Shown in pieces: positions 1 through 44,812 of a stretch of DNA of 44,812 nt. The DNA lies in contig JAFGNZ010000312.1 in assembly GCA_016926755.1 (NCBI GenBank), positions 1 through 44,812 of the forward strand, in the 5' to 3' direction. Both the position numbers and the translations under genes were made by a program. The notes under the pieces are model-generated. The model did no database searches. It saw only the letters and a list, made by a program, of their open reading frames with translations, and was not told the DNA's origin. Source of the DNA: Myxococcaceae bacterium (GTDB lineage: Bacteria > Myxococcota > Myxococcia > Myxococcales > Myxococcaceae). How positions within the stretch are numbered: position 1 is the first letter of the stretch; each line of letters starts with the position of its first letter.

Positions 1-1886
<1,886 letters not shown>

Positions 1887-2188
1887 TTCAGAGAGCTCCT
1901 GGTAGGTGTGACCGTGTAAGCAGGGTGGCGGATAGTCCGGAACCCGCCCCCTCCAGTCAAGCTGTTTGCCGCCCTGCGGCAGTGCCTGGCTTATCGGAGC
2001 CAGAGCCTCGACGCAGGCTGACTGCCGCGGTGTCCCCCGCCGTGACGATGAAGAAGTTCACACCTGCGTGGCCTGAACGTTCGGCAGCTGTCAGCCCCCT
2101 CGCGTATCAACGCGCGGCGTCGTGCTTTTGGCCGCGCCGGCCCCGAAGATGGCCGGCTCCTACAGGGTGATAACGGGGGTGCAGTCAC
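1887..2188. other. 302-bp intergenic region between divergent icd and a small plus-strand gene
   Basis: It holds the candidate icd promoter at its left end. The 8-bp palindrome GAACGTTC lies near 2085-2092 and a GATAAC element at 2169-2174 is just before the small ORF. No RNA gene or convincing longer reading frame was found in the remainder. Confidence 0.5.
1932..1960 (-). promoter_or_regulatory. Candidate sigma-70 promoter for icd-mdh
   Basis: On the minus strand TTGACT (1955-1960, 5 of 6 to the -35 consensus) is followed after 17 bp by GACTAT (1932-1937), a weak -10. This places the transcript start about 40 nt upstream of the icd ATG. Pattern match only. Confidence 0.35.
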
Positions 2189-2383
2189 ATGGAATGGCTC
2201 GAGTTCAACCGGTGGTCCCAAGAGGTACAGAAGCGCCTGGCGGTGCAGGTGGCCCGCCTGAGCGAAGTCTCCCAGCACCTGCCGAAGACGCAGGTCACCG
2301 CGACGCAGGCCTACCACCTGCAGTCCATGCTGCGCCGCTTCCCGTGCACCAACCCCTGGGGCCACCCGACCGCCGAGAGCTGA
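2189..2383 (+). CDS. Small hypothetical protein (64 aa)
   Basis: A 64-codon frame starting MEWLEFNRWSQEVQKRL. It is not recognised. The codons are strongly G/C-ended, as in neighbouring genes, and a GGGGG-rich ribosome-binding site lies about 8 nt before the ATG. It is predicted mainly helical and soluble, with no signal peptide or membrane segment; the residues include many Gln, Trp and Arg. It is followed by a hairpin (2402-2424) shared with convergent menE. The competing minus-strand frame here is a shadow of menE's other frames. Likely a real small protein, function unknown. Confidence 0.55.
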   Translation: MEWLEFNRWSQEVQKRLAVQVARLSEVSQHLPKTQVTATQAYHLQSMLRRFPCTNPWGHPTAES

Positions 2384-2401
2384 ACCCGGGGCAGCGGCCC
2401 G

Positions 2402-2424
2402 AGGCCTCCTGGCTCAGGAGGCCT
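2402..2424. terminator. Bidirectional hairpin at the menE / small-ORF convergent ends
   Basis: A perfect 10-bp inverted repeat AGGCCTCCTG (2402-2411) and CAGGAGGCCT (2415-2424) encloses a 3-nt loop. It includes the menE stop codon (2414-2416). There is no T-run on either side, so termination would rest on stem strength or Rho. Confidence 0.6.
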
Positions 2425-3856
2425 GGGCGCGCTGGCGGAGCACCGTGCGCTCCACCTTGCCCATCGCGTTGCGCGGCAATGCGTCGAGGGCGAGAAAGCG
2501 CGCGGGGACCTTGAAGCCCGCCAGCGAGCGCCGGCACCAGGTGTCCAGCTCCTCTGGGAGCGCGTGCCCGGGACGGAGCACCACGAAGGCCACGGGCACT
2601 TCGCCCCAGCGCGCGTCCGCCACTCCCACCACCGCGATCTCCTGCACCGCCGGGTGTGAGGCGATGACCGTCTCGATCTCCACCGGGTAGAGGTTCTCCC
2701 CTCCGCGGACGATCAGGTCCGTGCGCCGGGAGAGCACCGTCAGGCGCCCCCGCTCGTCCAGCATCCCCACGTCCCGCGTGCGCAGCCAGCCGTCCCGAAG
2801 CGCCTCGCGCGTGGCGTCCGGGCGGTTCAGGTAGCCCGCCATCACCGTGGGCCCGCGGAGCTCGATGTCCCCTTCCCTCCCCGCTCCGAGCACCTCTCCC
2901 CCAGGGCCTACCACGCGAACCTCCAGCCCCGGCAGCGCCGGGCCCGCCGTGCGCCCGTCGGCCTCGGCGGGACGCTCCGTCGTCACCTGCGAGCATGCCT
3001 CCGTCAACCCGTAGGTCTGGAGCGCCAGCAGCCTCGCCGCCCGCGCCCTCGCCAGCAGCGGCGCCGGCACCGGCCCCCCGCCGATCAGCGCGAGCCGGAA
3101 GGACTCGGGCATCGGCCGATCCCCCCGCTCATCGAGCACGCGCTCCAGCGTGGTCGCCACGAAGCTCGCGTGCGTCACGCCCTCGGTGTCGATGGCCCGG
3201 CTCACCGCCGCCACGTCGAAGCGATCTTGCAGGAGGAGGCAGCCGCCCTCGTAGGCGCACCGCGTGAGCATCGCCAGCCCGCCGACGTGGAAGAGCGGCA
3301 GCGTGCCCAGCCAGCGCGGCGCCGGGTGGGTCCCCAGGTTCGCCGCCGAGCCCCTCGACGACGCGCGGAAGTTGCCCTCCGTCAGCACCGCGCCCTTGGG
3401 CCTCCCCGTCGTGCCCGAGGTGAAGAGCACGACGCGCGGGGTGGATTCCTCCAGCGGCTCACATGTCGGCGAGGGCGCCTCCACCACATCGGCCCAGGTC
3501 TCGAGGGGCTCGGCGCCCGGGAGACGATCCGCCAGGGAGCCCAGGGCCAGCGTCAGGCGCGGGGAGACGTCCTCGAGGAGCGGCGCCAGCTCCGCCGCGG
3601 TCAGCCGGGCATTGAGCGGCGCGAGCACCGCCCCCAGCCGGCCGAGGGCGAAGAAGAGGAACACACAGGCCGCATGGTTGCTCGAGAGCAGCGCGACCCG
3701 CTCCCCCCGTCCCAGGCCCCGGGCCTGGAGCGCGGCCACCCACCGCCCCACCTCCATGTCCAGCGCCCGGTACGTCCAGCCACGCCCGGCGAAGGTGAGG
3801 GCCTCGGCGTCTGGCCACCGTGAGGCCCCTTGGCGGATGGGACACCCTCCGATCAT
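2414..3856 (-). CDS. menE: o-Succinylbenzoate-CoA ligase (MenE)
   Basis: ATP-dependent activation of o-succinylbenzoate to its CoA thioester in menaquinone synthesis. It is an ANL-superfamily adenylating enzyme of 480 residues. The phosphate-binding loop TSGTTGRPKG is at 146-155, followed by YGLTEACSQ and a GDIELRGPTVMAGYL segment. The hinge region has RTDLIVRGGENLYPVEIE, and the catalytic lysine sits in MGKVER (about 467). The start overlaps menC by 4 nt (ATGA), so translation is probably coupled. The family also includes other acyl-CoA ligases; the assignment to MenE rests on length and on position after menC. Confidence 0.9.
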   Translation of the reverse strand: MIGGCPIRQGASRWPDAEALTFAGRGWTYRALDMEVGRWVAALQARGLGRGERVALLSSNHAACVFLFFALGRLGAVLAPLNARLTAAELAPLLEDVSPRLTLALGSLADRLPGAEPLETWADVVEAPSPTCEPLEESTPRVVLFTSGTTGRPKGAVLTEGNFRASSRGSAANLGTHPAPRWLGTLPLFHVGGLAMLTRCAYEGGCLLLQDRFDVAAVSRAIDTEGVTHASFVATTLERVLDERGDRPMPESFRLALIGGGPVPAPLLARARAARLLALQTYGLTEACSQVTTERPAEADGRTAGPALPGLEVRVVGPGGEVLGAGREGDIELRGPTVMAGYLNRPDATREALRDGWLRTRDVGMLDERGRLTVLSRRTDLIVRGGENLYPVEIETVIASHPAVQEIAVVGVADARWGEVPVAFVVLRPGHALPEELDTWCRRSLAGFKVPARFLALDALPRNAMGKVERTVLRQRAQAS

Positions 3857-4998
3857 CTCGGAAGCCCGAGCCCTGGCTCATCCGGAATCCGGATGCGGCC
3901 TCCCACGGGGTGAAAGGCGTGAACCACCGGCTCCTCCGCCTTGAAGAGGCGCCCCACCGCGAGCCCCGAGGCGAGCCGCCCCGAAGGCAGCGCCGCCGCC
4001 AGGTGGGCGGCGCCCGCGCGCGAGACGACGCCATCCAGCGCGCTCGTCACGAACGCTTCCAGCCCCTGGCGAGCCACCTGCCGGGCGAACATCAGCGCGG
4101 GCAGCAGCCCCCCGAGCACCATCGGCTTGAGGACGAAGGCGCGCGCGGCGGGCATGCCCATCGCGTCCCCCGTCCCCAGCAGCGCGGGGATCGCCTCCGG
4201 CGACGCGAGCGCCTCGTCCGCCGCCAGGGGGAACGGCGCCCGCCGCTGCAGCCGCCACAGGGCCCTGAGATCGTGCGGCGCGACGGGCTGCTCGCACAGC
4301 TCGAGCCCATACCAGCCCAGCCGTTGCACCGCGTGGACCGCCTCCCGCTCGGCCCAGCCCCCGTTCGCGTCCAGCCGGATGTTCACCTCCGGCCCCACGG
4401 CCTCGCGGACCGCCCGCACGCGCGCCTCATCCTCGTCGAGCGTGCGGCCGGCCACCTTGAGCTTCACCGTCCGATAGCCCTCGGCCACGGCGCGGCGGGC
4501 CTCCTCGGCCAGCTCCCGGGGATCCTCCGCCGTGAGCAGCGCATTGACCAGCACCTCCGAGCGCGCGGCCCGGTTGAGCAGCCGGCTCAGCGGGATCTCC
4601 CGCCGCTGCGCGAGCAGATCCAGCAGCGCCAGCTCCACCGCGTGATCCGCCGCCGGGGCCTGCGGCAGCCCCTCTTCCTCCACTCGCAGCCGAACCCCCC
4701 GCCACTGCTCGGGGCTGCCCTCCGGCAGGGTGAAGGCGCCCTCGATGGCGTCCAGGCTGTCGCTGAGCACCTGATCCCTCAGCGCCTTGAGGTGGCTGCG
4801 CAGCACGTGCTCGCACGTGTCGAGCGACTCGGTGCCGAAGGCCTGCAGTGGCATCGCCTCGCCCTGGCCGACCCTTCCCTCCTCGTCCATGAGCCGGACG
4901 AGGAAGCCCTCTCGCGCCGTATAGGTCGTCTGCGCCGTCTTCAGCGGGCGGACGAGCTCCAGTCGCGTGGGCGTGAGCCGCGTCTCCGTGATGTGCAT
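3853..4998 (-). CDS. menC: o-Succinylbenzoate synthase (MenC)
   Basis: Dehydrates SHCHC to o-succinylbenzoate. It is an enolase-superfamily (muconate-lactonising-like) barrel of 381 residues. Visible catalytic features are the Lys pair VKLK (179, 181), metal ligands Asp210 (RLDANG), Glu236 (LCEQP) and Asp261 (AADE), and the opposite lysine Lys291 (LKP). Substrate-capping residues are in the N-terminal half. It lies 4 nt downstream of menA and overlaps menE by 4 nt. Related dipeptide epimerases share the fold, but the operon settles the function. Confidence 0.93.
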   Translation of the reverse strand: MHITETRLTPTRLELVRPLKTAQTTYTAREGFLVRLMDEEGRVGQGEAMPLQAFGTESLDTCEHVLRSHLKALRDQVLSDSLDAIEGAFTLPEGSPEQWRGVRLRVEEEGLPQAPAADHAVELALLDLLAQRREIPLSRLLNRAARSEVLVNALLTAEDPRELAEEARRAVAEGYRTVKLKVAGRTLDEDEARVRAVREAVGPEVNIRLDANGGWAEREAVHAVQRLGWYGLELCEQPVAPHDLRALWRLQRRAPFPLAADEALASPEAIPALLGTGDAMGMPAARAFVLKPMVLGGLLPALMFARQVARQGLEAFVTSALDGVVSRAGAAHLAAALPSGRLASGLAVGRLFKAEEPVVHAFHPVGGRIRIPDEPGLGLPR

Positions 4999-5002
4999 GG
5001 CC

Positions 5003-5950
5003 TCACCTCAGGTACAGACCCAAGGCGAAGAGTAGCCCGAAGACGAGCTGCAGGCGCGCAGTCCCTCCGAGCGCCGCGTTCAGGGCCGCCCCCTGGGCCT
5101 TCAGGACGAGCCGGAGGGGGCCCACCGCCAGCGGCGCGCTCAGGAGTGCGAGAAACACCCACGCGCTGGCCATCCCCAGCCCGAACAAGGCCACCGGAGT
5201 GGCGAACGACGCGGCGAGCATCAGGAGGTACTCCGCCTTGCCCGCGCCCGTGCCCAGCCGCACCACCAGGGTGCGCTTGCCAGCCTTCACGTCCGTGTGT
5301 GCGTCCCGCAGGTTGTTGACGACCAGGAGCGCCGTGCCCAGCGCGCCCACCGGGATGGCGGCCCACCACGCCGCGGGGCTCACCGTGAGGGCCTGGACGT
5401 AGAAGGTGCCCGTCACCGCCACCAGCCCGAAGAACACGAAGACGAACACGTCCCCGAGCCCGTGGTAGGCCAGCGGGAACGGCCCGCCCGTGTAGGCATA
5501 GCCGCACAGCACCGACGTCAGGCCAATGGCCACGATGGGCCAGCCTCCCACCCAGACCAGGTAGATACCGGAGAGGATGGCCAGCCCGAAGCACGCCAGC
5601 GCGCCAGCCAGCACCGTGCTCGGCGCGATCAGCCCGCTCTGGGTGACGCGCATGGGCCCCAGGCGCTCGGAGGTGTCGGCGCCCTTCTTGAAGTCGTAGT
5701 AGTCGTTGGTGAGGTTGGTGCCGATCTGGATGAGCAGCGCGCCCACCAGCGCCGCGAGCGCCGGCAGCCAGCGGCCCACGCCCGCGCCAAAGGCCAACCC
5801 CGTCCCCACCGACACGGGCACGAGCGCGGCGGTGAGCGTCTTGGGGCGGACCGCCAGCAGCCACGCCTTCAGCGGGGGCCGGGAACGGCCCTCGGAGTCT
5901 GTCACGGCGCCAGGCAGGTTCAGGGAAGGCGCGGCGGCCTCGGGCTTCAT
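5003..5950 (-). CDS. menA: 1,4-Dihydroxy-2-naphthoate polyprenyltransferase (MenA)
   Basis: Integral-membrane UbiA-family prenyltransferase that attaches the isoprenoid tail to DHNA, giving demethylmenaquinone. The 315 residues have a short soluble N-terminus and then about eight to nine hydrophobic helices. The first Asp-rich motif is NDYYDFKKGAD (82-92). The second is NNLRDAHTDVKAGKRTL near residue 200. The start at MKPEAAAPS is chosen because its ATG overlaps the menH stop as ATGA. The frame stays open upstream, but that part lies inside menH. Confidence 0.94.
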   Translation of the reverse strand: MKPEAAAPSLNLPGAVTDSEGRSRPPLKAWLLAVRPKTLTAALVPVSVGTGLAFGAGVGRWLPALAALVGALLIQIGTNLTNDYYDFKKGADTSERLGPMRVTQSGLIAPSTVLAGALACFGLAILSGIYLVWVGGWPIVAIGLTSVLCGYAYTGGPFPLAYHGLGDVFVFVFFGLVAVTGTFYVQALTVSPAAWWAAIPVGALGTALLVVNNLRDAHTDVKAGKRTLVVRLGTGAGKAEYLLMLAASFATPVALFGLGMASAWVFLALLSAPLAVGPLRLVLKAQGAALNAALGGTARLQLVFGLLFALGLYLR

Positions 5951-6789
5951 GAGTGGCTCACGGGCGGGTTCTCGAACGGCGGCGCTTCGTACCAGGGTGT
6001 GTGCAGGAAGGAGAGCACTTCCCGCGCGTAGTCCTCCGGCGCCTCCAGGTGCGGAGCGTGGCCACACTCCTGGAAGGCGTGGCTCCAGACCACGGGCAGC
6101 TCCGCCGCCATCTTGCGCGCCGTCAACGTGAACTTCTCGTCCAGCGCCCCGGTGAGCAGCAGCGTGGGCAGGCGCTGGCGGTGCAGCTCATTCCAGTAGC
6201 TCGGCTGGAACCCGAGCCCCATGCACCCCAGCGCCCCCGTCAACCCCTCGGCGGTGCAGGACTTGCGGCGCTCGCGCAGGGCCGCGATCCGCTCGGGAGG
6301 CAGCCGGCGCAGGCTCGCGAACAGGGGCTGGGACTCCCAGTGCTCCACGAAGGCCTCCACGCCCTGGGTGCGGATGAGGGACGCGAGCCGGCCGTCCGTC
6401 TCACGCCGCTCGGCGCGCTCCATACGCCGGCGCAGCCCGGGGGAGCCGCTCTCCAGGATGAGCCGACCAAACCGCTCCGGCCGGTGCAGCGCCGCCCCCA
6501 GCGCGATGCGCGCCCCCATCGAGTAGCCCAGCAGATCCACCGAGGCCACCCCGAGCTGCTCCACCAGCTGGACCACCGCCTCCACCGTCTCGATGAAGCC
6601 CTCGCGGCCCTTGTGCCCGGGCAGCGGCGTCTCCCCATGCCCCGGGAGATCCACCGCGATCGCCCTCACCGCGCTGCCCAGCAACGGCCGCAGGTGATCG
6701 AAGCTGGTGCGGTTGCCGGTGAAGCCATGCAGGAGCACGAGGGGCCGAGGCCCCTCTCCCCAGGAGCTGTACGCGAGGCTCAACCCCAT
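5947..6789 (-). CDS. menH: MenH-type alpha/beta hydrolase (SHCHC synthase)
   Basis: Eliminates pyruvate from SEPHCHC to form SHCHC. It is an alpha/beta-hydrolase of 280 residues with the oxyanion segment LLHGFTG (19-25), nucleophile Ser90 in GYSMG, Asp217 (GALDEKF) and His244 (CGHAPHLE), which form the Ser-Asp-His triad. The start ATG (6787-6789) lies inside the 3' end of menD, a 10-nt overlap. The same frame runs open far upstream through menD, but that part is a shadow. Generic hydrolases look similar; the position between menD and menA supports MenH. Confidence 0.9.
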   Translation of the reverse strand: MGLSLAYSSWGEGPRPLVLLHGFTGNRTSFDHLRPLLGSAVRAIAVDLPGHGETPLPGHKGREGFIETVEAVVQLVEQLGVASVDLLGYSMGARIALGAALHRPERFGRLILESGSPGLRRRMERAERRETDGRLASLIRTQGVEAFVEHWESQPLFASLRRLPPERIAALRERRKSCTAEGLTGALGCMGLGFQPSYWNELHRQRLPTLLLTGALDEKFTLTARKMAAELPVVWSHAFQECGHAPHLEAPEDYAREVLSFLHTPWYEAPPFENPPVSHS

Positions 6790-8537
6790 GGACCTTCTCC
6801 CAGCGCGGCCCCCATCCGTGCGAACAGCTGCCGATGATGCTCCACGTTGCCGGTCCGCTCCGTCCGCACCTCGATGAGGTGCAGCCCGCCCTCCAGTCCC
6901 ACCTTCACCGAGGCGCGCAGGGCCGGCGGTGAGTCGGGGCGGTGGAAGGTGGCGCCGTAGAGCCCCGCCACGTGCGAGAGCTCCAAGCCATGCGGTGTGC
7001 CGAAGAGCAGCTCGAAGTGCTCGGTGGCCTTGGCGATGGGCAGGAAGGAGAAGATGCCGCCCCCGTCGTTGTTCACCACCACGACGGTGAGCGACAGCGC
7101 GTGCCGGTGCGCGGTGAGCAGCCCGCCCACGTCGTGCAGGAAGGCCAGATCGCCGGTGAGCAGCACCGTAGGCCGCCCCGAGGCCGCCGCCACTCCGAGC
7201 GCGCTGGAGACGATCCCGTCGATGCCATTGGCCCCCCGGTTGGACAGCACCCGGAGCGGCATCGCGCTGCCGGGCGCGAAGGCATCCACGTCCCGGATGG
7301 GCATGCTGCTGGAGACGAAGAGGTTCGCGCCGGACGGCAGGGCGGCCACCACCTCGCGGGAGATGCGCGGATCGGTCAGCTCCGCCTGCTCGGCGAACGC
7401 GGCGTCGAGGGCGTTGCGGGCCAGGCGCTCGGCGTGGAGGAAGCTCTGAGCCCACTGCCCCAAGCCACGTGACAGCCCTCGGCAGAGCGCCTCGCACGCG
7501 GCCACGGCCGAGCCCTCGATGACCTGCGCCGCGCGGTGGGCCGGATCGAAGAGCGCCCCCTCGTCGCTGAAGAGGACGGTGTGCGCCCCCGAGGCATCGA
7601 GCCACTGCTGCGGCCCCTTGGGCGTCAGCCCGCCACCGAAGCGCAGCACCAGCTCCGGCCGGTGAGCCTGCGCGAACGGCGCGTGGCGCAGGATCGTGTC
7701 ATACAGGGAGAGCGTCCCGGCGCCTCCGCCATAACGAGCCTGCGAGGTGGCCTCGGCGAGGACGGGGTAGCCCGTGGCGTGCGAGAGCGCGGTGATGGCC
7801 TCCGCGAAGCCATCCTCCTCGTCCCGCGGCCCACAGACGATCAGCCCCTGCTCGGTGGCGGCGATCCGGCGGCGCAGCTCATCGATCGCGTGGGGGGCCG
7901 GCTGGCGCGCCGGCGGGGTGATGCACGTCAGCAGCGCGCCGGGGCGGCCCTCGCGGGCGAGCGCGGAGAGGCGCTCCTCGCCGAAGGGCTCCGGAGTCGG
8001 AGCCAGCGGCTCGCGGAAGGGGATGTTGAGGTGCACGGCCCCGCGAGGCGCGCGCAGCGCCATCCCCACCGCCCGCGAGGCGGTGGCGCGCAGGTGCGTC
8101 AGGGCCGCATCACTCGCCTCGGGCAGGCCCACGTCGGCGAAGAAGCGGGAGAACTCGCCGAACAGGCGCGCCTGGGGAATGGTCTGCGGCGCCCCCCACC
8201 CCTGCAGCTCCAGCGGCCGATCCGCGGTGAGCACCACCAGCGGCACGTGCGCCATCGCCGCCTCGATCACGGCCGGATAGAAGTGCGCCCCGGCCGTCCC
8301 GCTGGTGGCCACCAGCACCGCGGGCGCGCGGGAGTGCTTGCCCACGCCCAGCCCGAAGAAGCCGGCGCTGCGCTCGTCAATGATGGACCAGGTCCTCAGC
8401 CCCTCCACGCGGTGACACGCCAGCGCCAACGGCGAGGAGCGCGAGCCCGGACACACCACCGCGTGCCGGACGCCGCCGCGCACCAGTTCCTCCAACAGGG
8501 ACCGCGCCCAGAGCTGGTTCAGGTTCATGTCAGCCAT
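6780..8537 (-). CDS. menD: SEPHCHC synthase (MenD)
   Basis: Thiamine-diphosphate enzyme that joins 2-oxoglutarate (decarboxylated) to isochorismate, the first committed step of menaquinone synthesis. It has 585 residues in the usual three-domain ThDP layout. The N-terminal domain has RHAVVCPGSRSSPLALA and an ATSGTAGAHFYPAV segment. The C-terminal ThDP/Mg motif runs from GDLAFLHD (462) to NNDGGG (about 489). I start at MADMNLNQ because GGAGGAG lies 5 nt upstream; the longer in-frame start has no ribosome-binding site. It is the first gene of the present menDHACE operon, downstream of an elaborate intergenic region. Confidence 0.95.
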   Translation of the reverse strand: MADMNLNQLWARSLLEELVRGGVRHAVVCPGSRSSPLALACHRVEGLRTWSIIDERSAGFFGLGVGKHSRAPAVLVATSGTAGAHFYPAVIEAAMAHVPLVVLTADRPLELQGWGAPQTIPQARLFGEFSRFFADVGLPEASDAALTHLRATASRAVGMALRAPRGAVHLNIPFREPLAPTPEPFGEERLSALAREGRPGALLTCITPPARQPAPHAIDELRRRIAATEQGLIVCGPRDEEDGFAEAITALSHATGYPVLAEATSQARYGGGAGTLSLYDTILRHAPFAQAHRPELVLRFGGGLTPKGPQQWLDASGAHTVLFSDEGALFDPAHRAAQVIEGSAVAACEALCRGLSRGLGQWAQSFLHAERLARNALDAAFAEQAELTDPRISREVVAALPSGANLFVSSSMPIRDVDAFAPGSAMPLRVLSNRGANGIDGIVSSALGVAAASGRPTVLLTGDLAFLHDVGGLLTAHRHALSLTVVVVNNDGGGIFSFLPIAKATEHFELLFGTPHGLELSHVAGLYGATFHRPDSPPALRASVKVGLEGGLHLIEVRTERTGNVEHHRQLFARMGAALGEGPWG

Positions 8538-8639
8538 ATGCTCCTCCGCATGATGCGAACCGCTCTGCCACGGACCCCAGTGCCGCTCCCGCAGGCCTGC
8601 TCCCCGCGGCCACGACGACAATCTTCTACGTCATTTCGG

Positions 8640-8714
8640 GTGAACATCCACACGGGGTTCAGAACCGTGTGAACCTGCTTCACTCCTGCTTCACTCCTGC
8701 TTCACTCCACGTGG
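8640..8714. promoter_or_regulatory. Operator-like array of GTGAA/TTCAC half-sites
   Basis: The sequence shows a perfect dyad GGTTC-A-GAACC (8656-8666), a perfect dyad GTGAA-N5-TTCAC (8669-8683), and three copies of an 11-bp unit CCTGCTTCACT (8674-8706). That puts TTCAC at 8679, 8690 and 8701, one helical turn apart. The palindrome CCACGTGG (8707-8714) follows, and another GTGAA occurs at 8640. The array lies about 100-180 nt upstream of the menD start and about 40 nt upstream of the plus-strand -35. Binding of a regulator is inferred. Confidence 0.55.
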
Positions 8715-8749
8715 CTCACGAAGCGCGGGCCACCTCCGCCCTGCCCTGC

Positions 8750-8778
8750 TTTACTTTTTTCCGGTTTTTTCATATTTT
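8750..8778 (+). promoter_or_regulatory. Candidate promoter of the SnoaL-OMT-VOC operon
   Basis: TTTACT (8750-8755), a 17-bp spacer, then TATTTT (8773-8778): four of six matches at each hexamer. The -10 sits in a 13-bp inverted repeat ATATTT-T-AAATAT (8772-8784). The predicted leader is about 75 nt to the ATG at 8862. Confidence 0.45.
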
Positions 8779-8861
8779 AAATATTCTTTTGTTTCCGCTG
8801 ATCGGCCTGCCTATCATCGTTGCTCCCCCTTTCATCGTTTCACCCTTTCATGGAGACCGAC

Positions 8862-9278
8862 ATGACGAAGGAGCTGTCCCCGGCCGAGGTGACCCGCATC
8901 ATCGACGATCATTTCAAGGCGGAGGCGACCATGAACATCGATGCCATCATGGCGACCTACACCGATGACATCGAGTTCGACGTCGGCGGGATGCCCGAGG
9001 TGCTGCGCGGCAAGCAGGCCGCCGCCGGTTTCTACAAGCAGCTCTTCAGTGATCTGGTGACGGAGAAGGTTACCCCCCTGCGCCGCCTGGTCGGCCCGAA
9101 CTTCATGATTGACGACTCGATCTTCGAGTGCCGCGCGATCGGCCGGCCCTTCGGCATCGAGGGCAAGAACCGGCCGGTGAAGTTCCGCCTCATGCACATC
9201 TTCGAGATCCGGGACGGGCGCATCAGCCGCGAGAACGCCTGGCTCGACATGGGAGCGATCCAGCGACAGCTCAGCTGA
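8862..9278 (+). CDS. SnoaL/NTF2-like protein
   Basis: 138 residues of the NTF2-like/SnoaL fold. An N-terminal helix pair (EVTRIIDDHFKAEATMN) is followed by IMATYTDDIEFDVGG and a C-terminal sheet ending FRLMHIFEIRDGRISREN. Members act as polyketide cyclases, isomerases or ligand-binding proteins on small, often aromatic substrates; the substrate here is unknown. I choose ATG 8862 (MTKELS) because GGAGA lies 5 nt upstream; ATG 8850 has no ribosome-binding site. It is the first gene of a three-gene plus-strand operon with a methyltransferase and a VOC protein, transcribed from an AT-rich leader. Confidence 0.8.
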   Translation: MTKELSPAEVTRIIDDHFKAEATMNIDAIMATYTDDIEFDVGGMPEVLRGKQAAAGFYKQLFSDLVTEKVTPLRRLVGPNFMIDDSIFECRAIGRPFGIEGKNRPVKFRLMHIFEIRDGRISRENAWLDMGAIQRQLS

Positions 9279-9316
9279 TCAGCAGTTCATCCCCTTGGCC
9301 ACTTGAGGCGCCGATC

Positions 9317-10333
9317 ATGGCAGAGCCTGCAGCCAGACCCCTTGCGGCTCTTCTGAAGCTCATCAACGGAGCCTGGCTCACCCAGGCTCTGTATGTGGCC
9401 GCCAGGTTCCGTCTGGCTGATCTGCTGGCCAACGGCCCGCTGAGCGTGGAGGAGTTGGCCAGCCGAGCCGGCACGCACCCTCAGAGCACCGCGCGCCTGC
9501 TGCGCGCGCTGGCGATGTTCGGCGTCTTCCACGAGGAGGCCTCTGGCCAGTTTGGCCTCTCCCCCATGGCCGAGCACCTGCGCTCGGACCGCCCCTCCGG
9601 CCTCTACCACTGGGCGCTGCTGCAGGGCGAGCCCTGGCACTGGCAGGCCTGGGGCCAGCTGCAGGAGAACGTGAAGACCGGCGTGACGGCCTTTGAGTCC
9701 TCCAGCGGACGCCCGCTGTTCGACTTCCTGGAGCAGGAGCCCGCGGCCGGAGAATGCTTCGCCGCGGCGATGGCCGAGCTGTCCTCCCTCTCCACCCGGT
9801 CCATCGTGAAGAGCTACGACTTCTCGGCCTTCCGGCGCGTGGTGGACATCGGTGGAGGCGAGGGAATCCTCCTCCAGCACCTGCTCGAGACCTACCCCGC
9901 CATGCACGGCGTGCTCTTCGACCGGGAGGCCGTGCTCGCCAAGGCCCGCGAGCGGCTGAGCGGCACGCCGCTCGCGCAGCGCATGGAGTACCAGAGCGGG
10001 AGCTTCTTCGAGTCCATCCCCGGCAACGCAGACGCCTACCTGCTCAAGCACATCCTTCATGACTGGAACGACGCGGCCGCCGGCAGGCTGCTGCGCGCGT
10101 GCAGGGAGCAGCTCCGCCCGCACGCCCGGTTGCTCATCGTCGAGTACCTCTTGCCCTCGGGCGATACCTTCTGCCACGGTAAAATGCTGGATCTGGAGAT
10201 GCTGGTCATGTGCGGCGGCCAGGAGCGCACCCAAGAGGAGATGCGGACGCTGCTGGCCCAGAATGGTCTGTCGCTCGAGCGGGTGATCCCCACCAGCTCG
10301 GGCCTGTCGTTGATCGAGGCGGTCGGAGCATGA
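9317..10333 (+). CDS. SAM-dependent O-methyltransferase (acetylserotonin/caffeate-OMT type)
   Basis: 338 residues with two domains. The N-terminal winged-helix dimerisation domain (about 15-90) has LADLLANGPLSVEELASRAG. The SAM domain has the motif VVDIGGGEGILL and an HILHDWND segment whose His is the usual catalytic base. Such enzymes methylate hydroxyl groups of phenols, quinols or polyketides; the acceptor is not predictable here. It lies 38 nt after the SnoaL-like gene, and its stop overlaps the VOC start (ATGA), which argues for one pathway. The start has a weak GAGG 8 nt upstream. Confidence 0.88.
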   Translation: MAEPAARPLAALLKLINGAWLTQALYVAARFRLADLLANGPLSVEELASRAGTHPQSTARLLRALAMFGVFHEEASGQFGLSPMAEHLRSDRPSGLYHWALLQGEPWHWQAWGQLQENVKTGVTAFESSSGRPLFDFLEQEPAAGECFAAAMAELSSLSTRSIVKSYDFSAFRRVVDIGGGEGILLQHLLETYPAMHGVLFDREAVLAKARERLSGTPLAQRMEYQSGSFFESIPGNADAYLLKHILHDWNDAAAGRLLRACREQLRPHARLLIVEYLLPSGDTFCHGKMLDLEMLVMCGGQERTQEEMRTLLAQNGLSLERVIPTSSGLSLIEAVGA

Positions 10334-10896
10334 GCGCGACGCAGAGTACGCCCCTGGAGAAGCTGGAGTTCTTTTCCGCGATCGTCCTGGTGTCGAGGGA
10401 TTCGCGGCAGCTGGCCGAGTTCTACCGAGACAAGCTGGGGCTGCCGCTCGAGGAGGAGCTCCACCCCGGCTCGGATCCCCACTACGCCTGCGAGATCGGC
10501 GACGTCCACTTCGCCATCTTCCCCGAGCCCAAGAAGCACCTGGACCGGGGCGCGCGCGTGGGCCACGGCCAGGTGAAGTTCGCCTTCACGGTGTTCGATC
10601 TGGACACCGTGGTGAAGGCGCTCCAGGAGCGCGGCGTCGAGGTGACGTACCCGCCGATGCAGGCTGAGGACTTCATCAAGATGACCGCGATCCGGGATCC
10701 GGACGGCAACTACATCGAGCTGACCCAGATGGATGAGCGCTGGTTCAACCACCTGGCGGAGCGCAAGCGGCAGGGCATTGACGCCGTCCAGCGTTGGCGG
10801 GAGCGCACGGGCCAGGGCACCGAGCAGCCCGCCGCCGCGCAGCAGTCCTCCGCGCCCGGCGATCCGAAGTGGTTTGACAAGCCTCGCGTCAAGTAG
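10330..10896 (+). CDS. VOC-superfamily (glyoxalase/dioxygenase-like) protein
   Basis: 188 residues. The single vicinal-oxygen-chelate domain (about 12-135) starts FFSAIVLVSRDSRQLAEFYRDKLGLPL and ends IRDPDGNYIELTQ, where the Glu is a usual metal ligand. It is followed by a 50-residue hydrophilic tail rich in Arg, Gln and Ala. Members include glyoxalase I, extradiol dioxygenases and drug-binding proteins; this one cannot be assigned. It is translationally coupled to the upstream O-methyltransferase. A hairpin (10898-10919) follows immediately. Confidence 0.85.
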   Translation: MSATQSTPLEKLEFFSAIVLVSRDSRQLAEFYRDKLGLPLEEELHPGSDPHYACEIGDVHFAIFPEPKKHLDRGARVGHGQVKFAFTVFDLDTVVKALQERGVEVTYPPMQAEDFIKMTAIRDPDGNYIELTQMDERWFNHLAERKRQGIDAVQRWRERTGQGTEQPAAAQQSSAPGDPKWFDKPRVK

Positions 10897-10897
10897 C

Positions 10898-10919
10898 GCC
10901 GCCCCTTTGCAGGGGCGGC
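10898..10919. terminator. Bidirectional hairpin between VOC gene and convergent lipoprotein gene
   Basis: A perfect 8-bp stem, GCCGCCCC (10898-10905) with GGGGCGGC (10912-10919), has a 6-nt loop TTTGCA. It begins 2 nt after the VOC stop codon and 19 nt before the convergent stop. No T-run. Confidence 0.6.
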
Positions 10920-10937
10920 CTCGCCGGCCCTGCCCTG

Positions 10938-11990
10938 CTACTGCGGGAGGCAGAGCCAGGGCGGGGGAGGCCCTGGCGGGCCGTTCGGCTCATCCGAGCG
11001 CCAGAGCTGGGTCCCCGAGAAGTTGACGAGGCCCGGCACCGGCGGGGCCTCGATGGGAGGGAACCACCAGGGGCGGGAGAGCGCTTCGTCCGTCTGGGTG
11101 TCAATGAACGAGTACCTCACCACCGGCGGCACATCCGCGCCCGCGGGGAGCAGCACGACGGAGATCCCCAGGGGGCTCGACTCGGCGTCGGTGACAATGA
11201 AGCCTCGCGTGGAGCGGAGCTCCGGCGGAGGAACGCCCGGCGGTGCCCAGTCGATGTGCAACACCTGCCCGGCGGAGGCCTCGATCGTCGTCCCGCCCGC
11301 GGGCACTCGCAGCAGCGGGGAGCCCGGCTGGAAGAGCCAGAAGACCAGCACGTTGGCGTACCTGGCCGGGGTGGTCAGATCCTGCACGGTGGTGGGCGTC
11401 CCAGCGACGGTCAGGTGCTTGGCCACCGCCTCGAGGATTCCCACCGTGCTCAGGCCGCCCGCCTCCATCGCCGCGCACACGCTGTTGTGCGTGACGACGG
11501 GGCGCAGCGTCACCGTCGGCACGTAGCCGCCCTGCGGAATGGCCGGCAGCGGCGGGCCGATGGGAGCGGTGGTCAGCGAGCCCGTCGGCAGCGCGGTGAG
11601 GAAGTACGGCGGATTGTCACGACTTGGGACGCTGGGGAGCGTCCACAGGCCGCTGTCATTCGCCACGACGGGCTCTGCCGCGGGAGCGCCAAGCACGGGA
11701 TCGAAGGGGAGGATCGTCGCGCCCTGCACCGCCGCGCGCAGATAGAGCGGGCTGGTGTCGAGCAGGAAGGGCGGGATGGGGCAGGCCGGTCCGCCACAGA
11801 AGGCCAGGTTCATGAAGAAGGCCTCCGGGTCCCATGCGTACCCAGAGATCATCGTGGTCTTCGGTTGGGCCTGGACGATCTGCGGCGCCGGGAAGAAGTC
11901 TGACTCCGCCGGAGCGATCTCCTCCGAGGCGCAGCCAACTCCCAGCGAGAGCCCACCCAGCAAGGTGGCGATGCGGATGGTACGGTTCAT
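10938..11990 (-). CDS. Lipoprotein of unknown function in the cytochrome operon
   Basis: 350 residues starting MNRTIRIATLL, with lipobox LGVGC (lipid-attached Cys at 20). The rest has no recognised domain. It is rich in Pro, Gly and Val and looks beta-rich, with paired Cys (FCGGPAC, near residue 65) and a C-terminal LCLPQ. A GTG 12 nt upstream is an alternative start and overlaps the preceding stop. It is the third gene after a trihaem and a pentahaem cytochrome gene. Co-expression is expected, and a structural or accessory role in the same surface complex is an inference only. Confidence 0.75.
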   Translation of the reverse strand: MNRTIRIATLLGGLSLGVGCASEEIAPAESDFFPAPQIVQAQPKTTMISGYAWDPEAFFMNLAFCGGPACPIPPFLLDTSPLYLRAAVQGATILPFDPVLGAPAAEPVVANDSGLWTLPSVPSRDNPPYFLTALPTGSLTTAPIGPPLPAIPQGGYVPTVTLRPVVTHNSVCAAMEAGGLSTVGILEAVAKHLTVAGTPTTVQDLTTPARYANVLVFWLFQPGSPLLRVPAGGTTIEASAGQVLHIDWAPPGVPPPELRSTRGFIVTDAESSPLGISVVLLPAGADVPPVVRYSFIDTQTDEALSRPWWFPPIEAPPVPGLVNFSGTQLWRSDEPNGPPGPPPPWLCLPQ

Positions 11991-11998
11991 GGCGGGGC

Positions 11999-13933
11999 TC
12001 ACAACCCCTCGGTGGAGGGGAGGATGTGGGACTGCGGGACGGTGTTCACGTGGCAGCTCTCCGCGCAGTTACCGAAGCGCGAGGCCGCTCCCGAGGTGGT
12101 GAACGTCATGTTGAAGTACTCGTCGCCATGCGACGAGGGGTGGCAGGAGGCGCACAGGGTGATGCTCGGCCGCAGCGTGCTCTCGCGCGTGAGGTGGCAA
12201 ATTGCGCAATCGTTCTTGGCCACCGGGTAGCGCGAGGACGTCATGTGGATCTTGTGAATGAACTCTTGCGACCGGTTGTACAGGTCGTTGTTGAACATGT
12301 GGCACACCTTGCAGCTCTCCACATGATCCACCGAGAGGCCGTGGCGCAGGTTGTCCAGCGAGAGCACCCCTCTGTGGCAGATCTGGCAGTTGCCCACATC
12401 TCCCGGATAGGACGTCCGCTCCGGTGTGCCCACCTGGAAGAAGAAGGGGTTGAGCTTCGAGGTGCGCTCTCCCATGAAGTAGCGGTTGGTCTTGATCAGG
12501 GCCACGTAGGTGCCGGGCTTGGCGTCCGCCGGCAGTTTGCGCGAGATGCGGGTCGGCCACTTCGCGGTGTGCATGCCGGTGACGAGGCTCACCGTGGCAG
12601 GCTCGTCCGCCAGGGCATAGAAGATCTGCGGGCCAAGGTAGGCAGCCGGGGCGTTCGGATCGCTGCGCACCTTCATGTCCTGGAGCGGGCCGGCGACCTG
12701 GACGGCGGGCACCATGTCGTACTCCATCACCGTGTCCAGGAAGGGGATGTGCGCGTAGAGCAGGCCATTGGCGTTCCCGGTGACCACGTCGCTGCCGCTG
12801 GGCAGCGTGTCCTTCGGGTGCAGGCGGTTGCCCTCGCCGTCACGGACGTCGACGAACATGTCCACCGTCTCGCCCGGCTGGTAGTAGCCCGAACCGTTGA
12901 TGGGCGCGGCCAGCTGCAGGCGCGGATCGAGGCCGAAGCTGCACTGCTTGGGGTTGCCCTGATCGTCGCTGCAGGTGGCCTCCACGTCCGCGGGAGTCTT
13001 GAAGGTCACCGGGAAGAAGAACGGATCATCCGGCAGCTGGCTCCACGTCACGCGGATGACGCCATCCCCACGCAGATCTGGAATCTTGAAGGTCTTGAAG
13101 GGGTTGGTGCTGCCAATGAGGTCCAGGCGCACCATGGTGCGGAACAGCGGCGGCTCCGGCGGCCAGCCCGGAACCTGGGGGATGGCACGCACCTCGGTGT
13201 CGCCAGGAGCCCGCGGAGGCAGCGCCTTCTCCACACGCCACATGATCCGCGAGTGGCCGGCGGACCAGCTGTCGGCGAGGAACTCGGAGCGATTGTAGAT
13301 CACCGGATCGACACGGCGCGCGCCGGTATCGTCGAGCACCTCGATGGTGAAGAAGTCATCCTTCGCGGTGCGCCACTTGGCGTTGTCGAACAAGACCTGG
13401 CGCGCCCAGGAGTCGTGGGTGGCGCCAGGGACGCCGGGAACGAACTTCCAATCGTCAGACACCTGACCGAGACCTTCCCAGTCCAGCTTCCGGAACCTCG
13501 ACTCCGTCCTCATCCACCGGATCGCTTCGCTCTGATCGGCCGGATTCGTGTGCTCGTTGACGACAGTGTCGGTAATGGTGAACTGGTTGAGGAAGTAGGT
13601 CGTGTTGGCCAGGAGCTCGAGCTTGCCGGTCGGAGGAACGAGCGTCGTGGTCGGCTCCTCGAGCACCGACTTGAAGCTCGGACACAGATCCGGATAGCCG
13701 GGAGCGGGAGCCGAGTTCTTCGCCACCATCTGTCCGGTGGGCAGGATGCCGCAGCCATTGAACTGCTGGAGGCTGAGGCGGATGGCTCCGGAGGCAGTGG
13801 CCTGATAGGGGTCGAACACCTTCGCCCCACGCCCACCCGTCCCCTCCGAGTCAGTGACCTTGATCAGGTCGCAGCCCAGAGCTGGTACGAGGAGTGCGCA
13901 GAGTGCAGCTTGGAAGAGGATGGAGCGCTTCAT
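11999..13933 (-). CDS. Pentahaem c-type cytochrome lipoprotein, OmcA/MtrC-like
   Basis: 644 residues with a lipoprotein signal (lipobox PALGC, Cys about 21) and a large beta-rich region to about residue 500. The C-terminal haem cluster is CQICH (516), CKVCH (541), CAICH (576), CASCH (594) and a non-canonical CAESCH (623, CX3CH). Additional His residues between motifs suit bis-His ligation. A long Ig-like region followed by a five-haem cluster recalls one half of decahaem OmcA/MtrC outer-membrane cytochromes; this is family-level resemblance, not proof. I start at MKRSILF for the signal peptide, although no clear ribosome-binding site precedes it. It lies 38 nt after the trihaem gene. No MtrA/MtrB partner is seen. 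Confidence 0.85.
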   Translation of the reverse strand: MKRSILFQAALCALLVPALGCDLIKVTDSEGTGGRGAKVFDPYQATASGAIRLSLQQFNGCGILPTGQMVAKNSAPAPGYPDLCPSFKSVLEEPTTTLVPPTGKLELLANTTYFLNQFTITDTVVNEHTNPADQSEAIRWMRTESRFRKLDWEGLGQVSDDWKFVPGVPGATHDSWARQVLFDNAKWRTAKDDFFTIEVLDDTGARRVDPVIYNRSEFLADSWSAGHSRIMWRVEKALPPRAPGDTEVRAIPQVPGWPPEPPLFRTMVRLDLIGSTNPFKTFKIPDLRGDGVIRVTWSQLPDDPFFFPVTFKTPADVEATCSDDQGNPKQCSFGLDPRLQLAAPINGSGYYQPGETVDMFVDVRDGEGNRLHPKDTLPSGSDVVTGNANGLLYAHIPFLDTVMEYDMVPAVQVAGPLQDMKVRSDPNAPAAYLGPQIFYALADEPATVSLVTGMHTAKWPTRISRKLPADAKPGTYVALIKTNRYFMGERTSKLNPFFFQVGTPERTSYPGDVGNCQICHRGVLSLDNLRHGLSVDHVESCKVCHMFNNDLYNRSQEFIHKIHMTSSRYPVAKNDCAICHLTRESTLRPSITLCASCHPSSHGDEYFNMTFTTSGAASRFGNCAESCHVNTVPQSHILPSTEGL

Positions 13934-13971
13934 AGGGGAGTGGCTCGGAGAGAATGGGGAATGGCCACGCA

Positions 13972-15171
13972 TCACGGAATGGTGCTCGCTTGCTGCTGCA
14001 CCCAGGCCGCCAGGGCTGCCGCTTGCGGCTCATCCAGCAGGTGCGCGTAGGTAGGCATCTGAGTCCCGGGGAGGATGGACTCCGGGTTGCGAATCCAGCG
14101 AGCCACCTCCTCGGGGGACTTGCCGACTGACTGCTTCAGCATGGCCCGATACTTCGCGCCCTCGCCGTGGCACAGCGCACAGCCCAGCTGGGTGAAGAGC
14201 ACCTCTGGCCCCCCCTGGGTCTCGGCCTTCACGCGCGGCGCGGCGTCCTCCGGCAGGGTGCTGTCGGACTTGGGCACGCTCTGCAGGAACAGGTAGATCG
14301 CCTCCGTATCCACGTCATCCAGCCCCCTCAGCCGCACCATGGGGGCGCGCAGAGCGAAGCCGTCACGGGTGATGCCATCACGCAGCATCCGGGAGAACTC
14401 CGGCAGCGTGTAGCTGCCCACGCCCTTCTCGTGGAAGGTGATGTTGGTGGAGTAGATGCCACCCTGGGGCGTGTCCACGAACTTGAAGCCGCCCTTGAAC
14501 GCGTCCGGCCCGCGCGCCTTCGCCCCGTCAACGCCAGGGGTATGGCACTCCGCGCACACGTACACTTCATTGGCCAGGTAGGCGCCGTACTCCGCGGTGG
14601 CGCCCTTGGGAGGAGCCTTGATGCCCGAGGCCGGCCAGGTCGGGACGGGCGCCAGCCCCATGCCCATCGCGAACTTGCCCAGCGGGGTCAGCTGCGGGCG
14701 CGGCTGCACCCGCTCGTCCGGGGTGAAGAGCGGGCTGCCTGAGCGCAGGAAGGCGATGACAGCCGCGAGATCCTCATCGGACATGCCGAAGACCGGCATG
14801 ATGATGAGCCGCTGGTTGCTCCGGTTGACACCGAAGCGGACGGCGCGAGCGATCTGCTCGTCCGAGAGGGAGCCGATGCCCGCCGTCGGGTGGGACGTCA
14901 GGTTGGCCGAGGTGATGGGGCCAAAGGGCTTGGGCAGATCGGTCATGACGCCGCCCACCGCCCGGCCGCTGCTGTCCTGGACGTGGCAGTCGTAGCAGGT
15001 GCTCCGGAAGATGTGCTCGCCGCGAGCCAGGGCCTGCGGATCCGCCGCGGCACGAATGGGCGGCAGGGGAGCTTCCACCGTGGCGGAGAGCTTCGAACTG
15101 GCCCGCCAGAACAGAAGGCCCGCAGCAGCGACCACAACAACGACCAGCCCAAGGAGGATTTTTTTCAGCAC
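13972..15171 (-). CDS. Trihaem c-type cytochrome, membrane-anchored
   Basis: 399 residues. An N-terminal uncleaved-looking membrane helix (4-22) is followed by three cytochrome c domains with CYDCH (59-63), CAECH (206-210) and CALCH (331-335). Candidate Met axial ligands are at MPVFGM, RAPMVR and TQMPTY. The arrangement resembles the cytochrome subunits of membrane alcohol/gluconate dehydrogenases and related electron shuttles; no partner dehydrogenase is present. A GTG start has GAGGGAAC 5-6 nt upstream. It is the first gene of a three-gene minus-strand operon and is likely to pass electrons in the periplasm. Confidence 0.87.
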   Translation of the reverse strand: MLKKILLGLVVVVVAAAGLLFWRASSKLSATVEAPLPPIRAAADPQALARGEHIFRSTCYDCHVQDSSGRAVGGVMTDLPKPFGPITSANLTSHPTAGIGSLSDEQIARAVRFGVNRSNQRLIIMPVFGMSDEDLAAVIAFLRSGSPLFTPDERVQPRPQLTPLGKFAMGMGLAPVPTWPASGIKAPPKGATAEYGAYLANEVYVCAECHTPGVDGAKARGPDAFKGGFKFVDTPQGGIYSTNITFHEKGVGSYTLPEFSRMLRDGITRDGFALRAPMVRLRGLDDVDTEAIYLFLQSVPKSDSTLPEDAAPRVKAETQGGPEVLFTQLGCALCHGEGAKYRAMLKQSVGKSPEEVARWIRNPESILPGTQMPTYAHLLDEPQAAALAAWVQQQASTIP

Positions 15172-15220
15172 TGTTCCCTCAAGAATCGTCAGCGGGCGAG
15201 AGTGCCCTGCGTTTCCCAGG

Positions 15221-15262
15221 TGATGATTATTTTTTAACGTCGCTCATTACAGCACTGAATGA
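15221..15262 (-). promoter_or_regulatory. AT-rich candidate promoter region of the cytochrome operon
   Basis: A locally AT-rich stretch containing, on the minus strand, TTCAGT (15254-15259) and TAAAAA (15231-15236) with 17 bp between. Both are poor consensus matches. It lies between the menF stop (15285) and the cytochrome GTG (15171) and is the only AT-rich DNA there. Confidence 0.3.
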
Positions 15263-15284
15263 TGGAGCGTCAAGCCAGGGCCCC

Positions 15285-16595
15285 TCAGTGCCCCTGCGGC
15301 CCGGTGGCTCCGCCCAAGGCGTGGAGCATGGCCAGGCTCTTGATCTCCGTCTCTCGCCACTCTGCCTCCGGGCTGGAGCCCCGAACGATTCCTGCTCCGA
15401 CGAACAGCCGAGCGTGCGCGCCTCGCACGAGCGCCGAGCGCAGCGCCACGACGATGTGCGCCCCGGCGGGCCCTATCCACCCCACCGGCCCCGCATACCA
15501 GCCACGGTCGAGCGCCTCGAACTCGCGCAGGAAGCCCAGGGCCGCCTCTTGGGGGACCCCTCCCACGGCGGGCGTGGGGTGCAGGGCGGCCAGCACCTGC
15601 GCCGGGCCCACGGAGTCACGCAGGGTGGCGCGGATCCCGGTGCGCAGGTGCACGACGTTCTTCAGCCCCAGGAGCGCGGGCTTGTCGTCCGCGGTGACCT
15701 GCTCGGCCAGGGGCTGCAGCTTCGAGAGGATGTAGCCCACCACGGACTGGTGCTCGCGGCGATCCTTGTCGCGCCCGTCCAGCCCATCGGCCTCCGTCGG
15801 CGCAGCGGAGCCCGCCAGCGCCTCGGTCTCCAGCATCCGCTGATCCATGCGGCACAGCGTCTCGGGCGTGGCGCCCAGGAAGGCGGCCCCGCCGGGCGCG
15901 CGGAACAGGAAGGTGACGCAGCGAGGGTTCTGCTCGCGCAGGCGCGCCAGCACGTCCACCACGCTGAAGTCCCGTGCCCCCTCGGCCTCCACGGCCCGGG
16001 CCATGACCACCTTCTGCAGCTGCCCGGCCATGATCGCCGTCAGCGCGCTGCCGACACGCGCCTCGAACTCCTGGCGAGAGGAGGAGAGCTTGAGCGGGTT
16101 CGGCTCGCCCCGAGGATGGTAGTAGCTGGAAGGCAGACCGGCGCGCAGCTGCTGCAGCCGCGCGCGCACCTGCTCCTCCCCTCCTTCCGGGGCAAAGACC
16201 ACGGCGGCCAGCCGCTGGCCCACCCGCCACACCAGCACCTCCGGCATCGTCCAGCGCGCCACCCCGTGCGTCCGCCACGGCTCACTGCCGGCCATGGCCG
16301 CGTCGAAGCGCATCCCGCCAAACCACGGGCCCGGCATCCGCTCGGGAGCAGGCCCTATCCACCGCACGTCCATCCGCGCGCTGAGGCCACCGAGAATCTC
16401 GACCGCCTCCGCCGCGCTGTGCGCCTGCAGGACGGCCGCCTCGCCCCACCCCGCCGCAGCCTCCTGCGTCTGCGAGCGCTCCCAGTAGAAGGTGGGTTCG
16501 CCCAACATCGCGGTGCCCGCGAGCGGATCGGCAGCATCCAGGATCTCCTGGCCCGCTACCCAGCGCTGTGTGTGATCCGTGTGAGGGAGGATCAT
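15285..16595 (-). CDS. menF: Isochorismate synthase (MenF)
   Basis: Chorismate to isochorismate, the entry to menaquinone synthesis. 436 residues of the chorismate-binding superfamily. The conserved C-terminal block is present: QLQKVVMARAVE, FLGATPETLCRMD, ETEALAGSAAPTE, HQSVVGYI, HLRTGIRATL, LHPTPAVGGVP, RGWYAGPVGWIGP and FVGAGIVRGSSPEAEW. MenF and EntC cannot be told apart by motif alone; the men genes on the same strand favour MenF. It is transcribed divergently from the aro operon and is separated from menD by a 6.7-kb interruption. Confidence 0.93.
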   Translation of the reverse strand: MILPHTDHTQRWVAGQEILDAADPLAGTAMLGEPTFYWERSQTQEAAAGWGEAAVLQAHSAAEAVEILGGLSARMDVRWIGPAPERMPGPWFGGMRFDAAMAGSEPWRTHGVARWTMPEVLVWRVGQRLAAVVFAPEGGEEQVRARLQQLRAGLPSSYYHPRGEPNPLKLSSSRQEFEARVGSALTAIMAGQLQKVVMARAVEAEGARDFSVVDVLARLREQNPRCVTFLFRAPGGAAFLGATPETLCRMDQRMLETEALAGSAAPTEADGLDGRDKDRREHQSVVGYILSKLQPLAEQVTADDKPALLGLKNVVHLRTGIRATLRDSVGPAQVLAALHPTPAVGGVPQEAALGFLREFEALDRGWYAGPVGWIGPAGAHIVVALRSALVRGAHARLFVGAGIVRGSSPEAEWRETEIKSLAMLHALGGATGPQGH

Positions 16596-16605
16596 TACTT
16601 CTCTG

Positions 16606-16626
16606 CTCGCCCTATAATACGGCGAG
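16606..16626. promoter_or_regulatory. Inverted repeat around a TATAAT in the menF / DAHP synthase divergent promoter region
   Basis: CTCGCC (16606-16611) and GGCGAG (16621-16626) flank nine bases containing TATAAT (16613-16618; on the minus strand TATTAT). No convincing -35 is found at 16-18 bp on either strand. A second plus-strand candidate is TTGTAC (16644-16649) with TATAGA (16669-16674) at 19 bp. The dyad could be an operator controlling both transcripts; this is inferred. Confidence 0.4.
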
Positions 16627-16715
16627 AAAAAGGCCGGATTGTGTTGTACGCTAATTCAGATAACCATGTATAGACCTTGAACTCGGATGATACTTCTTTC
16701 TCTGCTGGGAGCCAT

Positions 16716-17615
16716 GTGGGCGTAACGCGGACCGATGGGGTGCTCCAGAGTGCGCCCAAGAAAGACTCTGGCCGCGCCCACCGTGACGCGCGCCCCGAGG
16801 GGACGTGCATCCAGGTTGGCCGGGTCGAGATCGGCGGCCCGGGCTTCGTGGTGATGGCCGGGCCGTGCGCGGTGGAGGACGCGGAGCAGACGGAGCGGAC
16901 GGCCGCGGCGGTGGCGGCGGCGGGAGCCCACGTGCTGCGCGGCGGCGTATTCAAGCCACGCACCAGCCCCTATTCCTTCCAGGGCCTGGGCGAGCCCGGG
17001 CTGCACGTGCTGACCGAAGCGGGGAAGCGGCACGGACTGCCGCTGATCAGCGAGGTGATGGACGCCTCGCAGATCCCGCTGATGGAGGAGTCCACGGACA
17101 TCCTGCAGGTGGGCGCGCGAAACATGCAGAACTACACCCTGCTGCGCGCGCTGGGGAAGGTGCGCAAGCCGGTGCTGCTCAAGCGCGGGCTGGCCGCCAC
17201 CATCGAGGAGTGGCTGCTGGCCGCCGAGTACCTGCTGGAGGGCGGCAACGAGCAGGTGATGCTGTGCGAGCGCGGCATCCGCACGTTCGAGACGGCCATG
17301 CGCAACACGCTGGATCTGGCGGCAGTGGCCTACGTGAAGCAGCGCTCGCACCTGCCGGTCATCGTGGATCCCTCGCACGCGACAGGGGATCCCCGGCTGG
17401 TGCTGCCCATGTCCCTGGCGGCGGCGGCGGCGGGCGCGGATGGGCTGCTGGTGGAGGTACACCCGTGGCCGGAGCGCGCGCTGTGTGATGGGCGCCAGGC
17501 CCTCACCCCCGAGGGCTTCCAGGATCTGATGCGGCGGCTGCCCGCCGTGTTGGCGGCCATGGATCGTCACCTCAGCCAACCGGAGCGCCCGGCCCAGCTC
17601 TTGGGCGTGCGATGA
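16716..17615 (+). CDS. aroF: 3-Deoxy-7-phosphoheptulonate (DAHP) synthase, type I-beta
   Basis: Condenses PEP with erythrose-4-phosphate, the first shikimate-pathway step. 299 residues from a GTG at 16716, with GGGAG about 5 nt upstream; an in-frame TTG at 16677 lacks one. The KDO8P-synthase-like barrel motifs are [55 protein letters not shown] and [11 protein letters not shown]. The N-terminal 35 residues are hydrophilic and do not look like a full regulatory ferredoxin-like or chorismate-mutase domain, so feedback control is not evident. The stop overlaps the ubiE start (ATGA). Confidence 0.93.
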
Positions 17616-18301
17616 GCACCGAAGTCCGTCAGCTGTTCTCCTCCATCGCCACGCGGTACGACGTGACGAACGAGGTGCTGTCGCTCGGCGTCCACCGGCT
17701 GTGGCGCCGCGCCGCCGTGCGCTACAGCCAGGCGAGGCAGGGAGATCGCATCCTCGACTGCGCCACCGGCACGGGAGAGCTCGCGCTGGCCTTCAAGCGG
17801 AAGGTGGGGGCCTCCGGCCGCGTGGTGGGCACGGACTTCTGCCCGGAGATGCTGCAGAGCGCGCCCGGGAAGGCCACCCAGGCAGGGCTGTCGGTGGAGT
17901 TCCAGGTGGCCGACGTGCTGGCCCTCCCCTTCGCCGATGCCTCCTTCGACGTGTCCTCGATCTCCTTCGGCATCCGCAACGTGGATGATCCGGTGAAGTG
18001 CCTGAACGAGATGGCGCGGGTGGTGAGGCCGGGCGGGTGCGTGGTGGTGCTCGAGTTCGGCCAGCCCCAGGGGCTGTTCGGCGCCCTCTTCCGCTTCTAC
18101 GGCGAGACGATCATGCCCGCCCTGGGCGGCCTGCTCACCGGCAACCGGACGGCCTACGAGTACCTGCCCCGCACCGCGGCGGCCTTCCCCGCGGGCGAGC
18201 GGTTCCTCGGGCTCATGGACCAGGCAGGGGCCTTCCAGGATCGGGTAGCCCATCCGCTGACGTTTGGGACATCCTACGTCTATGTCGGAACCGTCCGCTG
18301 A
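17612..18301 (+). CDS. ubiE: Demethylmenaquinone methyltransferase (MenG/UbiE)
   Basis: SAM-dependent C-methylation that completes menaquinone. 229 residues with the UbiE signatures: [25 protein letters not shown] at the N-terminus, motif [24 protein letters not shown], and the [10 protein letters not shown] block. It sits as the second gene of the aro operon, overlapping DAHP synthase by 4 nt and aroK by 20 nt, which ties the last menaquinone step to chorismate supply. No ubiquinone-specific genes are seen, so MenG is the likely role. Confidence 0.93.
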
Positions 18302-18881
18302 CGCGCGGCGCCAACTCCTGGAACAGATCCTCGACGCCGTGGATCCCCGGCTGGGCCCGAGGCTGCGCGGCGCGCTCTCCCTCCCGGGGCCCATCGCCCT
18401 TCCGGAGGCGGGGCAGACGGTGGTGCTCGCGGGCCACCGCACCGCGGGCAAGACACGGCTGCTCCCCCTGGTGGGCCAGCTGCTGGGCCGTCCCGGGCTG
18501 GACCTCGACACGAAGCTCGAGCGGACATCGGGGCGCTCGCTGAAGGCTTGGGTGGCCGAGGATCCGACGACATTCCGAGCGGCCGAGCGCCGGGCACTCC
18601 AGGCACTTCCCCCAGGGAGCCTGGTGTCCGTGGGCGGCGGGTTCCTCTCCCACCACCCGGACGCGCTAGCGGGAATCTTCACCCTCCTCATTCCGGTCTC
18701 CTTCGAGACGTACCGGGAGCGCCTGCTGGCGGATACCTCCCGGCCCCGGCTCCGGCCCGGCGTGACGCTGGAAGAGGAGATCGCCACCGTGTTCCACGAG
18801 CGAGAAGCGCTACACGCCCGCGTCCCGACGGTGGCCCTGGTGGACTTCCTCCGAGCCTTCTGGCGTGAGGTGGCCGCATGA
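18282..18881 (+). CDS. aroK: Shikimate kinase
   Basis: Phosphorylates shikimate at O3 using ATP. 199 residues. The Walker A motif is GHRTAGKT (51-58), substrate-binding Asp residues are in LDLDTKLE (74, 76), Arg is at 99, the GGG loop is at 118-120, and the lid has RPRLRPG. About 45 extra residues precede the Walker motif compared with typical AroK. The start ATG lies within the ubiE 3' end. The next gene starts as ATGA on the stop codon. The sequence is divergent, but all key positions are kept. Confidence 0.88.
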   Translation: MSEPSADARRQLLEQILDAVDPRLGPRLRGALSLPGPIALPEAGQTVVLAGHRTAGKTRLLPLVGQLLGRPGLDLDTKLERTSGRSLKAWVAEDPTTFRAAERRALQALPPGSLVSVGGGFLSHHPDALAGIFTLLIPVSFETYRERLLADTSRPRLRPGVTLEEEIATVFHEREALHARVPTVALVDFLRAFWREVAA

Positions 18882-20122
18882 CGTCCGCGCGCCGCGTCGT
18901 CACGCTTCCCCCCGGCGTGCATGGCCTGGAGGCCGTGTCCTTCGCGGAGGCTGTCCGCCGCCGGGGGGCGAGCCTCCTGGAGGTGCGGACGGATCTGCAT
19001 GAGCCGGAGGCCGTGGACGTCACGGCGCTGGCCCGCGTGCTGCCACTGCTCGTGTCCGAGCGGGGGCGTCCCCTCCCCGCCAGCTGGGTGGAGGCCGCGG
19101 CCCATGTGGATCGGGATGTGACGGTCTCCGTCGATGCCCCGCCGTCGAAGCTGGTGGCGTCGCACCATGCCGAGCGCCCGCTCTCCACCCCCGAGGCCCT
19201 CCGGATCTGGGATCGCTCCCTGCCCGCGACGGCCTTCGTGAAGCATGTCGAGCCCCTGGGCTCCCCGGCCCGACTGCCGGAGCTGCTGGAGACGCAGGCC
19301 CGCCTCATCGAGCGCTTCGGCGCCGGTCGTGTGACGGTGCTTGGAATGGGGGCCGTGGCGCTGCCCGCCCGGGCCGTGCTCGCCCAGCGGAACGCCCTGG
19401 ACTACGTGGCGGCAGGCGGCGGCTGGAGCGCCGCGCCCGGGCAGCGGCTCCTGGATGACGTGGTCCGCGAGGCGCGCAGGCCCGGTGGAGCCGGGAGCTC
19501 GCGCCGGGGCATCCTGGGCACGGCGATCGCCCACTCGCGCTCGCCTCGCATCCACCGCCAGCCCTTCGACCGAATCGACATCCCCGAGGATGCACCCGTC
19601 GAGGAGCTCGTCGACGCGCTGCTGCCCCACTACGCCGGCTTCGCCATCACCAGCCCCTTCAAGCTGCGCCTGGCGCGGCATGTCCGCTCCCCGCTGGAGG
19701 CGATCAACACCCTGGTCCGCCGTAAGGACCGCTGGGAGTCCTTCAACACCGACGTGGAGGGTGCCCGCGCCGTCCTGAAGCGGCTCGGGGCCCGCGAGGC
19801 GTTCGTCCTCGGGGATGGCGGATCGACCGCGGCACTCCGCTCGGTGGCGGAGGACTCGGCCTGCCGGCTGCGCATCCTCAAGCGGGCGGAGATCCGCGAG
19901 CCCCTCTCCGGCGCCGGCGTCTGGACCTGGCCGGACCGGGTGGCGCCGCCCGAGGGGCTGCGCTTCGATCAGGCGCGCGTGGCGATCATCGCCTACGGCG
20001 CCCCGGGCCGCCGCATCGCCAAGGAGATCTCGCGCCGAGGCGGCACACCGGTCATGCTGGGCGCGGCGTGGTTCATCGCGCAGGCCCGGCGGCAGCGCGA
20101 GCTCTGGGAGACAGCGACATGA
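18878..20122 (+). CDS. aroDE: Fused type I 3-dehydroquinate dehydratase-like / shikimate dehydrogenase
   Basis: 414 residues in two parts. The first 200 resemble type I dehydroquinase: LEVRTDL (34-40), SHH (95-97, candidate catalytic His), FVKHV with candidate Schiff-base Lys122, and a C-terminal SAAPGQ. From about 210 it is shikimate dehydrogenase: GILGTAIAHSRSPRIH, FAITSPFK with catalytic Lys262, INTLV, FNTD with Asp292, and the nucleotide loop GDGGSTAAL (312-320). This would do steps 3 and 4 of the pathway in one chain, as in plant DHQ-SDH. The dehydratase part is shorter than free-standing AroD, so activity needs testing. No other DHQ dehydratase is seen here. Confidence 0.85.
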   Translation: MTSARRVVTLPPGVHGLEAVSFAEAVRRRGASLLEVRTDLHEPEAVDVTALARVLPLLVSERGRPLPASWVEAAAHVDRDVTVSVDAPPSKLVASHHAERPLSTPEALRIWDRSLPATAFVKHVEPLGSPARLPELLETQARLIERFGAGRVTVLGMGAVALPARAVLAQRNALDYVAAGGGWSAAPGQRLLDDVVREARRPGGAGSSRRGILGTAIAHSRSPRIHRQPFDRIDIPEDAPVEELVDALLPHYAGFAITSPFKLRLARHVRSPLEAINTLVRRKDRWESFNTDVEGARAVLKRLGAREAFVLGDGGSTAALRSVAEDSACRLRILKRAEIREPLSGAGVWTWPDRVAPPEGLRFDQARVAIIAYGAPGRRIAKEISRRGGTPVMLGAAWFIAQARRQRELWETAT

Positions 20123-21138
20123 ACACACTCGGAGTCCTCTTTCGTCTGACCACCTTCGGAGAGAGCCACGGTCCCGCGCTCGGCGCGGTGATCGACGGCT
20201 GCCCGGCCGGTGTCCCGCTGACCCGCGAGCAGATCCAGGCGGCGCTGGACCGCCGGCGTCCGGGCCAGTCCGCCATCACCACGGCGCGCGCCGAGGCGGA
20301 CCAGGTGGAGCTCCTCTCCGGCGTCTTCGAGGACAAGACGCTGGGCACGCCCATCGCGGCCATCGTCCGCAACACCAACCAGCGCTCGGGGGACTACGAC
20401 AAGCTGAAGACGGTGGACCGGCCGGGCCACGCGGACGCGGTGTGGCGCGAGCGCTACAAGCACCGCGATCACCGCGGCGGCGGGCGCACCAGCGGGCGCG
20501 AGACGCTCTGCCGCGTCATCGGCGGCGCGGTGGCGGAGGCGTACCTCGCCCGGGATCTGCCCCGGATCCACACGGTGGGCTGGGTGTCCCAGGTGGGGAA
20601 CCTCGTCGCCGCGGTGCCGGCCCCGGGGCTCACCCGCGCCCAGGTGGACGAGCACCCCACGCGTTGCCCGGATCCGGCGCTGCGTGAGGAGATCTCCCAG
20701 CGCATCCTGGCGGCCAAGGAGGCCGGGGACAGCCTGGGAGGCTCCATCGACATCCGGGTGGAGGGCCTGCCGATGGGCCTGGGTGAGCCGATCTTCGGCA
20801 AGCTCAAGGCGCTGATCGCCCAGGCGCTGGGGAGCGTGGGGGCGGTGACGGGTGTGGTCTGGGGCCCGCCGGATCTGCTCGCGCGGATCGAGCAGCCGGG
20901 CACCGTCTTCCACAGCAAGAAGGAGACCTACGGCGGCATCCAGGGCGGCCTGGCCAACGGCGAGCCGATGCAGGTGCGCGCCTTCTTCAAGCCGCCCGCC
21001 ACGCTCGCGGAGCACGCCAAGGGCGGGCGTCACGATCCGTGCATCATGCCGCGCGCGGTGCCCGTCCTCGAGGCGATGGTGTCGATCGTGATCGCCGATC
21101 TCGTCCTGCAGATGAACGCGTTCCCTCACACCGCATGA
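20119..21138 (+). CDS. aroC: Chorismate synthase
   Basis: FMN-dependent 1,4-elimination of phosphate from EPSP to chorismate. 339 residues, with RLTTFGESHGPALG at the N-terminus, RRPGQSA, the HADAVW-type segment (KTVDRPGHADAVW), HRGGGRTSGRET and the C-terminal RHDPCIMPRAVPVLEAM. The start at MNTLGV is set by the ATGA overlap with aroDE; upstream in-frame codons lie inside that gene. The stop overlaps the aroB start. Confidence 0.96.
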   Translation: MNTLGVLFRLTTFGESHGPALGAVIDGCPAGVPLTREQIQAALDRRRPGQSAITTARAEADQVELLSGVFEDKTLGTPIAAIVRNTNQRSGDYDKLKTVDRPGHADAVWRERYKHRDHRGGGRTSGRETLCRVIGGAVAEAYLARDLPRIHTVGWVSQVGNLVAAVPAPGLTRAQVDEHPTRCPDPALREEISQRILAAKEAGDSLGGSIDIRVEGLPMGLGEPIFGKLKALIAQALGSVGAVTGVVWGPPDLLARIEQPGTVFHSKKETYGGIQGGLANGEPMQVRAFFKPPATLAEHAKGGRHDPCIMPRAVPVLEAMVSIVIADLVLQMNAFPHTA

Positions 21139-22205
21139 GCTTCCTCCCGCCCGGCGCCTACACGCCCGCCACCGATCACTGGGGCTCCTTCGCGAAGCTC
21201 TCGGCGCGGCTGCCCGAGGGCAGCGTGGCCGTCGTGGACCGGACGGTGACGAGGTTCCACCCCGGGCTGCTCCCGGCCCTGGAGGCACGCCGCCCCCGGG
21301 CGCTCGTCCAGCTCACCGGCGGCGAGCGGGCCAAGACCTTCGCGTCGCTGGAGAAGGTGCTCGCGGGTGGGCTCTCCCTGCCGCGCTCCGGGACGCTGAT
21401 CGCGGTGGGCGGCGGCACCCTCGGCGACGTGGCCACGGTGGCGGCCCACCTGCTCAAGCGCGGCGTGCGGCTGGTGCAGGTGCCCACCACGCTGCTGGCG
21501 GCGGTGGACAGCAGCCTCGGCGGCAAGGGCGCGGTGGATCTCACCCTGCGCGGGCGCGTGGTGAAGAACCCGGCCGGCGTCTTCCACTACGCCCAGGAGG
21601 CATGGATCTGCCCGGAGCTGTTCTCCTCGCTCTCCGAGTCCCAGCGGCGCGAGGGTGCCATCGAGGCCTGGAAGATGGTGGTCTGCCTCGACGGGCCGCT
21701 CTTCCGCCGCTACCTCCGCCAGGCCCCGACGCTGGCGCGGATGGTGAAGGACGCCCGGCGCCTCAAGGAGAGCATCTGCGCGCAGGATCCCTACGAGCAG
21801 ACCGGCCTGCGCGGCGTGCTCAACTTCGGCCACACCTTCGGCCATGTGCTGGAGGGCATGTCCCGCTTCAAGCTGTCCCACGGGGACGCGGTGGGGCTGG
21901 GGATGCTGTGCGCGTTGGATGTCGGCCGGGCCCTGGGGGTGACGCCGGAGCCCGTGGCCGAGCAGGTCGAGGAGGCGCTGCGCCGCGGGGCCGGGGTGCT
22001 CGGCCGGGAGCGGACGGCGGCCCTGCTCAAGCGCGCGCCCCTGGAGGACGTGGTGCAGCTGCTCGCCGCTGACAAGAAGGCGGGCAAGGCCGGCGAGCTG
22101 CGCATGGTCCTCCTCACCGCCATGGGTGCCTTCAGGATCCAGGAAGTCTCCGAGGCCACCTGGCGCAACCTCTGGCCTGCCTGGAAGCGGGGACTTCGCC
22201 CATGA
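21135..22205 (+). CDS. aroB: 3-Dehydroquinate synthase
   Basis: NAD- and metal-dependent cyclisation of DAHP to 3-dehydroquinate. 356 residues with GGERAKTF, GGGTLGDVATVAAHLLKRG, VPTTLLAAVDSSLGGKGAVDL (NAD and substrate sites), and the metal-ligand region LNFGHTFGHVLE. The start is the ATG of an ATGA overlap with aroC; the longer upstream frame is a shadow within aroC. The stop overlaps aroA by 4 nt. Confidence 0.95.
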   Translation: MSFLPPGAYTPATDHWGSFAKLSARLPEGSVAVVDRTVTRFHPGLLPALEARRPRALVQLTGGERAKTFASLEKVLAGGLSLPRSGTLIAVGGGTLGDVATVAAHLLKRGVRLVQVPTTLLAAVDSSLGGKGAVDLTLRGRVVKNPAGVFHYAQEAWICPELFSSLSESQRREGAIEAWKMVVCLDGPLFRRYLRQAPTLARMVKDARRLKESICAQDPYEQTGLRGVLNFGHTFGHVLEGMSRFKLSHGDAVGLGMLCALDVGRALGVTPEPVAEQVEEALRRGAGVLGRERTAALLKRAPLEDVVQLLAADKKAGKAGELRMVLLTAMGAFRIQEVSEATWRNLWPAWKRGLRP

Positions 22206-23467
22206 GCCACCTCCTCCACGTCGATCCCACCCACCTCACCGCCGCGCGGCTCACGCCCCCGGTCTCCAAGTCGGACGCCCAGCGAGCGCTGGTGCTCGCG
22301 CACCTCACGGGCCACTGGCCCCTGGCCGCGCTCCAGTCCGAGCCCGAGTCCGATCTGCCCGCGGATGTCCGTGTCCTCAAGCGCGGCGTGGAGGCCCTGC
22401 GCCTGCCCGCGGGCCCTCTGCGCGAGGTGGACTGCGCGGATGGAGGCGCCCCGTTCCGCATCTTCGTCACCCAGGCCGCGGTGACGCCGGGGGTGCATGT
22501 GCGCATCACCGGCACCCCTCGCCTGGGCGAGCGCCCCCATGGCGCGCTCTTCGAGTCCCTCCGGGAGGCCCTGGGCCCCTCGGGCCTCTGCCTCACCGAG
22601 GGCACGCCCTGGCCGGTGGAGCTCCGCGCCCCGGCCAGCACCGGCGCGCCCGTCTTCCGCGTCCCAGGCGTCCAGAGCAGCCAGTACGCCTCCAGCCTCC
22701 TGCTGGGCTGCGCCGCCCTCTTCCTGCGCGAGCGCCGCCCCTGGAGCGTGGAGATCCAGGGCCCGCTGACGAGCGCCGGCTACCTGGAGCTCACCGTCAC
22801 CTGGCTGCGGCGCTACGGCTTCACCGTGGAGGAGAGCCCGGCCCGGCTGGCGGTGACGGGGCACCAGCCCTCGCCGAGCGCCCCGCCCCTGCCGGGAGAC
22901 TGGTCCTCGCTCGGCTACCTGCTGCTCATCGCCTGGCACACGGGCGGCAGCGTGGAGCGCGCGGACCCCTCCAGCGCCCACCCGGATCAGGCGCTCCTGC
23001 GGCTGGTGCAGCCCACGGGCCTCACCCCTGTCCCGGGGCCGGACCTCACCATGCGCCTGGAGGGCCAGGCCCGCAACGGCCTGGCGGCCTCCGGCAAGGA
23101 GTGCCCGGACCTGCTCCCCACGCTGGCCGCGCTCGCCTGCGTGCTGCCGCGCCCCTCCATCCTGACCGACGTCGGCATCCTCCGCCTGAAGGAGAGCGAT
23201 CGCCTGGAGGGCATCCGCACCCTGGTGGCGGCCTACGGGGGATCCACGACATTGGAGGGCGAGGCGCTGACCATCACCCCTCCGCCCGCCCCACCCGCGC
23301 ACTTCGCCATGGACAGCCGAGGCGATCACCGGCTCGCCATGGTCTCCGCCACGCTGGCCGTGCTCTCGGGCGCTCGCCTGACGCTCACCGGCCCCGAGTG
23401 TGTGGAGAAGAGCTTCCCGGGCTTCTGGCGCCAGCTGCAACGGGCCGGTGTACGCCTGTCTGAATGA
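22202..23467 (+). CDS. aroA: 3-Phosphoshikimate 1-carboxyvinyltransferase (EPSP synthase), divergent
   Basis: Transfers enolpyruvyl from PEP to shikimate-3-phosphate. 421 residues. Lys23-Ser24 in PPVSKSDAQRA replaces the usual PGSKS. SSQYASSLLL, LKESDRLEGI and SRGDHRLAM (S3P, PEP and phosphate contacts) are kept. The loop that is normally GNAGTAMRP reads CADGGAPFRI (79-87): Gly is kept at the E. coli G96 position, but T97 becomes Ala and P101 becomes Ile. It is the last gene of the seven-gene operon, and its stop lies in a 14-bp palindrome. Confidence 0.9.
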   Translation: MSHLLHVDPTHLTAARLTPPVSKSDAQRALVLAHLTGHWPLAALQSEPESDLPADVRVLKRGVEALRLPAGPLREVDCADGGAPFRIFVTQAAVTPGVHVRITGTPRLGERPHGALFESLREALGPSGLCLTEGTPWPVELRAPASTGAPVFRVPGVQSSQYASSLLLGCAALFLRERRPWSVEIQGPLTSAGYLELTVTWLRRYGFTVEESPARLAVTGHQPSPSAPPLPGDWSSLGYLLLIAWHTGGSVERADPSSAHPDQALLRLVQPTGLTPVPGPDLTMRLEGQARNGLAASGKECPDLLPTLAALACVLPRPSILTDVGILRLKESDRLEGIRTLVAAYGGSTTLEGEALTITPPPAPPAHFAMDSRGDHRLAMVSATLAVLSGARLTLTGPECVEKSFPGFWRQLQRAGVRLSE

Positions 23468-23474
23468 TCATTCA
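23461..23474. promoter_or_regulatory. Perfect 14-bp palindrome at the aroA stop, upstream of gltA
   Basis: TGAATGATCATTCA is fully self-complementary and contains the aroA stop codon. Without a loop it is more likely a protein-binding site than a terminator. It lies 77 nt before the gltA ATG. Confidence 0.45.
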
Positions 23475-23498
23475 AGTTGGACTGTCGGGCGTCATCGA

Positions 23499-23525
23499 AG
23501 TGCTCTCTTTTTTGTTGAAAGCACT
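23499..23525. promoter_or_regulatory. Imperfect hairpin in the aroA-gltA gap
   Basis: AGTGCTCTC (23499-23507) pairs with GAAAGCACT (23517-23525) with one mismatch. The loop holds a T6 run. It could be a weak terminator for the aro operon or a leader structure of gltA; it is not decisive. Confidence 0.3.
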
Positions 23526-23550
23526 CCGCCCCCCGTGAAATCTCCCGCCC

Positions 23551-24840
<1,290 letters not shown>

Positions 24841-24852
<12 letters not shown>

Positions 24853-24868
24853 TCGCCGCGAAGCAGTC
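24841..24868 (+). repeat. Tandem 14-bp duplication over the gltA stop codon
   Basis: GCCGCGAAGTAGTC (24841-24854) is followed directly by GCCGCGAAGCAGTC (24855-24868), differing at one base. The first copy holds the gltA TAG; the second has CAG at that position. Confidence 0.7.
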
Positions 24869-24871
24869 GCC

Positions 24872-26692
24872 TCAGCCCACCCTCGCCGCCGAGGCGGGGG
24901 GGGCCTCGGCGTACAGGGACTCGATGAGGGCGGCGTGCTTCTTCTCCACCGCGCCGCGGCGGACCTTGAGGGTGGGCGTCATCTCCCCGGCCTCGATGGA
25001 GAAGTCCTCCGGGAGGATGGAGATGCGCTTGATCGTCTCGAAGCGGGCCAGCTTCGAGTTGACGTCGCGCTCGATGGCCTGCTCCAGGTACTGGTACATG
25101 CGCGGATCGCGGGCCAGCGCCCCGGGCTCCTCCGGCCACCCCTGCTCCCGGGCCAGGGCCTTCGCCTTCTCCGCGTCCAGCGTCAGCAGCGCCACCAGGT
25201 AGTTGCGCCGCTCGCCGATGACGACGGCCTGGCTCACCGGGGCCACGTTCTTGAGCAGGGCCTCGATGTTGGAGGGCGCCGTCTTCTTCCCGCCGGAGGT
25301 GACGATGATCTCCTTCTTGCGGCCGGTGATGTGGGCGTAGCCCTCGCCGTCCAGCTGCCCCACGTCCCCGGTGTGGAGCCAGCTGCCCTCCAGCAGCGCC
25401 GAGGTGGCGGCGGGCTCCTTGAAGTAGCCCATGCACACGTTGCCGCCCCGCACGAGGATCTCCCCATCCTCCGCGATGCGGAGCTCCACCCCCACCATGG
25501 GCCGCCCCACGGCGCCCAGCCGGGTGGCCTCCCGGGTGTTGACCGTGGCCGGCCCAGTCAGCTCGGACATGCCCCACACCTCGTGGATGATGATGTCGAT
25601 GGAGGCGAAGAAGTCCAACACGTCCTTGCCGATGGGCGCCGCGCTGACGGCGAAGAACTCCACCTGATCGAAGCCGATGCGCTGGTGGAGCGGCGCGAAC
25701 ACGAGCCGGCGGGCCAGCTGGTACTGCAGCTCCAGCGGCACGGGCACCTTCTCGTGGCGCAGCGCCAGCGTGTGGTACTGGGTGGCCACCCCCCGCGCCC
25801 ACGCCAGCACCTTCTGGCGCAGCGCCGGCTGCGAGCGCATCCCCTCCTCCGCCTTCGCCTTGAACTTCTCCCACACGCGCGGGACCCCGAAGAACAAGGT
25901 GGGCCGCACCTCCTTCAGGTTCTGCGGCACCGACTCGAGCGAGTCCGCGAAGAAGACCTGCGCCCCCAGCAGCAGCGGGCCGTGCAGGGAGAGGACCTGC
26001 TCGGCGATGTGAGACAGCGGCAGGTACGACAGCAGGCGCTTGTGCTCGGCGCGGAGGTCCACCGCCTGGAGCAGCCGCTCCGCCGTCCACACCAGGTTGT
26101 GGTGGCTGAGCATCACGCCCTTGGGGTTTCCCGTCGTCCCCGAGGTGTAGATGAGGGTGGCCAGCCCATCCTCTTCCAGCGCGTTGACGCGCTCCCAGTA
26201 GGGGCCCTCGTCCGCGCCGGTGCCCTTCTCCAGCACGTCCGTGTACCGCAGCACGCCCTCCGGCAGGCGCTCCGGCCCATCCATCACGATGATGTAGCGC
26301 AGCCGGGGGAGCCGCTCGCGCAGCGCCAGCGCGCCCTCGAGGTACTTCGCGTTCTCCACCAGGAAGAACTCCGCCTCGCAGTGGTGGAGGATGTACTCCA
26401 CCTGCTCCGCGCTGTTGGTGGTGTAGATCCCCACCGGTACGCCGCCCAGCGCCATGGCCGCCAGGTCAGCCACCAGCCACTCCTCGCGGTTGAAGCTCTG
26501 GATGGCCAGCGCCCCCTTCGGCGGGAACCCCAGCGCGTGCAGGCCCAGCGCGAAGCGCGTCACCCGCTGGGCGTACTCGCGCCAGGAGGTGGGGACATAG
26601 CTCTTGCCTCGTCGCGTCCAGAGGGCCGGGCGGTGCTCGTGCCGCGTGGCCTGCTCGTGGAGTACCTGCACCATCGTCTTGGGCTGTTCCAT
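24872..26692 (-). CDS. Long-chain fatty-acid-CoA ligase (AMP-forming)
   Basis: Activates fatty acids to acyl-CoA. 606 residues, FadD15/ACSL-like. The P-loop YTSGTTGNPKG is at 182-192. The A5-type motif reads VWGMSELTGPATVN, followed by GEILVRGGNVCMGYFKEP, LHTGDVGQLDGEGYAHITGRKKEIIVTSGGKKTAPSNIE, and the C-terminal DFSIEAGEMTPTLKVRR. The RKKEIIVTSGGKK hinge and insertions are typical of the long-chain (ACSL/bubblegum) group rather than MenE-like ligases. It stands as a single minus-strand gene, convergent with gltA. Substrate chain length is inferred from family. Confidence 0.9.
   Translation of the reverse strand: MEQPKTMVQVLHEQATRHEHRPALWTRRGKSYVPTSWREYAQRVTRFALGLHALGFPPKGALAIQSFNREEWLVADLAAMALGGVPVGIYTTNSAEQVEYILHHCEAEFFLVENAKYLEGALALRERLPRLRYIIVMDGPERLPEGVLRYTDVLEKGTGADEGPYWERVNALEEDGLATLIYTSGTTGNPKGVMLSHHNLVWTAERLLQAVDLRAEHKRLLSYLPLSHIAEQVLSLHGPLLLGAQVFFADSLESVPQNLKEVRPTLFFGVPRVWEKFKAKAEEGMRSQPALRQKVLAWARGVATQYHTLALRHEKVPVPLELQYQLARRLVFAPLHQRIGFDQVEFFAVSAAPIGKDVLDFFASIDIIIHEVWGMSELTGPATVNTREATRLGAVGRPMVGVELRIAEDGEILVRGGNVCMGYFKEPAATSALLEGSWLHTGDVGQLDGEGYAHITGRKKEIIVTSGGKKTAPSNIEALLKNVAPVSQAVVIGERRNYLVALLTLDAEKAKALAREQGWPEEPGALARDPRMYQYLEQAIERDVNSKLARFETIKRISILPEDFSIEAGEMTPTLKVRRGAVEKKHAALIESLYAEAPPASAARVG
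24888..24910. terminator. Hairpin with a seven-G loop near the gltA / acyl-CoA ligase convergent ends
   Basis: GCCGAGGC (24888-24895) and GCCTCGGC (24903-24910) form a perfect 8-bp stem around a G7 loop. It lies within the last codons of the minus-strand ligase and 36 nt after the gltA stop, so it could terminate gltA transcription. No T-run. Confidence 0.4.
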
Positions 26693-26761
26693 GGCGGGGC
26701 AGGCTACTGGAACCCGGCGCCGGGGACCATGTCATCCGGACCACCTGGATCGTCTCTGGCG

Positions 26762-26791
26762 TTGACAGGCGACTGGGGGGCTATGTATTCC
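26762..26791 (+). promoter_or_regulatory. Candidate promoter of the zinc-ribbon gene
   Basis: A perfect TTGACA (26762-26767) is followed after 18 bp by TATTCC (26786-26791). Transcription would start about 5 nt before the ATG at 26803. With no ribosome-binding site visible, the mRNA may be leaderless. Confidence 0.45.
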
Positions 26792-26802
26792 GCGCAACGA
26801 CC

Positions 26803-27159
26803 ATGAGCATCGACTTCACCTGTCAGAAGTGCGAGGCGAGCTTCGAGCTGGACGCGCAGGATCTCATCGAGGGGACTGAGAAGCTGCTCTGCCCTCACTG
26901 CGACGCGAAGGCCCCCGCCAACCTCTCCGAGGACTTCGTCGCGGCGCTCACGGAGATGCGCGCGCAGATCGCCGCGCTGGGCAAGAAGTTCGCCGTCAGC
27001 ATGACGCTCGAGTACGAGGATCTGGAGGCCGAGCTCGAGGACGAGGAGGACGACGAGGAGGATGACGACGAGGACGATGACGAGCTCGACTTCGACGAGG
27101 ACGAGGACGTCGAGGATGACGAGGACTACGACGACGAAGACGAGGACGAGGATCGCTGA
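26803..27159 (+). CDS. Zinc-ribbon protein with a very acidic tail (118 aa)
   Basis: The N-terminal zinc ribbon has two CXXC knuckles, CQKC (Cys7, Cys10) and CPHC (Cys30, Cys33). A helical linker (40-69) follows, then a 49-residue C-terminal tail (70-118) in which 40 residues are Asp or Glu. Not recognised as a named family. Acidic tails are known from RNA polymerase delta subunit, HMGB and histone chaperones, where they compete with nucleic acid; a similar regulatory role is only a guess. No Shine-Dalgarno sequence is seen. It is divergent from the acyl-CoA ligase. Confidence 0.85.
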   Translation: MSIDFTCQKCEASFELDAQDLIEGTEKLLCPHCDAKAPANLSEDFVAALTEMRAQIAALGKKFAVSMTLEYEDLEAELEDEEDDEEDDDEDDDELDFDEDEDVEDDEDYDDEDEDEDR

Positions 27160-27278
27160 GCGGGCGCCCGCCTGCCCGTCCTCCCCTCCATCCCGGCGGT
27201 CCCCGGACGCAAGGCAGTAGGCCGACCGGGCATGACTTCCGCCCTCGCCGCCCCAGGTCAGGTGCGTAGGTTTGGTGG

Positions 27279-27980
27279 GTGAAAACACCCAACCGCGCCG
27301 GTCTCTTTCTCGCCCCGCTCTCCGCTGTGGTCCTGGCGCTGGTGGGACTGCTGTTCCTTCCCGCATTCTCCACCCACCCGGCGCTCGCCGCCTCCCCGCT
27401 GCTGGCTGGGGTCGGCGGCTCCGAGCAGCCCTGCGTCACCGAGCAGGGCGAGGACCCGGCCGCCTGTAAGGAGCTCATCGAGCTCGTGGTGCGCGACGTC
27501 GTCCCGCTCGAGGAGGCGCAGACACATGCCGTGGTGCTGAGCACCGAGGATGGCGAGACCGTCCTGCCCGTCTTCGTGGACGAGGCGGCGGCCGTGGCCA
27601 TCGCCTTCCGGCTCGCCCACCTGGAGCCGCCCCAGCCGCTCGCGCAGGATCTGCTGGATGACGTGGTGGCCAAGCTGGGCGCCCGCGTCACGGAGGTCCG
27701 CATCGACGATCTGCGCGGCGACATCTACACCGGGCGCATCTTCCTCCAGCAGGGCAAGAAGAACATGGAGCTGGACGCCCGGCCCGCGGACTCCATCGCC
27801 ATGGCGCTGGACGGCAACGCCCGCATCCGTGTCACGCGCAAGGTGCTCTCCCTGGCCGGCATCAGCCGCGAGGACGTGGAGTCCATGCACGAGCAGATGC
27901 CCGGCGTGGGCGGCAGCGGCGAGCCGGAGCCCGAGCCGCTCCCGTTCACCCCGCCCAAGGGCAAGGAGATCAGCCTCTAG
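27279..27980 (+). CDS. Exported bifunctional-nuclease-domain (DUF151) protein
   Basis: 233 residues from a GTG. The N-terminal signal peptide (1-38) has hydrophobic core AVVLALVGLLFLPAF and an AxA-type site near PALAAS. The BFN domain (about 75-195) has VLPVFVDEAAAVAIAFRL, PPQPLAQDLLDDVVAKLGARVTEVRIDDL, YTGRIFLQQG and ELDARPADSIAMAL, then a Pro/Glu-rich tail. Most BFN proteins are cytosolic and linked to DNA/RNA cleavage or UvrBC; an exported version is less usual. A Cys pair before the domain (PCV...ACK) could form a disulfide in the periplasm. A strong hairpin follows. Confidence 0.85.
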   Translation: MKTPNRAGLFLAPLSAVVLALVGLLFLPAFSTHPALAASPLLAGVGGSEQPCVTEQGEDPAACKELIELVVRDVVPLEEAQTHAVVLSTEDGETVLPVFVDEAAAVAIAFRLAHLEPPQPLAQDLLDDVVAKLGARVTEVRIDDLRGDIYTGRIFLQQGKKNMELDARPADSIAMALDGNARIRVTRKVLSLAGISREDVESMHEQMPGVGGSGEPEPEPLPFTPPKGKEISL

Positions 27981-28008
27981 CCCGCCTGGAGCGAGCGCGT
28001 GGACAAAG

Positions 28009-28046
28009 GAAAGCCCGGCCCCCCCTCCCAGGGAAGCCGGGCTTTC
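28009..28046 (+). terminator. Strong hairpin after the DUF151 gene
   Basis: GAAAGCCCGGC (28009-28019) and GCCGGGCTTTC (28036-28046) form a perfect 11-bp stem with a 16-nt loop, 28 nt after the stop codon. The A/T-rich base of the stem and GCTT after it resemble an intrinsic terminator, though the T-run is short. Confidence 0.75.
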
Positions 28047-28177
28047 GCTTCGCCTCATGACAGCCTGAGGACTTGAACGGTGCGCGATCAGCCGATCTGG
28101 CGCACGCGCGAGATGAACCTTCGCCTCCGCGATCGAGGCTGTCAAGGGAGCTGCCCCCCGCCTAGGATGGCGGACGC

Positions 28178-29578
28178 ATGCGCAAGGCAAAGATCATCTG
28201 CACGCTGGGCCCGGCCTCGGACACGCCGGAGGTCATCGAGGGGCTCATCCGCGCCGGCATGAACGTGGCGCGGCTCAACTTCTCGCACGGGACGCACGAC
28301 GATCACCGACGCCGGGTGAACACGATCCGCAGGGTGTCCCGGCGGCTCGGCATGCCCGTGGCCATCCTCCAGGACGTCCAGGGCCCGAAGATCCGCCTGG
28401 GCAGGTTCGAGGGAGGCCAGCTCACCGTGAAGCAGGGGCAGACGGTGACGGTGACGACCCGCGCCGTCCTCGGCCAGGGGGCGATCATCCCGACGCCGGT
28501 GCGCTCGCTGCCGAAGGACGTGTCGCGGGGGGCTGTCATCCTCCTGGATGACGGGCGGGTGCGCCTGCGGGTGCTGCGGGTGGCGGGCCGGGACGTGACC
28601 GCGCGAGTGGAGGTGGGCGGGCTGCTGAAGGACCATAAGGGGCTCAACCTGCCGGGCGCGGCGATCTCGGTGCCGACCATCACGGAGAAGGACGCGGAGG
28701 ACCTGGCGTTTGGCCAGGAGGTCGGCGTGGACTACGTGGCGCTGTCGTTCGTGCGCTCGGCGGACGACATCCGGCAGGCGCGCGCGCACGTGGCGAAGCT
28801 CAACACCCCCCTCATCGCGAAGATCGAGAAGCCCCAGGCCGTGCAGAGCCTGGAGGCCATCGCCGCGGTGGCGGACGGGGTGATGATCGCCCGCGGGGAC
28901 CTGGGCGTGGAGATGCCGCTGGAGCAGCTGCCGGGCATCCAGAAGCGCGCGGTGGCCGAGGTCAACCGCATGGGCGGCCTGGTCATCGTCGCCACGGAGA
29001 TGCTGGAGAGCATGGTGGGCAACGCCCGCCCCACGCGCGCCGAGGTGTCAGACGTAGCCAACGCCATCCTGGACGGCGCGGACGCGGTCATGCTCTCGGG
29101 CGAGACGGCGGCGGGCAAGTACCCCATCGACGCGGCGGCCACCATGGCGCGGATCGTCGAGGAGGCGGAGCGCGGGGCGAGCATCGGCCTGCGCCCCTCC
29201 CTGGTGGAGCGCCAGGACGATCTGTCCACCGGCGTGGCGGCGGCGGCGGTGGCGGCGGCCGAGCAGCTCGGCATCGAGACGATCGTGGCGTACACCGAGC
29301 GGGGCCACACCGCGCGCCTCATCTCCGAGTTCCGGCCGCGGGCGCAGATCATCGCCCTGACGCCCAGCGCGGACACGGTCAACCGCATGGCGCTCTACTG
29401 GGGCGTGAAGGGGCTGCAGGTGGGCCGGCTCCAGTCCACGGACGCGATGCTCAAGCAGGTGCGCCGGCTCTGCCGCGAGCAGGGGGTGTGCAAGGTGGGC
29501 GCGCCCGTGGTCATCGTGGCGGGGGTGCCGCTCAACGAGCCCGGCCGCACGAACATGATGTCCGTGCACCGCATCTGA
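28178..29578 (+). CDS. pyk: Pyruvate kinase
   Basis: PEP plus ADP to pyruvate plus ATP, last step of glycolysis. 466 residues. The N-terminus has KIICTLGPASDTPEVI and MNVARLNFSHG with the Arg-Asn-Ser metal and phosphate ligands (32-36). Then come the B domain, LIAKIEKPQAV with the catalytic Lys, MIARGDLGVEMPLEQLP, and the DAVMLSGETAAGKYP block. A C-terminal allosteric-type domain follows from about 345. Upstream, TAGGAT (28163-28168) is a possible -10 very close to the start; no -35 is convincing. Confidence 0.96.
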   Translation: MRKAKIICTLGPASDTPEVIEGLIRAGMNVARLNFSHGTHDDHRRRVNTIRRVSRRLGMPVAILQDVQGPKIRLGRFEGGQLTVKQGQTVTVTTRAVLGQGAIIPTPVRSLPKDVSRGAVILLDDGRVRLRVLRVAGRDVTARVEVGGLLKDHKGLNLPGAAISVPTITEKDAEDLAFGQEVGVDYVALSFVRSADDIRQARAHVAKLNTPLIAKIEKPQAVQSLEAIAAVADGVMIARGDLGVEMPLEQLPGIQKRAVAEVNRMGGLVIVATEMLESMVGNARPTRAEVSDVANAILDGADAVMLSGETAAGKYPIDAAATMARIVEEAERGASIGLRPSLVERQDDLSTGVAAAAVAAAEQLGIETIVAYTERGHTARLISEFRPRAQIIALTPSADTVNRMALYWGVKGLQVGRLQSTDAMLKQVRRLCREQGVCKVGAPVVIVAGVPLNEPGRTNMMSVHRI

Positions 29579-29588
29579 GCGCCTGCGC

Positions 29589-29604
29589 GAGCCCGCCTGG
29601 GCTC
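29589..29604. terminator. Hairpin between convergent pyk and orf222
   Basis: GAGCCC (29589-29594) and GGGCTC (29599-29604) with a GCCT loop. It begins 10 nt after the pyk stop and runs into the stop codon of the minus-strand gene (29603-29605). Confidence 0.5.
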
Positions 29605-30271
29605 AGAGCGTCTTGTTCTGGAAGTCGTAGAGCTTCTCGACGGCGATCTGCCGGTAGCGCTCGACCTTGAGGGCGCGCAGGGCGCAGTCCCAGACCAGCT
29701 CCTTGGCGGGCCGGTCCGGCTCCTTCTTCTTGCGGCGCTTCACCTCGGCCTTGATGGCCTTCACCGCGACGCGCGGGTGGTAGCAGAAGGCGGCGGAGAA
29801 CAACAGGTGCCCGCCGAAGGGGATGAGCCGCGCTTCAATCACGTCCCCCGCCTCCAGGCCGGCGATGTTGCGGCGCTCGGTGACGTCGAAGTCCTTGCCG
29901 GAGAACAGCTCGCGCAGGCGGATGACGCCCTTGCCCAGCTTGCGGACCTCGAAGAGCCCGTGGACCGTCTCGGTGAAGCTGCGGAAGGCGTTGGCCTCTT
30001 CGGGCGGCGCGGACTGGAGCCGCTGCTCGTACAGCTCGGAGGCCGGCGTCTTCCCGGTGAGCCGCGAGGGCCGATCGTAGAGGTAGTAGTCCAGGAAGGA
30101 CGCCATCCGCAGCTCGAAGATCTTGTCGTCCTCGAACACCTCGCCCGTGAGGCGGAAGTACTCCGCCTTGGCTTCCAGGAGATCCGCTTTGCGTGACTCC
30201 TGGCTGCCGTAGGCGATGAGCTGATCCAGGTACGGCTGATACGACAGAGGCGAGGCTGAAGGAGCGTCCAT
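29603..30271 (-). CDS. Conserved-looking protein of unknown function (222 aa) in the pyr operon
   Basis: Not recognised. A soluble, charged protein beginning MDAPSASPLSYQPYLDQL, with no signal peptide or membrane segment. The N-terminal half is helical and aromatic-rich (ASFLDYYLYDRPSRLTG). The middle has a compact beta-like segment (GLEAGDVIEARLIPFGGHLLFSAAFCYHP). A Lys/Arg-rich stretch AEVKRRKKKEPDR near 180 could bind nucleic acid or a partner. It starts 14 nt after the carA stop on the same strand, so it is probably the last gene of the pyrB-pyrC-carA operon. Confidence 0.8.
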   Translation of the reverse strand: MDAPSASPLSYQPYLDQLIAYGSQESRKADLLEAKAEYFRLTGEVFEDDKIFELRMASFLDYYLYDRPSRLTGKTPASELYEQRLQSAPPEEANAFRSFTETVHGLFEVRKLGKGVIRLRELFSGKDFDVTERRNIAGLEAGDVIEARLIPFGGHLLFSAAFCYHPRVAVKAIKAEVKRRKKKEPDRPAKELVWDCALRALKVERYRQIAVEKLYDFQNKTL

Positions 30272-30285
30272 GGGGCGCGGAGATC

Positions 30286-31401
30286 CTACTCCGCCATCAA
30301 CCGGGAGAAGCGCTTGAAGAGGTAACGCGCGTCATGCGGGCCGGGCGAGGACTCGGGATGATACTGGACGCTGAAGGCCCGCGCGTCGGGGATGGAGAGC
30401 CCCTCCACGGTGCCATCGTTGAGGTTGATGTGGGTCACCACCGCCCCGCCCTTCAGGCTGGCGTCGTCCACGGCGAAGCCATGGTTCTGGGCGGTGATCT
30501 CCACCTTCCCGGTCGTCAGATCCTTCACGGGTTGGTTGGCGCCGCGGTGGCCGAACTTCATCTTGTAGGTCCGTCCGCCCAGGGCGAGCGCGAGGATCTG
30601 GTGCCCCAGGCAGATGCCGAACACCGGCACCTTGCCCAGCAGCGCGGCCACCGTCTTGTCCGCGCCCTTCACCGCGGCGGGATCCCCGGGGCCGTTGGCC
30701 AGGAAGACGCCGTGCGGCTTGCGCGCGAGCACCTCCTCGGCGGACGTGGTGGAGGGCACCACCGTCACCCGGCAGCCCTCGTCCACCAGCAGCTGCAGCA
30801 TGGAGCGCTTGAGGCCGTAGTCATAGGCCACCACCTCGAAGCGCAGCTTCGGCGCGGGAGCCGGGGCGCCGCTGAACACGTCCGGCGAGGGCGAGGTGAA
30901 GGTGTACGGCTGCTTCGTGGAGACGCCGGTGGCCAGATCCTGCCCCTCCATGCCGGGGGCGCTCCGGGCCCGCTCCACGAGCGCGGCGGCGGAGTGGTTC
31001 TCGGTGGAGATGATGCCCATCTGCGCGCCGTGCGTGCGCAGGTGCCGCACGAGCCGCCGGGTGTCCAGGCCGTGGATGCCCGCCACCCCGTGGCGCTTGA
31101 GGTACGCGTCCAGCGTCTCCTGCGAGCGCCAGTTGGAGGGCTGCACGGAGTAGGAGCGCACCACCATGCCCACCGCGTGCGGGTGCACGGACTCCTCGTC
31201 CTCCGGGTTGGCCCCCACGTTCCCCATCTCCGGGTAGGCCATGGTGACGATCTGCCCCACGTAGGAGGGATCCGTGAGGATCTCCTGGTAGCCGAACATG
31301 GAGGTGTTGAAGACCACCTCGCCCACCCTCTCGCCGGTGGCGCCAAAGGAGCGCCCCTCGAAGAGAGTTCCATCCGCCAATGCGAGCACCGCCCGCTTCA
31401 T
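30286..31401 (-). CDS. carA: Carbamoyl-phosphate synthase small (glutaminase) subunit
   Basis: Releases ammonia from glutamine for carbamoyl-phosphate synthesis, feeding arginine and pyrimidines. 371 residues. The N-terminal domain (1-150) has [18 protein letters not shown]. The class I amidotransferase domain has nucleophile Cys264 (GICLGHQ), and His348 and Glu350 (QYHPES) complete the triad. The start MKRAVLAL overlaps the pyrC stop by one base (TGATG); an open upstream frame lies inside pyrC. The large subunit carB is not in the window. Confidence 0.95.
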
Positions 31402-32702
31402 CACCGGGACTCCTTGATCTGACCGTCCGCGAACACGAGCCCGCCGCCAACCCACGTCTGGGTGACGCGGCCCTTGAGCAATCGGCCATTGAAGGGGGTA
31501 TTCCGACTCTTGGAGAAGAACCGCTCCGCGTCCACTGCCCACTCCGCGTCCGGGTCGACGATCGTGACGTCCGCCGGGGCCCCAGGCGCCAGGTGACCGC
31601 CCGGCAGACCGAACGCCCTGGCCGGCCCCACCGTGAGCAGCTCCACCGCCTTGAGGGGGCTGAACACCCCCTCGTGCACCAGGGCCAGGGCGAGGCCGAG
31701 CGCCGTCTCCAGGCCCACCACGCCGTTGATGCCCTTCTCGAACTCCACCCGCTTGTCGAGCACGCCGTGCGGGGCGTGATCCGTGGCGATGGCGTCGATC
31801 GTGCCGTCGGCCAGGGCCTCGCGCAGGGCCTCCACGTCGCGGCGCAGGCGCAGCGGCGGGTTCATCTTCGCGTGGGTGTCGTACTGGCCCACGGCCGTGT
31901 CATCGAGCGTGAAGTGGTGCGGCGCGGCCTCGGCGGTGACGCGCAGGCCCCGCTTCTTCGCCTCACGCACCAGCCGGACGCTGCCCTCGCAGGAGATGTG
32001 GGCGAGGTGCAGGCGCGCCCCCGTCTCTTCCAGGAGCACCAGATCCCGCGCCACCATGACGATCTCGGCCGAGGGCGGGATGGGCAACAGCCCCAGCCGC
32101 GTGGCGGTGGGCCCCTCCGTCATCGCGCCCTTGCCGGACAGCGTGAGATCCTCCTCGTGGACCATGACGGGGATGTCGAAGAGCGTGGAGTACTGGAGCG
32201 CGCGCCGCATGAGCGAGGCGTTCATCACCGGGCGCCCGTCGTCGGTGACGCAGACGCAGCCGGCGGAGATCAGCTCGCCCATCTCGGCCAGCTCCTCGCC
32301 CTTGAGGCCCTTGGTGATGGCCCCCGCGGGGTAGACGCGGCAGAGCCGGGCCGCCCGGGCGCGAGACAGCACCAGCTCCGTCACCAGCGCGCTGTCGTTG
32401 ACCAGCTTGGTGTTGGGCATGGCCACCACGGCGGTGAAGCCGCCCGCCACCGCCGCGCGGCACCCGGTGAGGATGGTCTCCTTGCCCTCCTCACCCGGCT
32501 CGCGCAGGTGCACGTGCATATCGATGAAGCCCGGCAGCACCCAGCGCCCCCGCGCGTCCACCACCTGGGCCCCGGCCACCTGGAGCGGCGCCTCGGAGAC
32601 CTCCGCCACCTTGCCATCCCGGACGAGCACGTCTCGCACGCCGTCTACACCGTTGCGCGGATCGATCACCCGACCGCGGCTGAAGAGGACCTGCGCGCTC
32701 AC
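31401..32702 (-). CDS. pyrC: Dihydroorotase
   Basis: Cyclises N-carbamoyl-aspartate to dihydroorotate. 433 residues, class I (amidohydrolase-superfamily) type. The metal motif is [13 protein letters not shown], followed by KET, a MPNT segment, [29 protein letters not shown] and AIATDHAPH with the catalytic Asp. The start is a GTG that overlaps the pyrB stop as GTGA; the frame is open further upstream only within pyrB. It sits between pyrB and carA. Class I enzymes sometimes pair with PyrB in a complex, which fits the adjacency. Confidence 0.94.
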
Positions 32703-33589
32703 GAGCACACCTCCAGGATGGCCCGGCGGACGGCGACCCCGTTGGCCACCTGCTCGAGGATGACGCTGCGAGCGCCGTCCGCCACGGCGGGGGCCAGCTC
32801 CACGCCGCGGTTGATGGGGCCGGGGTGCATCACGAGCGCGCCGGGCTTCATGCGCTCGGCCCGGGCGGCGGTGAGGCCGAAGAGGCGGGAGAACTCGCGC
32901 GTGGAGGGGAAGAAGGACTCCGTCTGCCGCTCGAGCTGGAGCCGCAGGCACATCACCGCGTCCGCCTGGGGCAGCGCCGCGTCCAGGTTCGTCGTCACCT
33001 CCGCGCCCAGCTCCTTCAGGCCCACGGGCAGCAGCGTGGGCGGGCCGCACACCATCACCCGCGCGCCGAGCGCCCCCAGGCACAGGATGTTGGAGCGCGC
33101 CACGCGGCTGTGGAGGATGTCCCCGACGATGAGCACCGTGCGGCCATCCAGCCTCCCCCAGTGCTTGCGCAGCGTGAAGGCGTCCAGCAGCGCCTGCGAG
33201 GGGTGCTCGTGGGTGCCATCCCCGGCGTTGATCACGGCGCAGCGCACGTGCTGGGCCACCAGGTGGGGAGCGCCCGAGGAGCGGTGGCGGATGACGAGCG
33301 CCACCGGGCCGGTGGCCTCGATGTTGCGCACGGTGTCCAGCAGCGTCTCCCCCTTGGAGACCGAGGAGCCCTGGGCCGTCCAGTTGAGCACCTGGGCGCC
33401 CAGCGTCTTGGCGGCCATCTCGAAGGAGGTGCGGGTGCGGGTGGAGTCCTCGAAGAAGAGGTTGGCCACCACCTTGCCTTGGAGCACCGACGTGCTCGCC
33501 GGGCCCCCGGGCAGATGGGCCTCGGCCCGATCGAGCAGTGTCTCGATCTCCTCTCGCCGCCAGCCTTCGATTCCGAGCAGGTGTCGCAT
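32699..33589 (-). CDS. pyrB: Aspartate carbamoyltransferase catalytic subunit
   Basis: Carbamoyl phosphate plus aspartate to carbamoyl aspartate. 296 residues. The carbamoyl-phosphate site FFEDSTRTRTSFEMAAKTLG, the HRSSGAPHLVA loop, INAGDGTHEHPSQALLDAFT and MCLRLQLERQ are all present, and HPGPINRGVEL lies near the C-terminus. The start is MRHLLG; a TTG 21 nt upstream is less likely. A regulatory chain (pyrI) is absent. A 13-bp dyad GTAGC-AAC-GCTAC (33604-33616) lies just upstream and could be regulatory. It is 55 nt downstream of lepB. Confidence 0.95.
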   Translation of the reverse strand: MRHLLGIEGWRREEIETLLDRAEAHLPGGPASTSVLQGKVVANLFFEDSTRTRTSFEMAAKTLGAQVLNWTAQGSSVSKGETLLDTVRNIEATGPVALVIRHRSSGAPHLVAQHVRCAVINAGDGTHEHPSQALLDAFTLRKHWGRLDGRTVLIVGDILHSRVARSNILCLGALGARVMVCGPPTLLPVGLKELGAEVTTNLDAALPQADAVMCLRLQLERQTESFFPSTREFSRLFGLTAARAERMKPGALVMHPGPINRGVELAPAVADGARSVILEQVANGVAVRRAILEVCS

Positions 33590-33644
33590 AGAGCGGGTGC
33601 GCCGTAGCAACGCTACTGGGGAGCGTCAAGCGGCAGCGAGGCCC

Positions 33645-34883
33645 TCACCGGACGGGCTCGAAGAACCGGTCCAGGCGCAGGCCCGTCCCGTCAAAGAGGC
33701 TGCTCAGCAGGCCCCCGTATCCGAAGGACACCCACACCACCATGGCCTTGCCCTTGATGTGGCCAAAGGGGACGTAGGCCGGGGGGTGGCCCTGGCCGAT
33801 GAACCCCACGCGGCTGTCCGAGCTGTTGTCCCGGTTGTCGCCCATCACGAAGACGTGCTCCTCGGGGACGATGAAGGGCCCCTCGTCGCGGGGCATGTAG
33901 GGGCGCGGATCCTGGAGCACGGCGTGGTTCACGCCGTCCAGGTTCTCCCGGTACAGGATCTCCTGATCGTCAAACCACTCCCCCTGCAGGGTGAGGTTGC
34001 GCACGGTGAACTGATCGGAGACGAGGGTGCGCTGCTGCGGCGTGCCGTTGATGTGGACCACCTCGTTGATGATCTCGACGCGATCTCCGGGGATGCCCAC
34101 CACGCGCTTGATGAAGTCCTTGTCCGTCTCCACCGGGTTGTTGAAGACGATCACATCCCCCCGCCCCGGCGGCCGGATGATCTGGAAGGGCACCTTGTTG
34201 ATGAAGGGGATGCGCACCCCGTAGACGAACTTGTTGACGAAGACCTGATCGCCGATCTCCAGCGTCGGCAGCATGGAGCCGGAGGGGATGCGGTACGGCT
34301 CGATGAAGATGGTGCGGATGAGCAGCGCGATGGCCAGCGCCTTGGCGAAGCCGGAGGCGGTGTGCCAGCCGGACTGCTTGCGGTGGGCGCCGAAGAGCTC
34401 GTCATGGAGCTTGTCCAGCGCCTTCACCTCCTTCTCCAGCGCGGGCACGTCCGACGCCAGGGAGGCATCCTCCACGCGCAGGGCCTGCTCGGCGATGCGC
34501 TCGGCCGCGTTCGGCGGCAGCTTGCCGGGCAGGCGCTCGAAGATGCGCTCGGCCTCGTTGAAGAGCTCCCGAGCCTCCAGCCGCGCCTTGCGCAGCGCCT
34601 GCTCCCGCTTGGAGACCAGGCGCCACCCGAACAGCCCCACCCAGTAGAAGAACATCGCCGCCCCGAAGTACTGCATGGCCGGCTTGGCCCACTCCGCCGA
34701 GGACGGGAGGTTCTCGATGAGGAAGAGGTACGGGATGAAGAGCAGGCCCGTCAGCGACAGCGGGGCCCAGAGGCTGGTGAGCATCTGCCGCCACATCAGC
34801 GCCCGGCGGGCGCGGAGCTGCTCCGGCGTCCTGCGGGCGGACATGGCCTCTCCCAGCTTGATCTGCGTGGTCGCGGCGGTCAT
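33645..34883 (-). CDS. lepB: Signal peptidase I with a long N-terminal region
   Basis: Cleaves signal peptides at the outer face of the inner membrane. 412 residues. Hydrophobic segments are at about 36-58 and 68-90, then a charged helical, coiled-coil-like stretch (92-165), a third membrane helix (178-195) and the catalytic domain. The Ser203 nucleophile is in PSGSMLPTL and Lys259 in DFIKRVVGIPGD; GDNRDNSSDSR is box E. The extra N-terminal region makes it longer than E. coli LepB (324). The start codon directly abuts the lepA stop (TAGATG). Confidence 0.95.
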   Translation of the reverse strand: MTAATTQIKLGEAMSARRTPEQLRARRALMWRQMLTSLWAPLSLTGLLFIPYLFLIENLPSSAEWAKPAMQYFGAAMFFYWVGLFGWRLVSKREQALRKARLEARELFNEAERIFERLPGKLPPNAAERIAEQALRVEDASLASDVPALEKEVKALDKLHDELFGAHRKQSGWHTASGFAKALAIALLIRTIFIEPYRIPSGSMLPTLEIGDQVFVNKFVYGVRIPFINKVPFQIIRPPGRGDVIVFNNPVETDKDFIKRVVGIPGDRVEIINEVVHINGTPQQRTLVSDQFTVRNLTLQGEWFDDQEILYRENLDGVNHAVLQDPRPYMPRDEGPFIVPEEHVFVMGDNRDNSSDSRVGFIGQGHPPAYVPFGHIKGKAMVVWVSFGYGGLLSSLFDGTGLRLDRFFEPVR

Positions 34884-36695
34884 CTACTCCTCCGTCTTCA
34901 GGACCGCCAGGAAGGCCTCCTGGGGGATCTCCACCGAGCCCACCTGCTTCATGCGCTTCTTGCCCTCCTTCTGCTTCTCCAGCAGCTTGCGCTTGCGGCT
35001 GATGTCGCCGCCGTAGCACTTGGCGAGCACGTTCTTGCGCATGGCGGAGATCGTCTCTCGGGCGATGATCTTCGCGCCGATGGCCGCCTGGATGGCCACC
35101 TCGTACATCTGCTTGGGGATCACTTCCTTGAGCTTCTGGCACACCTCGCGGCCGCGCAGGTAGGCGCGTTCGCGGTGGACGATCACGCTCAGGGCATCCA
35201 CCGGCTCCCCGTTGATGAGGATGTCCAGCTTGGCCAGCTCCGCCTCCGCGTAGCCGGCCAGCTCGTAGTCCAGGCTGGCGTAGCCTCGCGACACGCTCTT
35301 GAGCTTGTCGAAGAAGTCGAAGACGACCTCCGCCAGCGGCATCTCGTACGTCACCTGGACGCGCTGGCCGCTGGTGCCCAGGTACTTCATGTCCTTCTGC
35401 ACGCCGCGCCGGTCCTGGCACAGCTTGAGGATGGCGCCCAGGTGATCGTTGGGCACGTGGATGTGGCAGGTGAGGATGGGCTCCTCGAACTTCTCGATGT
35501 TCTGCACCGGCGGCAGCTTGGCCGGGTTGTCGATGAGGAGCGTCTCTCCCTTGCTGGTGGTGATGCGGTACACCACCGAGGGCGCCGTGGTGATGAGGTT
35601 GAGGTTGTACTCGCGCTCCAGGCGCTCCTGGACGATCTCCATGTGCAGCAGGCCCAGGTAGCCGCAGCGGAACCCGAAGCCCAGCGCCGTGGAGGACTCC
35701 GGCTCGTAGGTGAAGGCCGAGTCGTTGAGCTTGAGCTTGGCCAGCGCGTCCCGCAGGCCCTCGTACTCGGCGGAGTCCACCGGGAAGATGCCGCTGAACA
35801 CCATGGGCTTGACTTCCTTGAAGCCCGGGAAGGGCGCGTCCGTGGGGCGCGCCTCCTCGGTGACGGTGTCACCCACCTTGGCGTCCTGCAGCTCCTTGAC
35901 GTTGGCCACCAGGACGCCCACCTCGCCGGCCATCAGCTGAGTCACCGGCCGGGAGAAGGGGCTGAACACGCCCAGCTCCTGCACCTCGAAGACCTTGTTG
36001 TTGCTCCACAGCTTGATCTTCTGCTTGAGCTTGAGCGTGCCCTCCAGCACGCGCACCAGCGTCACCACGCCACGGTAGTTGTCGTACCAGCTGTCGAAGA
36101 TGAGGGCCTTGAGCGGCGCGTCCGGCTCGCCCCGGGGAGGCGGCACGGTGCGGACCACCGCCTCGAGGATGTCCTCGATGCCGATGCCCTCCTTGGCGGA
36201 GGCCGGCACCGCCACGGACGCGTCGATGCCGATCACGTCCTCGATCTCCGCCCGGGTGCGCTCAACGTCCGCGCTCGGCAGGTCGATCTTGTTGATGACC
36301 GGGATGATCTCCAGGTTGTGGTCCAGCGCCATGTAGACGTTGGCCAGCGTCTGGGCCTCGACGCCCTGGCTGGCGTCCACCACCAGCAGGCAGCCCTCAC
36401 AGGCGGCGAGCGAGCGGCTCACCTCGTAGGCGAAGTCCACATGGCCCGGCGTGTCGATCAGGTTGAGGACGTACTGCTGCCCATCCCGAGCCTTGTAGCT
36501 CATCCGCACGGACTGGGCCTTGATGGTGATGCCCCGCTCGCGCTCGATGTCCATGTTGTCCAGGAACTGGGCCTGGGCCTCACGCTTGGTCAGCGTCCCC
36601 GTCTTCTCGAGGAGGCGATCGGCGAGCGTGGACTTGCCATGGTCGATATGGGCGATGATGCAGAAGTTGCGGATGTGGGCGTTCTCGGCCGGCAT
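34884..36695 (-). CDS. lepA: Elongation factor 4 (LepA)
   Basis: Ribosomal back-translocase/assembly GTPase. 603 residues. G1 [15 protein letters not shown] (15-29), G2 region ERGITIKA, G3 DTPGHVDF and G4 [10 protein letters not shown] are visible, followed by domain II, EF-G-like domains III and V, and the LepA-specific C-terminal domain ending with KKRMKQVG. It heads a minus-strand series with lepB and possibly the pyr genes. The lepA-lepB pairing is common in bacteria. Confidence 0.97.
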
Positions 36696-36792
36696 GGATC
36701 AGGGCTCTTCGCTGCTCGTCAAAGCGCGCGTGAGTAACACCTAACCCGTCCAAAATCCATGCATCCGAAAGTCCACCGGCCGGCCTGGCGTC

Positions 36793-36828
36793 CAGTGGCA
36801 TGCCCGTCCTGTCGGGGGACGGGCACTG
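36793..36828 (-). terminator. Hairpin downstream of the GalE-like epimerase gene
   Basis: The inner stem GCCCGTCC (36802-36809) with GGACGGGC (36817-36824), 8 bp and a 7-nt loop, is extended by CAGT/ACTG (36793-36796, 36825-36828) across a 5-nt bulge. It lies 10 nt after the epimerase stop. No T-run. Confidence 0.55.
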
Positions 36829-36837
36829 CTGCCGGGC

Positions 36838-37782
36838 CTACCCCGCGGCGCGGGCCTGCTCGCGCGCCTTCGCCCGGAAGTACTCCACCGTCCGGCGCAG
36901 GCCCTCGGCGAGGCCCACCGTCGGCTCCCAGCCAAGCACCTTCCTGGCCAGCCCCGCGTCGATGCAGGAGCGCCGCTGCTCGCCCGGCTTGCCTGGGGCA
37001 TGGGTGACCTTGAGCGTGGAGCCCGCCGCCTCGGCCAGCAGCGCGTAGAGCCGGTTGATGTCCGTCTCGATGCCGCCGCCGATGTTCACCGCGCCCACGT
37101 AGTCCTTCTCGGCGGCCAGGAGGTTGGCCCGGGCCACCTCTGGCCCGAAGACGAAGTCTCGCGTCTGGCCACCGTCCCCGAAGAGGGTGCACTCCCGGCC
37201 AGCGACCAGGCGCTGAGCGAAGATGGCCACCACCCCCGCCTCGCCATGGGGGTTCTGCCGGGGGCCGTAGACGTTGGCGTAGCGCAGGGCGACGTAGGCC
37301 AGCCCGTACTGGGCCCGGTAGTAGCCCAGGTACAGCTCGCCCGCCGCCTTGGAGACCCCATACGGGGACACCGGCCGCGTCGGGTGGCTCTCCGGCGCGG
37401 GGAAGACGTCCTGCTCGCCGTAGATGGCGCCGCCGGTGGAGCTGAAGATGACCTTCTTCACCCCGGAGGCGCGCGCGGCCTCCAGCAGGTTGAGCATGCC
37501 CAGGATGTTGGCGTCCGCGTCGAAGCGCGGATCCTCCACGCTGCGCCGCACGTCCATCTGCGCCGCCAGGTGGCAGAGGATCTGGGGCTGCTCGGAGCGG
37601 ATGAGGGCCGAGGCCTCGGGGCTGCGGATGTCCAGCTCCACCAGCTTCACGCGAGGGTCCAGGTTCTCCCGTCGTCCGCTCGACAGGTTGTCGAGGGCGA
37701 TCACCTCGTGCCCCGCGCGCAGGAACTCATCGCACACGTGCGACCCGATGAAGCCTGCTCCTCCCGTCACCAGCACTTTCAC
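36838..37782 (-). CDS. NAD-dependent sugar-nucleotide epimerase (GalE-like, extended SDR)
   Basis: 314 residues from a GTG ([15 protein letters not shown]) with GGGAGC about 6 nt upstream; an in-frame GTG 18 nt earlier is less well placed. The Rossmann TGGAGFIG is at the N-terminus. The catalytic set is [11 protein letters not shown] (Ser/Thr) and [13 protein letters not shown] (Tyr-x3-Lys), with [17 protein letters not shown] after it. This matches UDP-glucose or UDP-GlcNAc 4-epimerases; substrate not assignable. It is paired 54 nt downstream of a UXS-type gene, suggesting an envelope-polysaccharide sugar pathway. Confidence 0.88.
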
Positions 37783-37836
37783 GCTGAAGCTCCCGGCCAC
37801 CGCGCGTGGCCCAAAATGTTCAAAGGCGCCGCCAAC

Positions 37837-38793
<957 letters not shown>

Positions 38794-38810
38794 GCCCGTC
38801 ACGTCCCTGC

Positions 38811-38993
38811 CTAGCTGAGCTCGTCGAAGGTGGCCTGACCGGGCAGCTGCGCCTTGTACTTGTCGAGCACCAGATCGATCCCCTGCCGGATGTACTCGGC
38901 CACGGGCACCTTGGTCTTCTGATTCAGCGCCTTGAGGCGCTCGTTCTGCTCAGGGGTGATGTAGATGGTGGTGCTGATCTTCTTTCGGGCCAT
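38811..38993 (-). CDS. Ribbon-helix-helix DNA-binding protein (60 aa)
   Basis: A short basic protein, [20 protein letters not shown], whose strand TTIYIT and following helices ([31 protein letters not shown]) fit the MetJ/Arc/CopG fold. It is likely a dimeric transcription regulator. The flanking AT-rich gap holds ATATG/TATATG motifs, so autoregulation and control of the sugar-nucleotide genes directly downstream are plausible. No toxin gene is adjacent, so an antitoxin role is less likely. Confidence 0.85.
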
Positions 38994-38997
38994 GGCG

Positions 38998-39014
38998 ATA
39001 TGTGAAAGTATATG
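38998..39014. promoter_or_regulatory. AT-rich motif pair in the RHH / lipoprotein divergent gap
   Basis: ATATG (38998-39002) and TATATG (39009-39014) occur as near direct repeats in the only AT-rich stretch of the 93-bp gap. On the minus strand TATACT there could serve as a -10 for the RHH operon. A candidate autoregulatory operator, by pattern only. Confidence 0.3.
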
Positions 39015-39086
39015 GAATGACGTGGCCCGTGAAGGAAACGGCCGCGCCCGCCGGGGGCGCCGTGCCCGAGCGCTCCGGGAGCAGGC

Positions 39087-39713
39087 ATGTCTTCAATGAA
39101 ATCATGGGGTTGCGCAGGACTTTGGGCGCTCGCGGTGCTGGCGGGCTGCTCGGGGGACAAGGCCGGGAGACAGCCGGTTGCCCAGCCGGAGCCCATTGGA
39201 GATCGCCCGGCGGCCCCTGAGTCAATCCGACCCCAGCGCGCCGAGGCCGAGAAGGTGAAGGAGCTGGATCTCAACCGCGACTACAAGCCGGACGTGTGGA
39301 CGTACTTCGTCGAGGCGGCGGGTCCGGACGGCCAGGCGCGCGAGCGGCGGGTGCGCAAGGAGATCGACTTCAACGGGGACGGCCGGGTGGACATCACCCA
39401 GTACTTCAACGAGCGCGACGAGAAGGTGCGCGAGACGATGGACCAGGACTTCGACGGCAAGGTCGACTCGGTCCTGTACTACGAGAAGAGCGTCAACGTG
39501 CGCACCGAGCGGGACGTGGACGGCAACGGGCGCGCGGACGTGTGGCTGTACTACGAGAAGGGCAAGCTGGCGCGCAAGGAGCGCGACACCAACGGCGACG
39601 GCAAGGTGGACAACTGGGAGTACTGGGAGGGCGGCCAGGTAGACCGGATCGGGGATGACCTGGACGGCGACGGCAACGTGGATCGCTGGACGAAGAACCC
39701 CAACGCCCGCTAG
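39087..39713 (+). CDS. Lipoprotein with six calcium-loop-like 24-residue repeats
   Basis: 208 residues. Signal peptide with lipobox VLAGC (Cys21); GGGAG lies 5 nt before the ATG. From residue 61 it carries six Dx(D/N)xDGxxD-type loops: DLNRDYKPD (61), DFNGDGRVD (94), DQDFDGKVD (119), DVDGNGRAD (143), DTNGDGKVD (167) and DLDGDGNVD (191). The last four are spaced exactly 24 residues, each followed by aromatic strands such as VWLYYEKGKL. These resemble EF-hand/dockerin/thrombospondin type-3 calcium loops. It is likely a periplasmic or surface calcium-binding repeat protein; function unknown. Confidence 0.85.
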   Translation: MSSMKSWGCAGLWALAVLAGCSGDKAGRQPVAQPEPIGDRPAAPESIRPQRAEAEKVKELDLNRDYKPDVWTYFVEAAGPDGQARERRVRKEIDFNGDGRVDITQYFNERDEKVRETMDQDFDGKVDSVLYYEKSVNVRTERDVDGNGRADVWLYYEKGKLARKERDTNGDGKVDNWEYWEGGQVDRIGDDLDGDGNVDRWTKNPNAR

Positions 39714-39726
39714 TCCCCGGCAGCCC

Positions 39727-39741
39727 CTCCCCCGCGGGGAG
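39727..39741. terminator. Hairpin between convergent lipoprotein and cupin genes
   Basis: CTCCCC (39727-39732) and GGGGAG (39736-39741) around CGC, 14 nt after the lipoprotein stop. No T-run; plausible for both directions. Confidence 0.45.
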
Positions 39742-39763
39742 TGGGCCCGCGCCCGAGCCCGCG

Positions 39764-40126
39764 CTACGGCTTGCTCGTCCCCACGCGGCCGTACGAGTCC
39801 TCGAGCCGCACCACGTCGTCCAGCTCGGGGGTGCTGACCTCGAGGATGTCACAGTCGGTGAGCGCCACCATGCGGTGCTGGGTGAGCGGCTTGATGTGGT
39901 AGCTCTCGCCGGGGCTCATCTCCTTCTCGATGAGGCCCTGGCCCTCGTCGACGACGAAGAGCAGCTTGCCGCTGTGGACGTGGATGGTCTCGTCCTTCTT
40001 GTTGTGGAACTGCAGGCTGAGCTTGTGGCCCTGCTTCACGTGCAGGAGCTTGCCCACGTAGCGCTCGGTGTGGGCCCAGATCAGCTCGTAGCCCCAGGGC
40101 TTCTCCACCCGCCTCGGCGTCATCAT
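39764..40126 (-). CDS. Cupin, mannose-6-phosphate-isomerase type II-like
   Basis: 120 residues forming a single cupin domain, like the C-terminal isomerase half of AlgA/ManC proteins. KPWGYELIWAHTERYVGKLLHVKQG is followed by the metal motif (LSLQFHNKKDETIHVHSG) and a second motif PGESYHIKPLTQHRM. It probably interconverts fructose-6-phosphate and mannose-6-phosphate, or acts on a related sugar, in keeping with sugar-nucleotide genes nearby. Two adjacent ATG codons are possible starts. Other small cupins cannot be ruled out. Confidence 0.8.
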   Translation of the reverse strand: MMTPRRVEKPWGYELIWAHTERYVGKLLHVKQGHKLSLQFHNKKDETIHVHSGKLLFVVDEGQGLIEKEMSPGESYHIKPLTQHRMVALTDCDILEVSTPELDDVVRLEDSYGRVGTSKP

Positions 40127-40153
40127 GTCGCTTCTCGCTCTTCCTGGACCGCT

Positions 40154-41005
40154 CTAGTTCGTCCCGGCGACGAACGCGTCGAGCTGGGTCTCTCGCTTGA
40201 AGTCCGCCAGGTAGCGCGTGGCCGCCTCACGAGAGGGGAAGCTGCCCATGCGGACCCGGTACCAGGTGCCCTTCCGGGGCACCTCGGCGGTGACGATATA
40301 GGGGGCATAGCCCCGGTCACGCAACCGGGTGGCGAAGCGGTCGGCCTCCTCGCGGGTCTGGAAGGCGGAGATCTGGAGCGTGAAGGCACCGCCCGGCACG
40401 GCCTCGGCCGGGCGCTGGGTGGCACGGGCGATCGCCTCCTTCAGCCCGCTGCCCGGGGTGGCCGTGCGCGCGGGGACGGACTCCTCCTCCACCGTGCCGG
40501 CCACGGGCTTCGGCTCGGCCGCGGGGGCCGGAGCGGCAGCGGGAGCGGTCGGGGCGGGAGCCTGGGGGCGCTTCACGGCCGCCAGGGCCGCCAGCTCCTC
40601 ATCCGCGGCGCTCAGGGTGGAAGCCGGCTTCTCGGCGGGCGCGGGCTTCTCGGCGGGTGCGGCAACGGCCGTGGCAGCGGGCGCGGGCTTGGGCGTGGCG
40701 GCGGGAGCGGGCTTGGGCGCTGGGGCCTTGGCGGGCTTCTGCTCGGCGGCCACGGGCTCGGCGGCCCTGCGAGTCAGCTCATCCTGGAACGTGAGCGGCG
40801 GCTCCTTCTGGACCTCCTGGAGCGCCTGGGCATTGGCGTCGAGCGCGGAGAGCAGATCCGGCGCCGCGGCGGCCTGGGCGTTGCCGGCGAGCTTCTTGCC
40901 CACCACCACGCCGAGGACGAACACGGCGCCCATCACGACGATCCCCGCGATCAACAGGCTGACGATCTGCCGGTTGTCCAGGGAGACGTCGAACTTCTCC
41001 TTCAT
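40154..41005 (-). CDS. SPOR-domain membrane protein
   Basis: 283 residues. A short cytoplasmic N-terminus and one membrane helix (about 13-36) are followed by a long low-complexity Ala/Pro/Lys-rich linker. The C-terminal SPOR domain (about 205-283) has FTLQISAFQTREEADRFATRL and WYRVRMGSFPSREAATRYL. SPOR domains bind denuded septal peptidoglycan, so the protein is likely periplasmic and division-linked (FtsN/DedD-like layout). I start at MKEKFDVS; upstream in-frame Met codons have no better ribosome-binding site. A good promoter lies just inside the IHF gene end. Confidence 0.88.
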   Translation of the reverse strand: MKEKFDVSLDNRQIVSLLIAGIVVMGAVFVLGVVVGKKLAGNAQAAAAPDLLSALDANAQALQEVQKEPPLTFQDELTRRAAEPVAAEQKPAKAPAPKPAPAATPKPAPAATAVAAPAEKPAPAEKPASTLSAADEELAALAAVKRPQAPAPTAPAAAPAPAAEPKPVAGTVEEESVPARTATPGSGLKEAIARATQRPAEAVPGGAFTLQISAFQTREEADRFATRLRDRGYAPYIVTAEVPRKGTWYRVRMGSFPSREAATRYLADFKRETQLDAFVAGTN

Positions 41006-41100
41006 CCGATGAGCATCCCGCATGGTCTTGGCGTTCCTCGTGCGCTTGGCGATCCGGCCGGGCTCATGCCGTGTTGCGGCCTGTAGCGCCAACGCTCCGG

Positions 41101-41129
41101 AAGGTACGCCCCACCTCCGGGTCGGTCAA
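41101..41129 (-). promoter_or_regulatory. Candidate promoter of the SPOR-protein gene
   Basis: On the minus strand TTGACC (41124-41129), 17 bp, then TACCTT (41101-41106). The -35 overlaps the stop codon of the IHF-like gene (41126-41128). The predicted leader is about 90 nt. Confidence 0.45.
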
Positions 41130-41524
41130 ATTCGCGGAGCCTCCTCACCCGCGGTGATGGAGGACGAGGTGAGCACCGGAGTGCTCCGATCCGCCATGAG
41201 TGGCCGGCGGGACGGGGCTTCGGACCCGGAGTCGAGTGCAAGGCACGCGCGGTTGATGCGCTCGCGCAGCTCCTTGCCCGCGGCGAAGGACAAGGCCCGC
41301 CGGGCGGGAAGCGGCACGGGCTCCCCCGTCTTGGGGTTGCGGCCGAGCCGGGCGGGGCGAGACTTCACCCCGAAGCAGCCGAACCCGCGCAGCTCGATGC
41401 GCTCTCCTTCCTTCAGCGCCTGGGTCATCTGGTCGAAGACGGCGTTGACGAGGGCCTCGATCCGCCGGGGAGGGATATGGGGTGCCTTCGCCGCGATGCA
41501 GTCGATGAGCTGGCTCTTGGTCAT
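41126..41524 (-). CDS. IHF/HU-family DNA-binding protein with extended C-terminus
   Basis: 132 residues. The HU/IHF domain occupies 1-94: MTKSQLIDCIAAKAP, VFDQMTQALKEGERIELRGFGCFGVKSRPARLGRNPKTGEPV, and an AAGKELRERIN C-terminal helix. GRNPKTGE is the DNA-intercalating arm region with its proline. About 38 residues follow that are absent from typical IHF-beta (about 94-100 aa) and look unstructured (Ser/Thr/Pro-rich). GAGGTG lies 4-6 nt before the ATG. It could be the IHF-beta chain or a paralogue used in chromosome organisation. Confidence 0.88.
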   Translation of the reverse strand: MTKSQLIDCIAAKAPHIPPRRIEALVNAVFDQMTQALKEGERIELRGFGCFGVKSRPARLGRNPKTGEPVPLPARRALSFAAGKELRERINRACLALDSGSEAPSRRPLMADRSTPVLTSSSITAGEEAPRI

Positions 41525-41585
41525 GCCGCACCTCGCTCCGGTCAGGAGCCAGGCACTCTACAGAAGGGGGGTGACACGGCCACGA

Positions 41586-41598
41586 CCGCCCCTGGCGG
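41586..41598 (-). terminator. Small hairpin directly after the FecR-like gene
   Basis: CCGCC (41586-41590) and GGCGG (41594-41598) with a 3-nt loop, immediately downstream of the minus-strand stop at 41600. Short stem, no T-run; weak. Confidence 0.3.
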
Positions 41599-41599
41599 C

Positions 41600-42364
41600 T
41601 CACTGCACGCGCAGATCCATCGGGCCCTCGAGCTCCAACTCCGTGCCCTCGGGGGTGCGCAGCACCAGCTCGGCGCCATCGGGGATGACCAGCCGCACCG
41701 TGCGGCCGAGCGGGATCTGCCGATCCTCGAGCAGGACCGCGGTGGTGAGATCATCCGTCTCCGCGACCACGAAGCCGTCCTCTACCTCGGCCACGATCCC
41801 ACCCTCGCCCAGAGGTCCCGCGTGGATGTACGGCACCTTGGGCCGGAAGGGCGGCGCGGGGAGCGGCTTGGAGGGCCCCTCGGGGCGGGTTTTGGAGGTG
41901 AGCTTCTCCATCCCATTGGGTGTGAAGAAGGCCTTGAAGTAGTCGGACGTCGTGAGGTCCTTGTCCGCGGATGGCGGCGTCACCTGGCTGTTGGTGTAGC
42001 GCGCCGCCACGATGCGCTGGGGGGGAGGGACTTCCTGCAAGATGCCCTCCACCCACCGCCGGGACGGGATGTTGGAGCCGAGCAGCTTCGCCTCGTCCAC
42101 CTCCCCCACCTCCAGCTCATCCCCGTTCTCCAGGAAGCGCATGCCGCCGCCGAAGTACTCGAGGAGCGCGGGGCCCGTGGCGATGATCTGATCGTTGGCG
42201 CGAAGGTGCGAGCCCACGGGGATGGGGCGCTTGTCCTGGCCCACGACGCGCAGCACCGGAGCGCCCGCGGCATGCAGGCCGGCGATGGGCTTGTCCGAGG
42301 GCTTCTTGCAGCCGCCCACGAGGCAGAGGGCCGCGAACACGAGAACGCCTGGGTGACGCGCCAT
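41600..42364 (-). CDS. FecR-like lipoprotein
   Basis: 254 residues with lipobox CLVGGC (Cys19). A FecR-type beta region follows: GQDKRPIPVGSHLRANDQIIATGPALLEYFGGGMRFLENGDELEVGE. A linker comes next, then a second, similar beta-rich block at the C-terminus (VRLVIPDGAELVLRTPEGTELELEGPM). GGAGGTGGGC precedes the ATG. It is the third gene after cca and mnmA (17-nt gap). No sigma factor or TonB receptor is next to it, so the classic iron-signalling role is not indicated; probably an envelope scaffold protein. Confidence 0.8.
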   Translation of the reverse strand: MARHPGVLVFAALCLVGGCKKPSDKPIAGLHAAGAPVLRVVGQDKRPIPVGSHLRANDQIIATGPALLEYFGGGMRFLENGDELEVGEVDEAKLLGSNIPSRRWVEGILQEVPPPQRIVAARYTNSQVTPPSADKDLTTSDYFKAFFTPNGMEKLTSKTRPEGPSKPLPAPPFRPKVPYIHAGPLGEGGIVAEVEDGFVVAETDDLTTAVLLEDRQIPLGRTVRLVIPDGAELVLRTPEGTELELEGPMDLRVQ

Positions 42365-42381
42365 GCCCACCTCCCGCCCGG

Positions 42382-43428
42382 TCAGACGATCCAGCCTCCG
42401 CCGAGCACACGATCGCGATCGTAGACCACCGCGGCCTGTCCTGGCGTCACCGCGCGCGCTGGCTCCTCGAGCTTCACGGACACCAGCCCATGTGGGGAGA
42501 TCTCCACGCGGCCGGGGGCACCCGCGTGGCGGTGGCGGATGCGGACCTCCACGGTCTGCTCGGGCGGCGGAGGGGCATCCACCCAGTGGGGCTGGAGCAG
42601 CCCGAACGAGTCGCGCCCGACCGTGGTGGCGGAGCCGACGACGACGCGGTTCGTCTCCGGCTCGAGGCGCTGGACGTAGCGGACCTCGCCTCCCCCGAGG
42701 TTCAGCCCGCGGCGCTGGCCCACGGTGAAGCGGTGGATGCCGCCGTGGGCGCCCAGCACCTGGCCCTCGGCGTCGACGATCTCTCCGGCCGGCTGCGGCC
42801 CGGCCACCTTCTCCACGAAGCCCGCGTAGTCGCCATCGGGCACGAAGCAGATCTCCATGCTCTCCGGCTTGTGGCTGGTGGGGAGGCCGTGGCGCTCGGC
42901 GACGGCGCGGACCTCGGCCTTGGTCATGTCCCCCACGGGGAAGAGGATGTCGGCCAGCTCGCTCTGGCCGAGCGTGAAGAGGAAGTAGCTCTGGTCCTTG
43001 GCGAGATCCCGGGCGCGGCGCAGGACATGGCGCTCGCCCTCGCGCTCCACGCGGGCATAGTGGCCGGTGGCGAGCCGGGCGCCCAGGGCGCGGGCCCGCT
43101 TGAGGAGGAAGTTGAACTTCACGTCCCGGTTGCAGGCCACACAGGGAATGGGGGTGCGGCCGCCGAGGTACGACTGGACGAAGGGGTTGATGACGCGGTC
43201 CTTGAAGATCTCCTCGGCGTTGGCCACGTAGAAGGGGATGCCCAGCGCCTGGGCCACGGCGCGCGCGTCGTCGATGTCGTCCGGGCTGCAGCAGCTTCCG
43301 CACTGGGCCTTGCCCTCGTAGGACCAGACCCGCAGCGTGATGCCGATCACCTCGTGCCCCTGCTCCTTGAGGAGCGCGGCGGCCGCCGAGGAGTCCACCC
43401 CACCGCTCATGGCAACGACGACTCGCAT
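42382..43428 (-). CDS. mnmA: tRNA-specific 2-thiouridylase (MnmA)
   Basis: Introduces the 2-thio group at wobble U34 of Lys, Glu and Gln tRNAs. 348 residues. The PP-loop is [10 protein letters not shown] (6-15). Catalytic cysteines are Cys99 (PCVACN) and Cys194 ([11 protein letters not shown]). The [13 protein letters not shown] segment (43-55) marks the sub-type with extra cysteines, possibly metal-binding. The C-terminal domain has [17 protein letters not shown]. It is 10 nt downstream of cca, and both act on tRNA. Confidence 0.95.
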
Positions 43429-43438
43429 GACATCCTTC

Positions 43439-44704
43439 CTACACCTTCCCTGCCTGCCAGGCTCGCAGCAGCTCCTTCAACCTCTCCGACTGGTTGAGGG
43501 CGGGATCGTCGAGCACGGACTCCATGAGGAACCGGGTGGCCTCTCCGACGATCGGCGATGGACCGACTCCCAGAGTGGCCATGATGTCCCCACCGGTGAG
43601 CGCGAGCTCCTTGGCGCTCAAGGGGGGCTTCGCGGCAGCCAGGGCGCGCAGCCGCTCCTGGAGCCTCAGGAAGTCCGGGAGCCGGTCCGGGGCTCGGATC
43701 TGGATGCGCGCGTGAGCGACGGCGAGCAAGGGCTCCAGCTGCCCGAGCCCTACCCTGGCGAGCAGGCGCCGGAGCTGCGGATCGCTGTCTCCGATGCGAG
43801 CCTCGAGCGCGGCGTGCTCGACGAGGAGCCCCAGCAGCTCGGCGACCTTGTTGGGGAACTTGAGCCGGATCCCGATCTCGCGGGCCTGGGGTCCGCTGAC
43901 GAGATCCGCCAGCAGGGCCGCCATCCGGAGCTCCGCCTCGGCGGGGGCGATATGGGCGGCGGCGCGAGCCAGCCGAGCGGCTTCGGCGTCGGCGCGCGCC
44001 AGCTCGGGGAGGAAGATCTCCAAGAGCCCGGTCTCCGCCAGCAGCACGAGGCCAGACTCGGTGCGCGGGGAGAGGAGCAGCTTGACGAGCTCCTCGCGGA
44101 CCCGCTCCATGGCGACCTTCCGGAACACCGGGAGGGTGGGAGGGATGGCGGCCTGGGTGGCGGGTTCGAGCGTGAAGCCGAGCACCGCCGCGAAGCGCAC
44201 GGCGCGCATGGGGCGCAGGCCATCCTCGGAGAAGCGCTCGTGGGCGTCGCGCACGCACCGGATGACGTGGGCCTGAAGGTCCGCCTGGCCACCGAACGGA
44301 TCGACGAGCTCCCGGCTGAGGGGATCGTAGGCCATGGCGTTGATGGTGAAGTCCCGGCGCGAGAGATCCTCGGTGATGTCGCTCTCGAAGGTGACGGTGC
44401 TGGGGCGGCGCCCGTCGTGGTAGTCGCCCTCGCTGCGGAAGGTGGTGACCTCCACGTGGGTGCCGCCGATGACGACGGTGACGGTGCCGTGCTGGATGCC
44501 GGTGGGGATGACCTTCTTGAACGCGGCCTGGACCTCGTGGGGGTGGGCGCTGGTGGCGACGTCGAAGTCCTTGGGAGGGACGCCCCGGACCATGTCGCGG
44601 ACGCAGCCGCCCACGAGGAAGACGGCGAAGTTCAGCTCGCGGAGGCGGCGGAGGACGTCAAGGACGGGGCGCGGGATGGCGGCGTTGTGGAGGTTCGCGA
44701 GCAT
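43439..44704 (-). CDS. cca: CCA tRNA nucleotidyltransferase / poly(A) polymerase family protein
   Basis: Class II nucleotidyltransferase, 421 residues from [14 protein letters not shown]. The head domain has [13 protein letters not shown] and the metal-binding DFDVAT (Asp-x-Asp), followed by [27 protein letters not shown] and the neck motif [13 protein letters not shown]-type ([16 protein letters not shown]). The C-terminal body is helical without an obvious HD metal-phosphohydrolase motif. It would add or repair the CCA end of tRNAs; poly(A) polymerase is an alternative. The frame is open upstream, but that part is translated tRNA-like sequence and is excluded. Confidence 0.9.
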
Positions 44705-44730
44705 CAGCCGCGCTGCGCCAGAAAAGGAAG

Positions 44731-44774
44731 CGGCCCCGGCTGGAATCGAACCAGCGGCCTGCGGTTTAGGAAAC
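44731..44774 (-). pseudogene. 3' half of a tRNA-Arg(CCT) gene; candidate attachment site
   Basis: Read on the minus strand, the sequence gives an anticodon loop TTCCTAA (44766-44772), the 3' anticodon-stem strand ACCGC (44761-44765), a 5-nt variable loop (44756-44760), a T-stem GCTGG/CCAGC with T-loop TTCGATT (44739-44755), the acceptor 3' strand CGGGGCC (44732-44738) and discriminator G (44731). The 5' partner strands are missing: the bases that should complete the anticodon stem read ACCGT rather than GCGGT. There is no D-arm and no GGCCCCG acceptor strand in 44775-44812, although a whole tRNA would fit there. No CCA is encoded. Confidence 0.7.
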
Positions 44775-44812
44775 GGTACTGAGGCGCACGGCACGGCCGA
44801 GCACCGAGGGCA

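Follow-up and report, generated by a model that had tools for sequence, protein, structure and literature searches.

A half tRNA-Arg(CCT) beside cca probably marks the attR of a temperate-phage-like element

In the islands treated by Islander, a tyrosine integrase splits its target gene, the island sequence restores that gene, and the restored gene and the displaced fragment mark the two endpoints (PMC4383910). The element analysed here has in common with Islander-type tRNA islands and prophages a tyrosine integrase, a split target tRNA, a displaced 3' fragment at one end and an integrase beside the other copy of the core, and no difference emerged among the features tested. The argW gene of Escherichia coli has the anticodon CCU. 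The argW prophages KplE1 (CPS-53) and HK620 likewise target an arginine tRNA and carry the integrase next to the tRNA end and in the same direction; by comparison, the KplE1 core is 16 nt, as against the 49 bp shared here, and the host group and the integrase family are different (PMC2951348, PMC3509656). The insertion described below is of a well-known kind and offers little surprise in itself. With a probability of roughly 0.93, we consider the right edge of the window to be the attR of a temperate-phage-like element inserted in tRNA-Arg(CCT), a gene whose native position is immediately ahead of cca.

The window takes in all of contig C14 (44,812 bp), which belongs to a draft genome of about 9.6 Mb (9.59 Mb in 409 contigs). 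The last gene at its right end is cca, read leftwards, and half a tRNA-Arg(CCT) stands directly before it. Read directly, the minus strand at the right edge includes cagtaccGTTTCCTAAACCGCAGGCCGCTGGTTCGATTCCAGCCGGGGCCGCTTCCttttc. The following features are relevant, the last of them on a separate contig, C391, of the same assembly:

43439..44704, minus strand: cca-type tRNA nucleotidyltransferase, natively the next gene after the tRNA (Pfam PolyA_pol, PolyA_pol_RNAbd and tRNA_NucTran2_2; orthologues in 7/7 genomes of the genus)
44726..44774, minus strand: core (att) repeat of 49 bp, identical to C391:1-49 (genome comparison, pattern search, base-by-base match)
44731..44774, minus strand: 3' half of tRNA-Arg(CCT), the probable displaced host fragment at attR (sequence, ARAGORN, Rfam, base-by-base match to the intact tRNA of the congener G002)
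44775..44812, no strand assigned: putative end of the integrated element, 38 bp, the attP arm away from the integrase (identity to the G002 empty site ends at 44774; inference)
L005:76-1128 (contig C391), plus strand: tyrosine recombinase (integrase) of 350 aa, directly after the core copy and in the same orientation as the tRNA (Pfam Phage_integrase, PHROG integrase)

The fragment at 44731-44774 comprises the end of the 5' strand of the anticodon stem, the anticodon loop, the T arm, the 3' acceptor strand and the discriminator G. The Rfam tRNA model scores 18.9 bits at 44731-44798, as compared with a gathering score of 29, and fits from the anticodon to the 3' end and not in the 5' part. As the ACCGT found 5' of the anticodon loop and ACCGC can form no anticodon stem, the fragment is not a working tRNA. 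The preliminary description of this DNA, made from the sequence alone, had reported a half tRNA-Arg(CCT) at the right edge, with tRNA identity that stops abruptly near 44774. Both points hold: ARAGORN finds no whole tRNA in the 44,812-bp window, 44731-44774 is exact for the tRNA part, and BLAST similarity to the intact G002 site covers 44694-44774 and ends there, in agreement with the base-by-base comparison. The difference from G002 is thus an insertion at 44774/44775, which fixes one edge of a mobile element to a point between two adjacent bases. The 38 bp beyond it, which have no other match within the genome, are taken as the element end because the identity stops at this position.

We then compared the locus across the genus, in which all seven genomes carry cca. 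In the two genomes with the most similar cca, G002 (90% identical) and G006 (89%), the gene directly follows an intact tRNA-Arg(CCT) with no interruption, consistent with the earlier proposal that the fragment points toward its native downstream neighbour. No tRNA was found before cca in the four more distant congeners (cca 77–78% identical). With an intact site in two relatives and none in the four others, the half tRNA is not a long-standing trait of the genus; the insertion explains why it stands before cca in this genome. Consistent with the comparison, joining the G002 5' half in silico to the core of either C14 or C391 gave a complete tRNA-Arg(CCT), whereas neither the C14 end as it stands nor a modelled attP did so in the same test.

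The sequence 44726-44774 recurs once in the genome, at C391:1-49, with 100% identity over 49 bp, and this identity takes in 5 bases outside the tRNA. A pattern search allowing up to 3 mismatches returned exactly two genomic copies of the 43-base tRNA part of the core, and its reversed control gave no match under the same conditions. Chance occurrence of an exact 49-bp repeat in 9.6 Mb is not expected. Beyond the integrase, the 7,742-bp contig C391 encodes a regulator of the KilA-N/anti-repressor type, an excisionase-like HTH protein, a ParB-like protein, a sigma-region-4-like protein and a VRR nuclease. By Pfam and PHROG matches, these genes are of integration and early type only, and C391 resembles the end of a temperate phage, or of something closely related, where the integration and early genes lie. 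The suggestion in the preliminary description that an att site of an integrated element lies just outside the window is accordingly supported by a second core copy beside an integrase and phage-type genes. It had also predicted that this copy would lie within an intact tRNA; the copy exists and an integrase directly adjoins it, but the intact tRNA did not materialize, since three patterns (up to 3 mismatches) for the tRNA-Arg 5' half expected before C391:1 found nothing in the 409-contig assembly. Sequence upstream of the empty site in G002 matches contig C276 and, more weakly, C345, in neither case as far as the tRNA, and no contig with structural genes of the element was identified in this assembly.

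On this basis, we propose that the attP of the element carries a copy of the tRNA-Arg(CCT) 3' half, and that the C391 tyrosine recombinase, probably the enzyme responsible for the insertion, would have recombined attP with the chromosomal tRNA gene somewhere inside the 49-bp identical core. The element-borne copy should then complete the tRNA at the other junction, in the order host 5' half, C391 core and integrase gene, and the original 3' half of the host would have been moved to the element's far end, where it now adjoins cca. We infer that C14 and C391, separate contigs in a draft assembly that is broken at both junctions, bound a single element with a complete tRNA on the C391 side, and that this element is still able to excise. 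What is observed directly is the duplicated core with an integrase and phage-type genes next to it, the empty sites, and the same arrangement in other viruses and in another genus.

A second tRNA-Arg(CCT) gene (8848-8923) lies on contig C231, in an array whose 24 tRNA genes cover many specificities and which adjoins an HNH endonuclease gene (L051, 7512-10529), and the cell might therefore not depend on the split gene. Units of tRNA arrays with HNH genes have been described, for example in mycobacteria (PMC5966550).

Similar arrangements occur elsewhere. Relatives of the C391 integrase were found on four virus contigs (L083-L086), and a repeat virus scan with alignment gave the same four. Three of these (L084, L085 and L086) have a tRNA-Arg 3' half without the 5' half just ahead of an integrase of the same family. 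L084 also encodes a terminase large subunit and a head-tail adaptor, so that its core, lying amid phage genes, is best read as an attP. L083 retains, behind its integrase, the excisionase-like gene and the next gene as on C391; a distal core was not found in this record. In a genome of another genus, G041, an intact tRNA-Arg(CCT) and its 3' half lie 39.3 kb apart at the two ends of a prophage. This prophage uses the same tRNA gene and the same crossover region as the element described here. By comparison, its integrase belongs to another family, has a normal Arg I and sits at the far end, just before the displaced half and pointing into it. In this bacterial group, elements with two different integrase families and opposite layouts have thus inserted repeatedly at the tRNA-Arg(CCT) gene.

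These two layouts bear on an alternative in which one tRNA gene holds two or more elements in tandem. C391 would then be the end of one element next to the tRNA, C14 would hold the far end of another, and a core lying between the two would be collapsed. At 8425-11009 of L086, an integrase of the G041 type ends just before the tRNA-Arg core and one of the C391 type starts just after it; the meeting of the two families at one core suggests two elements side by side at a single tRNA-Arg site. Both families are known at this tRNA, and the G041-type integrase occupies the end next to the displaced half. Against the tandem reading, the assembly holds only two copies of the core, and no integrase lies in the 38 bp past the core on C14, a stretch too short to judge. 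We regard the tandem arrangement as unlikely. Far less probable is an old, decayed origin of the half tRNA, as a pseudogene or the relic of a lost element, with the C391 copy stemming from an unrelated insertion. Such a relic may exist in the genome G003, where a truncated integrase accompanies a diverged half tRNA and a search at up to 3 mismatches found no intact copy; in contrast, the two copies here are identical over 49 bp, including the 5 bases outside the tRNA, and two congeners have the intact gene at the same place. A chimeric contig end formed at the tRNA repeat would fit the position of the junction, 38 bp from the contig end, and the absence of the tRNA 5' half from the assembly, but is hardly credible given that the sole other copy begins beside an integrase and that the same arrangement recurs in separate virus contigs and another genus.

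Under the preferred reading of a single temperate-phage-like element, the insertion itself is ordinary, and the unusual part is the active site of the integrase. We aligned 34 loci, namely 33 relatives and the copy from this genome, picked by E-value alone and reaching down to ~34% identity. The residue aligned with the catalytic Arg I is His in 34/34 loci, within a TGWH motif, and the His position of HxxR is Gly in the 32 covered loci save one Ser and one Ala, two loci not being covered. Arg II, the second His and the Tyr are kept in every covered relative. In the C391 integrase (P0001), His214 occupies the Arg I position and Gly296 the HxxR His position, and alignment with XerD gives the same register; Arg299 (Arg II), His322 (His/Trp) and the nucleophilic Tyr332 are all present. 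By alignment, the canonical tyrosine recombinase active site thus appears to lack Arg I and the HxxR His and to keep Arg II, His/Trp and Tyr. A separate multiple alignment with normal integrases shows the same pattern, although its relatives were picked by their TGWH motif and it is hence biased. As the AlphaFold model of the C391 integrase (mean pLDDT 59) is too poor to place Arg I, its replacement by His is read from sequence alignment only.

The C391 integrase matches the NCBIfam Xer and integron integrase models weakly, far below their cut-offs, and some loci of its family contain in-frame stops. That these integrases turn up repeatedly next to intact tRNA genes, and also on virus contigs, suggests that they may be active. 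Only tentatively, and with some doubt, do we propose that they could form one family of tyrosine recombinases that targets tRNA genes, works with a rebuilt active site and is widespread both in this bacterial family and in its viruses. If so, another residue would stand in for Arg I, or the chemistry would be different. The literature searched yielded no description of a family with His at Arg I, which does not prove that none exists; an integrase family without the usual Arg I is the one point likely to surprise recombination specialists.

The distribution of the family was also followed beyond tRNA-Arg. Scanning a genome-contig collection with the C391 integrase returned no confirmed relative, and a phage collection gave one weak partial match only. 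Among 22 scanned genome loci of the bacterial family, nine relatives lie directly downstream of an intact tRNA gene on the same strand, the tRNA being tRNA-Phe, -Asn or -Thr. The genome under study contributes a tRNA-Thr(CGT) followed by an integrase of the same family on the same strand (contig C355; L052, 592-1903), probably another element. On its contig C335 (L061, 346-1040), an integrase of this family stands after a tRNA-Phe and is matched as two separate pieces, which probably mark a decayed element. On contig C7 of G003 (L028/L037), away from cca, the truncated same-family integrase stands between two tRNA fragments, the 3' half of a tRNA-Phe before it and the diverged tRNA-Arg(CCT) 3' half after it, a locus that reads as the relic of overlapping insertions.
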